49,896 bases of DNA. Source: an uncultured Bacilli bacterium (GTDB lineage: Bacteria; Bacillota_I; Bacilli_A; ML615J-28; CAG-698). Position numbers and translations under genes: made by a program. Under the pieces are notes generated by a model that was not told the origin of the DNA, did no database searches, and saw nothing but the letters and a program-made list of their open reading frames with translations. Of this stretch, positions 1 through 49,896 are shown in pieces; positions within the stretch are counted from its first letter, which is position 1, and every line of letters begins with the position of its first letter. The stretch lies in assembly GCA_947627195.1 (NCBI GenBank), contig CANQVC010000008.1, positions 1 through 49,896 on the forward strand, written 5' to 3'.

Positions 1-302
1 AAAGAATATTATGCTACAATATAAACTGTCAAAGAATATTATGCTACAATATAAACTGTCAAAGAATATTATGCTACAGCTTTATAATAGAATTTGTTAA
101 TAAATACAACTGTCAAAGAATATTATGCTACAGTATAAACTGTCAAAAAATATTATGCTACAACTTTATAATAGAATTTGTTAATAAATACAACTGTCAA
201 AGAATATTATGCTACAATATAAACTGTCAAAGAATATTATGCTACAGTATAAACTGTCAAAGAATATTATGCTACAATATAAACTGTCAAAGAATATTAT
301 GC
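1..302. repeat. Tandem repeat array, 30/54-bp periods
   Basis: Nine copies (seven intact, first and last partial) of a core of about 23 bp containing TCAAAGAATATTATGCTACA. Core starts fall at about 26, 56, 110, 140, 194, 224, 254 and 284, so most units have a 30-bp period (7-bp spacer ATATAAA or GTATAAA). Two units (56 to 110 and 140 to 194) have a 54-bp period because of a longer AT-rich spacer containing TTTATAATAGAATTTG. The array continues past the left edge. The spacers repeat rather than being unique and are too short for CRISPR. Read on the minus strand, each intact unit contains TTGACA, but no well-spaced -10 box follows. Confidence 0.9.
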
Positions 303-349
303 AAAAATAAAAAGAATTGGTTATATGTATCTCTACATATAATCAATTC
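303..349 (-). terminator. Rho-independent terminator of the 415-3157 operon
   Basis: A 16-bp stem (314-329 with 334-349) with a 4-nt loop. On the minus strand it is followed by a T-rich run (complement of 303-313). It lies about 65 bp downstream of the stop codon of the secreted peptidase gene. On the minus strand the stem has one A/C mismatch. Confidence 0.75.
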
Positions 350-414
350 AACATCAATTTTCCAAATTGAGATTAAAGCCTGATTACTTTATTACTTACA
401 TCATTTTTTTCAAC

Positions 415-1791
415 TTAAGACATTTTATCATTAACTCTGTTTAAAAATCCGCAATCACTAACGTAATGACAATATTCACACACATAATAATCAGTATCGA
501 TCCTTTTGTATCGATGTAATTCCACGGCTTGATAACCACAATCGGCGCAGCTAATTCGATGTGATATTAAATCCATGTCACTATAAAAACAATTTTCATG
601 TTGTGATACAAATTCATCTCTTAAACATATACCTTTCATGCATTTATCGCCATCTCTTTTATGATAATTTGTTGTATGGACATGTGGCATATAAAAATGT
701 ACAAAAACTCCTCCAAGTAAAGTGAATTTATTAATATGTGCGGCTGGTGTATATCCTCCATCTAGGAAATTAGCAATAATACCAATTTCATCATAAGCAT
801 AACCAACAACAGCATGAGAAATCCAATCAGCACTTAAATCGGTATCTCTTCCTTGAATTCCAATTAATACAGGATTATCTATTACTATTGCTTCTTTTAT
901 TTCACTTAAATTATTACATTGAAATACTAAAGCTTCTAATCCTCTTTCATTAATAATGTATTCTGTCATAATATTTTTAGCTTCTTTAATGGTTATTCCA
1001 TAATTACCATGAATAATGCCATTGTCCATAGCAAAATCCATTAATAAATATTGAAATTCATAAGTAATACCAGGTGGATTATAATAATCAACTATACTAT
1101 CTACACCATCTTTTAATATAACTTCTTCATCATATTCTTCAGGAATAATTGTATCATTTAAATAACTATCAAAATAACTTAGAATAGTAGTGATAGCAAC
1201 AAATCCACAACAGCCTTCTGGTCCAGCTAAAGTTTGTGAACCCATATTATTACTTAATTTTTCAAAATAATATTTGCATGGGACTTCAGCTTGTGTAGGT
1301 AAATCATTACCACTCATAGTTGATGCTTCATTTAAAGTAACTTTATAATTAGTATCAATATCTTTTTCTAAACTTTTTAAGCTCTTAATGCCCTCCATAG
1401 GAATTATCATTTCATTATTCACAGAGATCATGTTATTATTGTCTATTCTATAATAATAAGTAGGAGCTACATAGATTTTTTTATCTGTAATGCCACGATA
1501 TGGCGATGAACTATCTTCGGCATACTCTACATAATCCTTTAACTTTCTATTATAGATTAAATATCCCTTTTCCAATCCTTCTACCAGTACATACTTATTT
1601 TTTTCATTTATCCCATTTATTACTTCTGTACTGTAAGTATCCACCTTCAATGTTTTTGAAACCATCTCTTTAATATCATTTACTTCATTAAATGTAAGAG
1701 ATGATGAATAACCAATAATAGCAAATGTATTTACAGATGCTAATATAAAGATTAATACAAAACATATTAGAAACATGCTTATTTTCTTCAT
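415..1791 (-). CDS. Secreted C39-like / papain-like cysteine peptidase, Cys-rich C-terminus
   Basis: 458 residues with an N-terminal signal peptide (hydrophobic stretch about residues 5-24). The centre carries a papain/C39-like signature: Gln186, then GPEGCCGF with Cys194/195 as candidate nucleophile, and SHAVVGYAYD with His326 as candidate catalytic histidine. The last 80 residues hold several Cys pairs (CADCGY, CEYCHY) like a small zinc-binding domain. It is the last gene of an operon with a sigma factor and a membrane protein (gap of 9 bp to the gene upstream) and is followed by a terminator. Exported proteolytic function is inferred from the motif order; the substrate is unknown. Confidence 0.7.
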   Translation of the reverse strand: MKKISMFLICFVLIFILASVNTFAIIGYSSSLTFNEVNDIKEMVSKTLKVDTYSTEVINGINEKNKYVLVEGLEKGYLIYNRKLKDYVEYAEDSSSPYRGITDKKIYVAPTYYYRIDNNNMISVNNEMIIPMEGIKSLKSLEKDIDTNYKVTLNEASTMSGNDLPTQAEVPCKYYFEKLSNNMGSQTLAGPEGCCGFVAITTILSYFDSYLNDTIIPEEYDEEVILKDGVDSIVDYYNPPGITYEFQYLLMDFAMDNGIIHGNYGITIKEAKNIMTEYIINERGLEALVFQCNNLSEIKEAIVIDNPVLIGIQGRDTDLSADWISHAVVGYAYDEIGIIANFLDGGYTPAAHINKFTLLGGVFVHFYMPHVHTTNYHKRDGDKCMKGICLRDEFVSQHENCFYSDMDLISHRISCADCGYQAVELHRYKRIDTDYYVCEYCHYVSDCGFLNRVNDKMS

Positions 1792-1800
1792 CTTTTGCCT

Positions 1801-2553
1801 CTATAATTGATAAGATTTAAATGCTTGATCTTTATAATACACAACATATTGTTGATTATCATACATAAATTGATGAGAAACATGAAATGATGCTAATTCG
1901 CTAGTTCCATCACAATAATAACCAATTTGCATATATAATCCTGTTTGTCTTTCATTTAGGTACAAATCATCAAATTCTGAATTAACTAAACTACTGCAGT
2001 AATCTAATAATTCATTAGCTGTGTATAAAAACCCTGGAGATACAGTATGGATTTTTTTGTTTACATCTATTAAGACAATTTGATCAGTATTGTCTTTGGT
2101 ACCATAATAGACTATAAACTGTGAATTATCCTTGTACTCTTGAGACAATGTATCATGTCCCATCTGGGAAATAATTCCTGCTTTATAGAGTACATCTAGG
2201 GTTTGAACTGATCCAAAAGATATACATGTATCTATATGATCTTTGTATTTTTTTACATCTTTTGGGGCATCACTTTCATAAATAAACATTTCTGGGGAAT
2301 TGATAAATTTCATAGATACAATGCCGGCTATAAAACCTATGAAAAAAATCAATACTGCAAAACATAATTTAGATACGAAATTATATTTTCTAGTCTTTGC
2401 TTCCAAAGACTTTGCAGCCTCTTCTTCTCTTTTCTTGCGAAGAATTTCTTTCATCATTGCTACAGATTCAATTCTTGTATTTGGACAATCACTTGTAGCA
2501 TCTTCTATATTTTGTTTTAACATCTCTTCTAATTTTTTATCATTCCAGCTCAT
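1801..2553 (-). CDS. Single-pass membrane protein, probable anti-sigma factor
   Basis: 250 residues if translation starts at the ATG at 2553, which has a GAGG ribosome-binding site 8 nt upstream; the longer frame begins inside the preceding gene. The short Lys/Glu-rich cytoplasmic N-terminus (about 65 residues) is followed by one transmembrane helix (FAVLIFFIGFIAGIVSM) and about 160 extracytoplasmic residues. It overlaps the end of the sigma-factor gene by 14 bp. This size, topology and position directly after a sigma gene are typical of anti-sigma factors, but no zinc-binding ZAS motif (HxxxCxxC) is present, so the role is inferred from context. Confidence 0.6.
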   Translation of the reverse strand: MSWNDKKLEEMLKQNIEDATSDCPNTRIESVAMMKEILRKKREEEAAKSLEAKTRKYNFVSKLCFAVLIFFIGFIAGIVSMKFINSPEMFIYESDAPKDVKKYKDHIDTCISFGSVQTLDVLYKAGIISQMGHDTLSQEYKDNSQFIVYYGTKDNTDQIVLIDVNKKIHTVSPGFLYTANELLDYCSSLVNSEFDDLYLNERQTGLYMQIGYYCDGTSELASFHVSHQFMYDNQQYVVYYKDQAFKSYQL

Positions 2554-3157
2554 TAATTTCCTCTTTTTCTTCTTTTTTAACAACATCTAATGTTACATTT
2601 ATTTTATCTTTCTGTAATGGACGAACATAATATCCTTCTTTATCTAAATTGATTCTAATTTTCTTAATAGCATTATTATATTTTCTTCTAACTTTATGTT
2701 CTGACATTTTTAAAACATTACCTATATTTCGAAAAGGCATTTGTAATACTATATAATCATAGACAATGTCCCTTTCATCTTCATTTAAATATTCTAAAAC
2801 ATCATCAAATGAAATATTTCTTTCTCTATTCATTTCTTTTTCAAATATTTTTAATTCTAGTTCTTCACTTTCAATAATTTCTATTTGTTCTCTTACTTTT
2901 TCTCTCATTTTAGAAAGTATTGTATGATTAATTATTGAACATACATAACTTCTAAATTTTTTTGGATCTTTTACACGATAAGTATTTAGAATGATTTTTT
3001 CATAAATTTCTAATTCTAAATCTTTAATAACTTCAATATCATTAATCTTGGATCTTGCAAGATACCAAATTAATGCATGAAATTCTTCATATAATTTATA
3101 ACAAGCATCTTCATTAAAATTTATTAAATCAAAATATATGTCTTCTGAATCCCTCAC
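2540..3157 (-). CDS. ECF-like sigma-70 family RNA polymerase sigma factor
   Basis: 205 residues, GTG start with AGGTGA 6 nt upstream. Residues about 20-85 resemble region 2 (FHALIWYLARSKI, then PKKFRSYVCSIINHTI), and about 120-170 resemble region 4 with a helix-turn-helix (LNEDERDIVYDYIV, then MPFRNIGNVLKMSEHKVRRK). A charged tail of about 35 residues follows. As the first gene of the operon with a membrane protein and a secreted peptidase, it probably responds to an envelope signal and may autoregulate. No confident promoter was found in the 168 bp upstream. Confidence 0.75.
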   Translation of the reverse strand: MRDSEDIYFDLINFNEDACYKLYEEFHALIWYLARSKINDIEVIKDLELEIYEKIILNTYRVKDPKKFRSYVCSIINHTILSKMREKVREQIEIIESEELELKIFEKEMNRERNISFDDVLEYLNEDERDIVYDYIVLQMPFRNIGNVLKMSEHKVRRKYNNAIKKIRINLDKEGYYVRPLQKDKINVTLDVVKKEEKEEINELE

Positions 3158-3325
3158 TATTTCACCTCATCTAAATTAACATATTTCATTTGAATTATTA
3201 TAATAAAAATTATTTAAAAATAGCTTCTACATAACAATAGACGCAATTTTTAATAAATTTTTGCAAAAAGTTGTATGAAAACGTTTTTTAGTAATCGATA
3301 CTCTAGATATTTATAAAATATTTAT

Positions 3326-4132
3326 TTAGCTTAAAGCTAAATCTAAAGCCATCATTATTGCAAATCCAATCATAACACCAATAGTTCCTAATTTATTTTC
3401 TTTACTTGTTTTACCTGATGGAATCATTTCTTCTGCTACTACATAAATCATAGCTCCAGCGGCAAAAGCAAGAATTAAAGGTAAAAATGAACGAACACTT
3501 TTAACAAGTAAAGCACCTATTACTCCAGCAATAGGTTCAACAATTCCACTAGCTTGCCCATAAAAGAAAGATTTTCTTCGACTCATTCCTTCGTTTCTTA
3601 AAGGTAAACTTACTGCCATTCCTTCAGGAAAATTTTGTAAACCAATTCCTATCGCTAAAATCCATGCTGCTTGAATTGTTGATGAAGTGATTCCTAAAAA
3701 TGAGGCACCAAAGGCAACACCGATTGCTAAACCTTCGGGAATGTTATGAAGAGTTATGGCAAATACTAATAATACTTTACGACTAAATGATGATTTTACT
3801 CCTTCTGCTTCATTATGATTTATATGTAAATGCGGAAGGAGTAAATCAATAAGTAATATAAATAATCCACCAATTAAAAAACCAACCATTGCCATTACCC
3901 ATGGTGTTTGATTTAATTCATTTGATAATTCAATACTTGGTAATATTAAACTAAAGATTGATGCTGCAATCATTACACCTGCACCAAAACCAAACATTAA
4001 GGACATTATATTTTGATTTATTTTTTTACAAAAGAATACTGTTGCTCCACCTAATGCAGTAATACTCCAAGTAAAAAGAGTTGCTATCAAAGCTTGATAT
4101 ATATGACTTTGACTTAAAAACATATTAATCAC
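3326..4132 (-). CDS. ZIP family divalent metal transporter
   Basis: 268 residues with about eight hydrophobic helices. The two signature metal-binding helices are visible as HNIPEGLAIG and QNFPEGMAV, as in bacterial ZupT/GufA ZIP proteins that take up zinc or other divalent metals. A short His-containing loop (HLHINHNEAE) sits between helices 3 and 4, typical of the family. It lies 41 bp downstream of the glycerate kinase gene on the same strand, so co-transcription is possible. The metal specificity cannot be read from sequence. Confidence 0.9.
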   Translation of the reverse strand: MINMFLSQSHIYQALIATLFTWSITALGGATVFFCKKINQNIMSLMFGFGAGVMIAASIFSLILPSIELSNELNQTPWVMAMVGFLIGGLFILLIDLLLPHLHINHNEAEGVKSSFSRKVLLVFAITLHNIPEGLAIGVAFGASFLGITSSTIQAAWILAIGIGLQNFPEGMAVSLPLRNEGMSRRKSFFYGQASGIVEPIAGVIGALLVKSVRSFLPLILAFAAGAMIYVVAEEMIPSGKTSKENKLGTIGVMIGFAIMMALDLALS

Positions 4133-4173
4133 CTAATCTATTTTATGATTAAATGATATTAATGTATAGGCTT

Positions 4174-5298
4174 TTAATAAGGATATTTAATTTTATGAAT
4201 TGTTTTTCTTAAATCTTCTTGACATGTTTCTTTCACAATTTCCATTGGTTGATTTGTTTCATTAGTTTCATAAACTTCTAAAAGTCCTTTAGATTTATAA
4301 AATGTTTCATCACACATGTTTTTACCAACAATAGCTATTGTTGCAACATGATGATTATGTTGTAAAATACCATCAATTACTTTTCCTTGAAAACTTTGAT
4401 GATCTAATTTTCCTTCACCTGTAATTACTAAATCTATATCTTTAATTATTTCATCATAATGATTAAATTCTAAAATTGTTTCAATTCCTTTTTGCAATCT
4501 TCCTTGTAATAAAGATACAATCATAAAACCAATACCACCTGCTGCACCAGTTCCATTTGTATTAGATAAATCATTATTGATACATTCTTTTACAACATTA
4601 GATAAATGAATTAATCCTTTATCTAATTTTTCTATCATTTTTTCATTTGCACCTTTTTGTTTTGCAAAAACATAGCTTGCACCATTTTTTCCATATAAAG
4701 GATTAGTAACATCACATAAGCCAATTATTTTAGCTCCATTTAAATTTAATAATGAAGTATCTATTCGTTTTATTTCCTGAAGATTATTTCCTACAGGTAT
4801 AAACTCTTCATCACGATTATTATAAAATTTTGCTCCTAATGCACAAGCAATTCCACATCCTCCATCATTAGTAATACTTCCACCTAAACAAATATATACT
4901 TCTTTTGGGTGATGTTTTAAAGCTTCTTTGATGGTGTAGCCAATACCATATGTGGATGTATTGGCTGGGGTTGAATTAATATTTTTATAATTAAATCCAA
5001 CATGATTTGCCACTTCCACAATCACTTTATTTTCTTCTTCTAAATAAGCATAAGATGATTTAATTTTTTCATTATTTGGTCCATATGTCATCACATCAAT
5101 CTTTTTCGCATTAGTTGCTGCAACTATTATATCTAGACTTCCTTCCCCTCCATCAGCAATTGGCATTTTCTTAATTAGCCAATTAGGATGAAGTTGATGA
5201 AGTTCATCATATATTATATTACTAACTTCAATTGATGACATAGTTTCTTTAAATGAATCAGGAGCTATTAATACATGTATATCTTTTTTTGTGTTCAT
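4174..5298 (-). CDS. Glycerate kinase (GarK/GlxK family)
   Basis: 374 residues, the usual length for the family that phosphorylates D-glycerate with ATP to phosphoglycerate. Conserved blocks are visible: APDSFKETMS at the N-terminus, DGGEGS near residue 48, GGSITNDGGCG around 140, GTGAAGGIGF around 250 and VITGEGKLDHQS around 290. It is divergent from the XRE gene at 5510 across a 211-bp AT-rich region and precedes the ZIP transporter gene. No garR-type or glyoxylate genes are adjacent, so the pathway context is unclear. Confidence 0.9.
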   Translation of the reverse strand: MNTKKDIHVLIAPDSFKETMSSIEVSNIIYDELHQLHPNWLIKKMPIADGGEGSLDIIVAATNAKKIDVMTYGPNNEKIKSSYAYLEEENKVIVEVANHVGFNYKNINSTPANTSTYGIGYTIKEALKHHPKEVYICLGGSITNDGGCGIACALGAKFYNNRDEEFIPVGNNLQEIKRIDTSLLNLNGAKIIGLCDVTNPLYGKNGASYVFAKQKGANEKMIEKLDKGLIHLSNVVKECINNDLSNTNGTGAAGGIGFMIVSLLQGRLQKGIETILEFNHYDEIIKDIDLVITGEGKLDHQSFQGKVIDGILQHNHHVATIAIVGKNMCDETFYKSKGLLEVYETNETNQPMEIVKETCQEDLRKTIHKIKYPY

Positions 5299-5509
5299 TT
5301 TTTTATTTCCTTTAATTAATTTTTTTTAAAAATTTCTTTTCTTTTTTGAAAAATTGTTGTAAAATATATACGAAAATATTATAAATTCGCAAAAATTTAT
5401 AAAATCGAATAATGAGAAAATAACATATTTAATATTAAAATTAAACAATATAATATTACATTTTAATAATATTATATTTATAATATATATAATTAGAAAG
5501 GAGCAAATA

Positions 5510-5800
5510 ATGCCAGAAAGCACTGCTTTTAGCAAAAGACTTTATCAGACAAGGTTAGAAAAAGGTTTAACCCAAACAGAGATTGCAAAGTTAATTCCAA
5601 TGATACAACCTAGCTACTCTCGTATTGAAAGTGGATTTCAAGAACCTAACTTAAATCAATTAAAAAGAATAGCTGAAGTATTAAATGTTAGTTTAGATTA
5701 TTTATTAGATGTGAACACAGAATATTATAACAATCAAGTAAATTATGAAATTGCTGAACAAGTAAAATTTATTTACGAAAAATATTTTAAAGATAAATAA
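5510..5800 (+). CDS. XRE family transcriptional regulator
   Basis: 96 residues, start at ATG 5510 with AAAGGAG 8 nt upstream. Residues about 8-66 form an HTH_3 domain (KRLYQTRLEKGLTQTEIAKL, then QPSYSRIESGFQEPNLNQL, then VLNVSLDYLLD). The C-terminal 30 residues look helical and may mediate dimerisation. It stands alone on the plus strand, divergent from glycerate kinase, and ends at a terminator. The regulated genes are unknown; the shared divergent region makes self-control or control of the glycerate kinase gene possible. Confidence 0.88.
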   Translation: MPESTAFSKRLYQTRLEKGLTQTEIAKLIPMIQPSYSRIESGFQEPNLNQLKRIAEVLNVSLDYLLDVNTEYYNNQVNYEIAEQVKFIYEKYFKDK

Positions 5801-5811
5801 TTTTATAACAT

Positions 5812-5840
5812 AAGACCTAGTTTAAAAATTAGGTCTTTTT
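5812..5840 (+). terminator. Rho-independent terminator after the XRE gene
   Basis: Stem AAGACCTAGTTT (5812-5823) pairs with AAATTAGGTCTT (5826-5837) with one G-U wobble, followed by a T run. It ends just at the stop codon of the convergent Sel1-repeat gene. Confidence 0.85.
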
Positions 5841-6913
5841 TATATGTTATTATTAAATAAAGTATTTAATGTTTCTTTCGCAAATTCATTTCCTGCTTCA
5901 CTTGCTTTTGTTAATAATTCTTTAGCTTTTTTAATATTTTTTCTAACACCTTTGCCAACTAAATAAAGCATTGCTAAAGCAACTTGGGCTTCTATTATTC
6001 CTGCATCAGCGGCACTTTGATATAATTTAACAGCTAAATTAAGATCTTTTTCTATTCCTTTTCCATCTTCATAACATGTTCCTAATAAATATTGTCCCAT
6101 AGCATCTCTTGCCATTGCGGCTGTTTGAAAATAAAAGACAGCATCTTCATCACTTTGTTCAAAGCCATTTCCTGATTGATATCTTAAACCTATAAAACAT
6201 TGGGCTTGGGTAGATGCATTATCAGCAGCTTTTTGAATATATTCTAAACCTTTAGTTTCATCTTTTTGATAAACTATACCATCAAGGTAAAAGACACCTA
6301 TTCTAAATGTTGCATCAGAATTACCTTTTTCATCGGCTTTGATATATAATTCTAATGCTTTATTATAATCTTTATTTACATATATGCCTTTTTCATAAAA
6401 AACACCTAAACTATATAAAGCATCAGGATATTCTTGATTTGCGGATAATGTATACCATTTATAAGCTTCTTCTTCATTTTTAGGAAAATATTTACCAATT
6501 TCATAAAAATATCCTAATTTAAATTGTGACCATGGTACACCATATAATGCTGATTGAGTTAAATAATATTTCCCTTTTTCTATATCTTGAATACCTGCTA
6601 ATCCTCTTAAATAATATTTGGCTATTTGAAATTGACAAATTGGATCATTAAGTTCGGCACCTTTTAAGAAATATTCTTGAGCTTTTTTTAAATCTTTATT
6701 TCCTCTTAATCCTAAACCTGTGGAATAAATTGAACCTAAAACTTGAAATTTTGTTGATGAATCTTCTTGCTTTAAAGCATATTCGTACATGTCTTTAAAT
6801 TTATCTAAGGAAATAATTAGTCTAGTGAAAACATAACCATCTTCCACAGCTTTATACATTTCTTCTACTGTAGCAACTCGTTTTCTTTCATAATTCATTT
6901 TCTTTTCATTCAT
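5840..6913 (-). CDS. Sel1-like repeat (tetratricopeptide) protein
   Basis: 357 residues, cytoplasmic (no signal peptide or membrane helix). From about residue 55 to the end it is a series of roughly eight 36-residue Sel1 repeats of the pattern A-x-x-x-LG-x-x-Y-x-x-G (for example ALYSLGVFYEKGIYVNKDY and AQVALAMLYLVGKGVRKNI). Such solenoids mediate protein-protein contacts. It is the third gene after a protein of unknown function and a TSUP permease (gaps of 18 and 51 bp), so the three may form an operon. The partner is unknown. Confidence 0.88.
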   Translation of the reverse strand: MNEKKMNYERKRVATVEEMYKAVEDGYVFTRLIISLDKFKDMYEYALKQEDSSTKFQVLGSIYSTGLGLRGNKDLKKAQEYFLKGAELNDPICQFQIAKYYLRGLAGIQDIEKGKYYLTQSALYGVPWSQFKLGYFYEIGKYFPKNEEEAYKWYTLSANQEYPDALYSLGVFYEKGIYVNKDYNKALELYIKADEKGNSDATFRIGVFYLDGIVYQKDETKGLEYIQKAADNASTQAQCFIGLRYQSGNGFEQSDEDAVFYFQTAAMARDAMGQYLLGTCYEDGKGIEKDLNLAVKLYQSAADAGIIEAQVALAMLYLVGKGVRKNIKKAKELLTKASEAGNEFAKETLNTLFNNNI

Positions 6914-6964
6914 ATTTTATAAATAGCCTTTCTTATAATATATTATTTAATATTATATATTTAT

Positions 6965-7741
6965 TTAAACAACATTAACAATAATAATAGTAATACTAGT
7001 AATAACTAAAACAACTCCAACTACTCTATTTAAAACTTTAGATGAAGATTTATTAGCAATCTTGGCAGATATGCTAGCAAAAATCAAAGTAAATATAATA
7101 CACAATATCAATGGTAAAATATTAGGAAGTCCATCAATGACAAAATGGCTTATACTACCTGTTAGAGCAGTTAATGCCATTATAAATACACTTGTACCAA
7201 CTGCAACATGAATTTCATATCCCAAGAATGCTGTTAATACTAACAATAACATCATTCCTCCTCCAGCTCCAACAAATCCACAAATAAATCCAACAATTGT
7301 TCCGCCAATAATTGATTTAATTATTCTTTTCTTTTTACTTACTTCATTCATTTGTTCTTTTGTTCTTCTTGAAGGAAATATAATAAACTTTAATCCTAAT
7401 AAAAGCATCATTATTTGCATTGTTACACCCATTGTTCTATCAGGAACAAATTTAGCAACAAAACTACCAACAATTGTCATAATGAGAACACTTATTAATA
7501 GTGGTAATGAATTTTTAATATCTAAATTTTTATTACGATAATAAGAAAAAGCTGTAAAGGCACTTGCTAATACATCACTAGCAAGTCCAATTGCTATTGC
7601 TTGATATGCTGGAATTCCTAAAAAGGTAGTTAGTACTGGTCCAATTACTGCAGCGGCACTCATTCCCGCAAACCCTGTTCCAATTCCAGCTCCTAGTGAA
7701 CATAATAAACATACTATAATAGTTATTATAATATTTGACAT
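6965..7741 (-). CDS. TSUP (TauE/SafE) family membrane permease
   Basis: 258 residues with about eight hydrophobic segments in two similar halves, each opening with a Gly-rich motif (GAGIGTGFAGMSAAAVIGP near the N-terminus and GFICGFVGAGGGMMLLLVL near residue 160). This is the TSUP pattern of transporters for sulfite, sulfonates or other small organic anions. The gene is 18 bp downstream of an unknown gene and 51 bp upstream of the Sel1 gene. The substrate cannot be told from sequence. Confidence 0.88.
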   Translation of the reverse strand: MSNIIITIIVCLLCSLGAGIGTGFAGMSAAAVIGPVLTTFLGIPAYQAIAIGLASDVLASAFTAFSYYRNKNLDIKNSLPLLISVLIMTIVGSFVAKFVPDRTMGVTMQIMMLLLGLKFIIFPSRRTKEQMNEVSKKKRIIKSIIGGTIVGFICGFVGAGGGMMLLLVLTAFLGYEIHVAVGTSVFIMALTALTGSISHFVIDGLPNILPLILCIIFTLIFASISAKIANKSSSKVLNRVVGVVLVITSITIIIVNVV

Positions 7742-7759
7742 ATTTATCCTTCTAAATGT

Positions 7760-8608
7760 TTAAAAATAGCGATGCCATAATTGATTAAAATAATGTTCTA
7801 AATGATTATAATCTTCTTCAGTTAATTCAGGTACAATAGGAGCATTTGCTAATATTTCACTTGCTTTTCTTGATTTATCTGTAAAACATGTGAACATAAA
7901 TAAATTTTCTGTAAGAATATCTCTAATTTTATCAGTTACTGGTAATGTTAATCCATGATATACATATAATCTATCCATAAAGCGACAGCCAATTATCGAA
8001 ACATCTTTAATATCAAATAATGATAAATCTTCTTTCATATATTCTTCAAAAAAAGATTTTATTATATTAATATGTTCTTCTTTCAATGTAGGAATATAGC
8101 GATACAATATTGTTTCAATTATTTTATATCTAAATTCTGGTACTGTCATATTCTTCTCTTTTAATTTATTTTCAAAGAATTGATAACCTTTTTCCGCATA
8201 AGGTATGAATGTTAAATAATTGATGGAAGCAAAGAAATGTCCTTCATCAATATCATAAGATGAACGATAATTCATATAAGCACTATATTCAATATAGCCA
8301 TCTGTTTCATGCCAAACATTAGTAACATAACCACCACGAGCATTAATTTTCATGTGGTCTAAAATTCCCATATGACCATCTTGAATTAACGGTGAATATA
8401 AATCAGGTAAACGAATTTTATAAGATGATAAATCATGATTAGTTTTTTTTAACATTTCTTCTTCTGTCATTTCTTCTGGTTTATGATATTTTGTTAATTC
8501 ATTATAATCTATTGCGATTTTATTCCACATGTCGTTAACAAAGGCAAATAATTGATTATTATCTTCATCATAAGCATATAAACCACGTCCTAAGGCAAAA
8601 TATTTCAT
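7760..8608 (-). CDS. Conserved-looking protein of unknown function
   Basis: 282 residues, ATG at 8608 with a strong GGAGGT site 7 nt upstream. No signal peptide or transmembrane helix. The protein is rich in Tyr, Phe and acidic residues; I do not recognise a domain. The N-terminus (MKYFALGRGLYAYDEDNNQLFAF) suggests a beta-rich start, and the C-terminal half looks helical. As the first gene before the TSUP permease it may belong functionally with it, but this is position only. Confidence 0.75.
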   Translation of the reverse strand: MKYFALGRGLYAYDEDNNQLFAFVNDMWNKIAIDYNELTKYHKPEEMTEEEMLKKTNHDLSSYKIRLPDLYSPLIQDGHMGILDHMKINARGGYVTNVWHETDGYIEYSAYMNYRSSYDIDEGHFFASINYLTFIPYAEKGYQFFENKLKEKNMTVPEFRYKIIETILYRYIPTLKEEHINIIKSFFEEYMKEDLSLFDIKDVSIIGCRFMDRLYVYHGLTLPVTDKIRDILTENLFMFTCFTDKSRKASEILANAPIVPELTEEDYNHLEHYFNQLWHRYF

Positions 8609-8752
8609 TTAATACCTCCAGATAATTAATAAATATATATTATTATATAAAATATTTTTATGAAAATCAAGAATAAGAAATTAAAAAATAATCATAAGAT
8701 AATACAATATGAATTTATCATAAAATAATAACAGAATAAATTGTTCATCTTT

Positions 8753-8781
8753 TTGACATTCATTTAAAATCATGATAAAAT
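8753..8781 (+). promoter_or_regulatory. Sigma-A promoter for the 8813 gene
   Basis: TTGACA at 8753-8758, a 17-bp spacer and TAAAAT at 8776-8781, 31 bp before the start codon. Confidence 0.8.
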
Positions 8782-8812
8782 AATATAACAAGTTTTATTA
8801 AAGAGGTTTAAA

Positions 8813-9418
8813 ATGAAGAAAAGAGAAATTTATAAACAAAGAATGGAAATTTTAAAGCAAGATATTAAAAATAAATACACAAACAATAAGTTCTTAAAAA
8901 AACGTTTAAAGGAAGATGGAACTATTAAAATAGATGTTGTCTTACCAGATGATTTTCCTATTTTTGATCCATTAGCACCTGCTGATTATGAAATAATTAA
9001 TGAAGATATTTATAATTATATTGATAAACAAATATATTTTGTTCCTTCAGAATATGATATTACTATAAACTTTATTGGTAAAGATTTATCAAATGATGAA
9101 CAACAATTAATTAAAAAAGCTTTGCAAGATCATTACAATTTACAAGTATATGATAAATTAGATGATATACGTCGTAATCGTATTTTAGGTATCTTTTTAT
9201 TAATTTTTGGTTCTCTTGCTTTAGCTTTGTATTTCTTTATGACATTAAGTAATAATAATTTAATAATTTTGGAAATTGTTAGTATTGTTGGTACATTTTC
9301 AATATGGGAAGCTGTTAATTGTTGGTTAATTCAAGGATTCGAAAGGCGTCAAGATTTACACAATTCATTACAAATGGCTTTAGTTAAAGTAACATTTAAT
9401 GATAAAGAAAAGGGGTAA
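8813..9418 (+). CDS. Membrane protein of unknown function, two transmembrane helices
   Basis: 201 residues, ATG at 8813 preceded by AGAGGT. The first 120 residues are soluble and charged, including a Pro/Asp-rich stretch around 45-60 (LPDDFPIFDPLAPADYEI). Two hydrophobic helices follow at about 125-143 and 150-170, with a short charged cytoplasmic tail. I recognise no family. It has its own promoter and a shared bidirectional terminator, so it is a monocistronic unit convergent with the M60 peptidase gene. Confidence 0.75.
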   Translation: MKKREIYKQRMEILKQDIKNKYTNNKFLKKRLKEDGTIKIDVVLPDDFPIFDPLAPADYEIINEDIYNYIDKQIYFVPSEYDITINFIGKDLSNDEQQLIKKALQDHYNLQVYDKLDDIRRNRILGIFLLIFGSLALALYFFMTLSNNNLIILEIVSIVGTFSIWEAVNCWLIQGFERRQDLHNSLQMALVKVTFNDKEKG

Positions 9419-9446
9419 AAACCTAATTAGGTTTTCATCCCTTTTT
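9408..9446. terminator. Bidirectional terminator between convergent genes
   Basis: Outer arms AAAAGGG/CCCTTTTT and an inner perfect palindrome AAAACCTAATTAGGTTTT, with T runs on both strands. It serves the 8813 gene (+) and the M60 gene (-) and overlaps both stop regions. Confidence 0.85.
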
Positions 9447-12400
9447 ATTTAATCTTTTTTTACGAATCAATATTATAATTATAATAGTTCCAATCAATAA
9501 TACACTGCATCCAATAACAATACCAACAATTAATGAATTATAATCTTTTGTTAACATTGGTACTATCTCTGTTTCCACATGTCCAAATGGACATTTTCTT
9601 TCTTTTAATCCTTCTTCTTTATATGTAGGTTCTTTAACAACTTCCCAGTTGCCCCATTCATGACCAGTTGCAGGTATTTCTTGTTGTTCTTCTAATATTT
9701 CATGACAAACTGAACAATGAACTTCATCAGTTAACCCTGGTGTTGTACATGTTGCATCATATCCTTTAATTATTTCTTCTTTGTGACCAGTTGCAGGTAT
9801 TTCTTGTTGCTTTGTTAATATTTCATAACAAACTGCACAACGAACACCATCAGTTAATCCTGATTTTGTGCAAGTAGGATCATATCCTTTAACTATTTCT
9901 CCTTGATGTCCTAAAGCTAGTATTTCTTGTTGCTTTGTTAATATTTCATGACAAATTGCACAACGTGTACCATCAGTTAATCCTGATTTTGTGCATGTAG
10001 GATCATATCCTTTAACTGTTTCTTCTTGATGTCCTAAAGCTTTAATTTCAATATTATCATTAGTTTCATTTGTACCATCAAAACTATAGGAACCACAAGC
10101 ACATAAATAATATTCTTTAGTACCATTTCTTAGACAAGTTGGATTTACTAATGCGATATGTTCGGTAAATGAATGATCTTGATGTAGTAACAAAATATGT
10201 CCAGCATTATTGGTATTTAATTCATTACTAATATTTTTTGTTTCCACATCAACAAATTGATTAGGTAAGATAATGCCATCAACTAAGAATTCATTAGGAA
10301 CATGTAATTTATTTAAATTAGAGCAGAAAAGAAAAATATCAACTAAACTAGCTTCTTTTTTAATATTTAATCCTAATAAATTAAGTTCAGTTAAGGAATT
10401 ACAATTTGCAAACATTGAACTTAAAAATAATGTTTGATTTGTTTTAAAATTACTTAAATCAAGAATTTGTAATTTATTACAATCACTAAACATTGATATT
10501 GTACTTCTCATTGATGTTGTATCAAAATTATCAAAGACAATTTCTTTTAAATTAGTACATCCTGCAAATAAAAACCCACATTCTGATGGTGATAATATAT
10601 TACCTTTATAAACAAAAGCAATTTTTGTTTTATCATCTTCTTTTTGATAAATACGAATGTAATCATTCATTCTTAAATACGTGTCATTATAACCATCAGG
10701 AACATTATTAAGAAATTTGATACTTGTTAATTCTTTATATTCAGGAACAATTGTTTTCCATTCAGTTGAAAATATTAATGGTGATTCATCACCATAATCA
10801 TCAGCAATTGTTGGAAAATCTTTTTCTTCAACAGGCGTTTGATAATCGACATTAATAAATGATATATTAAATAATAACGATGTATTTGTTTCAATTTTCA
10901 CAACATGATTCCCTATTTCTAAATCATGTTTACGAAAAACACATTTATTAAATATCCTTTTTTCTGCTAAATCTATATTTCCTACTAAAACATCATCAAC
11001 ATAAACAATTCCTGATCCATAACTTAAATCTGTATCAGCAAATATATCAAAACCAGTTCCTAAAAAAGAAAAGATATAATATGATCCTTCTTCTTTTGTT
11101 GTTAATTTACCATTAGCACTATTTTCAATAAATCCTTGATTTTCTTGTTCATAATTTTTAGGTCTAACTGTTTGTTCTAATGATACTGTTCTTCCTGCAG
11201 TTAATTCTTTTATAACTGTTTGTCCTGCTGTTTGTACAATCACTAATTTAAAATATCTAATCGCTCTTTCATTAAAATTAATTCTATATTTTAATGAATT
11301 AGGATCTTCTGTTAATCCATCAAATAAAAGTTCATAATCTTCATCATTTGGCGCTAAATCATTAACTATGTTTTTAGCACAATATAATTTAAAATTAATA
11401 ATTTTATCGTTTTGATTTCCTCTTCTTAAGATTTCAAAATAATTAGCAAATATTTCTTCTTTACAATCAATAATAATTGTATGAGGATATGGTGGTTTAT
11501 TACCTGCATAACTAGAATGATAATATGTACTTTCATCATTATCAATTAAGGCATTTATTCCTTGCCCATCATTGATATGAGCAACTGGACACTCAATAAT
11601 TTCCCAATTATTTTTTTCTGTTTTATAATCAATTGGTTCATCTTTAATACTATCTAAAAATTGGGGTTGCCATCCTTTAAATTCATCTGCTATTTCTAAT
11701 TCTTCATTTGTGACATTAGCATTTATTATATTATTAGATGGGATATCTTCAATTTTATCACTATTGGGGAATTTAACGCCTACATATAAATTACCTGGTC
11801 CACCCCAATTTACTAAATAACAATCGACATATAATGTATCATTAACATTTAATGTAACTTCAACATTATTACTTCCATAATTAGAAACATCTTTTGTTGT
11901 GAAGAGATTACCAATACTTTCACCATTTTCATTATCGCGATAAAAAGTAACACTTGATGCATCATCAGCTTTTAAATAAAATTGATGTAATCCTTCTTGA
12001 TTAGCCACAAATTTAAAACGTAAATGATATAATTCACGATTTGTTGGGGCGGCTGTAAAACGAGCCTTACCAGCTATATTACTTTCTTCAATACGATCTG
12101 GATTTCTACCATTTACTTCTTCTAAAGCTTGTTGAACTGATTGTTTAGGTTCTACATCATTACGTAAATTCCATACTTCAGCATATGTTCCACGATATAA
12201 AAGTTTAAAATTAACATTTAAAGTTACTATACGTCCTCCTTCTGTTTGTACAATTATATCAAAGCAATCATTTTCTCTTATTTCTTTGGGTGGAGTATAA
12301 GTTACTTTTAAATTATTGGAATCATATATAATATTTCCATATAATGGAGCTGTTACATCAATGATTTTAAATGATTTAGGTGAAATGATATTATCATTAG

Positions 12401-14471
12401 ATAAATCAAATATAGTATTAAATTTACCATCTACTTCATATTTACGAGCTGTTTCATTTCCATCTATACCATTACTATATCGATATGCTATTGGATAAAA
12501 ATCAGGTAATGTTTGTAAATAATGCCATTGTTCAGGAGTAAATGATGATTCTTGAACATTACCATGATAATTTTCATTAATCCAATTAAATAAATTGACA
12601 TGATTTATTAATCCCATTCGATAAATAAAATCAGCTCTACTTTCAGGACAATATGATTTATTTATTTTATAAGAATAAAAGAAGTCAACAAATCTACTTG
12701 GTCCAAATGAATGAATTAATGTTGCATATAAAGATAATTGATCAAAATGAGCTCCTTTGGTATTATTAAAATCATGATAATCTTCAACATCTTGCACATT
12801 CATTGATCTTTCAACAGCTGTATATGGATATACAAATTCTCCATGTTCTATTGTTGTCATTCGTGGATCCATATTACATAACAACGAATACATCAATACA
12901 ATCAATGTATTATTCCATACTTCTCCTTCACATGGTTCTTTACATGTACTATTACACATTCCCCAATTAACACCATATGTTTTAGCTTGAACATGTCCTA
13001 ATTCATGAAATGTTCCCCAGTTTCCTTTAGTTGTAAGATCTTCATAATTCATACATGTTTTAAACCATCCATATGGTTGAGCACAAAATGATGAATTAAG
13101 AGCAACTGCCTCACCTGCAGGAACATGAATATCGTAAGACATTGTAATATTATAATTATATGATCTACCATTTAATGATGAATTAATGGCAAATACAGAA
13201 TGCCAAAAATAAGCTAATTTTTCAATATCATCACATTCTTGCATATAATTTGCAAGTCCAATTAATTGACCATTTTCCACATCTAATGTGGCAATTAATC
13301 CTGGAGCATTACGTAAATTATTTTCAAATTCTGCTTTTGTTGTGACACCTAAAATATAATGTGGGGTTTCTAAGGCACCAGATATTTCTATTTCCACAGC
13401 TGAAGAAGTTGGTTGTAAATATAATGGTCCACCATATATACTACCTATTTGTTGAGTTCCATTTGATATTTCAAAAACAGAGCCCATACAAGGTACTTTT
13501 TGATTTTGCCATTTCCATTGACCTTGTAAACTAAAATCAAACTGTGTATAATTGGCTTTTCTTCCTTCTTTTGAAGCATTAGCAGCTTCTTCAATAAGTT
13601 TTAAATCCCAATAACGAAAATATTTTTCCGTTGAGGAAAGTTTACTATATGATGGATCAGTATTAGGATTAAAGTTATCACTAAAGCCACCATCATATCC
13701 TAAAGAATCTTGTTGATGAGTTGTTAATTTTATTTTTTCTCCTTCTTTTAATCCTTTAACAGTGACTGTTGCTACTTCACCTGGAGCAAGATATAAACCT
13801 GTAGTCATTGGTGATCGATATATTGGATCTGAAATTATTAATTTCTTTACAGCTTTAGCATTATCATCAATATGTCCATAAATATAATCAGCTGCTGGAT
13901 GTTTTTTAAGTTCACCATTATTTATATCAACCATTGATTGCGTACGATAAAACCACGATTGACGCAACAACATGTATTTCACAAAATCACTAAAATATTT
14001 TCTTTCCCCTTTATCTAATCCTCTCATTGGATATCTTGGATGTTTTAAATCTCCTAATACATTTTCTTCGGTACTATTTAGATTTCCTTCTTTACTAAAA
14101 TCAATATATGCTAATTCTTTTCCTTCTCCTTGATAAGGTTGATTAGTATTTGGATCAACAAAAGTAAATATATCAGATAAATCTTGGGTTTTAGATCTTT
14201 CAATATTTCGATCAAGAACTTCCATGTAAGGTTCTCTAATTGTCACTCTTCTTCCTTGCATTTCAGAAAATGTTTTACGTGATAATCCTTCATCAATTGA
14301 TTGAGGACGAACAATACCATCGTTTTCTAAAATATCATTATTAGAAACAGCTGATGATGGTATTGGATGAACAAATAAAGCTAAAATAATTAAAAATGAA
14401 ATTGTTATAATTAAACCAAATTGAAAATATTTTTTTATAAATTTTAAATTATTAAATTTACGTTTGAACAT
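9435..14471 (-). CDS. Large surface-anchored M60 (enhancin-like) metallopeptidase
   Basis: 1678 residues; ATG at 14471 with GGAGGG upstream. A signal peptide (about 1-45) leads to a Peptidase M60 domain with the zinc motif HELGH at residues 489-493 (13007-12993). Then follow a PA14-like region (about 790-930), an F5/8 type C (CBM32-like) carbohydrate-binding domain (about 960-1100), a further beta-rich domain, a DUF285/BspA-like leucine-rich stretch (about 1250-1390), and three and a half Cys-containing repeats of about 46 residues (pattern GYDPTCTKSGLTDG-xx-CA-x-C, coded by about 9630-10040). It ends with a membrane anchor (GIVIGCSVLLIGTIIIIILI) and a basic tail. M60 enzymes cleave mucin-type O-glycoproteins, so a host-glycoprotein substrate is likely but inferred. 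Confidence 0.9.
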   Translation of the reverse strand: MFKRKFNNLKFIKKYFQFGLIITISFLIILALFVHPIPSSAVSNNDILENDGIVRPQSIDEGLSRKTFSEMQGRRVTIREPYMEVLDRNIERSKTQDLSDIFTFVDPNTNQPYQGEGKELAYIDFSKEGNLNSTEENVLGDLKHPRYPMRGLDKGERKYFSDFVKYMLLRQSWFYRTQSMVDINNGELKKHPAADYIYGHIDDNAKAVKKLIISDPIYRSPMTTGLYLAPGEVATVTVKGLKEGEKIKLTTHQQDSLGYDGGFSDNFNPNTDPSYSKLSSTEKYFRYWDLKLIEEAANASKEGRKANYTQFDFSLQGQWKWQNQKVPCMGSVFEISNGTQQIGSIYGGPLYLQPTSSAVEIEISGALETPHYILGVTTKAEFENNLRNAPGLIATLDVENGQLIGLANYMQECDDIEKLAYFWHSVFAINSSLNGRSYNYNITMSYDIHVPAGEAVALNSSFCAQPYGWFKTCMNYEDLTTKGNWGTFHELGHVQAKTYGVNWGMCNSTCKEPCEGEVWNNTLIVLMYSLLCNMDPRMTTIEHGEFVYPYTAVERSMNVQDVEDYHDFNNTKGAHFDQLSLYATLIHSFGPSRFVDFFYSYKINKSYCPESRADFIYRMGLINHVNLFNWINENYHGNVQESSFTPEQWHYLQTLPDFYPIAYRYSNGIDGNETARKYEVDGKFNTIFDLSNDNIISPKSFKIIDVTAPLYGNIIYDSNNLKVTYTPPKEIRENDCFDIIVQTEGGRIVTLNVNFKLLYRGTYAEVWNLRNDVEPKQSVQQALEEVNGRNPDRIEESNIAGKARFTAAPTNRELYHLRFKFVANQEGLHQFYLKADDASSVTFYRDNENGESIGNLFTTKDVSNYGSNNVEVTLNVNDTLYVDCYLVNWGGPGNLYVGVKFPNSDKIEDIPSNNIINANVTNEELEIADEFKGWQPQFLDSIKDEPIDYKTEKNNWEIIECPVAHINDGQGINALIDNDESTYYHSSYAGNKPPYPHTIIIDCKEEIFANYFEILRRGNQNDKIINFKLYCAKNIVNDLAPNDEDYELLFDGLTEDPNSLKYRINFNERAIRYFKLVIVQTAGQTVIKELTAGRTVSLEQTVRPKNYEQENQGFIENSANGKLTTKEEGSYYIFSFLGTGFDIFADTDLSYGSGIVYVDDVLVGNIDLAEKRIFNKCVFRKHDLEIGNHVVKIETNTSLLFNISFINVDYQTPVEEKDFPTIADDYGDESPLIFSTEWKTIVPEYKELTSIKFLNNVPDGYNDTYLRMNDYIRIYQKEDDKTKIAFVYKGNILSPSECGFLFAGCTNLKEIVFDNFDTTSMRSTISMFSDCNKLQILDLSNFKTNQTLFLSSMFANCNSLTELNLLGLNIKKEASLVDIFLFCSNLNKLHVPNEFLVDGIILPNQFVDVETKNISNELNTNNAGHILLLHQDHSFTEHIALVNPTCLRNGTKEYYLCACGSYSFDGTNETNDNIEIKALGHQEETVKGYDPTCTKSGLTDGTRCAICHEILTKQQEILALGHQGEIVKGYDPTCTKSGLTDGVRCAVCYEILTKQQEIPATGHKEEIIKGYDATCTTPGLTDEVHCSVCHEILEEQQEIPATGHEWGNWEVVKEPTYKEEGLKERKCPFGHVETEIVPMLTKDYNSLIVGIVIGCSVLLIGTIIIIILIRKKRLNKKG

Positions 14472-14625
14472 AAAATTCCCTCCAATTACGTATTATGATA
14501 AAACATTTTTAATAATTTGTAAAGTAATATGATTATATTTTTTAAACAATATATCATCAATATATTATTGTTATTATTTATATATGTTTTATTATATTTT
14601 ATGTTTAGACATTTAACTATTAATT

Positions 14626-14666
14626 AAATAAAAATCACCAAAAACATAATAGCTATTGGTGATTTA
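14626..14666 (-). terminator. Rho-independent terminator
   Basis: Arms AAATCACCAA and TTGGTGATTT, followed on the minus strand by TTTATTTAATT. It lies downstream of the AlbA_2-like fragment. The plus-strand side is also T-rich, so it may act in both directions. Confidence 0.75.
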
Positions 14667-14691
14667 TTTTTATAATTTACAATTGTTTATT

Positions 14692-14934
14692 TTATGCAAA
14701 AATCAATTCATTTTTTATTAGTTCTTGAGGATTAGGTTCAATTTGTTGGGTTATAATATCAGCAAAAGATCTACAAGTTTCATCTATATTTGATCTACCT
14801 ATTATGGTTTCATCATCTTTTACACCAATATATATAGTGCAACCATCAGCATTTAAAAATAAAACAATTTCTTTACAAATATTATTTGTAAATTTTTCTT
14901 CGAGTTCAACTATATTAGATTCTTGAAAAATCAT
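14692..14934 (-). pseudogene. Truncated AlbA_2 / Schlafen-like ATP-binding protein fragment
   Basis: An 80-residue frame from the ATG at 14934, chosen over the ATG at 14952 because AGGGG lies 9 nt before it. It matches the start of the AlbA_2 (Schlafen AAA_4-like) family: QESNIVELEEKF, then ICKEIVLFLNADGCTIYIGVKDD, then IIGRSNIDETC and QIEPNPQELIKNELIF. Members of this family are usually several hundred residues, so this is only the N-terminal part, ending abruptly at a stop. It may still be translated, since it has a ribosome-binding site and a terminator, but it is most likely a remnant. Confidence 0.65.
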
Positions 14935-15062
14935 ATGAAATGCCCCTAACATACCTATATTGTAATATATATAAGTAATTTTCTTAAATCTAAACCGACA
15001 TTTATTAGATTGAATTATAATATAAATACATATCAGAAACTCTTAATATATTTAGTATTTAA

Positions 15063-15240
15063 CTTTAAAGTAATCGAGACAAACTTGAAATTTATCTTGA
15101 ACAATAAAAAGGTATCACGTAAATCAGTCGTACCATTTTTTAAAGTAAAGTGTAGTTCTTTAATAAATGCTTCAGCAAGTTAATTTTTTTCCTATTATAG
15201 TCTTTTTTAAAAGCAGCAAATTTCAAATATCAACTAATTA
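15063..15240 (-). pseudogene. Remnant of a Fic-family gene
   Basis: Conceptual translation of the minus strand around 15180-15100 gives LAEAFIKELHFTLKNGTTD, which matches the segment of Fic proteins before the catalytic loop. Similarity is lost right after it. The preceding stretch (FAAFKKDY) lies in a different frame, so there is at least one frameshift. No start codon and no HPFx(D/E)GNGR motif are present. It is a decayed fragment in the same cluster of remnants as the AlbA_2 piece. Confidence 0.5.
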
Positions 15241-15246
15241 TTAATC

Positions 15247-15400
15247 ATCAATTGATTTAATCAAAGAAAAAAATCCTAAAAAAATCCATTTCATTTTCTA
15301 TGATCTATTATTAAAAAATTTATATGTTAATTATCCAGACAAAATAAAAAAGATTGAAACAATTATAAACAAGTTAACATTACAAATAAATTTGTATTAA
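15247..15400 (+). pseudogene. Short coding-like remnant, unrecognised
   Basis: The plus strand reads about 50 codons without a start codon (SIDLIKEKNPKKIHFIFYDL, then LLKNLYVNYPDKIKKIE) and ends at a stop inside the first 17-bp repeat. The composition looks like a real protein, but a stop lies in frame just upstream. I do not recognise the family. Chance cannot be excluded. Confidence 0.3.
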
Positions 15401-15494
15401 AAATAAATTTGTATTACAAATAAATTTGTATTACAAATAAATTTGTATTAAAAATAAATTTGTATTACAAATATATTGATATTAGTTTCAATCT
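15341..15494 (-). terminator. Terminator of tRNA-Ser with an enlarged loop
   Basis: Arms AGATTGAAAC (15351-15360) and GTTTCAATCT (15485-15494) are perfectly complementary. On the minus strand they are followed by TTTTTTATTTT. About 120 nt, mostly tandem repeat, separate the arms. The arms match the hairpin at 19067-19142 and, less exactly, the one after tRNA-Arg. Confidence 0.65.
15382..15483. repeat. Six 17-bp tandem repeats inside the tRNA-Ser terminator
   Basis: Units ACAAATAAATTTGTATT or AAAAATAAATTTGTATT start at 15382, 15399, 15416, 15433 and 15450, with a degenerate sixth at 15467. Each intact ACAAAT-type unit is itself a small palindrome (ACAAATAAATTTGT). Confidence 0.9.
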
Positions 15495-15514
15495 AATTCT
15501 TACCGAAATTATAA

Positions 15515-15605
15515 TGGCGGAGGAAAAGGGATTCGAACCCTCGCACCATGTTACTGATCTACTAGCTTTCCAAGCCAGCCCCTTCAGCCTCTTGGGTATT
15601 CCTCC
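15515..15605 (-). tRNA. tRNA-Ser(GGA)
   Basis: Cloverleaf of 91 nt with encoded CCA. The acceptor is GGAGGAA paired with TTCCTCC, the anticodon loop is TTGGAAA (anticodon GGA, reading UCC/UCU), a long class-II variable arm follows as expected for Ser, and the T-arm is GAGGGTTCGAATCCC. It stands alone on the minus strand, followed by the expanded-loop terminator. Confidence 0.95.
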
Positions 15606-15726
15606 ATGTATTAATATTATACACGAAATGCAGTAAATTATCAATCATTTTAGGCCTAAATAAACCATTTTTTAAAGATAATTTTTATGTCATTAATAAA
15701 AAAAATATGACAAAATTCTAAATTAA

Positions 15727-15747
15727 ATTATGAAATTTTTTCATAAT
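15727..15747. promoter_or_regulatory. Palindrome upstream of pflB, candidate operator
   Basis: ATTATGAAA and TTTCATAAT form a 21-bp palindrome with a 3-nt centre, 19 bp before the -35 box of pflB. It resembles redox-regulator (Rex-type) sites in its TGAAA/TTTCA halves, but it has an A where Rex sites have G and the half-site spacing is one base larger, so the regulator is not assigned. Confidence 0.4.
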
Positions 15748-15766
15748 ATAAAAAAATGCTTTCTAT

Positions 15767-15795
15767 TTGACTATTTATAAAATGAATGCTATAAT
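15767..15795 (+). promoter_or_regulatory. Sigma-A promoter of pflBA
   Basis: TTGACT at 15767-15772, a 17-bp spacer and a perfect TATAAT at 15790-15795. A strong AAAGGGG ribosome-binding site lies 9 nt before the pflB ATG. Confidence 0.9.
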
Positions 15796-15829
15796 TACAC
15801 TATATCTTTTTTGAAAGGGGATAATTAAA

Positions 15830-18061
15830 ATGGAATTTTCAGCTTGGAATGGATTTAAACCAGGAGCATGGCAAAATGAAATTAATGTCAGTGACTTTAT
15901 TAAACAAAATTACACACCTTATCTAGGCGATGCTTTATTTCTTGAAGGAGCAACTAAAAGAACACTTCAATTAAATGTAAAATTACAAAAATTATTAGAA
16001 CAAGAAAGAAAGAATAATGGTGTTTTAGATGTAAACACAGAAATTGTTTCTTCTCTTACTTCTTATGAACCTGGATACTTAGATAAAGAAAATGAAATTA
16101 TCGTAGGTATTCAAACAGATAAACCACTTAAACGTGGTGTAAATCCATTTGGTGGAATGCGTATGGTTAAAAGCGCATTAGCTAATTATGGATATTCCTT
16201 ATCTCCTGAAGTAGAAAAGAAATTTACATATCGTACAACTCATAATGATGGAGTATATCGTGTATATACTGAAGATATGCGTTTAGCAAGAAAAACAGGA
16301 GTAATAACTGGTCTTCCTGATGCATATGGTAGAGGACGTATCATTGGTGACTATCGTCGAGTTGCTTTATATGGTGTAGATTATCTAATTAAACAAAAAG
16401 AGAATGATAAAAAAGAAATTGGTAAAAAACTAATGGATGTTGATAACATTCGTTTATCTGAAGAACTTTATCAACAAATTACATTCTTAGGTCGTTTAAA
16501 AGAAATGGCTATGCAATATGGATATGATATATCTCTTCCTGCAACTAATGCGAAAGAAGCTATTCAATGGTTATATTTTGGATATCTTGCAGCTATTAAA
16601 GAACAAAATGGTGCCGCAATGTCTTTAGGACGTACTAGCACATTTATTGATATATATATTGAAAGAGATTTACAAAATAAAGTATTAACTGAAAAAGATG
16701 CTCAAGAATTAATGGATGATTTTGTTATGAAGTTAAGAATGGCACGTCATTTAAGAACTCCTGAATATAATGAATTATTTGGGGGAGATCCAATGTGGAT
16801 AACAGAATCAATTGCGGGAATTACTAATGAAGGTGTTCCACTTGTAACAAAAAATTCTTTCCGTGTATTAAATACTCTTTATACATTAGGTAGTTCTGCT
16901 GAACCTAATCTAACAGTTTTATGGTCAAAGAAATTACCTACACCATTTAAAGAATTTTGTGCTAAAGTATCTAAAGATACTGATTCAATTCAATATGAAA
17001 ATGATGATGTAATGCGTCCAATATATGGTGATGATTATGCCATAGCATGTTGTGTTTCCGCAATGCAAGTCGGTAAACAAATGCAATTCTTTGGGGCTAG
17101 ATGTAATTTACCAAAAATACTTCTTCTTGCAATGAATGGTGGATATGACAATGTATCTAAATTACATGTTGGTCCACAAATATCTGTTTATAATCGTGAT
17201 GTTTTAGATTATGAAGAAATATATCAAAGATTTAATCATTATTTAGAATGGTTATGTAAATTATATGTTAATACCATGAATGTAATTCATTATATGCATG
17301 ATAAATATGCATATGAAAAAATACAAATGGCATTACATGATACCAATGTAACTCGTTTCATGGCATTTGGTGTAGCTGGACTTTCCGTTGTAACTGATTC
17401 ATTAAGTGCCATTAAATATGCGAAAGTCAAACCAATTCGTGATGATGATGGTTATATTGTTGATTTCGAAACAATTGGTGATTATCCATCATATGGAAAT
17501 GATGATGATAGAGTAGATTCAATTGCGAAAGAAATCCTAGAAAAAACTTATGAAGAATTAAAGAAAACACCTACCTATCGTAATGCAATTCATACATTAT
17601 CTGTATTAACTATTACATCTAATGTTGTATATGGAAAGAAAACTGGTTCAACTCCAGATGGTAGAAAAGCTGGTGAACCTTTTGCCCCAGGTGCAAATCC
17701 AATGCACAATCGTGAAAAAAATGGTGCTCTTGCTTCATTAAATTCAGTTGCGAAAATGCCATATGATTGTTGCCGTGATGGAATATCTAATACATTCTCA
17801 ATTATTCCTCAAGCACTTGGAAAAGATGAAGAAACAAGAATTAAAAATTTAGTTTCTATTTTAGATGGTTACTTTGAACAAAATGCTCATCACTTAAATG
17901 TTAATGTATTAACAAAAGAACAATTAATTGAAGCTTATGAAGATCCTGAAAAATACCCTAATTTAACAATCCGAGTATCAGGATATGCTGTTAATTTCCA
18001 TAAGTTATCAAAAGAGCAACAAAGAGAAGTAATTAAAAGAACATTCCATGTATCATTGTAA
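15830..18061 (+). CDS. pflB: Formate C-acetyltransferase (pyruvate formate-lyase)
   Basis: 743 residues, full length for PFL. The enzyme converts pyruvate and CoA to acetyl-CoA and formate by a glycyl-radical mechanism in anaerobic fermentation. The catalytic cysteine pair is at 407-408 ([10 protein letters not shown]) and the radical glycine at 718 in [13 protein letters not shown] near the C-terminus. Codon use includes more NNC codons than the neighbours, as expected for a highly expressed gene. It is the first gene of a two-gene unit with pflA 10 bp downstream, with a strong promoter, a strong ribosome-binding site and an upstream palindrome. No formate transporter gene is adjacent. Confidence 0.98.
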
Positions 18062-18071
18062 GGTAAACTAA

Positions 18072-18770
18072 ATGATTGGATATATTCATTCTTATCAAAC
18101 GCTAGGTACCGTAGATGGACCTGGCGTTCGTTTTGTTTTATTCATGCAAGGATGTTTTTTAAGATGTCCTTATTGTCATAATCCTGATACTTGGGAAATA
18201 AAAAAAGAAAAACAAGTAACTGATGATGAAGTTTTAGAAAAAATAAAACGTTACTTATCTTATTATAAAGATGGAGGAGTAACAATATCAGGTGGTGAAC
18301 CTCTTCTTCAATCGCCATTTGTTTATAGTCTTTTTAAGAAATTAAAAGAAAATAATTTACATACAGCATTAGATACATCAGGAACAATATTTAATGAAGA
18401 TGTGAAAAAAGTATTATCAGTAACAGATTTAGTATTATTAGATATTAAATTTTCCTCAAATGAAAAATATCAAAAATATATTAATCAATCTTTATCAACA
18501 ATTTTAAATTTCTTAGATTATTTAGAAAAAAATAATATAAAAACTATTATTCGTCAAGTAATTGTTCCAACAATTAATAATAATAAAGAAGATATATTAG
18601 CATTAAGAGAAATTGTAAATAAATATAAATGTATTCAAAAAGTTGAACTTCTTCCATTTAAGAAATTATGTATTGAAAAATATGAACAATTAAAAATGCC
18701 TTTTCCATTTGTTATATATCCTGAAGAAAGTGATGAAGATATTAAATTATTATATTCTTATTTTAAATAA
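18072..18770 (+). CDS. pflA: Pyruvate formate-lyase activating enzyme, radical SAM
   Basis: 232 residues. The radical-SAM cluster motif CxxxCxxC is at Cys28, Cys32 and Cys35 (GCFLRCPYCHNPDTW), followed by SGGEPLLQ, the SAM-binding GGE motif, near residue 78. It uses a [4Fe-4S] cluster and SAM to create the glycyl radical on PflB. It starts 10 bp after pflB, so both share one transcript, and it ends before a terminator. The length is normal for single-domain PflA. Confidence 0.97.
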   Translation: MIGYIHSYQTLGTVDGPGVRFVLFMQGCFLRCPYCHNPDTWEIKKEKQVTDDEVLEKIKRYLSYYKDGGVTISGGEPLLQSPFVYSLFKKLKENNLHTALDTSGTIFNEDVKKVLSVTDLVLLDIKFSSNEKYQKYINQSLSTILNFLDYLEKNNIKTIIRQVIVPTINNNKEDILALREIVNKYKCIQKVELLPFKKLCIEKYEQLKMPFPFVIYPEESDEDIKLLYSYFK

Positions 18771-18784
18771 TAAATATAAAAAAT

Positions 18785-18828
18785 AAGGACTAGTTTTTAT
18801 CAATAATAATGATATAATTAGTCCTTTT
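18785..18828. terminator. Terminator after pflBA, probably bidirectional
   Basis: Arms AAGGACTA and TAGTCCTT, with TTTTAATTT on the plus side and ATTTTTTATATTT on the minus side. Confidence 0.8.
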
Positions 18829-18876
18829 AATTTAGTACTTGTTGAAAATATTAAAGATTATTTTATTATTAAAGTT

Positions 18877-19020
18877 TTACTTTTCAATAACTTTTTTTAC
18901 TTCTTTTTTTAAAAAAAGATTTATTTTTTGTAATTTTACTGCTTTTTTTATATTAGATAAACTAATATTTAATTTATTAGCAATTTCTTGTAGACTAGTA
19001 TATGAATTTTCTAAAACATG
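18877..19020 (-). pseudogene. C-terminal remnant of a helix-turn-helix protein
   Basis: The minus strand reads 47 codons with no start codon and ends at TAA (18877-18879). The translation contains SLQEIANKLNISLSNIKKAV, which has the spacing of a helix-turn-helix, and then a Lys-rich end. An in-frame stop lies three codons upstream of the first residue shown. The bidirectional terminator follows directly, as it would after a real gene. The rest of the gene is gone; the region up to the hsdS array holds only hairpins. Confidence 0.4.
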
Positions 19021-19060
19021 ATTTTTTTAAAACATCTAGATGTTATATGTTAAAATAAGT

Positions 19061-19142
19061 AAAAAACAGATTGAAACTATCGCATACTTGTATACAATGC
19101 AAACTAGTATGCATTGCAAATTAATTTGTATTAGTTTCAATC
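19061..19142 (-). terminator. Large hairpin terminator at the outer edge of the hsdS array
   Basis: Arms AGATTGAAAC (19068-19077) and GTTTCAATCT (19133-19142), extended by TA/TA, with a second palindrome (CAATGCATACTAGTTTGCATTG on paired strands) in the loop, and TTTTTTACTTATTTT after it on the minus strand. No tRNA or intact gene lies just upstream; the next thing upstream on this strand is the invertible hsdS region. Confidence 0.65.
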
Positions 19143-19248
19143 TAATTCTTTCAATTGAAAAAAGAGTACCATTTTGATACAATGCACGCAGTTGCACGCA
19201 ATTATGAATAAAGAAAAACTGCAAAAAATCTGAACAATTACACTTCCT

Positions 19249-19334
19249 ATAATTGCTATTATGAGAAGATAGGAACCAATGATCCTGTAAAATTAGATGA
19301 TTTGTCTTTTGATATTCCAGATAGTTGGATGTGG
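19249..19334 (+). repeat. Inverted repeat A, copy at the silent hsdS start
   Basis: 86 bp identical (one mismatch) to the reverse complement of 23850-23935 in the expressed hsdS. It encodes the stretch from NCYYEKIGTND to SWMW. Similarity starts abruptly at 19249. Confidence 0.92.
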
Positions 19335-20049
19335 ATTAGGTTGAAAACACTAGCATATATATATACTGGGAATAGCATTAACGGTGAAGAAAAAAAGAAA
19401 AAATATGTTGGAATAAATGGTTATGATTTTATTGCAACCAAAGATGTAACATTTGACAGAACAATTCATTATAACAATGGTGTAAATATCCCTTTTGATA
19501 CAGTTTTTAAAATTGCACCAGCAAATAAAGTTCTTTTATGTATTGAAGGAGGAAGTGCAGGAAAAAAGATTGCTATTACTGATAGAGATGTGTGTTTTGG
19601 AAATAAACTTGCCTGTTTTGATTCGATATTAATAAATGATTTGTATCTTTTTTATATTTTTCAATCGTTAGAATTTCAAGTGCTTTTTAAATCATCATTA
19701 ACAGGAATAATAGGTGGTGTCAGTATTAACACATTAAAAGAGTTTAATATTCCACTTCCACCATTAGAAGAACAACAACGTATTGTAGATAAAATCAATT
19801 CTTTTGAGCCATTATTAAAAGAATATGAACTAGCTGAAGAAAAGTTATCTAAGCTTGAAGAAGAGTTTCCAGAAAAACTCAAAAAATCTATATTACAATA
19901 TGCTATAGAAGGCAAATTAGTAAAACAAGATCCAAATGATGAACCAGCTTCAGTTCTTCTTGAACGTATAAAACAAGAAAAAGAAAAACTAATTAAAGAA
20001 GGAAAAATTAAACGCAATAAGAACGAATCTTATATTTATCAAGGTGACG

Positions 20050-20068
20050 ATAAAAATTATTATGAGAA
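20050..20068 (+). other. Recombination-site repeat B, cassette a
   Basis: ATAAAAATTATTATGAGAA, between TRD1/central region and TRD2. The same 19 bp occur at 22020-22038 (+) and 23110-23128 (-), and a 17-bp version at 21074-21090 (-). Confidence 0.75.
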
Positions 20069-20526
20069 CTTGCCTCCTAAATGGGAACAAACAACGCTCT
20101 CAAAGATAATAAATCTTACATCAGGCACTGATTTAAAACCTGAAGAATATTCATGTGAAAACATAGGTATCCCATATATCACAGGAGCCAGTAATATAAC
20201 CGATGATAATAAAATTATTATAAACCGATATACAAAGAACAAATACATTAATTCAAAACTTGACGATATATTGTTATCTTGCAAGGGAACAGTTGGAAAA
20301 ATAGTAATTAACAATATTGGTGACGTTCATATTGCTCGACAATTCATGGGAATTAAATCCTTTATTAATATTCATTTTTTAATTATTTACTTAAATACTT
20401 TAGTTACTCAACTTAATTCTGAGGCAAAAAGTATTATTCCTGGACTCGATAGAAATCAAATACTTGCAAAAAGAATATTATTACCTCCAGAAAAAGAACA
20501 ATTACGCATTTCAAATAAAGTACAAA

Positions 20527-21090
20527 TTATATTAAATCAAATAAATAATTAATTCTATTAATTAATCTATCTTGCTCTGCTATTGAAGGGATAGGTATTA
20601 ACAAATTGCCTAAAGAAACTCCGTTGATATTTGGTTGTCCTGTTCCTGCTGATTTGTCGGCTACTTGGCTCCAATATAAAGATGAGTTAAGATATTTCTC
20701 TAAATATTCACTTTGTTTTAGATTGATTAATTGGAATCTAATTAGATAACCAGCAAATATTATATTTTGTTTTTCTTCCTGTAACCTAAATGACTTGCCA
20801 ATTGTTCCACCTGTTCGTGCTATAAATATATCATCTTTTTCAATTTGGTAATCTTTTAATAATTTGTTGTCGATGTTACAAAATGGCAATGTTGACCAAT
20901 TTACTTTGCTGTTTTGAATATCAGTTATTCTTAGTAATTTTGCATTACCATTATCTAGACCTGTGCCATTGAATCCATATTGAATGTTTTTTAATATCAT
21001 CTTTAATTTAATCCATCTCCATGAACTAGGTATATCAAATGGGACATCAATTTTTGAAACAACTGAACCAATCTTCTCATAATAATTTAT
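20527..21090 (-). pseudogene. hsdS: Silent hsdS cassette b: isolated TRD2
   Basis: The frame runs from the repeat-B site (21074-21090) through NYYEKIGSVVSK, FDIPSSWRW and a recognition domain to IPIPSIAEQDRLINRINYLF. It has no start signal or first half; an internal ATG at 21000 heads the open part. The orientation matches the expressed hsdS, so direct-repeat exchange or two successive inversions would be needed to express it. The 3' end overlaps cassette a by 26 bp. Confidence 0.85.
21074..21090 (-). other. Recombination-site repeat B, cassette b
   Basis: On the minus strand ATAAATTATTATGAGAA, two bases shorter in the A run than the other three copies, and heading cassette b. Confidence 0.65.
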
Positions 21091-21103
21091 AAAAGAAATG
21101 ATT

Positions 21104-21137
21104 GCCCTTATTTCAACTGCAAAAATAAGGGCTTTTT
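21104..21137 (+). terminator. Hairpin with T tail at the recombinase 3' end
   Basis: GCCCTTATTT (21104-21113) pairs with AAATAAGGGC (21123-21132), followed by TTTTTCAT on the plus strand. The minus-strand side, which would serve the recombinase gene, is less T-rich. It may shield the recombinase gene from antisense transcription from the left. Confidence 0.7.
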
Positions 21138-21141
21138 CATA

Positions 21142-21945
21142 TTACCAAGTTACAATTTTATCGACAATTTCTTGTTGTTCGCTTGCTGTCTTTCTTAAAT
21201 AAATTCTTGTTGTTTCAATTGATTCATGACCCATTAAATCTGCTAATAAGGCTATATCATTATATTTTTCCAAAAAATTTTTAGCAAAACGATGCCTAAA
21301 TGAGTGAGGATAAACAACATTAGGATCAATTCCATATTTAATAGCAAAATTTTTTAATTGTTGAGATATACCACGAGCTGTTATTCTTTCTCCAAAACGA
21401 TTTAGAAATATATATCCGCTTTCTATTTTTAAAGAATCATTTATCCAGATTATTGTTTCTTTTCTAAGAGACAAAGGAATATAAATTCTTCTTATCTTTC
21501 CACCCTTAGTATATAGATCAATGTAACCGACATTCACATGTTCCACTTTGATTTTAATTAGTTCACTTATTCTTGCTCCAGTAGCACATAAGAATCTAAC
21601 GATAAAATACCATTCTTTATTATCCTCTTTTTTAAGTTTTCTCTTAAAAAAAACGTAATCAGCATCACTAATTACGTTTTCAAGAAATGGCTTTTGCTGT
21701 ACTTTTATTGCTTTGATTCTTAAGTTTGATTTCTTAATAAAATCCAAATATTTGTTTATTGCTTGAATTTTTAAATTTACTGTTTTGGCTTTAAAATGTT
21801 CAATCAAATAAACTTTCCATTCTAATAAATTATGCTTTGTAATTTCGGTGTACTTTTTAAAGTATCCTGTAATTGCATTTGAATATGCAGAAATTGTGTT
21901 AGCTGATAAATTCAAGCTAACTAAAAATGTTTTAAATTCTTTCAT
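21142..21945 (-). CDS. Tyrosine recombinase of the hsdS inversion system
   Basis: 267 residues, GGAGGT site 10 nt before the ATG. The catalytic residues of the phage-integrase family are in place: Arg125 (ATGARISEL), Lys147 (TKGGK), His214-x-x-Arg217 (HSFRHRF), His240 (LMGHESIETT) and Tyr249 (RIYLRKT). The N-terminal 85 residues form a SAM-like core-binding domain. It lies between silent hsdS cassettes and is therefore the likely enzyme that inverts DNA at the repeat sites, as known for phase-variable type I systems in Streptococcus and others. Resemblance to XerC/D is general; the location is not that of a chromosome-dimer resolvase. Confidence 0.92.
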   Translation of the reverse strand: MKEFKTFLVSLNLSANTISAYSNAITGYFKKYTEITKHNLLEWKVYLIEHFKAKTVNLKIQAINKYLDFIKKSNLRIKAIKVQQKPFLENVISDADYVFFKRKLKKEDNKEWYFIVRFLCATGARISELIKIKVEHVNVGYIDLYTKGGKIRRIYIPLSLRKETIIWINDSLKIESGYIFLNRFGERITARGISQQLKNFAIKYGIDPNVVYPHSFRHRFAKNFLEKYNDIALLADLMGHESIETTRIYLRKTASEQQEIVDKIVTW

Positions 21946-22019
21946 ATGTTTGTGACCTCCAATTTATAGATACCACAAACAAATTAAAAATAGGTTTAAT
22001 TGGCATATTTTTTTAATGC

Positions 22020-22038
22020 ATAAAAATTATTATGAGAA
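22020..22038 (+). other. Recombination-site repeat B, cassette c
   Basis: ATAAAAATTATTATGAGAA at the start of silent cassette c, inverted relative to the copy in the expressed hsdS at 23110-23128, with 1.1 kb between them. Confidence 0.75.
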
Positions 22039-22570
22039 CTTACCACAAGGATGTAGTATTTGCACATTAAATGATTTAGCAAATTATAAGAAAGGTCCGT
22101 TCGGTAGTTCACTAACTAAAGGTATGTTTGTAGATAGCAAAACACAAAATTGTGTAAAGGTTTATGAGCAGAAAAATGCTATTCAACACGACTATACTTT
22201 AGGAACATATTTTATTTCCAATTTAAAATATCAAGAAATGAAATCATTTGAAGTTTTACCTAATGAAATAATTGTTAGTTGTGCGGGAACAATCGGTGAG
22301 GTATATAAATTACCCTTGAGTGCTCCAAAAGGAATAATAAATCAAGCACTAATGAAAATTCATCTATTTAGCGATGATATTGCTGATTATTATCAAATTT
22401 TGTTATTTGATAAATTGCACGAATTATCCGAAAAATCAAAGGGAACTGCAATTAAGAACATTATCCCATTTGAAATTTTAAAACCTTCTAAAATATTACT
22501 TCCTCCATTAAATGAACAAAAGAAGATAATATGTAAATTGAATTATATAAACAAACTTATAGATGGCTAA
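22020..22570 (+). pseudogene. hsdS: Silent hsdS cassette c: isolated TRD2
   Basis: The frame starts in repeat B (KNYYENLPQGC) and codes one recognition domain (NYKKGPFGSSLTKGMF, then SCAGTIGEVYKLPL) ending in LLPPLNEQKKIICKLNYI. There is no ribosome-binding site or first half. It is tail-to-tail with the expressed hsdS (14-bp overlap of the ends). A single 1.1-kb inversion between the B repeats at 22020 and 23128 would swap this domain with the present TRD2. Confidence 0.88.
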
Positions 22571-24140
22571 AAATTAATTCAAGTTTTGATGCAATTCTAA
22601 TTTGCTCATTAATTGGTGGTAATGGCACGATAGTATCAGCCACTTTATCACTATTTAAATTTTTAACTACTGAACCTCCAACATTATCACAAAAACACTT
22701 ATAAACATATGGAGATGAAAGTAAATAATATAAAAAGTTTTTATTAAAACCATCATATTTATTTGACAATACAAGCCAACCATCATGTATGCAACCATCA
22801 ATTTTTAAAATATAAGGGCGTCCGAAACTCATCGAATTTGTAAGCAAAAAATCTCCAGAATGAACATATCGTGTCTTATATAACCCTTCAGGTTTAATTT
22901 TTTCTTTAGTTGATGTTATATATTTAGAATCTAAACTAGTGTCACCTATTTTTATCCAATTATATCCATCCTTTTGATTTGTTAAATAATCTTGGATTGG
23001 TCGAGGTGAACCTCCTCTAGCGATGTCTAATATGTGAGATAATCTAATATAATTCCAATTTATAGGTATGGCGAATAAATTTGGCAGAATCAATAGTTTT
23101 GAACCAAGCTTCTCATAATAATTTTTATCGTCACCTTGATAAATATAAGATTCGTTTTTATCTCGTTTGATTTTACCTTCTTTTATGAGTTTTTCTTTTT
23201 CTGCTTTTATGCGTTCTAAAAGGATTGATGCAGGTTCATCATTTGGATCTTGTTTAACTAATTTGCCTTCTATAGCATATTGTAAAATCGATTTTTTAAG
23301 TTTTTCAGGAAATTCCTCTTCGAGTTTTGATAATTTTTCTTCAACAAGTTCATATTCTTTTAATAATGATTCAAATGAATTAATTTTATCTACAATACGT
23401 TGTTGTTCTTCTAATGGTGGAAGTGGAATGAGCATATTGGACATTTTTTCTTTATTTAATGTGCTACCTTTTATTGCATCTGTTTGGTCAACATAATTCA
23501 CAATTAATCCTAGAATCTGAAAAAGCCAATCTCTTATTTGATTATTGGTAGAGATATATGGAAAGATAGAAATTATAGCTTCATTATGTACAGCATCTAT
23601 ACCTAGAATTGATACTTTTCCTACAGTAAGTTTAAAACTCATTAACAATGTACCAGTAGGGGATAGAAATGAAGAAAAAATTTCATTGTATGAATTTTCA
23701 GATATCATTTCCTTTGTAGATGTAACAATCTGTTTATCTTTCATATCAGTGATAGAAAACCATGGGTACTTTCCCTTACTCCAGTATATTACATTGTGCC
23801 TATCTGGTGTTTTGCCTAATTTAAAGTTAACTAAATTAGAAAATTTAACCCACATCCAACTTTCTGGAATATCAAAAGACAAATCATCTAATTTTACAGG
23901 ATCATTGGTTCCTATCTTCTCATAATAGCAATTATCGTCACCTTTAAAGATATAAGATTCATTCTTTTCTTTTTTTATTTTTCCTTGTATAATTAACTTT
24001 TGCTTTTCAGCATATATCCTTTTAACTAACTCACTGGCAGGTTCGTCATTAGGATCTTGTTTTACAAGTTTCCCTTGAATAGCTAATTGAAGAATGGATT
24101 TTCTAATTTCATCAGCCTTTAAATTTTTAATTGTCTTCAT
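22557..24140 (-). CDS. hsdS: Type I restriction enzyme specificity subunit HsdS (expressed copy)
   Basis: 527 residues, full length. Order: an N-terminal conserved helix region (1-68), TRD1 (about 70-235), a central conserved helix region (about 236-345, PPLEEQQRIVDKINSFESLL and the following KSILQYAIEGKLVKQD block) and TRD2 (about 345-527). The N-terminal and central regions are internal duplicates of each other. HsdS reads the two halves of the bipartite target for the HsdM/HsdR complex. The start overlaps hsdM by 14 bp. Repeat A (23850-23935) and repeat B (23110-23128) mark the edges of TRD1 and TRD2, where silent copies can be exchanged. Confidence 0.95.
   Translation of the reverse strand: MKTIKNLKADEIRKSILQLAIQGKLVKQDPNDEPASELVKRIYAEKQKLIIQGKIKKEKNESYIFKGDDNCYYEKIGTNDPVKLDDLSFDIPESWMWVKFSNLVNFKLGKTPDRHNVIYWSKGKYPWFSITDMKDKQIVTSTKEMISENSYNEIFSSFLSPTGTLLMSFKLTVGKVSILGIDAVHNEAIISIFPYISTNNQIRDWLFQILGLIVNYVDQTDAIKGSTLNKEKMSNMLIPLPPLEEQQRIVDKINSFESLLKEYELVEEKLSKLEEEFPEKLKKSILQYAIEGKLVKQDPNDEPASILLERIKAEKEKLIKEGKIKRDKNESYIYQGDDKNYYEKLGSKLLILPNLFAIPINWNYIRLSHILDIARGGSPRPIQDYLTNQKDGYNWIKIGDTSLDSKYITSTKEKIKPEGLYKTRYVHSGDFLLTNSMSFGRPYILKIDGCIHDGWLVLSNKYDGFNKNFLYYLLSSPYVYKCFCDNVGGSVVKNLNSDKVADTIVPLPPINEQIRIASKLELIFSHL
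23110..23128 (-). other. Recombination-site repeat B in the expressed hsdS
   Basis: On the minus strand ATAAAAATTATTATGAGAA, at the junction of the central region and TRD2. Confidence 0.75.
23850..23935 (-). repeat. Inverted repeat A, copy in the expressed hsdS
   Basis: 86 bp matching 19249-19334 in inverse orientation with one mismatch, at the start of TRD1. Inversion between the copies would flip about 4.7 kb including the recombinase gene. Confidence 0.92.
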
Positions 24141-25596
24141 CTAAAATCTCCAAGATTTTTGCCAGTGTTCTTTCCATTTCAGCATTATATGAATCTCTTT
24201 TTTCTTTAAATTGCTGTATCAATTCTTTCGGTTCTAAAATTTCATCTTCTATATGAGGATATCCACATAAATCTAGATTATAATGTAAATCTTCGAGTTC
24301 CTTTTTTGTATAACATTTAGCTTTTGGAAATTCATCAATTGTAATTTCTTCTCTTTTGTTCCACCAATCAATGATAGGCTTAAAATGTTCTAAAAGGATA
24401 GGTTTTGTTTTTGAAAAATTCTTATATCCTTCAGGCATATCCATTCGATAAAACCAGGTGTTTTCAGTTGGATGAGTATTATCAAAGAATAAGATGTTTG
24501 TCGTAATTGAAGTATATGGAGCAAAAACACTATGAGGCATTCTTACAACTGTGTGTAAATTAAATTCATTCAATAATTTAGTCTTAATAGCTACTTTTGC
24601 ATTATCTTCCCCAAATAAGAATCCATCAGGTATAATAACGGCACATCGCCCATTTTTCTTTAATCGATACATAATGACATCAATAAATAAATCGGCAGTT
24701 TCACTACTTCTAAGCTCAGCAGGAAAATTATTCTTAACAGCATCTTTTTCTGAACCACCATAAGGAGGATTCATCAAAATAATATCGAATTTATCTGTTT
24801 CTCTATATTCTCTTACGTTTTTCTCTAAAGAATTCATGTGATAAATTTTTGGTTCATCAACATCGTGAATAAGCATATTGGTTATACACAATAAATAAGG
24901 TAATGGCTTTTTTTCAATTCCATAAATCGTGTTATTGTATTTATCAATATCCTCGGTACTTTTCTTTTGAGGTTCTAAATATTTTAAAGTAGATGTTAAA
25001 AATCCACCTGTTCCACAAGCAAAATCCGCAACTGACTCACCAAGTTTAGGATTAATCATTTGAACCATAAAATCGGTTACAGCTCTTGGAGTATAGAATT
25101 CTCCAGCATTTCCAGCACTTTGAAGACTTTTTAGAATTGTTTCATAAATTGTTCCAAATTCATGTCTTTCCTTATATTCAGAAAAATCAATCTCATTTAT
25201 AACGTTAATTACCTGTCTTAATAAAACACCATCTTTCATATAATTTTGTGCATCTTCAAAAACATATTTAGCAATTCTTTGCTTTAAAGGCGTATCTTCA
25301 TTAATTTCAAGATTTTTTAATGTTGGAAATAATTTATTATTAATTAAATCAAGAAGCTTATCTCCAGTAATTGTATCAGAACTATGGTCATCAACAGCCC
25401 AATTACGCCATTTTAATTCTTCGGGAATTAGACTTTTATAATTTGAATCATAAAATTCCCATTCTTCTTCTTTTGCATCATAAACTTTTAAGAAAAACAT
25501 CCATGTCATTTGACTAATACGTTGAGCATCACCATCTACACCCGCATCATTTCTCATGATATCTTGAATTCTTTTTACTAAATTAGTAACAGCCAT
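24127..25596 (-). CDS. hsdM: Type I restriction-modification methyltransferase HsdM
   Basis: 489 residues. An N-terminal helical domain (1-150) contacts HsdS, followed by the N6-adenine methyltransferase domain with the SAM-binding motif DFACGTGG at 191-198 and the catalytic NPPYG at 276-280. The enzyme methylates adenine in the target set by HsdS. AGGAGG lies 8 nt before the ATG. It sits 12 bp after hsdR and overlaps hsdS, so the genes are transcribed together. Confidence 0.97.
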   Translation of the reverse strand: MAVTNLVKRIQDIMRNDAGVDGDAQRISQMTWMFFLKVYDAKEEEWEFYDSNYKSLIPEELKWRNWAVDDHSSDTITGDKLLDLINNKLFPTLKNLEINEDTPLKQRIAKYVFEDAQNYMKDGVLLRQVINVINEIDFSEYKERHEFGTIYETILKSLQSAGNAGEFYTPRAVTDFMVQMINPKLGESVADFACGTGGFLTSTLKYLEPQKKSTEDIDKYNNTIYGIEKKPLPYLLCITNMLIHDVDEPKIYHMNSLEKNVREYRETDKFDIILMNPPYGGSEKDAVKNNFPAELRSSETADLFIDVIMYRLKKNGRCAVIIPDGFLFGEDNAKVAIKTKLLNEFNLHTVVRMPHSVFAPYTSITTNILFFDNTHPTENTWFYRMDMPEGYKNFSKTKPILLEHFKPIIDWWNKREEITIDEFPKAKCYTKKELEDLHYNLDLCGYPHIEDEILEPKELIQQFKEKRDSYNAEMERTLAKILEILDEDN

Positions 25597-25608
25597 TTTT
25601 ATTCCTCC

Positions 25609-27912
25609 TTAGGCAGCATATAAAGCATTTTGAATTTGATGAACTGCATTTAAATAACCATTTAAACCGCCAAATAAACTAGCTATTTTCATTGGGCTTC
25701 CGTATTCGTTGAAATCCGGTAATTTAAGAATTTTTGAATCAGTAAAATCATCAATTTCATCATTAGAATACTTATTTAATAAAATTTGAAGAATTTCCTT
25801 ACATTTATCAGAATATGAATCTAATACTTGATGTACTTTGAGATTTTTAGTTCGTTCACTTTTTGTTAGAGGCTTGATTCCATAAGCAATATCGCAAATT
25901 AAATCAAAATCATCGACATCAGCAGGATATAGTTTTCTTAATTCTTCGATAAAAATGCCTTTATTTTCAAGTTCTTCAATGATTACTGAACGTTTTTCAT
26001 CACTTGTCCATAAAGTAAGGAAGTCATCTAAAGAAGCATAATCATGAAGGATATTTCTTCTTGTGAAATCCTTTAGGCTTTCAGTAACCAATTTCCCATC
26101 TTTATCGTAGTATTGAACTCTTTCAGAAAGTAAAGTAACTTCTACGTTATTAATATAAACCTTCTTCTTTTCTTGTCTTTCAGGTTCATCTCTTGGTTCA
26201 GGCACATCCAATATTATTTTTTTCTTTCCTTTAAAATTTTCTGGATCATATTCTTCACTTTGCATATCAGGTCCATTGAAGTTAGGATCGGCAAAAAGTC
26301 TAGTTGCATTTCTAAAATCTAAAATAGTGAAATACATTTTGCCGTATTCTTCTTTAATTCTCGTTCCACGACCAATAATTTGCTTAAATTCGGTCATACC
26401 ATTATCGCCAAAAATATTATCTAAAACAATATTTTTACACGTTTCACAATTAACACCTGTATTTAATAATTTGCTAGTTGTTACAATTGTTGGATAGACG
26501 GAATCATTATCAATAAAGTTATCTAATTGTTTTTTTCCTTCATCATTATCGCCAGTAATTCTCATAATATATTTATGGTTATCAGCACATAAATCTTTGT
26601 TTAAATTAACTAATGCTTGACGCATTCTTTCAGCATGATCAATGTCAACGCAAAAAACTATTGTTTTTGCTAATCTATCAGTATTTTTTAAATATTCAGT
26701 GATCTTTTCAGCGACTAATTCTGTTCTTTCATCAATAACTAAATTCCTATCAAAATCTTTAATCCCATATTCTCTATCTTCAACTAGTTCGCCTTCTTTA
26801 TCTGTTTTACCCTTATTAGGTCTATATCCATAAACATCAGTATCAAGAGCGTATCTAACTACTTTATAAGGAGCAAGATATCCGTCCTCAATGCCATCTT
26901 TTAATGAATATGTATAAATTGGTTCACCGAAATAATCGATATTAGAAACTTCTTTTGTTTCTTTTGGAGTCGCTGTCATACCTATTTTGGCGGCTGAATC
27001 GAAATAATCTAAAATCTTTCGCCAATTAGAATCCTCTCTTGCACTTCCTCGATGACATTCATCAACAATAATCAAATCAAAGAAATTTGAATTAAAATTT
27101 TCTTTTAATATACCAAGCGTATCGTCAGTGTCATTTTCGGATAATTGTTGATATAAAGATAGATATATTTCATAAGCTGTATCCATTTTTTTATGATAAA
27201 TTTTAGTCATTGAGTTTTTGAATGGCTTAAAATCACCAATTATTGTTTGGTCAACAAGAATATTTCTATCCGCCAAATATAATATTTTCTTTTTTAAACC
27301 CGACTTCCATAGTCTCCAAATTATTTGAAATGCCATAAAAGTCTTACCAGTCCCAGTGGCCATCACTAATAAAACTCTATTTTGTCCTTTGCTGATTGCT
27401 TCAACTGTTCTATTAATAGCGATTCTTTGATAGTATCTTGGTGCATGCGTTTCTTCTCCAAAATAATATGGTTGTTCCAATATCTTTTTTAAATCACTAT
27501 ACAATTCAATTTCTTTTTTATATTGTTTTTCAAATAATTCTTCAGGTGATGGGAATTCATCTAAAGATAGAAATTTTTGTTCAGCAGTTTTCATATCATA
27601 AAATAGGAATCCATCACCATTAGATGTAAAGACAAATCTCACATCTAATTTATCAGCATATTCTTGGGCTTGAAACATACCATCACCAATGTGGTGGGTA
27701 TTATCTTTTGCTTCGATAACAGCTAAAGGTAAATTTTCTTTATAAAATAAAACATAATCGGCTTTTTTCTTCGGTAATCTTTTAGCCACATTACTTCTAA
27801 CAACAATCTTTCCCGCATTTATCGAATATTCCATTCGAATTTGTTTTTTTTGCCAACCCGCATTTTCTATAGCTGGTGTTATGTAATTTAGTTTTACTTC
27901 TTCTTCTGTCAT
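25609..27912 (-). CDS. hsdR: Type I restriction endonuclease subunit HsdR
   Basis: 767 residues from the ATG at 27912, which has AGAGGT 7 nt upstream; a longer frame to 28041 would overlap the XRE gene and lacks such a site. The PD-(D/E)xK nuclease motif is at Asp52 and Glu67-Ala-Lys69 (AVIEAKD). The SF2 translocase follows, with Walker A ATGTGKT at 185-191, DECH at 284-287 and GMTATP shortly after, then a second RecA-like domain (IIGRGTRIKE) and a C-terminal helical region. It cuts unmodified DNA after translocation, in complex with HsdM and HsdS. Confidence 0.96.
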   Translation of the reverse strand: MTEEEVKLNYITPAIENAGWQKKQIRMEYSINAGKIVVRSNVAKRLPKKKADYVLFYKENLPLAVIEAKDNTHHIGDGMFQAQEYADKLDVRFVFTSNGDGFLFYDMKTAEQKFLSLDEFPSPEELFEKQYKKEIELYSDLKKILEQPYYFGEETHAPRYYQRIAINRTVEAISKGQNRVLLVMATGTGKTFMAFQIIWRLWKSGLKKKILYLADRNILVDQTIIGDFKPFKNSMTKIYHKKMDTAYEIYLSLYQQLSENDTDDTLGILKENFNSNFFDLIIVDECHRGSAREDSNWRKILDYFDSAAKIGMTATPKETKEVSNIDYFGEPIYTYSLKDGIEDGYLAPYKVVRYALDTDVYGYRPNKGKTDKEGELVEDREYGIKDFDRNLVIDERTELVAEKITEYLKNTDRLAKTIVFCVDIDHAERMRQALVNLNKDLCADNHKYIMRITGDNDEGKKQLDNFIDNDSVYPTIVTTSKLLNTGVNCETCKNIVLDNIFGDNGMTEFKQIIGRGTRIKEEYGKMYFTILDFRNATRLFADPNFNGPDMQSEEYDPENFKGKKKIILDVPEPRDEPERQEKKKVYINNVEVTLLSERVQYYDKDGKLVTESLKDFTRRNILHDYASLDDFLTLWTSDEKRSVIIEELENKGIFIEELRKLYPADVDDFDLICDIAYGIKPLTKSERTKNLKVHQVLDSYSDKCKEILQILLNKYSNDEIDDFTDSKILKLPDFNEYGSPMKIASLFGGLNGYLNAVHQIQNALYAA

Positions 27913-27928
27913 AAAAATACCTCTTTTT

Positions 27929-28123
27929 CTAATTAGATTTAATATCATACTCACGAAGGAGAGCTTTAATTTTTCTTTTAATTTTAATCGTTGGTTCATG
28001 CTTTCCAGTTTCCCATCTATTAACTGAAGCAAAAGACACACCTAATAATTGGGCAAATTCAACTTGTGATAAAGTCATTTTTTCTCTTAATTTTTTTATA
28101 ACTTTTGCATAATCATCAATCAT
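27929..28123 (-). CDS. Small XRE-type regulator preceding hsdR
   Basis: 64 residues from the ATG at 28123, with AAAGGAG 9 nt upstream; the frame to 28228 lacks a better start. It is almost entirely an HTH_3 domain (KLREKMTLSQVEFAQLLGVS, then SVNRWETGKHEPT). It is the first gene of the hsdR-hsdM-hsdS unit, 16 bp before hsdR, so it is probably a control protein for the restriction system. On the minus strand a TATAAT (28155-28160) lies 31 bp upstream, but the -35 box is weak. Confidence 0.85.
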   Translation of the reverse strand: MIDDYAKVIKKLREKMTLSQVEFAQLLGVSFASVNRWETGKHEPTIKIKRKIKALLREYDIKSN

Positions 28124-28300
28124 AAGAGGATCTCCTTTAGCAATTTTCAAAAATATTATAACACTTTTTGCTATAAAATACCATTGATATAGTATAACTT
28201 TTTTATAATTGTCATAAAATTTTCTCAAAAAATCTTATTTCTTTTTGATACTGTAATTTAACACATACTACAAAATCCTAGTTTATAGTGATTAAAATAC

Positions 28301-28369
28301 CCTTTCGTCCCCTCTTTCGTCCCCTATCGTCGTCTTTCGTCTCCTATCGTCACCAATCGTCGCCATCCT
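28301..28369. repeat. Degenerate TCGTC short repeats
   Basis: Six or seven imperfect copies of (T/A)TCGTCnCC at 6- to 12-bp intervals, locally much richer in C than its surroundings. The 430 bp between the XRE gene and tRNA-Arg hold no gene: besides this array there is a hairpin at about 28398-28430 (TATGAAC and GTTCATA arms) and the tRNA terminator. Confidence 0.7.
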
Positions 28370-28487
28370 AATTTAAGGCATCAAAAAAAGGTCCTAGAAA
28401 AACGCAAATTATGAACTTTGTTCATATTGTGCACTTCCTAAAACCTGTTTTTCTTTAAAAATATATGGACGTTGGGAGTCGAACTCT

Positions 28488-28539
28488 ATAAAAAACAGAC
28501 TGACACCAACATAAACTAGTTTATGTTAGTATCAATCTG
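28488..28539 (-). terminator. Terminator of tRNA-Arg
   Basis: A 21-bp imperfect stem from 28496 to 28539 with a 2-nt loop, followed on the minus strand by TTTTTT. It starts 12 nt after the tRNA 3' end. Its arms (GATTGATACTA/GTCAGTC) are a diverged form of the AGATTGAAAC hairpins at 15351 and 19068. Confidence 0.88.
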
Positions 28540-28551
28540 GTTCTTTCAATA

Positions 28552-28628
28552 TGGCGTTCCTGATGAGAATTGAACTCACAGTCTATCGCTTAGGAGGCGA
28601 TTGCGTTATCCGATTACGCTACAGGAAC
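28552..28628 (-). tRNA. tRNA-Arg(CCT)
   Basis: 77 nt with encoded CCA. The acceptor is GTTCCTG with CAGGAAC, the anticodon stem-loop is ATCGC CTCCTAA GCGAT (anticodon CCT, reading AGG) and the T-arm is GTGAGTTCAATTCTCAT. It is a single gene on the minus strand with its own terminator. Confidence 0.95.
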
Positions 28629-28687
28629 AATATTAATTTATATTTGCATTGTTATTATACATTTTTTTAAATCAAAAAGCAATAACT

Positions 28688-28717
28688 AAAAAAAGATTCT
28701 AGTATAAACTAGAAATC
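28688..28717 (-). terminator. Terminator overlapping the 28709 gene stop
   Basis: GATTTCTAGT and ACTAGAATC arms on the minus strand, then TTTTTTTAG. The stop codon of the upstream gene lies in the stem. Confidence 0.8.
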
Positions 28718-28909
28718 TTTATTAGTATTGTCTTTAATATTTATTTTTTTTGTTTTCTTGCATACATCTATTTCATAATCTGCATTCGAATATATTTCAT
28801 CCCCAAATTCTGTTGAAAAAGGATTATTATAAATATCTTTTTTCTTCATACCATATCTAGGTTCTTTTTTGAAATTATTAAATACTGATTTATTATTGTT
28901 TTTATTCAT
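28709..28909 (-). CDS. Small hydrophilic protein of unknown function
   Basis: 66 residues from the ATG at 28909 with GGAGG 10 nt upstream; five further residues are possible from 28924. It is rich in Asn and Lys, with no hydrophobic segment. The central NPFSTEFGDEIY faintly recalls the TEFASE protease site of gamma-type small acid-soluble spore proteins, but the rest does not match, so this is only a remark. It lies 66 bp downstream of trmL on the same strand and has its own terminator. Confidence 0.65.
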   Translation of the reverse strand: MNKNNNKSVFNNFKKEPRYGMKKKDIYNNPFSTEFGDEIYSNADYEIDVCKKTKKINIKDNTNKDF

Positions 28910-28974
28910 TTTATTATCCTCCAATACAATAATTTATATATATTATTTGAAGGTTTAATAATTTTATGAATATT

Positions 28975-29502
28975 TTATTTAGATTTTATTATAAAATCTT
29001 TACCTTTCATTGATTCAGGTTCATAAAATGACATATTAGGAAATCCTAATTGTCTCATAGCTTCATACATCATTATAGCAGCAACATTACTTACATTTAA
29101 AGCTCTTACTTTATCTGTCATTGGTAATCTAATACATGAATCAAAATTTTCTTTTAAAATAGAAAGAGGAATACCTGTAGATTCTTTGCCTAAAACAAAA
29201 TAATAATCTTCATTAGGATCATCAACATGAACATCATATAAACTTTTTTGTCCATATCTTGTTAAAAAGAAAAAGGTACCATTTTGATGTTTTTTAATAA
29301 AATCATCCCAATTAGGATAACAATAATATATTGTATCTTTCACATAATTTGCCCCACTTCTTTTTATTTCTTTTTCACTTAAGCTAAAACCTAATGGTTC
29401 AATTAAATGTAAAATGGTGTTTGTGGCAACACATGTACGCATAATATTCCCTGTATTTTGTGGTATTTCTGGTTCATATAAAACAATATTCACAGTTCCC
29501 AT
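28975..29502 (-). CDS. trmL: tRNA (cytidine/uridine-2'-O-)-methyltransferase TrmL
   Basis: 175 residues from the ATG at 29502 with AAGGAG 9 nt before it. It is a minimal SPOUT (trefoil-knot) methyltransferase: IVLYEPEIPQNTGNI at the N-terminus, GKESTGIP in motif 2 and LPMTDKVRALNVSNVAAIM in motif 3. It 2'-O-methylates position 34 of tRNA-Leu isoacceptors. It has its own promoter just beside the left target duplication of the mobile element. Confidence 0.93.
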   Translation of the reverse strand: MGTVNIVLYEPEIPQNTGNIMRTCVATNTILHLIEPLGFSLSEKEIKRSGANYVKDTIYYCYPNWDDFIKKHQNGTFFFLTRYGQKSLYDVHVDDPNEDYYFVLGKESTGIPLSILKENFDSCIRLPMTDKVRALNVSNVAAIMMYEAMRQLGFPNMSFYEPESMKGKDFIIKSK

Positions 29503-29529
29503 ATTTATAATTCTCCTTACGATAATAAA

Positions 29530-29558
29530 ATTATACATGAATAATCAATAATTGTCAA
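29530..29558 (-). promoter_or_regulatory. Sigma-A promoter of trmL
   Basis: On the minus strand TTGACA (29558-29553), a 17-bp spacer and TATAAT (29535-29530). This is a full consensus promoter whose -35 box abuts the left 16-bp duplication. Confidence 0.9.
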
Positions 29559-29574
29559 TATGGACATTTTTTTA

Positions 29575-29949
29575 TGTTAATACTTTTTCAAAATGATACC
29601 AGTTTCTCATTTTTCAAAATGATACCACCTATTTGATATTTTTTTAATTGTTTTAATATATATGACCATATATTCAATAATATTTGAAATTGTATTTATT
29701 TCATAAATTGTTTTAAAATTAATGATTTTATTAACACATATAACTCTTTTTAATTAAAAACAGCTAATAAATAAAGTATTTTATCTAAAAAAAAGTCAAT
29801 TTAAAATTTAAATTATATTTCAAATAAAAATAATCAATAGCTAAAGATTACTAAATATTTTAAAAAAATTATTTTACTTAACTAAAACAATATTATATTT
29901 TTACTAATTTCAAATATTTAAATGGTATCATTTTGATTAATGATTAACA
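29575..29949. mobile_element. 375-bp non-autonomous element (MITE) with 16-bp target duplications
   Basis: The ends are inverted repeats, TGTTAAT-6 nt-TCAAAATGATACCA at the left and its inverse at the right (23 of 27 positions match), so the element begins TGT and ends ACA. A second TCAAAATGATACCA lies inside the left end (about 29606-29624). The element is flanked by a perfect 16-bp direct repeat TATGGACATTTTTTTA (29559-29574 and 29950-29965). The interior is AT-rich with no open frame. TGT/ACA ends with long duplications recall the IS1202/ISTde1 group, which would have to supply the transposase; that link is from memory. Confidence 0.75.
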
Positions 29950-29973
29950 TATGGACATTTTTTTATATATAAT
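29944..29973 (+). promoter_or_regulatory. Possible hybrid promoter at the element's right end
   Basis: TTAACA from the element end (29944-29949), an 18-bp spacer and TATAAT (29968-29973), 48 bp before the coat-protein ATG. Coat genes are usually read by sporulation sigma factors, so use of this promoter is uncertain. Confidence 0.4.
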
Positions 29974-30020
29974 GTATATTTTTCCATATTTGGTAAATAA
30001 TACATTTGGAGGTAAATAAA

Positions 30021-30200
30021 ATGACGCAAAAAGAATTATTGTACATTGAAGATTCCCTAAGTCATATTCAATTATGCAAAACAAAATGGGAAAATGTTGC
30101 TAATGCAGTTAGTGATCCTGCATTAAAAAGATTTATCATTCAAATGAATGAAAAAAATCAAACACTTTACGATACTTTTTACAAATTATTAGAAAAATAG
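30021..30200 (+). CDS. Small spore-coat-associated protein (CotF-related)
   Basis: 59 residues from the ATG at 30021 with GGAGG 9 nt upstream; the upstream TTG overlaps that site and is not used. The sequence is a two-helix bundle fragment (MTQKELLYIEDSLSHIQLCK, then LKRFIIQMNEKNQTLYDTFY) typical of the short proteins found next to CotF-like coat proteins in Firmicutes. The CotF-family gene follows after 9 bp. Spore role is inferred from this pairing and from the sporulation genes elsewhere in the window. Confidence 0.72.
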   Translation: MTQKELLYIEDSLSHIQLCKTKWENVANAVSDPALKRFIIQMNEKNQTLYDTFYKLLEK

Positions 30201-30209
30201 GAGGATAAA

Positions 30210-30449
30210 ATGAACGAAAAAGAATTATTAGATGAAATGTTAAGTATAACAAAAGGTTCTTGTGATTTATATATGCACGGAACAATTGAATCAAGCACTG
30301 GAGATGTTCATGCAACATTTCAAAATGCATTAAATGAAACATTAGATATGCAAAATTGTATTTACAATACAATGGAAAATAAAGGTTGGTATCAAACAAC
30401 ACAAGTTGAACAACAAAAGATTGAACAAACAAAGCAAAAATTCATTTAG
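30210..30449 (+). CDS. Spore coat protein, CotF family
   Basis: 79 residues, AGGAGG 8 nt before the ATG. The pattern LLDEMLSITKGSCDLYMHGT, a middle helix with FQNALNETLDMQ, and MENKGWYQTTQV near the end is the ferritin-like helical core of the CotF coat-protein family. It is the second gene of a two-gene unit ending at the hairpin at 30541. It is probably expressed in the mother cell during late sporulation. Confidence 0.82.
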   Translation: MNEKELLDEMLSITKGSCDLYMHGTIESSTGDVHATFQNALNETLDMQNCIYNTMENKGWYQTTQVEQQKIEQTKQKFI

Positions 30450-30540
30450 TTTTAAAAATACTCAAACTTGAATAATTAATTAAACTAACATTAAAAACAA
30501 ATTCTAGAAGAAATTTGCGTTTAATTTAGGAAAAATATTT

Positions 30541-30573
30541 AAAGAGTTGAATCGACATCAACTCTTTTTTATT
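30541..30573. terminator. Terminator shared by convergent genes
   Basis: AAAGAGTTGA (30541-30550) pairs with TCAACTCTTT (30558-30567), followed by TTTATTTTG on the plus strand. The right arm includes the stop codon of the convergent gene at 30558. Confidence 0.85.
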
Positions 30574-31289
30574 TTGTAAATATATTTCTTCTTTTCTTTG
30601 CCAACTATTTCTAATATACCTAAATATGTTAATACATTAATAGCGATTCTTGCATAACGAATATTAACATTTGCAGCTTTTGCATAATCATTACTTGTGA
30701 ATATCATTGGTAATGTTGGCATTAATTTTTTATAATCTTCGATATTATCAATACAAATTTCATCAATAATTTTTAAGGGGATTCTTTCAAAGCGAGTAGC
30801 CCCTCTTTTTTTATTTTTATCCCAACCATCTAAATATTTATATTCTTCAATATCCATTACTAATAATTTTAAATGTAAATTGGGATTATTTAAATCTTGT
30901 TTGATTTTATATAATTCATAAAAAACTTCAGTTAAAATTAGTTTTTTGGGTGATTTTCTTCCACCTGTAACTTCACCTGTTAATGGTGAAATCCAATAAA
31001 CATATTTGTCATTAATAATTGGATAAATAATATATACAGGATATAATGGTAAAAAAGTTTTAAGTTTTTCTCTTAAACGATTAAATTGCCTTGTTTGAAT
31101 TTCAATTATTTCTTGACCATTAAATATATCAGCATAATATTGATTTATTTTTATTTCTTGTTTTGTTTCATCATCTTCATAATAATTTTTAATGACAAAA
31201 TGTAAAGTTTTTTCTCCTAATGTACCAATTCCCTCTTTTTTTTTAATTTTCTCTTTTGCATTTTGCAATCTTTCATCCGCAATTAGCAT
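30558..31289 (-). CDS. Putative PD-(D/E)xK nuclease-like protein with C-terminal winged helix
   Basis: 243 residues. The N-terminal part (GIGTLGEKTLH, then YYADIFNGQEIIEIQTRQF) has the order Glu, Asp and Glu-x-Gln expected of a PD-(D/E)xK nuclease fold. The last 55 residues (TSNDYAKAANVNIRYARIAI, then LTYLGILEIVGK) read as a winged helix-turn-helix. Proteins of this shape occur in many Firmicutes without a named function as far as I recall. It overlaps the upstream gene by 7 bp, so the two are co-transcribed. Function is not established. Confidence 0.6.
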   Translation of the reverse strand: MLIADERLQNAKEKIKKKEGIGTLGEKTLHFVIKNYYEDDETKQEIKINQYYADIFNGQEIIEIQTRQFNRLREKLKTFLPLYPVYIIYPIINDKYVYWISPLTGEVTGGRKSPKKLILTEVFYELYKIKQDLNNPNLHLKLLVMDIEEYKYLDGWDKNKKRGATRFERIPLKIIDEICIDNIEDYKKLMPTLPMIFTSNDYAKAANVNIRYARIAINVLTYLGILEIVGKEKKKYIYKIKKS

Positions 31290-31849
31290 AGACCTTCCTC
31301 ATTATAAAAAGTAATTATTGATTTTAATACATCTTTTGTCTTTAAAATTTCTGATGAATATATAATACCATCTGCTTGCATCATAGCATTCATTAAATCA
31401 ATTAAAGCAGTAAATATTTTTTTACTATAATTTTTAGGATGACGATTTAATTTAATCATCTCTTTATCTGCACTAGCAAATATTTTAATAAATTCAGGAA
31501 TTTTATTATTTAAATTATTAAGTCTATGTTCTGCTTCTTGTAATGAATTATTCGATATTCCTAAAGATAACATTGTTAATATATCATTAGGTTTTTTTAT
31601 TACAATCTTTTTCACAAGATCTATTTCATTTAAACTTAATTCATGATCACTTAAAGCAATTTTTAAAAGTACATTTTGAACATAATCGTCTAATTCTAAA
31701 ATTAATTGTTCTTTAGGAATAGTGATTTCAATTAATACATCATTTATTGCATAATATGAAGATGTCAACATTTTAACAAGTCGGTTATATTTATGATGTA
31801 CTTTTTTTATATTTTTACCGATTTTGTTTTTATCGTTTTTTAATTTCAT
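31283..31849 (-). CDS. Hypothetical helical protein, weakly TerB-like
   Basis: 188 residues, predicted helical and cytoplasmic. The N-terminus is very basic (KLKNDKNKIGKNIKKVHHKY). Two stretches (LLKIALSDHELSLNEIDLVK and FTALIDLMNAMMQADGIIYS) have the alternating acidic/hydrophobic look of TerB-like domains, but the similarity is too weak to name. It is followed in an overlapping unit by the nuclease-like gene and lies 2 bp after the NTF2-like gene. Confidence 0.65.
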   Translation of the reverse strand: MKLKNDKNKIGKNIKKVHHKYNRLVKMLTSSYYAINDVLIEITIPKEQLILELDDYVQNVLLKIALSDHELSLNEIDLVKKIVIKKPNDILTMLSLGISNNSLQEAEHRLNNLNNKIPEFIKIFASADKEMIKLNRHPKNYSKKIFTALIDLMNAMMQADGIIYSSEILKTKDVLKSIITFYNEEGLC

Positions 31850-31851
31850 TC

Positions 31852-32196
31852 TTAAGCCTCTTTGATTAATCCATAATATTGATCTAAACGAGTTATTTTT
31901 CCTAAGTTTAATTCAAAGAAAGAAATGATGTAATATTGTTTAGTGCTTGCGGAATTTTTTGTTACTGTTATTACTTTATCATCTAATACTTCTATTCTTT
32001 CTAATATTGATGACCATAATACATCAGAACTTTTTTGTATTTCGATAAATTTCTCAACATTCATTTCCATTGGTTTATGATCAATATATGAATTATACCA
32101 AGTTATTATTGCATTTTCTGAAAAGAATGAATTTAAATAACTCCATTCTTGATTATCAATTGTATTCCAAAAATCAATTACTAATTCTTTGCTCAT
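31852..32196 (-). CDS. SnoaL/NTF2-like protein
   Basis: 114 residues from the second ATG (32196), because AAGGA lies 9 nt before it and abuts the first ATG. The fold signature is present: an N-terminal helix (VIDFWNTIDNQEWSYLNSFF), a beta-rich middle and the closing strand ISFFELNLGKITRLDQYYG. Members are small-molecule-binding or isomerase-like proteins; no substrate is suggested. It is the first gene of the unit containing the two genes downstream (31283, 30558). Confidence 0.75.
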   Translation of the reverse strand: MSKELVIDFWNTIDNQEWSYLNSFFSENAIITWYNSYIDHKPMEMNVEKFIEIQKSSDVLWSSILERIEVLDDKVITVTKNSASTKQYYIISFFELNLGKITRLDQYYGLIKEA

Positions 32197-32286
32197 TTTT
32201 ATCATTCCTTTTTTATTTTATATGTTTATTATATCACAGATGATATCATGTCGACAAGTTAAAAAATAAAAAAAGAAAATATAAAT

Positions 32287-32320
32287 TAAAAAAACTACTG
32301 ATAAATTATTTTACCAGTAG
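32287..32320 (-). terminator. Terminator downstream of the 32372 gene
   Basis: CTACTGGTAAA and TTTATCAGTAG arms with a short loop, then TTTTTTTAATTT on the minus strand. Confidence 0.85.
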
Positions 32321-32371
32321 AATTTTTAATAGTCTAAAATTAATAATAAAGTAAAAATATTAATAATTTAT

Positions 32372-32671
32372 TTAAATTGCTAATCCTATGCAACCAACAA
32401 GAGCTAAAACTGAAAATACCCAAAAGACAACTGTCCAACCAATTTTTCTTCCCCATGATGTGGAATTCTTAAATTGCCAGCCTGATAAAATTACAGAAAC
32501 TACTAAAAAGATTGAACCAATTTGTCCGATAATACCTAAACTTGTTTGTTCATCAATTAATTTTAAAATTAAATTGATTACAAATAAAACTCCAGATATA
32601 ATTAATGCAAAAAAGGCACAAAAGCCACTTATTCTATGTAATGAGACACTTTCACTTGTTTTCTTTGACAT
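32372..32671 (-). CDS. Small membrane protein, three transmembrane helices
   Basis: 99 residues; GGGGAG 8 nt upstream of the ATG. The hydrophobic helices are at about 15-37, 46-64 and 76-97, with a short Ser/Lys-rich cytoplasmic N-terminus. I recognise no family. It follows the repeat-tailed membrane protein gene at 32708 by 36 bp and may be the last gene of the murI unit, ending at the terminator at 32287. Confidence 0.75.
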   Translation of the reverse strand: MSKKTSESVSLHRISGFCAFFALIISGVLFVINLILKLIDEQTSLGIIGQIGSIFLVVSVILSGWQFKNSTSWGRKIGWTVVFWVFSVLALVGCIGLAI

Positions 32672-32707
32672 GTTATTTACTCCCCTTTTATTTTATAATT
32701 TTTTTAT

Positions 32708-33301
32708 TTATTCGTCTTTTAAATTATTATTTTGATCTTCTTCATTTTCTTCATCAAAATCTTGTTTATCAACATTTTGATTGTCAACATCTAGATTTTG
32801 ATTGTCAACATCTAGATTTTGATTGTCAACATTTTGATCATCAACATTTTGATTGTCTACATCTAGATTTTGATTGTCAACATTTTGATCATCATATTGA
32901 TTTAGATTATTTGCCATTTTTCTATTTTCATTTCTTTTACGAATGAAAGAAAATAAGCTAAAACCATAAACTATACCTGAAACTAAATATCCCATAAGTA
33001 AATCATGTAAAACATCCATTGTAGAAACATCATAATCTTCGATTGCTACTTTTGAAATTAATACAGCAATTAATTCAGAAACTAATATTTCTAAAACAAT
33101 TAATATAATTGAGTAAACATATGGAAATTTACTATAATCATCGGGATTCAATTTATAATAAACTATAATAAATAAAAATCCCATAAGAGCACCAGCAAGA
33201 CCAGCTATCAAACCTAATACTAGGTACAAAACAAGATAAAGAACAACTCCACCAAGAGAAGCTAATGTTCCAAACAAAACACCTTTTAATTTATTTGACA
33301 T
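32708..33301 (-). CDS. Membrane protein with Asn/Asp-rich heptad-repeat tail
   Basis: 197 residues from the ATG at 33301; a GTG at 33313 is possible but sits against the ribosome-binding site. Four hydrophobic helices (about 10-45, 60-82, 100-118) are followed by a cytoplasmic tail of about 70 residues built from tandem NQNLDVD / NQNVDD units. At the DNA level these are short direct repeats (32770-32890) containing ATTTTGATTGTCAACA. The repeat number is likely to vary by slippage. It overlaps the 3' end of the murI paralogue by 11 bp. Confidence 0.75.
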   Translation of the reverse strand: MSNKLKGVLFGTLASLGGVVLYLVLYLVLGLIAGLAGALMGFLFIIVYYKLNPDDYSKFPYVYSIILIVLEILVSELIAVLISKVAIEDYDVSTMDVLHDLLMGYLVSGIVYGFSLFSFIRKRNENRKMANNLNQYDDQNVDNQNLDVDNQNVDDQNVDNQNLDVDNQNLDVDNQNVDKQDFDEENEEDQNNNLKDE

Positions 33302-34097
33302 TAATTTTTTCACCTTCCTTTGTTATAATATCAAACTTTGTAAATAAAAGAGGATTAAATATATTTTTTTCAATTGCTTTATTAATAACAATATATATTT
33401 TACCTTTTTTCTTTTTAACTTGATTATTTAAATTATCATTTTCATTTAAAATCAAAGCGGCTTTATCACATAAGATTTTATCAATATAAACAATATCCAT
33501 GTTTTTAAGGAATTCTAATATTTCTGTTTTAAACAATAAAACATTAGGCATAGATGGTACTAATACATCTACTTCTTTCTTAAAAATAGGAGCAACAACT
33601 ACTTTTGTTTGGGCAAAAGATTCACTAGTTTTCATTTTACCCTCATATATACAAGGTAGTAAAGAATCTAAACTTAAATTATATAAGTGATTATATCTAA
33701 AATTCTTTTGATAAATGTTTGCTTCTAAAATAGAATCACAAGCTAAAAAGGCAATATTTTTATGTTCATATTTCTCATTTACATAATCAATTATTTCATC
33801 AACTATTGAAATAACAGGAATTGTAACTGTTTTTAAATATTCTTCACAATATTCAATAATTGTATCATTAACAACAATAATTATTGAAACATTTTGATTA
33901 ACTAAATATTGAATGTTTTCTTTAACTCTTTGTTCTATTTTTTCTACTTGCATTCCTTCATAATTTTCAACTTGTAAATCATTAACATAAATAATATCAT
34001 CATTAGGAAATGTTTTACAAAGTTCATTAATTATTGAAACTCCACCAATGTACATATCTAGTACACCAATTTTTCTTTTCTCGATATGATTGAACAT
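33291..34097 (-). CDS. Degenerate glutamate racemase paralogue
   Basis: 268 residues, clearly homologous to the MurI encoded next to it: KIGVLDMYIGGVSIINELCKTFPND aligns with SIGVFDSGVGGLTVLNNLINQFPNE. Both catalytic cysteines are lost: the first active-site ACNTAT is VVNDTI (Val76 in place of Cys) and the second GCTH motif is replaced by APIF. The substrate-binding DTKYCPYG is also changed. It is therefore unlikely to racemise glutamate and may be a regulator or ligand-binding protein. It lies 10 bp downstream of murI and is followed by the repeat-tailed membrane protein. Confidence 0.82.
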   Translation of the reverse strand: MFNHIEKRKIGVLDMYIGGVSIINELCKTFPNDDIIYVNDLQVENYEGMQVEKIEQRVKENIQYLVNQNVSIIIVVNDTIIEYCEEYLKTVTIPVISIVDEIIDYVNEKYEHKNIAFLACDSILEANIYQKNFRYNHLYNLSLDSLLPCIYEGKMKTSESFAQTKVVVAPIFKKEVDVLVPSMPNVLLFKTEILEFLKNMDIVYIDKILCDKAALILNENDNLNNQVKKKKGKIYIVINKAIEKNIFNPLLFTKFDIITKEGEKINVK

Positions 34098-34107
34098 AAA
34101 ACCTCCT

Positions 34108-34890
34108 TTATTTTTCTATTTCAACATGTTTAATACCTTGATATTTATGTTTAAACCAATCCATTTGAATTTCTTCTGGATTTCCTGTACATATTATTTC
34201 AATATTATTAATATTATTAATATCATTATTTTTAATAATAATATTGTTATCTAAATATTCTTTTAATACTTCACTAACACAATCTGAACTATCAATAATT
34301 GTAACATTAGGTAAAACATTTTTAATTTCGGGAAGTAATAAACCAAAATGGGTACATCCTAAAATAATTGTATCAACTTTGCCAACAATGGGATTTAAAA
34401 TTTCTTTCACGACATTATATGATTCTTCTGTTCCTTTTTCTCCTTTTTCAACGATTTCAACGAATGGACTACATCTAACACCAATCATTTCATCTTTTAA
34501 GAATTTATTATAAGCTAAAGAATCAATCGTATAATTAGTTGCTAATACACCAATATGATGATTATAATTATTATATTTATGAGATATTTCTAACGCTTTT
34601 TTGGCAGTTGGTTCAATTATTCTAATAATAGGGATTTTAGATTTTATATGATAACTATTAGCAGTTGCAGTATTACAAGCAATAACAATTGCTTTAACAT
34701 CTTCTTTTTCAAAAAATGATACAATAGCTTCAACTCTATTTTCTATTTCTTTTTTAGTTTTTGTACCATATGGACAATATTTTGTATCACCAACATATAA
34801 AAATGCCTCATTAGGAAATTGATTAATAAGATTATTTAAGACAGTAAGACCACCAACACCAGAATCAAATACACCAATACTTTTATTCAA
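34108..34890 (-). CDS. murI: Glutamate racemase
   Basis: 260 residues. It interconverts L- and D-glutamate for peptidoglycan. Both catalytic cysteines are present, Cys72 in IACNTATAN and Cys179 in GCTHFG, with Asp9 (FDSGVGG) and His181. It lies 11 bp downstream of the PAP2 phosphatase gene and 10 bp upstream of its inactive-looking paralogue, so one operon for cell-wall precursor genes is likely. Confidence 0.95.
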   Translation of the reverse strand: MNKSIGVFDSGVGGLTVLNNLINQFPNEAFLYVGDTKYCPYGTKTKKEIENRVEAIVSFFEKEDVKAIVIACNTATANSYHIKSKIPIIRIIEPTAKKALEISHKYNNYNHHIGVLATNYTIDSLAYNKFLKDEMIGVRCSPFVEIVEKGEKGTEESYNVVKEILNPIVGKVDTIILGCTHFGLLLPEIKNVLPNVTIIDSSDCVSEVLKEYLDNNIIIKNNDINNINNIEIICTGNPEEIQMDWFKHKYQGIKHVEIEK

Positions 34891-34901
34891 TATTTTACTC
34901 C

Positions 34902-35807
34902 TTATAGTTTTATTTTTTTAAATATTAATGGATATAAACCTATACACCAAAATGTTAATAATGCATAACGTAAAGCATCTAATACTTTTGATGTACTAAT
35001 TAATGCAAACAAAGGTTTTAAACCCATTCTTAGTAATAAAGCAACAGCTAATCCTAAAACAACACGAATTATTTTTTTTATTATTGTTCCTTCTTTAGGA
35101 TTAAATTTCACAAATCTTTTTTCAATTAAAGAGCCAAAAGCAAAACCGAAAATGGCGCCTACAGCTTTAAATGTATCCGACTTTTGGGCAAAAATCAAAG
35201 CAAACATCGAAAAAATAGCAATGACAAAATATAAAACTAAGCGATGATCACCACTATTTCGCATACATAAATAATAACCAAGATAAGCTGTTATTAAACC
35301 AAGTAAAGCGCCAACAACAACATCTAATGGCCAATGTACACCTAAATATATTCTTGATAACATAATTAAAATAACAGCGATGATACTAAATATCCAAAAT
35401 TTTTTGTTTTTTAAATAAAATGATAAAGTAAATAAACCAACACTTACACTTTGAGCATGACCACTAGGAAAAGAAAATGAATCTTCTTTTAAATCAACAG
35501 TATTAACTATAAAATTATCTACTTCAACGAATCTAATATTTTCATTAACAATTGGTCTTTCAATTTGTGCTACATCTTTAATTACACCATTAAGTGTTAA
35601 TGAAGTAAAACTAGCGATAGCAACAATTTCACCAAGATTTTTATTAATAACCCAATAAATTATTGCTAGAGCTATTAATAAAAACATTTCTTCCCCAAAT
35701 GCTGTTATGATAATCCAAAATATATCAAAAAAGCCAGTAGCTTTAGAAAATAAATTTTGAAACCATATCATTATTTTTTCTTGGATAGTCATAATATCTA
35801 AAAACAT
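34902..35807 (-). CDS. PAP2 superfamily membrane phosphatase
   Basis: 301 residues, about eight membrane helices. The PAP2 motifs are present: KxxxxxxRP at 77-85 (KDVAQIERP), PSGH at 114-117 and SRxxxGVHWPLD at 151-162. These enzymes dephosphorylate lipid pyrophosphates such as undecaprenyl pyrophosphate. The position before murI supports a role in recycling the wall carrier lipid. AGGTGA precedes the ATG by 6 nt. The C-terminal 100 residues are extra membrane helices beyond the minimal domain. Confidence 0.92.
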   Translation of the reverse strand: MFLDIMTIQEKIMIWFQNLFSKATGFFDIFWIIITAFGEEMFLLIALAIIYWVINKNLGEIVAIASFTSLTLNGVIKDVAQIERPIVNENIRFVEVDNFIVNTVDLKEDSFSFPSGHAQSVSVGLFTLSFYLKNKKFWIFSIIAVILIMLSRIYLGVHWPLDVVVGALLGLITAYLGYYLCMRNSGDHRLVLYFVIAIFSMFALIFAQKSDTFKAVGAIFGFAFGSLIEKRFVKFNPKEGTIIKKIIRVVLGLAVALLLRMGLKPLFALISTSKVLDALRYALLTFWCIGLYPLIFKKIKL

Positions 35808-35966
35808 TTTTTCACCTATAATATCTAATATAAGTATACCACATTTTTCATTTTTTTAATATATTTTTAATTGTTTTTTTTATAATCTTTCAAAATATCA
35901 AAAAAAATGATATACTATTATAGTAGTAAAAGTTTTATAAAATAAATAAATTTATGAGGTAAACAA

Positions 35967-36905
35967 ATGAATGAAACAAAATCAATTAATTTAGAAAAAT
36001 ATTTATCAATATCAGATGAAGTTAAAAAAGCTTTAGAAAACAATAAACCAATTGTTGCATTAGAATCAACAATTATATCACATGGTATGCCTTATCCAAA
36101 AAATCTTGAAACAGCAATTGAAGCAGAAAATATTTTACGTAAAGGAGGAGTAACTCCAGCAACAATTGCCATCATAAAAGGAAAGTTAAAAGTTGGTTTG
36201 ACATTAGATGAATTAACTTATTTAGCAAAACAAGGAAGAAATGTGACAAAAACATCAAGAAGAGATATTCCATATGTTGTATCTTTATCATTAGATGGAG
36301 CAACTACTGTTTCCGCAACTATGTTTATTGCTAGTTTAGCTAAAATTAAAATATTTGCGACAGGGGGAATTGGTGGTGTTCATAGAGAAGTAAATAAAAC
36401 AATGGACATTTCTTGTGATTTAGAAGAATTAAGTAAAACTAATGTAGCAATAATTTGTAGTGGAGCTAAAGCTATATTAGATATTCCTAAAACATTAGAA
36501 TATTTAGAAACTAAAGGAGTTTTAGTAATTGGTTATAAAACTAATAAAATGCCAATGTTTTATACTTCTTCTAGTCCTTACTTTGTTCCTATTAGAATGG
36601 ATAATATTAAAGATATTGCTAATACGATGAAAGTTAAATGGGATTTAGGACTAGATGGGGGAATTGTTATTTGTAATCCTATTCCTAAAGAATATGAAAT
36701 GAATGAAAAAGAAATGAATGATGAAATATCTAATGCTTTAAGAAAAATGGAAAAACAAAATATTACAGGTAAAGAAATAACTCCTTTTTTACTTTCAGAA
36801 ATTGAAAAACAAACAAAAGGAAAAAGTTTAGATAGTAATATTCATTTATTCCATCATAATTGTTATATTGCGATGCAAATTGCGAAGGAGTATTACAATT
36901 CATGA
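35967..36905 (+). CDS. psuG: Pseudouridine-5'-phosphate glycosidase
   Basis: 312 residues, the usual length. It cleaves pseudouridine 5'-phosphate to uracil and ribose 5-phosphate. Visible conserved blocks are VALESTIISHGMPYP near residue 35, TTVSATMFIASLA around 115 and FATGGIGGVHR around 130. No psuK kinase is adjacent, so the phosphorylated substrate must come from elsewhere. GAGGT lies 9 nt before the ATG. The gene overlaps tmcAL by 4 bp (ATGA), which suggests translational coupling. Confidence 0.95.
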   Translation: MNETKSINLEKYLSISDEVKKALENNKPIVALESTIISHGMPYPKNLETAIEAENILRKGGVTPATIAIIKGKLKVGLTLDELTYLAKQGRNVTKTSRRDIPYVVSLSLDGATTVSATMFIASLAKIKIFATGGIGGVHREVNKTMDISCDLEELSKTNVAIICSGAKAILDIPKTLEYLETKGVLVIGYKTNKMPMFYTSSSPYFVPIRMDNIKDIANTMKVKWDLGLDGGIVICNPIPKEYEMNEKEMNDEISNALRKMEKQNITGKEITPFLLSEIEKQTKGKSLDSNIHLFHHNCYIAMQIAKEYYNS

Positions 36906-38086
36906 ATAAAAAAATATTAGGTATTGTATTAGAATTAAATCCTCTTCATTATGGTCATGTATATTTTATTGAAAAAGCTAAAGAAAAAATAAAACCAGAT
37001 GTAACAATTGCGATATTATCTTCTTCTTTTTCAATGCGTGGTGAACCAATTATTTTAGATAAATTTACTAGAGCAAAACTTGCTTTGAATTTAGGTGTTG
37101 ATATTGTAATGGAACTTCCATTTCAATATGCGGTACAAAGTAGTGATTTTTTCACAAAACATGCTATTGATATTTTATGGGAAATGAATATTACACATTT
37201 TGCTTTTGGGGCTGAATGGAACTCTCTTACTAATTTTGAAAAATTTTATGAATTAACTTCTTCTATTTCTTTTCAAGAAAAAGTAAAGATTTATATGAAT
37301 AAAGGTTTATCATATAGTTCTAGTAGTCTTAGAGCAATTCAAGAATTAGTTAATGATAATGATTTAACAATTCAATATACATTACCTAATAATACTTTAG
37401 GATTAGGTTATATTAAAGCAATTAAAGAAAAAGAAAAAATAAATCATAGAAATGTAACAATTAAAATTATCCAAAGAATTGAAAATAATTATTATGATGA
37501 AACATTACATGAAAAAATTACAAGTGCTTCTTCTATTAGGAGAGCAATTAATCAAAATATTGATGTAACTAATTATTTACCATTTCCTAATGAATTATAT
37601 TTTCATGATGATGAATTGAAAAATAAAATGTATACTTTATTACAATATTTCTTTGCTACCGAAAAAATAGAATTAATGTCAACATATTTTGGAATTGAAG
37701 AAGGTATTGAAAATAGAATGGCAAATTTTATAAAATCTGATGATTATAATGATTTTATTGAAAATATACAAACAAAGAGATATACAAAAAATAGAATTCA
37801 AAGAATTATTGTTCATCTTTTATTAAAAAATAAAAAAGAACTTAATTCATTTATAACTATCTATAAAAGAATTTTATCAATGAATGAAATAGGTAAAAAA
37901 TATTTATCTTCTTTACCAAAAGATATAAAGAAAAATATTATTACTTCTTTCAAAAATCAAAATGATGAACTTATTTTATTAGAATTAAAAGCAACTAAAC
38001 TTTATGCGATATTAACAAGACAAAATGATATTGTAAATAAAGAATTTAATGTACCAATTAAAGAAAGGAAAGAAAATGACAACTAA
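36902..38086 (+). CDS. tmcAL: tRNA(Met) cytidine acetate ligase TmcAL
   Basis: 394 residues from the ATG at 36902, with GGAG 12 nt upstream and an ATGA overlap with psuG; the frame open to 36860 lies within psuG. The N-terminal nucleotidyltransferase motif (LNPLHYGHVYFI, H-x-G-H) and SSSFSMRGEP are as in the family formerly called UPF0348/YlbM. The enzyme acetylates C34 of elongator tRNA-Met using ATP and acetate. The C-terminal 150 residues are helical. Confidence 0.92.
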   Translation: MNKKILGIVLELNPLHYGHVYFIEKAKEKIKPDVTIAILSSSFSMRGEPIILDKFTRAKLALNLGVDIVMELPFQYAVQSSDFFTKHAIDILWEMNITHFAFGAEWNSLTNFEKFYELTSSISFQEKVKIYMNKGLSYSSSSLRAIQELVNDNDLTIQYTLPNNTLGLGYIKAIKEKEKINHRNVTIKIIQRIENNYYDETLHEKITSASSIRRAINQNIDVTNYLPFPNELYFHDDELKNKMYTLLQYFFATEKIELMSTYFGIEEGIENRMANFIKSDDYNDFIENIQTKRYTKNRIQRIIVHLLLKNKKELNSFITIYKRILSMNEIGKKYLSSLPKDIKKNIITSFKNQNDELILLELKATKLYAILTRQNDIVNKEFNVPIKERKENDN

Positions 38087-39074
38087 GCAAATTAGAGAAA
38101 AAATTGAAAATTTAGTTGATTTATCAACAAATCAAACTTTAAAAGAAACAAATGCAATTAAACATATTGGGATTGATAATGATAAGAATATTGTTATTTT
38201 AATTATTGATATTCATACTTTAGGAGGAGAAGCTGAAGCAAAATTACGTCGAGAACTGGCAAAGATTATAAAATTAGATTTAGGTTTTTCTGGTATTCGT
38301 ATTCAATTTGAAGAAGCAAGAAATATGCATAATGTTGCAGGAAAGAACACAAAATTTATTATTGTAGCATCAGGTAAAGGGGGAGTTGGTAAATCAACTG
38401 TTGCGATAAATTTAGGTTATGCACTAACTAAATTAAATAAAAAAGTAGGAATAGTTGATGCAGATATATATGGATCTAGTATTCCAACTTTATTAGAAAT
38501 GCCAACTAATTCTATTGATGTCAATGAGAAAAATAAAATAATTCCTTTTAATATATATGGAATGGAAGTTATATCAACAAGTTTCTTTCAAGAAGAAGGT
38601 CAACCTGTTTTATGGCGTGGTTCATTACTAAATAGTATGTTAAACAATTTCTTTTATCAAGTTGAATGGAGTAAAAATCTTGATTATATTATTATTGATA
38701 TGGGACCTGGTACAGGAGATGCTTTATTAGATATTTGCGAAATTATAAAAAATGGCGAAGTATTACTTGTAACAACACCTAATATATTATCTAAAGATTT
38801 AACAATGAAAACTGGTAAAGCTTTTTTAAATACTAATCATAATATTATTGGTATTATTGAAAACATGGCATATAATGAAAATACAAAAGAAAAATTATGG
38901 AATGAATCTACAGATAAATTTACTTTATTAAATTCAATTGAAAAAGAATTGAATACAGAAGTTTTAGCTACATTACCATTTGCGATAGCTAAGCATCATC
39001 TTGCTTTATATGAAGAAGATGAAGAATGTGGCAAAATTTATAAAGACATTGCATTATTAATTTCTATTCGTTAG
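38076..39074 (+). CDS. Mrp/ApbC-type P-loop ATPase lacking the C-terminal CxxC
   Basis: 332 residues from the ATG at 38076, with GAAAGGAA upstream and an 11-bp overlap with tmcAL. An N-terminal DUF59/MIP18 domain (about 1-80) precedes the deviant Walker A GKGGVGKST (about 100-108) and DADIYGSSIP. Mrp proteins carry Fe-S clusters to apoproteins and hold the bridging cluster at a CPxC motif after ENMxY. Here ENMAYNENTKEKL follows with no cysteine, so cluster binding is doubtful. The terminator at 39073 ends the unit. Confidence 0.85.
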   Translation: MTTKQIREKIENLVDLSTNQTLKETNAIKHIGIDNDKNIVILIIDIHTLGGEAEAKLRRELAKIIKLDLGFSGIRIQFEEARNMHNVAGKNTKFIIVASGKGGVGKSTVAINLGYALTKLNKKVGIVDADIYGSSIPTLLEMPTNSIDVNEKNKIIPFNIYGMEVISTSFFQEEGQPVLWRGSLLNSMLNNFFYQVEWSKNLDYIIIDMGPGTGDALLDICEIIKNGEVLLVTTPNILSKDLTMKTGKAFLNTNHNIIGIIENMAYNENTKEKLWNESTDKFTLLNSIEKELNTEVLATLPFAIAKHHLALYEEDEECGKIYKDIALLISIR

Positions 39075-39101
39075 AGACTTATTCAATTAAGTCTCTTTTT
39101 T
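39073..39101 (+). terminator. Terminator of psuG-tmcAL-mrp
   Basis: AGAGACTTA pairs with TAAGTCTCT, then TTTTTTATTT. Confidence 0.88.
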
Positions 39102-39120
39102 ATTTAATAATTATTTCCTA

Positions 39121-39156
39121 TTATAAAAAGGCTAATTCCTCCTAGAATTAACCTTT
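39121..39156 (-). terminator. Terminator of the alaS-ruvX-DUF1292 operon
   Basis: AAAAGGTTAATTC and GAATTAGCCTTTT arms on the minus strand with a T-rich end, 32 bp after the DUF1292 stop. Confidence 0.8.
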
Positions 39157-39187
39157 TATATTATAATTTATATTATTTTGAATAATA

Positions 39188-39526
39188 TTATTCTTCATCA
39201 TCAGAGCAACAATGACAATGATGTTCATCACATTCATCATTACATTCTTCACAATCACAGTCATCACTAAAACTATCTAACATCTCTTCAACAAGTTCCC
39301 ATTCTTCTTCAGTTGTTATTTCATTTAATTCACCAACTGAGCCATCTTCTAAAGGATTAAAAGAAGCCGCCATTACATCAATTGATTCCTCACCTTTTTC
39401 CTCAATTGGATAAAATAATACATAATTCTTTTTAAATTCTTCTGATTCAAATGTGAATAATATTTCACACATTACTTCTTTTCCTTCATCATCAACATAA
39501 GTTAATATGTTTTCTTTTTCACTCAT
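39188..39526 (-). CDS. DUF1292 protein with Cys/His-rich tail
   Basis: 112 residues. The DUF1292 core is visible (ILTYVDDEGKEVMCEILFTF, then NYVLFYPIEE, then EEEWELVEEML). The last 25 residues hold seven Cys and three His among Asp/Glu (CDCEECNDECDEHHCHCC), which is unusual for the family and looks metal-binding. It is the third gene after alaS and ruvX, as yrzB is in Bacillus. The function of the family is not known. Confidence 0.85.
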   Translation of the reverse strand: MSEKENILTYVDDEGKEVMCEILFTFESEEFKKNYVLFYPIEEKGEESIDVMAASFNPLEDGSVGELNEITTEEEWELVEEMLDSFSDDCDCEECNDECDEHHCHCCSDDEE

Positions 39527-39573
39527 TTTTTTAATTCCTTTCTTATTTTTATTTTTTTTATTAAAAATTTATA

Positions 39574-39996
39574 TTAGAATCTTTTATTAGAATCTAAATA
39601 TGTTTGTAATATAATTGATGCTGCTAATTTATCAACATGTTTTTTTCTTTTTTTCGCATTCATATCAGCTTTAATCATGGTATTATTTGCAATTTTTGAT
39701 GTTAATCTTTCATCAATCATTATTACTGGTAAATTTGTTTCTTCTTCTAACATTTTCTTGAAATCTAAACAGTATTGGGCTTGAAAGCCAATAGTTCCAT
39801 CCATATTTTTAGGTAGTCCTAAAACTATTTTTTCTATTTTATTTTCTTCAATAATTTGTTTAACACAATTTAATGCTGCATTTAGATCATTTTCAGGTAT
39901 TGATATTGTTCCAATTGGATTAGCAATTATTTCTAAATAATCACTTATTGCTACGCCAATAGTTTTACTTCCTAAATCTAAGCCGACAATTCTCAT
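39574..39996 (-). CDS. ruvX: Holliday junction resolvase-like RuvX/YqgF
   Basis: 140 residues. RNase H-like fold with GLDLGSKTIGVA at the N-terminus, VLGLPKNMDGT in the middle and DERLTS at about 100; the conserved Asp of each is present. The family is linked to 16S rRNA 5'-end processing and to Holliday-junction resolution. The start overlaps the alaS stop by 4 bp (ATGA). In Bacillus an IreB/YrzL gene sits between alaS and this gene; it is absent here. Confidence 0.95.
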   Translation of the reverse strand: MRIVGLDLGSKTIGVAISDYLEIIANPIGTISIPENDLNAALNCVKQIIEENKIEKIVLGLPKNMDGTIGFQAQYCLDFKKMLEEETNLPVIMIDERLTSKIANNTMIKADMNAKKRKKHVDKLAASIILQTYLDSNKRF

Positions 39997-42686
39997 ATAT
40001 TTTGTTCTATTTCCTTTCGAACAAAACTTAAAGCATCGTCAACTTTTGTTATATCTTTACCACCTGCTTGGGCAAAATCAGGTCTTCCCCCGCCATTACC
40101 AGAACACATCATAGCTGCAGCTTTAACTAAATTTCCTGCATGTAATTTTGTTCCTTTATTCTTACAAACAAAGACTAATTTATCTGATAAAATACTAAAG
40201 AAAATAATAGCTTGTTTATAACGATCACATAAACGATCACATAAATCTTTTACTTGTTGGACATCTTGATTTTCTATTTTTTTAATTAAAACTTTTGTGC
40301 CATTAATATCTATAAATGAAGAAATAAAATCGTCAACGGCAATTAGTGATTGCTCTTTGTCTTTTTTATTAAACATTTTTTCTAATTCTTTACATTCTTC
40401 TTTTAATTGTTCTAGGTATTGACGATAATCTAAAATAATTTGATAAGATTGAATCCATTTTGGTTGAACATGATTATACAAAGGTAAAGAAATATTTTTA
40501 TCGTTAGCATTTTTATAAATCAATGATTCTTTATCAAGAATTGAATTAATTTCATTATTGATATTTTCTAATGTATCTTTTAATACTTTATTAATATTTC
40601 TTGAAGTTGTCGCAGTAATTCTAAATATACCTGATCCTTTGCTTTCAACACTTAATATAACAAACTTTTCTATTTCTTTGGTGCTGTTTACATGAGTTCC
40701 ACCACATAATTCTTTACTATATGACATATCAACAACACGAACAATTTTACCATATTTTTCGCCAAATACTGCTTGAACACCTTTTTTCTTAGCTTCTTCT
40801 AAAGGCATTTCTTGAATATTTACTGGTAATGATAAATCAATCACTTTATTAACTTCATTTTCAATTTGCAATATTTGATTAAGCGATAATTGTTGGAAAT
40901 GATTAAAATCAAAATGTAACAATTCATTACCAACATATGATCCTTGTTGATAAATGTTAGGATCAATTAATTTACGTAAAGCTTCATTAAGTAAATGGGT
41001 AGCTGAATGATTTTTTTCAATGTCTTTTCTTCTATCAACATCCACTATACATTTTACTTCATCATTTACTTTTAATATTTCATCTTCCATTTCAATGAAG
41101 CTACCAGCTTGTCCATTTGGTAATTTAATTGTGTCAACAACATCAAACGTTTCTCCATTTATTTGAATTATTCCTTGATCTCCTATTTGTCCACCCATTT
41201 GGGCGTAGAAAGGTGTTTTATCAAAAACAGCTAGTATTTTATTAGATCCTTCACTTACTTGTTTTGTATCAGTAAATAAAGCAATAACTTTAGAATTTAT
41301 TTCTAATGTATCATAACCAACGAATTCACTTTTATCTTTAAATTGTAATAATTCTTCACGTTGCATATTCATTGATTGATTTTTATTTCTAGCAGCACGA
41401 GCACGATTTTTTTGTTTTTGTAATTCTTCTTTAAATCCTTCTTCATCTACTTTAAATCCATATTCTGAAGCTACTTCTAATGTTAATTCAAGAGGAAAGC
41501 CAAATGTATCATATAATTGAAAAGCAAATTCTTTAGATATTATTTTTTCTTTACTATGATTAATTACATCTAATAATCTTTTTTCTCCTGATTCTAATGT
41601 TGACAAAAACTTTTCTTCTTCATTTTTAATTTGTTTTGTAACAAGTTCTTCTTTTTCGACTAAATATGGATAAAATATTTTCATATTTTCTACACATGTA
41701 TGAACTAATTTATATAAGAAAGGTTCTTTCATACCAAGTAATTTACCATATCTTACAGCTCTTCTTAAGATTCTTCTTAAAACATAACCTCTTCCTTCAT
41801 TAGAAAATGTAGCACCATCACTTAAGGCAAAAACTGTACTACGAACATGGTCTGATATTACTTTAAATGGCATTTGTCCATTGTATTTCACATTTGTTAA
41901 TAATTCAGTATGATGAATAATTGGCATGAATAAATCAGTATCATAATTTGTTTCTACTTCTTGCATTACACAAGCAACTCTTTCTAATCCACATCCTGTA
42001 TCAATATTTTTACTTGGTAATTCTTTATATTGTTCTCTAGGGATACCTGGTTTAGAATTATATTGACTAAATACAATATTCCAAATTTCAATATAACGAT
42101 CATTTTCAATATCATTTTTTATTAAATCAATTCCTTGATTTTCTTTATCATATTTAGTTCCACGATCAAAAAATATTTCTGTATCAGGTCCACAAGGTCC
42201 TTCACCTATTTCCCAAAAATTTCCATCAACAGGAATTAAATGACTAGGATCAACTCCACATTCTATCCATTTATTATATGTTTCTAAATCTTTAGGATAA
42301 TATGTGAAATATAAACGATTAATATCTAAATCAAACCATTTTTCATTAGTTAATAGTTCAATTGCCCATGGTAAAACTTCATTACGAAAATAATCACCGA
42401 CTGAGAAATTACCTAACATTTCAAAAAATGTATGATGTCTAGCTGTTTTACCAACATTTTCAATGTCATTAGTTCTAATTGATTTTTGCGCATTAGTCAT
42501 ACGGCGATTTTGGGGAATTTCTCTTCCATCAAAATATTTCTTTAATGGGGCAACTCCAGCATTTATCCATAAAAGAGTGGGATCATTATGAGGTATTAAT
42601 GATGCACTAGGAATTACGTCATGTCCTTTTGATTGCCAAAAATCAAGCCATTTTTGTCTTATTTCATATCCTTTTAATTTTTTCAT
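39993..42686 (-). CDS. alaS: Alanyl-tRNA synthetase
   Basis: 897 residues, full length. Class II catalytic core at the N-terminus (HHTFFEMLGNFSVGDYF), then the tRNA recognition region, the editing domain with HSATHLL and CGGTH (metal-binding His and Cys), and the C-terminal C-Ala domain with the closing GNGGGRPDFAQAGG. It charges tRNA-Ala and clears Ser/Gly mischarging. Expression is controlled by the T-box leader directly upstream. ruvX and DUF1292 follow in the same operon. Confidence 0.98.
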   Translation of the reverse strand: MKKLKGYEIRQKWLDFWQSKGHDVIPSASLIPHNDPTLLWINAGVAPLKKYFDGREIPQNRRMTNAQKSIRTNDIENVGKTARHHTFFEMLGNFSVGDYFRNEVLPWAIELLTNEKWFDLDINRLYFTYYPKDLETYNKWIECGVDPSHLIPVDGNFWEIGEGPCGPDTEIFFDRGTKYDKENQGIDLIKNDIENDRYIEIWNIVFSQYNSKPGIPREQYKELPSKNIDTGCGLERVACVMQEVETNYDTDLFMPIIHHTELLTNVKYNGQMPFKVISDHVRSTVFALSDGATFSNEGRGYVLRRILRRAVRYGKLLGMKEPFLYKLVHTCVENMKIFYPYLVEKEELVTKQIKNEEEKFLSTLESGEKRLLDVINHSKEKIISKEFAFQLYDTFGFPLELTLEVASEYGFKVDEEGFKEELQKQKNRARAARNKNQSMNMQREELLQFKDKSEFVGYDTLEINSKVIALFTDTKQVSEGSNKILAVFDKTPFYAQMGGQIGDQGIIQINGETFDVVDTIKLPNGQAGSFIEMEDEILKVNDEVKCIVDVDRRKDIEKNHSATHLLNEALRKLIDPNIYQQGSYVGNELLHFDFNHFQQLSLNQILQIENEVNKVIDLSLPVNIQEMPLEEAKKKGVQAVFGEKYGKIVRVVDMSYSKELCGGTHVNSTKEIEKFVILSVESKGSGIFRITATTSRNINKVLKDTLENINNEINSILDKESLIYKNANDKNISLPLYNHVQPKWIQSYQIILDYRQYLEQLKEECKELEKMFNKKDKEQSLIAVDDFISSFIDINGTKVLIKKIENQDVQQVKDLCDRLCDRYKQAIIFFSILSDKLVFVCKNKGTKLHAGNLVKAAAMMCSGNGGGRPDFAQAGGKDITKVDDALSFVRKEIEQNI

Positions 42687-42701
42687 AGCATTTCCTTTCT
42701 T

Positions 42702-42935
42702 AAAAAAATCCTATAAAATAAAAACATAAAAAATGTTTAATATTTTATAGGAACGAAAATTTCGCGGTACCATCCTATTTAATAATAATTAACATAAACT
42801 AATTATTATTCGCTCATTTATTTTGTTAACGCCAAATACGGGGACATTACTCCCAACTAGGAAGGAGCATTTACTATCTTCATTGAAATGTTCCACCACC
42901 CATTTCTCTCTTTAAATGTCTAATAGTAAATATCT
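42702..42935 (-). promoter_or_regulatory. T-box leader of alaS
   Basis: On the minus strand the T-box core AGGATGGTACCGCG (42776-42763) is followed by a terminator hairpin (arms CCTATAAAAT at 42751-42742 and its partner 42719-42710) with a TTTTTTT run (42708-42702). The base of Stem I pairs ATTTACTAT with ATAGTAAAT near 42930 and 42870. Uncharged tRNA-Ala should favour the antiterminator and switch on alaS. I could not assign the specifier codon with confidence; a GCT lies in AAATGCTCC after Stem I. Confidence 0.92.
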
Positions 42936-42939
42936 TCCA

Positions 42940-44613
42940 TTATTGTCTATTTATATCGATAATTGAAAGAATTATAATTGGATTCTTTTTAGTCATACGA
43001 TTAATAATATTATATATTTTATCTCTTAATAATACTTTAGCTTCATTCCAATCAATGTAACGTTTGTTCATATATTGTTGCAAAGAATTGAAAGTTACTT
43101 CTTTTACTTTTTCTGTTGCTTCTTTCATATCTTCAGTTAAAACAACACCTTTAATAACAATTTCTGGTCCAGCAATTATATTACGATATCTTGTATCAAT
43201 AGTTGTAGCAACAACGACAACACCTTCTTGAGAAAGCATTTCGCGATCTTTTAATACTACTTCATTAATATCACCTATAATGGAGCCATCAACTAAAACA
43301 TCGCCAACTTCTACTTTTTCTTTAATTCCTTTATATATGCCATCACTAAATAAAGCTACATCGCCATTATCTAAAATAATGATTTTTTCTTCAGTATATC
43401 CTGAAGAAATAGCAATATTTTTATGTTGATATTGGTGACGATATTCACCAATGATTGGTACAATATATTTAGGATTTAACATGCTATATAACATTTTTAA
43501 ATCTTCAGCATTAGCATGAGAACTTCTCATTTGATTTTTTTTGATATTTATAACTTCTGCACCACTTTTCAGTAAGATATCTAATGTTCTTGCTGCCATT
43601 CTTTCTGTTCCTGGAACAGGAGGGGTCATCATTATAATTTGGTCTTGTCCATTTATTTCCACAAGTCGATCTTGACCTCGACACATGCGTTGTAACATAT
43701 AAAATGGTTCATGACGAATACCAGTTACTATAATAACTAAATCTTTATCATTATTGTTATGATTATCATCAATATATTTTAAATTAATTAATTTCTCTTC
43801 AGGTAATTCTAAATAACCACTACTAATAGCTGTATTAACTATTTTTTGGGCTCTTCTACCAATAATAGCAACACGACGATTATTGGCAACACTCATATTA
43901 ACAACTCTTTGTATTCTTTCTAAATCTGTGGAGAAAAGAGAAAAAATAACTCTTTGTTCTTTTTGTAATGCTTCATTTATTATATGATCGGAAGCAATAT
44001 TATTTTGAACACGATCAACATTAGAAGTTCCTAAACTTTCACAACATAACGCTAATACACCATATTTACTAACATCATTGATACGATTAAAAGATGTTCG
44101 ATATTTTTTATCAGCATTGACATCAAAACAAAAATCAGGAGCATAAATAATACAACCATCTGTTGTTTTTATTACGACATGAACAGTTTCAGGAATACTA
44201 TGATTTACATTATAGAATTCAACAACTACATCACCAAACTTTAATTTCTTTTGTTCATTGATACGATATAATCGATAATCACTTACTTTTAAACCATTTT
44301 CGATAATCATATCTTCAAGAATAGAAATTGTGAAATGAGTGCCAAATACACCAACATTTAATTTCTTTAGTAATTCTACTAAGGCACCAATATGATCTTC
44401 ATGTCCATGACTAATAAAAATACCTTGTACTTTATTTTTATTTTTAATTAAATAACTTATATCAGGAATAATTGTATCTATTCCAAATAAATCAACACTT
44501 GGATATTTAAGACCAGCATCTAAAACAAAAATACGTTCGTCAACTTCACAAACAAACATATTTTTACCATTTTCACCTAATCCACCCAAGCCAAAAAAAC
44601 GAATTTGACTCAT
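42940..44613 (-). CDS. rnj: Ribonuclease J
   Basis: 557 residues, the normal length. Metallo-beta-lactamase/beta-CASP ribonuclease with the zinc motif HGHEDH at 69-74, GGLGENGKNM at the N-terminus and the beta-CASP motifs (SHANAEDL, then PIIGEYRHQ, about residues 365-390). It degrades and processes RNA with 5'-exo- and endonuclease activity. The stop lies 4 bp before the T-box leader of alaS, so the alaS promoter must overlap the 3' end of this gene or transcription must read through. Confidence 0.95.
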   Translation of the reverse strand: MSQIRFFGLGGLGENGKNMFVCEVDERIFVLDAGLKYPSVDLFGIDTIIPDISYLIKNKNKVQGIFISHGHEDHIGALVELLKKLNVGVFGTHFTISILEDMIIENGLKVSDYRLYRINEQKKLKFGDVVVEFYNVNHSIPETVHVVIKTTDGCIIYAPDFCFDVNADKKYRTSFNRINDVSKYGVLALCCESLGTSNVDRVQNNIASDHIINEALQKEQRVIFSLFSTDLERIQRVVNMSVANNRRVAIIGRRAQKIVNTAISSGYLELPEEKLINLKYIDDNHNNNDKDLVIIVTGIRHEPFYMLQRMCRGQDRLVEINGQDQIIMMTPPVPGTERMAARTLDILLKSGAEVINIKKNQMRSSHANAEDLKMLYSMLNPKYIVPIIGEYRHQYQHKNIAISSGYTEEKIIILDNGDVALFSDGIYKGIKEKVEVGDVLVDGSIIGDINEVVLKDREMLSQEGVVVVATTIDTRYRNIIAGPEIVIKGVVLTEDMKEATEKVKEVTFNSLQQYMNKRYIDWNEAKVLLRDKIYNIINRMTKKNPIIILSIIDINRQ

Positions 44614-44637
44614 ATATACACCTTTTTATACTTTAAT

Positions 44638-44666
44638 ATTTTATCATAAATGAGATAAAAAAACAA
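44638..44666 (-). promoter_or_regulatory. Sigma-A promoter of rnj
   Basis: On the minus strand TTGTTT (44666-44661), a 17-bp spacer and TAAAAT (44643-44638), 25 bp before the start codon. Confidence 0.7.
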
Positions 44667-44713
44667 TGATTTTTTTATGAATGTATAAATATAAAAATTG
44701 ATTTATAATTATA

Positions 44714-44742
44714 TTAAAAAAATTGTTCAATTAAGAACAATT
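44714..44742 (-). terminator. Terminator of the spoVA-DUF1540 unit
   Basis: AATTGTTC and GAACAATT arms (44721-44742) with a TTTTTTTAATAT tail on the minus strand. Confidence 0.8.
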
Positions 44743-44788
44743 CATTTTTTATTAATTTTATTTAAATAAAATTTATTATGTTTAAATA

Positions 44789-45151
44789 TTATTTTCTATC
44801 ATCATTTTGAAATGTTTTGCACATTGTTTCATTATTACCCATAGATAATTTATTATCGTTGTGGATAATTACTTTTTCACTGCAACATTTTAAATTATGA
44901 TTATATTTACAATTTTTAGTATCACAATCAATTGTAACATATTGATTTATACTTTCATTACCCGAAAAATCATTTTCGTGTAAAGTAGCAAATTCCGTAT
45001 CAAATGTGTCATATTTCTTTTTATGATATGATCCACATGATGTATCTGATATTGATGAAGCCTTTGATCCTATTACATGGATAACACTTTTGCAACAATA
45101 TTCTTTTGAATTATATGTACATGATTTAGCATCACATTTTAGTTTAGGCAT
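44789..45151 (-). CDS. DUF1540 protein, two Cys-rich domains
   Basis: 120 residues from the ATG at 45151, with a near-perfect AAAGGAGGTGA upstream; the longer frame starts inside that site. Two copies of the DUF1540 pattern (CDAKSCTYNSKEYCCKSVIH and, near residue 75, CDTKNCKYNHNLKCCSEKVI), each closing with xxC near the end, are joined by a linker. It lies 23 bp downstream of spoVAE, so it may be a forespore-expressed member of the spoVA unit. The function is unknown. Confidence 0.85.
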   Translation of the reverse strand: MPKLKCDAKSCTYNSKEYCCKSVIHVIGSKASSISDTSCGSYHKKKYDTFDTEFATLHENDFSGNESINQYVTIDCDTKNCKYNHNLKCCSEKVIIHNDNKLSMGNNETMCKTFQNDDRK

Positions 45152-45174
45152 TGATTTCACCTCCTTTTAAATTA

Positions 45175-45525
45175 TTATCCTTTAGGTTTAAAAATTATAG
45201 CCATTAAAAATGCAAATATAATAGCCATTGTTATACCAACTGATGTCATTTGAAACATTCCTGTAAGAATACCTATATAACCTACTTTGTTTGCTTCTTC
45301 AACTGCGGCATGAGTTAAAGCATGACCAAATGAAGAAATAGGTAATGATGCCCCAGCACCAGCAAATGAAATTAATTTATCATAAATATTACCGATATTT
45401 AATAAAGATCCAATAAATACAAATAAACTAGTAATATAAACTGGTAAAAGTTTAAATATATCCATTAATATTTGGGCAATCATACAAATTAAACCACCGA
45501 TTAAAAATGATGTTAAAAAAATCAT
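45175..45525 (-). CDS. spoVAE: Stage V sporulation protein AE (SpoVAEb)
   Basis: 116 residues with about three membrane helices. FGHALTHAAVEEANKVGYIG and the N-terminal FLIGGLICMIAQ are typical of SpoVAEb. With SpoVAC and SpoVAD it forms the dipicolinic-acid channel complex in the spore inner membrane. The start overlaps spoVAD by 4 bp. Confidence 0.93.
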   Translation of the reverse strand: MIFLTSFLIGGLICMIAQILMDIFKLLPVYITSLFVFIGSLLNIGNIYDKLISFAGAGASLPISSFGHALTHAAVEEANKVGYIGILTGMFQMTSVGITMAIIFAFLMAIIFKPKG

Positions 45526-46526
45526 TCAACTACCTCCAAACATATAGCATGAGCAATTACTGGTATACTTTCTTTTTGAGCTAATAAAATTGGATTATGT
45601 AATGCTCCTGTTGCTACTAATAAAACTTTTTTTAATTCTTTTTTTCGCATTTTATCTAAAACATATGAATAACATACACTTGGTAAACATCCACATCCAC
45701 TTCCCCCACTAAAGACATTTTGTTTATCACGATCATATATCATTATTCCACAATCATTATAATTATGTTTGATATTATATCCTTTTTCTTCCATTATTTG
45801 TAATAATAATTCTTTGCCGTAATAAGATAAATCACCTGTTAATATCAAATCATAATCATTACTAGATATATTAAAATCATTAAAATGGGTAATTAATGTT
45901 TGATATGCTGCAGGTGCCATTGCTCTTCCCATATCTTGAGCATCCTTTTGATTATAATCTATTACTTGTCCAATAGTTCCTCTAGTAATTTTAATATTTG
46001 TTTTTTCATTTGTTAGTAAACAACTACATGCAGCTGTAACTGTACATGTTAATGAGGGGGGCTTTTGTCCTCCATATTCAGTTGGATATCGAAATTGTCT
46101 TTCAGCTGTAGCATTATGACTAGAAACTGTAATAATAATATTATTGGCATTTTGGGCTTCAATTATATTACTAGCAATTATTAATCCTTCTACACTTGAT
46201 GCACAAGCGTTAAATATACCTAAATAATTGGCATTTTGATTTCTTAATGCATATGTTCCAATTATAATTTGATTATTTAAATCACCACTAATATATATAT
46301 CTATGTCTTCTTTTCTTTTTAAACTTTTATTTAATAATATTTCAATAGCTTGATGGTACATTTTAATTTCTGCTTTTTCCCATGATTTCTCGTAACAACG
46401 TAGATCATCATATGATAAATCGAAATATGGTTTTAATGGTCCTTTTGCTTCTTTAGGACCAGCAATAACTGATGTATCTTTTAGATATACGTTGTGAAAT
46501 GTGAAACTACTTTTTCCTATTTTCAT
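45522..46526 (-). CDS. spoVAD: Stage V sporulation protein AD
   Basis: 334 residues, normal length. It has a thiolase-like fold (AGPKEAKGPLKPYFD at the N-terminus, FNACASSVEGL near residue 105, GGSGCGCLPSV around 275) that binds dipicolinic acid during spore formation. It lies between spoVAC (13-bp gap) and spoVAE (overlap). AAGGGA precedes the ATG. Confidence 0.95.
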   Translation of the reverse strand: MKIGKSSFTFHNVYLKDTSVIAGPKEAKGPLKPYFDLSYDDLRCYEKSWEKAEIKMYHQAIEILLNKSLKRKEDIDIYISGDLNNQIIIGTYALRNQNANYLGIFNACASSVEGLIIASNIIEAQNANNIIITVSSHNATAERQFRYPTEYGGQKPPSLTCTVTAACSCLLTNEKTNIKITRGTIGQVIDYNQKDAQDMGRAMAPAAYQTLITHFNDFNISSNDYDLILTGDLSYYGKELLLQIMEEKGYNIKHNYNDCGIMIYDRDKQNVFSGGSGCGCLPSVCYSYVLDKMRKKELKKVLLVATGALHNPILLAQKESIPVIAHAICLEVVE

Positions 46527-46539
46527 TTTAAATCCCTTT

Positions 46540-47010
46540 TTAAAATATTAAACTGCTTAAATAAATAATACTTCCAATAAAAAAAGCACTGACAACACCA
46601 ACAACTATAACACTTCCTGCAAGTTTAAACATATTAGTAACTATACCTAATATTAGACCCTCACTTTTTGATTCAAGAGCACTACTTGTCATTGAATTGG
46701 AAAATCCTGTAATTGGTATAATTGTACCTGCCCCAGCAATTTGTCCAATTTTATCATATAACCCAAATCCTGTTAATAGTGAGCCAATAAAAACCATAAT
46801 TGTAACACTTATATTTCCTGCTAAATCTTTATCAAACCAATTCTTTAGTATTTCAGTAATAATTTGTGCTAACAAGCAAATTAATCCACCAATAAGAAAT
46901 GAAAATATAGCATTTTTAAAAATATTTCTTTTAGGTGATGACTTATCAATTATTTGTTTTATTTTTGAATCATTTGATTTAAATTCATTAATATTTGTTT
47001 TGGATGTCAT
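46540..47010 (-). CDS. spoVAC: Stage V sporulation protein AC
   Basis: 156 residues. After a 45-residue soluble start come about four membrane helices with AFLIGGLICLLAQIITE-type and GAGTIIPITGFSNSMTSSAL motifs of the SpoVAC family, the mechanosensitive part of the dipicolinic-acid channel. It is the first gene of the spoVA unit here; spoVAA, spoVAB and spoVAF are absent. The 137 bp to sigF hold the sigF terminator and AT-rich repeats (47035-47070). No clear forespore promoter could be read. Confidence 0.94.
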   Translation of the reverse strand: MTSKTNINEFKSNDSKIKQIIDKSSPKRNIFKNAIFSFLIGGLICLLAQIITEILKNWFDKDLAGNISVTIMVFIGSLLTGFGLYDKIGQIAGAGTIIPITGFSNSMTSSALESKSEGLILGIVTNMFKLAGSVIVVGVVSAFFIGSIIYLSSLIF

Positions 47011-47092
47011 TTTTGACCCTTTCTTGTATTTATTAATATTATTAATTAATATTATTAATATTATTATCTATAAAAGACAATATTATACTTAT

Positions 47093-47137
47093 AAAATAAA
47101 AAAATTCTATACAATACATTTATTATGTATTGTATAG
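47093..47137 (-). terminator. Terminator between sigF and spoVA
   Basis: A perfect 13-bp stem CTATACAATACAT / ATGTATTGTATAG (47107-47119 and 47125-47137), then AATTTTTTTATTTT on the minus strand. Confidence 0.9.
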
Positions 47138-47147
47138 ATCTTTATTT

Positions 47148-47780
47148 TTATGTTTTCATATTATTTTTTAATTTATTAATTGCTTGTTTTTCAATTCTTG
47201 AAATAGTTGATTGAGAACAGTGATATTTTTTAGCTATTTCTTCTTGATTTATATTATAAAAATATTTTTGTTTAATAATGTCTAAACTTTTTTTATCCAA
47301 AGTTTTCAATGATTCTAATATTTTTTCATTATTAAAACAATTATCGTTTTGATAACAAACTAAAGATATGAGTTCAATATTATCAATTGTATCATTAAGT
47401 GATTTCATATTTTCTTTTAATGTTAATGCCATTAATAAATTTTCTTTTGAACAATTAATTATTTTAGATAATTCATCTATTGATTGATTATTATTTATAT
47501 TTTTTAAATATTGAATAATTCTTGCTAATTCTTTATTTATGGGAATTAATTGATTATTTCGTAATTCTTTTTTCATTTCTCCTAAAATATAATAACTTGC
47601 ATATGATAAAAAATATGGACAACATTTTTCGTTATAATTTCTAGCTGCTTGATATAAACCCATTAATCCTACTTGTATTAAATCATCTACATCAATATTA
47701 TTTGTTTTCATCCTATAAGCTAATTTTTTCACAAATTCAACATTATTATTAAAGAGAAATTCAACTTTTTCGTTATTCAT
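47148..47780 (-). CDS. sigF: Forespore sigma factor F (SpoIIAC)
   Basis: 210 residues, somewhat shorter than Bacillus sigma-F because region 3 is reduced. Region 2 is clear (VDDLIQVGLMGLYQAARNY, then FLSYASYYILGEMKKELR), as is the region 4 helix-turn-helix (LDKKSLDIIKQKYFYNINQE, then CSQSTISRIEKQAINKL). It directs early forespore genes and is held by SpoIIAB until SpoIIAA acts. The start overlaps spoIIAB by 8 bp. Confidence 0.93.
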   Translation of the reverse strand: MNNEKVEFLFNNNVEFVKKLAYRMKTNNIDVDDLIQVGLMGLYQAARNYNEKCCPYFLSYASYYILGEMKKELRNNQLIPINKELARIIQYLKNINNNQSIDELSKIINCSKENLLMALTLKENMKSLNDTIDNIELISLVCYQNDNCFNNEKILESLKTLDKKSLDIIKQKYFYNINQEEIAKKYHCSQSTISRIEKQAINKLKNNMKT

Positions 47781-48198
47781 TTCTTGATAATTTTTTCCTA
47801 CATATCACAGTAGTTCCAACACCAATTTTAGATATGACATCAATTTCATCAGCAAACATTTCCATGATTGTGAAACCTAATCCTGCTCTTTCTTCTTCAA
47901 GTTTTGTTGTGAAAAGAGGTTCTCTTGCTTTATTAACATCTTCTATGCCTACACCTTCATCTTTCACAATAATTGTTAATAAATCATTTTCTAAAATATA
48001 TTCTAGATGAACAAATTTTTCTTTATTATTTTGATATCCATGAACTATTGCGTTTGTTATAGCTTCACTAACAATTGTTTTTATTTCATTCATTGAAGAA
48101 ATTGTTAGATCAAAATCAATTAAAAATGTAGCTAATGCTCCTCTGGCAAATGTAACATTTTCTATTTTTGCCATTACATCTATTATTATTTTATTCAT
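47773..48198 (-). CDS. spoIIAB: Anti-sigma F factor and SpoIIAA kinase SpoIIAB
   Basis: 141 residues. GHKL/HATPase fold with EAITNAIVHGY (N box, about 44-54), KDEGVGIED (G1) and ERAGLGFTIME (G2). It binds sigma-F and phosphorylates SpoIIAA. The start overlaps the spoIIAA stop (TAATG), and it overlaps sigF at the other end, so the three are translated from one message. Confidence 0.96.
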   Translation of the reverse strand: MNKIIIDVMAKIENVTFARGALATFLIDFDLTISSMNEIKTIVSEAITNAIVHGYQNNKEKFVHLEYILENDLLTIIVKDEGVGIEDVNKAREPLFTTKLEEERAGLGFTIMEMFADEIDVISKIGVGTTVICRKKLSRNE

Positions 48199-48548
48199 TA
48201 GGCAACCCCCAAATAAGCATTTACATCATCTTCATCTTTTTTTATTGTACATATTTTTTGCAATCCAGATAACATAACTATCCTTTTAATTTGTTCATTC
48301 ATTGAACATAATATAATTGAACCATTAATTTTCTTTAAGTAATTGTATCTACCAATAATAAATCCAATACCACTACTATCCATGAAATTAAGATTTTTAA
48401 AATTAAAAACTAAATAACGAATGTTATATTTAACAATTAAATCAATAACTTTTTTTCTAATTTTTTCAACATTATTTTGGTCTAATTCTCCATTAAAACG
48501 AATATAAAGAATATTTCTTTTAATAAACATTTCCACTTCTAATGTCAT
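48198..48548 (-). CDS. spoIIAA: Anti-sigma F factor antagonist SpoIIAA
   Basis: 116 residues from the ATG at 48548, 6 nt after AAGGAGGATG; an ATG two codons earlier abuts the ribosome-binding site. It is a STAS-domain protein with the phosphorylated-serine motif FMDSSGIGFIIGRY at about 55-68. Unphosphorylated SpoIIAA frees sigma-F from SpoIIAB. First gene of the operon. A sigma-H type promoter was looked for upstream but not recognised. Confidence 0.96.
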   Translation of the reverse strand: MTLEVEMFIKRNILYIRFNGELDQNNVEKIRKKVIDLIVKYNIRYLVFNFKNLNFMDSSGIGFIIGRYNYLKKINGSIILCSMNEQIKRIVMLSGLQKICTIKKDEDDVNAYLGVA

Positions 48549-48632
48549 ACTCATCCTCCTTATACAATCATATAATATATCATAAATAAGGTGAAAAATA
48601 AGTAAGTATTTGTCTATAAAATGTTATTTTTT

Positions 48633-48682
48633 CAACAAAAAAAGACCATTTCATATCATATTAAGATAGATATGAAATAGCC
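48633..48682 (-). terminator. Terminator of the 48774 gene
   Basis: GGCTATTTCATATC and GATATGAAATGGTC arms on the minus strand, then TTTTTTTGTTG. The 225-bp gap to spoIIAA otherwise shows nothing clear. Confidence 0.85.
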
Positions 48683-48773
48683 TCTGGATTTTATAATGTA
48701 TTTTTATTTATTAAATTGTTTTGAATATTAGATATGTTTTATCTATTATTTATTGTAAAATAATATTATTAAG

Positions 48774-49421
48774 TTAACTAGCTAATAAGAGTATGCGAGC
48801 ATGAAATTGATTGATTGATAGAATAGAATGCATTGGTAAAAATTGAATGCAAAACATTGTACCATCTACTAAATCCCATCGAAACCATAAAACGCCTGAA
48901 CCAAATTGTTCTTGTGGTTTCCCAATTAGTTCAACAACTTCTTCAAAAGTCATTCCATATACAATCATATTTTTAACATCTTCAAATGTTAAGTCATAAG
49001 TTAAATTAGGATCACATCTTGGTGCATCACTAGAACGTCCAGGAAATCCATAAACATATTCGATTGTCACTTCTTTAATAATGAGCTTATTTTCTTCTTC
49101 ATTATCTTTATTTTCTTCTTTGTCTAATTCATTAGATTCATTTTTAGAGTCTGAAATATCTTCTTTTTCATTATCTTTATTCTCTTCTTTTTCTAATTCA
49201 TTAGATTCATTTTTAGAATCTGAAATATCTTCTTTTTCATTATCTTTATTCTCTTCTTTTTCTAATTTATTAGATTCATTTTTAGAGTCAGAAATGTTTT
49301 CTTCGGTATTTTCATCAACTATTGTTTCTTCTATATTATCTTTATTAGAAACTTTATAAACAATACCTAATAAAGCAACACATGTTAGAATAACAACACC
49401 AAAAAATATTAACTTTTTCAT
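48774..49421 (-). CDS. Exported protein with Glu/Lys/Asn-rich tandem repeats and FGSG module
   Basis: 215 residues. A hydrophobic N-terminus (LIFFGVVILTCVALLGIVYK) acts as signal or anchor. Residues about 45-110 are three tandem 23-residue units (pattern ISDSKNESN-x-LEKEENKDNE), repeated also at the DNA level with a 69-bp period (about 49100-49310). The C-terminal domain has YGMTFEEVVELIGKPQEQFG, SGVLWFRWDLVDGT, resembling small beta-rich modules of the SmpA/BamE type. The repeat number probably varies. It may be co-transcribed with the gene to its right. Confidence 0.75.
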   Translation of the reverse strand: MKKLIFFGVVILTCVALLGIVYKVSNKDNIEETIVDENTEENISDSKNESNKLEKEENKDNEKEDISDSKNESNELEKEENKDNEKEDISDSKNESNELDKEENKDNEEENKLIIKEVTIEYVYGFPGRSSDAPRCDPNLTYDLTFEDVKNMIVYGMTFEEVVELIGKPQEQFGSGVLWFRWDLVDGTMFCIQFLPMHSILSINQFHARILLLAS

Positions 49422-49445
49422 GTTTAGTTTTTCCTCCTTTCATGC

Positions 49446-49896
49446 TTATGAAACAACAATTCTTGAAACAACATATGTTTCATTATCATATGCATAATGA
49501 ACTATTAATGTTCTATCATTATTTAGATAATATTGATGAATAATTACACCACTTCCAAATAAATATCCAAGCGTTCCCAAATTAAATGAAACTTCATCAA
49601 TTGTCATACCAACTTTAATTGATTCAACTAAATGTGCAGAAATAGTAGGAACTGAATCAATACCTAAAATAGGTTCATTTACAAAATCATCAATGTTTGA
49701 TATAGGGGTAGTTGAACTTGCCATATTATTCCAAGGAGTAAGCATATAAAATCCTAAAAAAACATCATAAGCTCCTCTATTACAAGTTTCAGGATCAACT
49801 ATTAAATTACCATCAGCATCATATCTAGTGACGGGATCTGACCCTCGTTTATGTGACCAATAGCCATCAGAATCTTGTCTATACCAATGATAATCG
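49446..49896 (-). CDS. Partial CDS with FGSG module, 5' end beyond the window
   Basis: The frame stays open to the right edge, so the ATG at 49745 is internal and the true start lies outside. The visible part begins with HWYRQDSDGYWSHKRGSDPV and DADGNLIVDPETCNRGAYDV, a pattern I associate with secreted cysteine-peptidase-like proteins of Firmicutes. It ends with VGMTIDEVSFNLGTLGYLFG, SGVIIHQYYL, which matches the C-terminal module of the neighbouring 48774 protein. Enzymatic identity is not established from this fragment. Confidence 0.75.
   Translation of the reverse strand, partial: DYHWYRQDSDGYWSHKRGSDPVTRYDADGNLIVDPETCNRGAYDVFLGFYMLTPWNNMASSTTPISNIDDFVNEPILGIDSVPTISAHLVESIKVGMTIDEVSFNLGTLGYLFGSGVIIHQYYLNNDRTLIVHYAYDNETYVVSRIVVS

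What the first reader, a model, noticed from the sequence alone, without database searches (positions are those of the whole stretch)
9435..14471. Large M60 peptidase with sugar-binding, leucine-rich and Cys-repeat modules
The combination of M60 catalytic domain, PA14-like, F5/8C, DUF285-type repeats and three near-identical Cys repeats before a membrane anchor is elaborate for so small-looking a genome. It points to attachment to and cleavage of host mucin. The Cys repeats may vary in number.
Basis: partly seen in the sequence, partly recalled or inferred. Interest (0 to 1): 0.5.

Follow-up and report, generated by a model that had tools for sequence, protein, structure and literature searches.

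The report
Mobile mucin-type peptidase on Cys-rich stalk
A gut bacterium carries a very large surface enzyme, probably for cutting sugar-coated host proteins such as mucin, held on a stalk of cysteine-rich repeats that has no fitting name in the databases searched; the gene seems to move between unrelated gut bacteria and its stalk changes length from species to species.

Summary
Window 9435-14471(-) is one open 1678-aa frame: signal, M60 metallopeptidase, PA14-like sandwich, CBM32, another beta-sandwich, DUF285/PARCEL repeats, Cys-rich modules, membrane anchor. M60 and DUF285 pass Pfam cut-offs; CBM32 is confirmed by fold; PA14 has weak support. The zinc ligands and three published GalNAc-site residues of M60 mucinases (W485, N521, R537) are present by spacing, as are four of five canonical Gal/GalNAc residues of the CBM32. 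An O-glycopeptidase/mucinase is likely but untested. The protein changes much faster than RpoB among close relatives yet keeps within 3 points of RpoB, or above it, across families and classes, and lies at different chromosomal sites in two congeners: horizontal transfer, direction unresolved. (2) Canonical Cys copies number 3, 1 and 0 in three Bacilli. (3) The module has no fitting Pfam or NCBIfam family, is predicted confidently as an all-beta repeat without clear PDB match, and occurs in 49 of 392 sampled genomes. Terminal modules repeatedly lack both the first Cys and the following His, hinting at one Cys3His metal site. New variant of a known kind.

The parts
9435..14471 (-). whole gene: 1678-aa M60 surface peptidase
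   Evidence: open frame; Pfam
14346..14471 (-). N-terminal signal sequence / hydrophobic segment (aa 1-42)
   Evidence: read from the sequence; no signal-peptide program run
12477..13829 (-). M60-like N-part plus M60 catalytic region (aa 215-665), the most conserved part of the protein
   Evidence: Pfam M60 aa 365-610; 84-93% identity to three Bacilli and 64-68% to three Clostridia relatives
12993..13007 (-). HELGH zinc/catalytic motif (aa 489-493); third ligand E517; GalNAc-site residues W485, N521, R537
   Evidence: spacing compared with PMC9325726 passages
11640..12197 (-). PA14-like beta-sandwich (aa 759-944)
   Evidence: weak: 8 of 9 PDB rows of a profile search are PA14-type proteins, best E 0.037; conserved DD pair
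11181..11639 (-). CBM32 / F5_8 type C domain (aa 945-1097) with H985, Y988, R1016, N1021
10842..11180 (-). second small beta-sandwich without a family name (aa 1098-1210)
   Evidence: AlphaFold strands; conserved in relatives; fold not searched alone
10311..10574 (-). DUF285 / PARCEL repeats
10041..10184 (-). variant Cys module (CxC instead of CxxC; aa 1430-1477)
9918..10040 (-). canonical Cys repeat copy 1 (aa 1478-1518)
9795..9917 (-). canonical Cys repeat copy 2 (aa 1519-1559)
9672..9794 (-). canonical Cys repeat copy 3 (aa 1560-1600)
9552..9671 (-). degenerate cap module (aa 1601-1640) lacking the first and third Cys and the trailing His
9438..9554 (-). C-terminal membrane anchor with basic tail (aa 1640-1678), no LPxT
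   Evidence: read from the sequence; aligned anchors in relatives

Best explanation
It is a membrane-anchored extracellular zinc O-glycopeptidase of the M60 (mucinase) family. The CBM32, and perhaps the PA14-like domain, hold terminal Gal/GalNAc of O-glycans while the M60 domain cuts the peptide next to an O-GalNAc. DUF285 repeats and a stalk of Cys3His beta-modules set the distance from the membrane, and module number is adjusted by tandem duplication or loss. The gene travels as a whole between gut Bacilli and Clostridia by horizontal transfer. Shown here by computation: frame, domains, active-site and sugar-site residues, stalk-number differences, patchy distribution, different chromosomal sites in MAG contigs, and joint absence of the first Cys and the following His in terminal modules. 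Inferred: enzyme activity, mucin as substrate, metal binding and the spacer role of the stalk, and the mechanism of transfer.
For: M60 over cut-off. HELGH-x23-E fits HEXXHX(8,28)E of PMC3267712 (passages). W four before the first His, N four after the ligand Glu and R 16 after that N match spacings given for AM0627 (R at 15) and BT4244 (R at 16) in PMC9325726 (passages); all are invariant in the 7 aligned relatives. The genome's other M60 (L002) lacks the Arg. CBM32 fold Z 18.6 to CpGH89CBM32-5 with Tn antigen; H985, Y988, R1016, N1021 have the spacing of H1392/Y1395/R1423/N1428 of PMC3313936 (passages; alignment). PMC13003899 (passages) reports that two M60 mucinases need CBM32 on extended mucins. 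Transfer: RpoB/protein identity 93/83, 92/75, 97/75 for three close pairs, but 69-71/67-74 across families and 41-54/50-55 between the Bacilli and the Clostridia. Close relatives in 4 of 395 Bacilli and 11 of 297 genomes of a Clostridia order. In congener G001 the gene lies just before an rsmE-type gene, while in the window's genome dnaJ directly precedes that gene, and G001's copy of the window's site holds other genes. The only CBM32 and only DUF285 matches in the genome lie in this protein. Stalk: table 297/2/18/25 of 342 modules; pLDDT 95.2; TIGR01053 zinc-finger model over its cut-off in 1 of 14 arrays.
Against: No assay. The M60 profile of this group finds no solved M60 by sequence. The residue at AM0627 Asp318's place is Lys here, the Tyr288 counterpart was not located (both read by hand), and the fifth CBM32 residue (F1483) was not matched. 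No BNR_2 sialidase in the genome, while AM0627 is reported essentially inactive on sialylated complex substrates (PMC9325726). Transfer direction is not shown: a tree with the Clostridia relatives as one clade is not rejected (p-AU 0.408). G001's M60 frame begins at its contig's first bases, so its other side is unseen, and MAG misassembly is possible. The joint absence of Cys and His comes from terminal modules only: all 10 internal modules without the first Cys keep the His, which the one-site model explains only if that His has a second role; caps could simply be a degenerate module type.
Confidence: 0.65

Rival explanations
1. The M60 enzyme acts on O-glycosylated surface proteins of neighbouring bacteria, or on dietary or plant glycoproteins, rather than on host mucin; the stalk and CBM32 serve bacterial contact.
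For: No substrate data exist; Cys modules also sit on other frames of the same genome; no sialidase of the BNR_2 family.
Against: The O-GalNAc-site residues and the Gal/GalNAc CBM32 motif fit mucin-type O-glycans; the family is described as host-associated (PMC3267712, title and abstract passage).
Confidence: 0.2
2. The protein was inherited vertically in these lineages and lost in most relatives; the matching divergence reflects strong constraint, not transfer.
For: The four Bacilli sequences form one clade at 100/100; the Clostridia-clade alternative is not rejected; the catalytic part is strongly conserved.
Against: Between close relatives it differs 2.4 to 8 times more than RpoB, yet across families and classes it stays within 3 points of RpoB or above it; different loci in congeners; unique CBM32 and DUF285 in the genome.
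Confidence: 0.2
3. The Cys modules are disulfide-stabilised rather than metal-binding, or bind haem through CxxCH-like motifs, and the cap is just a degenerate copy.
For: Two of three canonical copies contain CxxCH (CAICH, CSVCH); weak Pfam rows to cytochrome-type and magnetochrome models; internal modules without the first Cys keep the His.
Against: CxxCH is not kept: of 117 seed modules 97 have G, D or N and 6 have H after CxxC; the jointly missing pair is Cys and His, which cannot form a disulfide, and it recurs in 16 terminal clusters at 50% identity.
Confidence: 0.3

Closest known systems
BT4244 (Bacteroides thetaiotaomicron) and ZmpB (Clostridium perfringens) M60 mucinases with CBM32
   Same: M60 gluzincin with W/N/R GalNAc site by spacing and an attached CBM32
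   Different: CBM32 lies after the catalytic domain here (before it in the order of the 7jfs title, and in the BT4244 constructs described); DUF285 repeats, Cys-module stalk and membrane anchor are added; no solved M60 was reached by phmmer (E<=0.1) or by the group profile (E<=10)
AM0627 mucinase (Akkermansia muciniphila)
   Same: same zinc ligands and W, N, R residues by spacing (Arg one residue nearer there)
   Different: AM0627 has no CBM according to PMC13003899 (passage); no such stalk in the two-domain structure described (PMC9325726, passage)
DUF285/PARCEL surface proteins (Mycoplasma, Listeria and others)
   Same: TIGR02167 and PF03382 repeats on a surface protein; horizontal spread is described for PARCEL (PMC2996958, passages)
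   Different: here the repeats are a middle part of an enzyme; the word 'peptidase' does not occur in the main text of that paper
SasG/Aap G5-E stalks of staphylococci
   Same: elongated beta surface stalk; top rows of both structure searches of the Cys repeats
   Different: match not significant (E 0.02; Z 4.2); no such Cys/His pattern in G5-E is known to me (recall)

Membership tests
Peptidase M60 (PF13402) | Pfam score over the curated cut-off | tested here: met
   100.9 vs 25.8 bits
Peptidase M60 (PF13402) | gluzincin pattern HEXXHX(8,28)E | tested here: met
   H489-E-x-x-H493, then 23 residues, then E517; pattern from PMC3267712
O-glycopeptidase/mucinase type of M60 | Trp, Asn, Arg and aromatic around the G1' GalNAc | tested here: inconclusive
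   W485, N521, R537 met by spacing; the aromatic (Tyr288 of AM0627) not located; residues from PMC9325726; no structure superposed
O-glycopeptidase/mucinase type of M60 | cleavage of O-glycopeptide that depends on the glycan | not testable with these tools
   needs an assay
CBM32 / F5_8 type C | Pfam PF00754 over cut-off | tested here: not met
   20.1 vs 28.2 bits; 25.1; so claimed only on fold and residues
CBM32 / F5_8 type C | discoidin-type beta-sandwich fold | tested here: met
   Z 18.6, rmsd 2.0 A over 137 residues to 4a44
CBM32, galactose-binding group | motif H, Y, R, N, F | tested here: inconclusive
   four of five present (H985, Y988, R1016, N1021), Phe not located
PA14 domain | PF07691 match | tested here: inconclusive
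   not among Pfam rows at E<=10 for the segment; weak profile hits to PA14-type proteins, (accession PF07691 is recall)
DUF285 / PARCEL | PF03382 and TIGR02167 over cut-off | tested here: met
   27.9 vs 25 bits; 30.5 vs 30 bits
Kazal inhibitor (for the Cys repeats) | consistent PF00050 match and a six-Cys pattern | tested here: not met
   over cut-off on isolated segments (25.9 and 28.5 vs 21), not on the whole protein (16.0); 1 of 14 arrays matches at E<=0.01; three Cys per module; six Cys is recall
LSD1 zinc finger (TIGR01053, for the Cys repeats) | model over cut-off across the module family | tested here: not met
   17.2 vs 15.5 bits for the window's three copies, 6 residues aligned, 1 of 14 arrays; 15.2 on the longer piece

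The most novel reading that the evidence does not exclude
The Cys module is an undescribed metal-binding beta-repeat (one Cys3His site per module, inert cap at the end) that forms length-adjustable stalks on many surface proteins of gut Bacilli and Clostridia, and this M60 enzyme is a mobile example exchanged between two classes living in the same gut, apparently the rabbit's. (Odds lowered from 0.45 on recheck, because the joint loss is confined to terminal modules.)
Probability: 0.4. Interest if true: 0.6.

Novelty: new variant of a known kind. Interest (0 to 1): 0.46.

Why it matters
From the papers seen here, M60 mucinases are mostly studied in Bacteroides, Akkermansia and clostridial pathogens. 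A cell-bound M60 enzyme in an uncultured, small-genome Bacilli lineage without a BNR_2 sialidase suggests that such bacteria may take part in mucus breakdown after others have trimmed the glycans. Independently, the Cys module is common (49 of 392 sampled genomes) and had no fitting family in the two libraries searched; naming it and testing zinc would annotate parts of many large surface proteins at once.

Tried and rejected
Kazal inhibitor for the Cys repeats: rejected (1 of 14 arrays, three Cys per module). Cytochrome-type CxxCH: H follows CxxC in 6 of 117 seed modules. Relation to solved M60 by sequence: none found with a profile. A transfer direction from Clostridia to Bacilli: the tree leans that way (Clostridia relatives one side of a branch in 6% of 200 bootstrap trees) but the AU test does not reject their being one clade, so not claimed. 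Synteny: of window frames compared with L034, L035, L038 and L039, besides the M60 gene itself only a weak 24% match in L035 and PFL in L039 recurred, PFL about 4 kb from the M60 gene and in another relative orientation; taken as chance. The Cys repeats against viral models gave two phage proteins at E<=0.001, taken as relatives carried by phages, not followed. Of 494 Foldseek PDB matches none reaches E<=0.001; a weak or missing match does not prove a new fold. Paper searches: rabbit MAGs (none, listing only), 'peptidase M60' with Firmicutes (none), Cys repeats (one unrelated paper); that the module is undescribed in print rests alone.
Full report
OBSERVATION. The frame 9435-14471(-) encodes 1678 aa. 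Pfam places M60 at aa 365-610 and DUF285 at 1301-1387 over their cut-offs, with M60-like_N and F5_F8_type_C below theirs; NCBIfam adds the PARCEL repeat. The F5/8C domain is supported by sequence hits to chitobiase and galactose-oxidase modules and by the predicted fold of aa 666-1215 (mean pLDDT 82.1, 21 sequences): about aa 945-1097 match CBM32 structures at Z 18.6. PA14 has weak support only. The 123-bp tandem repeat is real; copies 1 and 2 share 113/123 bases, copy 3 shares 94 and 98/123 with them. The window's genome is 1.84 Mb in 78 contigs, 98% complete.

ACTIVE SITE. HELGH is aa 489-493 with E517 as third ligand, after 23 residues, inside the HEXXHX(8,28)E pattern of PMC3267712 (passages read). 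PMC9325726 (passages read) lists Trp321/Asn347/Arg362/Tyr288 of AM0627 and Trp570/Asn595/Arg611/Tyr538 of BT4244 around the GalNAc. By spacing W485, N521 and R537 correspond; I could not place the Tyr, and AM0627's Asp318 corresponds to Lys (by hand). A pattern that required W and N found 41 distinct M60 sites in the loci at hand, many of them close relatives; 40 of 41 have an Arg 16 to 18 residues after the N, and the one without is the genome's own second M60, L002. The CBM32 carries H985, Y988, R1016, N1021 at the spacings of H1392, Y1395, R1423, N1428 of CpGH89 CBM32-5 (PMC3313936, passages). Of the 21 rows aligned, H is in 21, an aromatic at 988 in 21, an Arg at 1016 or 1017 in 20, N1021 in 16; all four Bacilli have H, an aromatic, R and N.

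RELATIVES AND TRANSFER. One scan of the species genomes of GTDB release 220 with six short peptide patterns gave six loci, L034-L039, all MAGs of the series 'Lapin', three titled Bacilli and three Clostridia. That 'Lapin' means rabbit gut is my inference; a paper search found nothing, and the scan finds close relatives only. A profile of the M60 part (A1) found close relatives (over 780 bits) in 4 of 395 sampled Bacilli genomes and 11 of 297 sampled genomes of the order of L039's genome, with 7 further at 338-391 bits and weaker matches to make 45 of 297. Of the 11, two are the genomes of L037 and L039; I fetched the other 9, and 5 of the 7. Of those 9, eight reach the Cys modules by regex (1 to 5 each; L095 runs off its contig) and L093 is cut by its contig end. 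Pfam on one of them, L089, shows DUF285 over its cut-off and F5_F8_type_C just below; for the others the architecture was judged by eye and one search's output was cut. The 5 distant ones have no regex module.

RpoB from the seven genomes gives RpoB/protein identities of 93/83 and 92/75 between congeners, 97/75 for L038/L039, 69-71/67-74 across families, and 41-54/50-55 between Bacilli and Clostridia (L038's RpoB is partial, so its 41-44 and 97 rest on 691-768 sites). Across families and classes the protein lies within 3 points of RpoB or above it. A fast-changing surface protein that keeps pace with RpoB across classes is best explained by transfer. The tree puts the four Bacilli in one clade (100/100); the Clostridia group is one side of a branch in 6% of 200 bootstrap trees, but the AU test does not reject it (p 0.408). 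In congener G001 the window's flanks lie on contig C31 about 10 kb apart, beside the same tRNA-Ser; between them are a Peptidase_C1/Lectin_like protein, a HaeIII-type restriction enzyme with C5 methylase, and an AAA_15 ATPase. G001's M60 frame runs from its contig's first bases and is followed by an rsmE-type RNA methylase; in the window's genome DnaJ is followed directly by that gene. PF00754 and PF03382 each match only this protein in the genome.

CYS STALK. Canonical copies by strict regex: 3 in the window, 1 in L034, 0 in L035 (which has two copies of the variant module), 2 in L037 (one of the variant type), one each in L038 and L039, whose Cys regions are much longer; L036 is cut before this part. 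With a looser regex that counts variant modules the numbers are 4, 2 and 2 for window, L034 and L035. Pfam and NCBIfam scans of 14 three-repeat arrays gave no family matched by more than 2 of 14; for the window's copies alone Kazal_1 and the TIGR01053 zinc finger pass their cut-offs. AlphaFold on the window's three copies with 13 other arrays gives mean pLDDT 95.2, strands only. Of 494 Foldseek PDB matches none reaches E<=0.001; the best are SasG/Aap stalks at E 0.02; VIA best Z 4.2. The module occurs in 49 of 392 genomes of a phylum sample; all 49 belong to the window's class, and the sample's make-up beyond the listed rows is not shown; it also occurs in the Clostridia frames above. In this genome it is in at least five frames.

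A module profile found 346 modules in 55 frames; 4 cut by contig ends were dropped. Of 342, 297 have both first Cys and following His, 2 only the Cys, 18 only the His, 25 neither. After clustering at 50% identity, 128/2/12/16 of 158; among 92 modules at the end of an array 58/1/8/25. All 10 internal modules without the first Cys keep the His, so the joint loss is a property of array ends; at least two rows in the His-only cell look like unrelated proteins and were left in. The second Cys is Cys in all 342, the third in 329. The window's own cap lacks the third Cys too. The seeds were chosen to have both Cys and His, which works against finding the double loss. Rows are related, so p-values overstate. 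I read this as one site made of first Cys, CxxC and next His, dropped in the cap; a merely degenerate cap is the rival.

MECHANISM. Most likely an anchored zinc O-glycopeptidase that binds Gal/GalNAc through its CBM32 and cuts beside O-GalNAc, raised from the membrane on DUF285 and Cys-module spacers. PMC13003899 (passages) reports CBM32 to be needed for two M60 mucinases on extended mucin, which makes the pairing meaningful. The missing BNR_2 sialidase suggests that it works on trimmed glycans. None of this is assayed.

VERDICT. Ordinary in its catalytic kind, a new variant in architecture, with a Cys3His stalk module that lacks a fitting family and good signs of gene mobility as the parts worth following.

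Noticed in passing
L002 (G000:C6), 79-3063(-): The genome has a second M60 protein of 994 aa (HEIAH) that lacks the Arg of the GalNAc site.
   Followed up: partly
window 14692-15605: An 86-aa SLFN_AlbA_2 fragment and tRNA-Ser(gga) lie beside the M60 gene; in congener G001 (L143) the same site holds a Peptidase_C1/Lectin_like protein, a HaeIII-type restriction enzyme with C5 methylase and an AAA_15 ATPase: a variable spot.
   Followed up: partly
window 12924-12992: The four Bacilli relatives have a Cys-containing insert (MCNSTC...C) between HELGH and the third zinc ligand; the three named Clostridia relatives lack it.
   Followed up: no
window 15379-15477: A 17-bp unit repeated 5.8 times between the fragment and tRNA-Ser.
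   Followed up: no
window 1-313: 30-bp and 84-bp tandem repeats at the left edge of the window.
   Followed up: no
window 49088-49303: 69-bp unit repeated 3.1 times in a stretch overlapping short ORFs.
   Followed up: no
L115 (G615:C31): A 5924-aa open frame with many Cys modules in another Bacilli genome.
   Followed up: no
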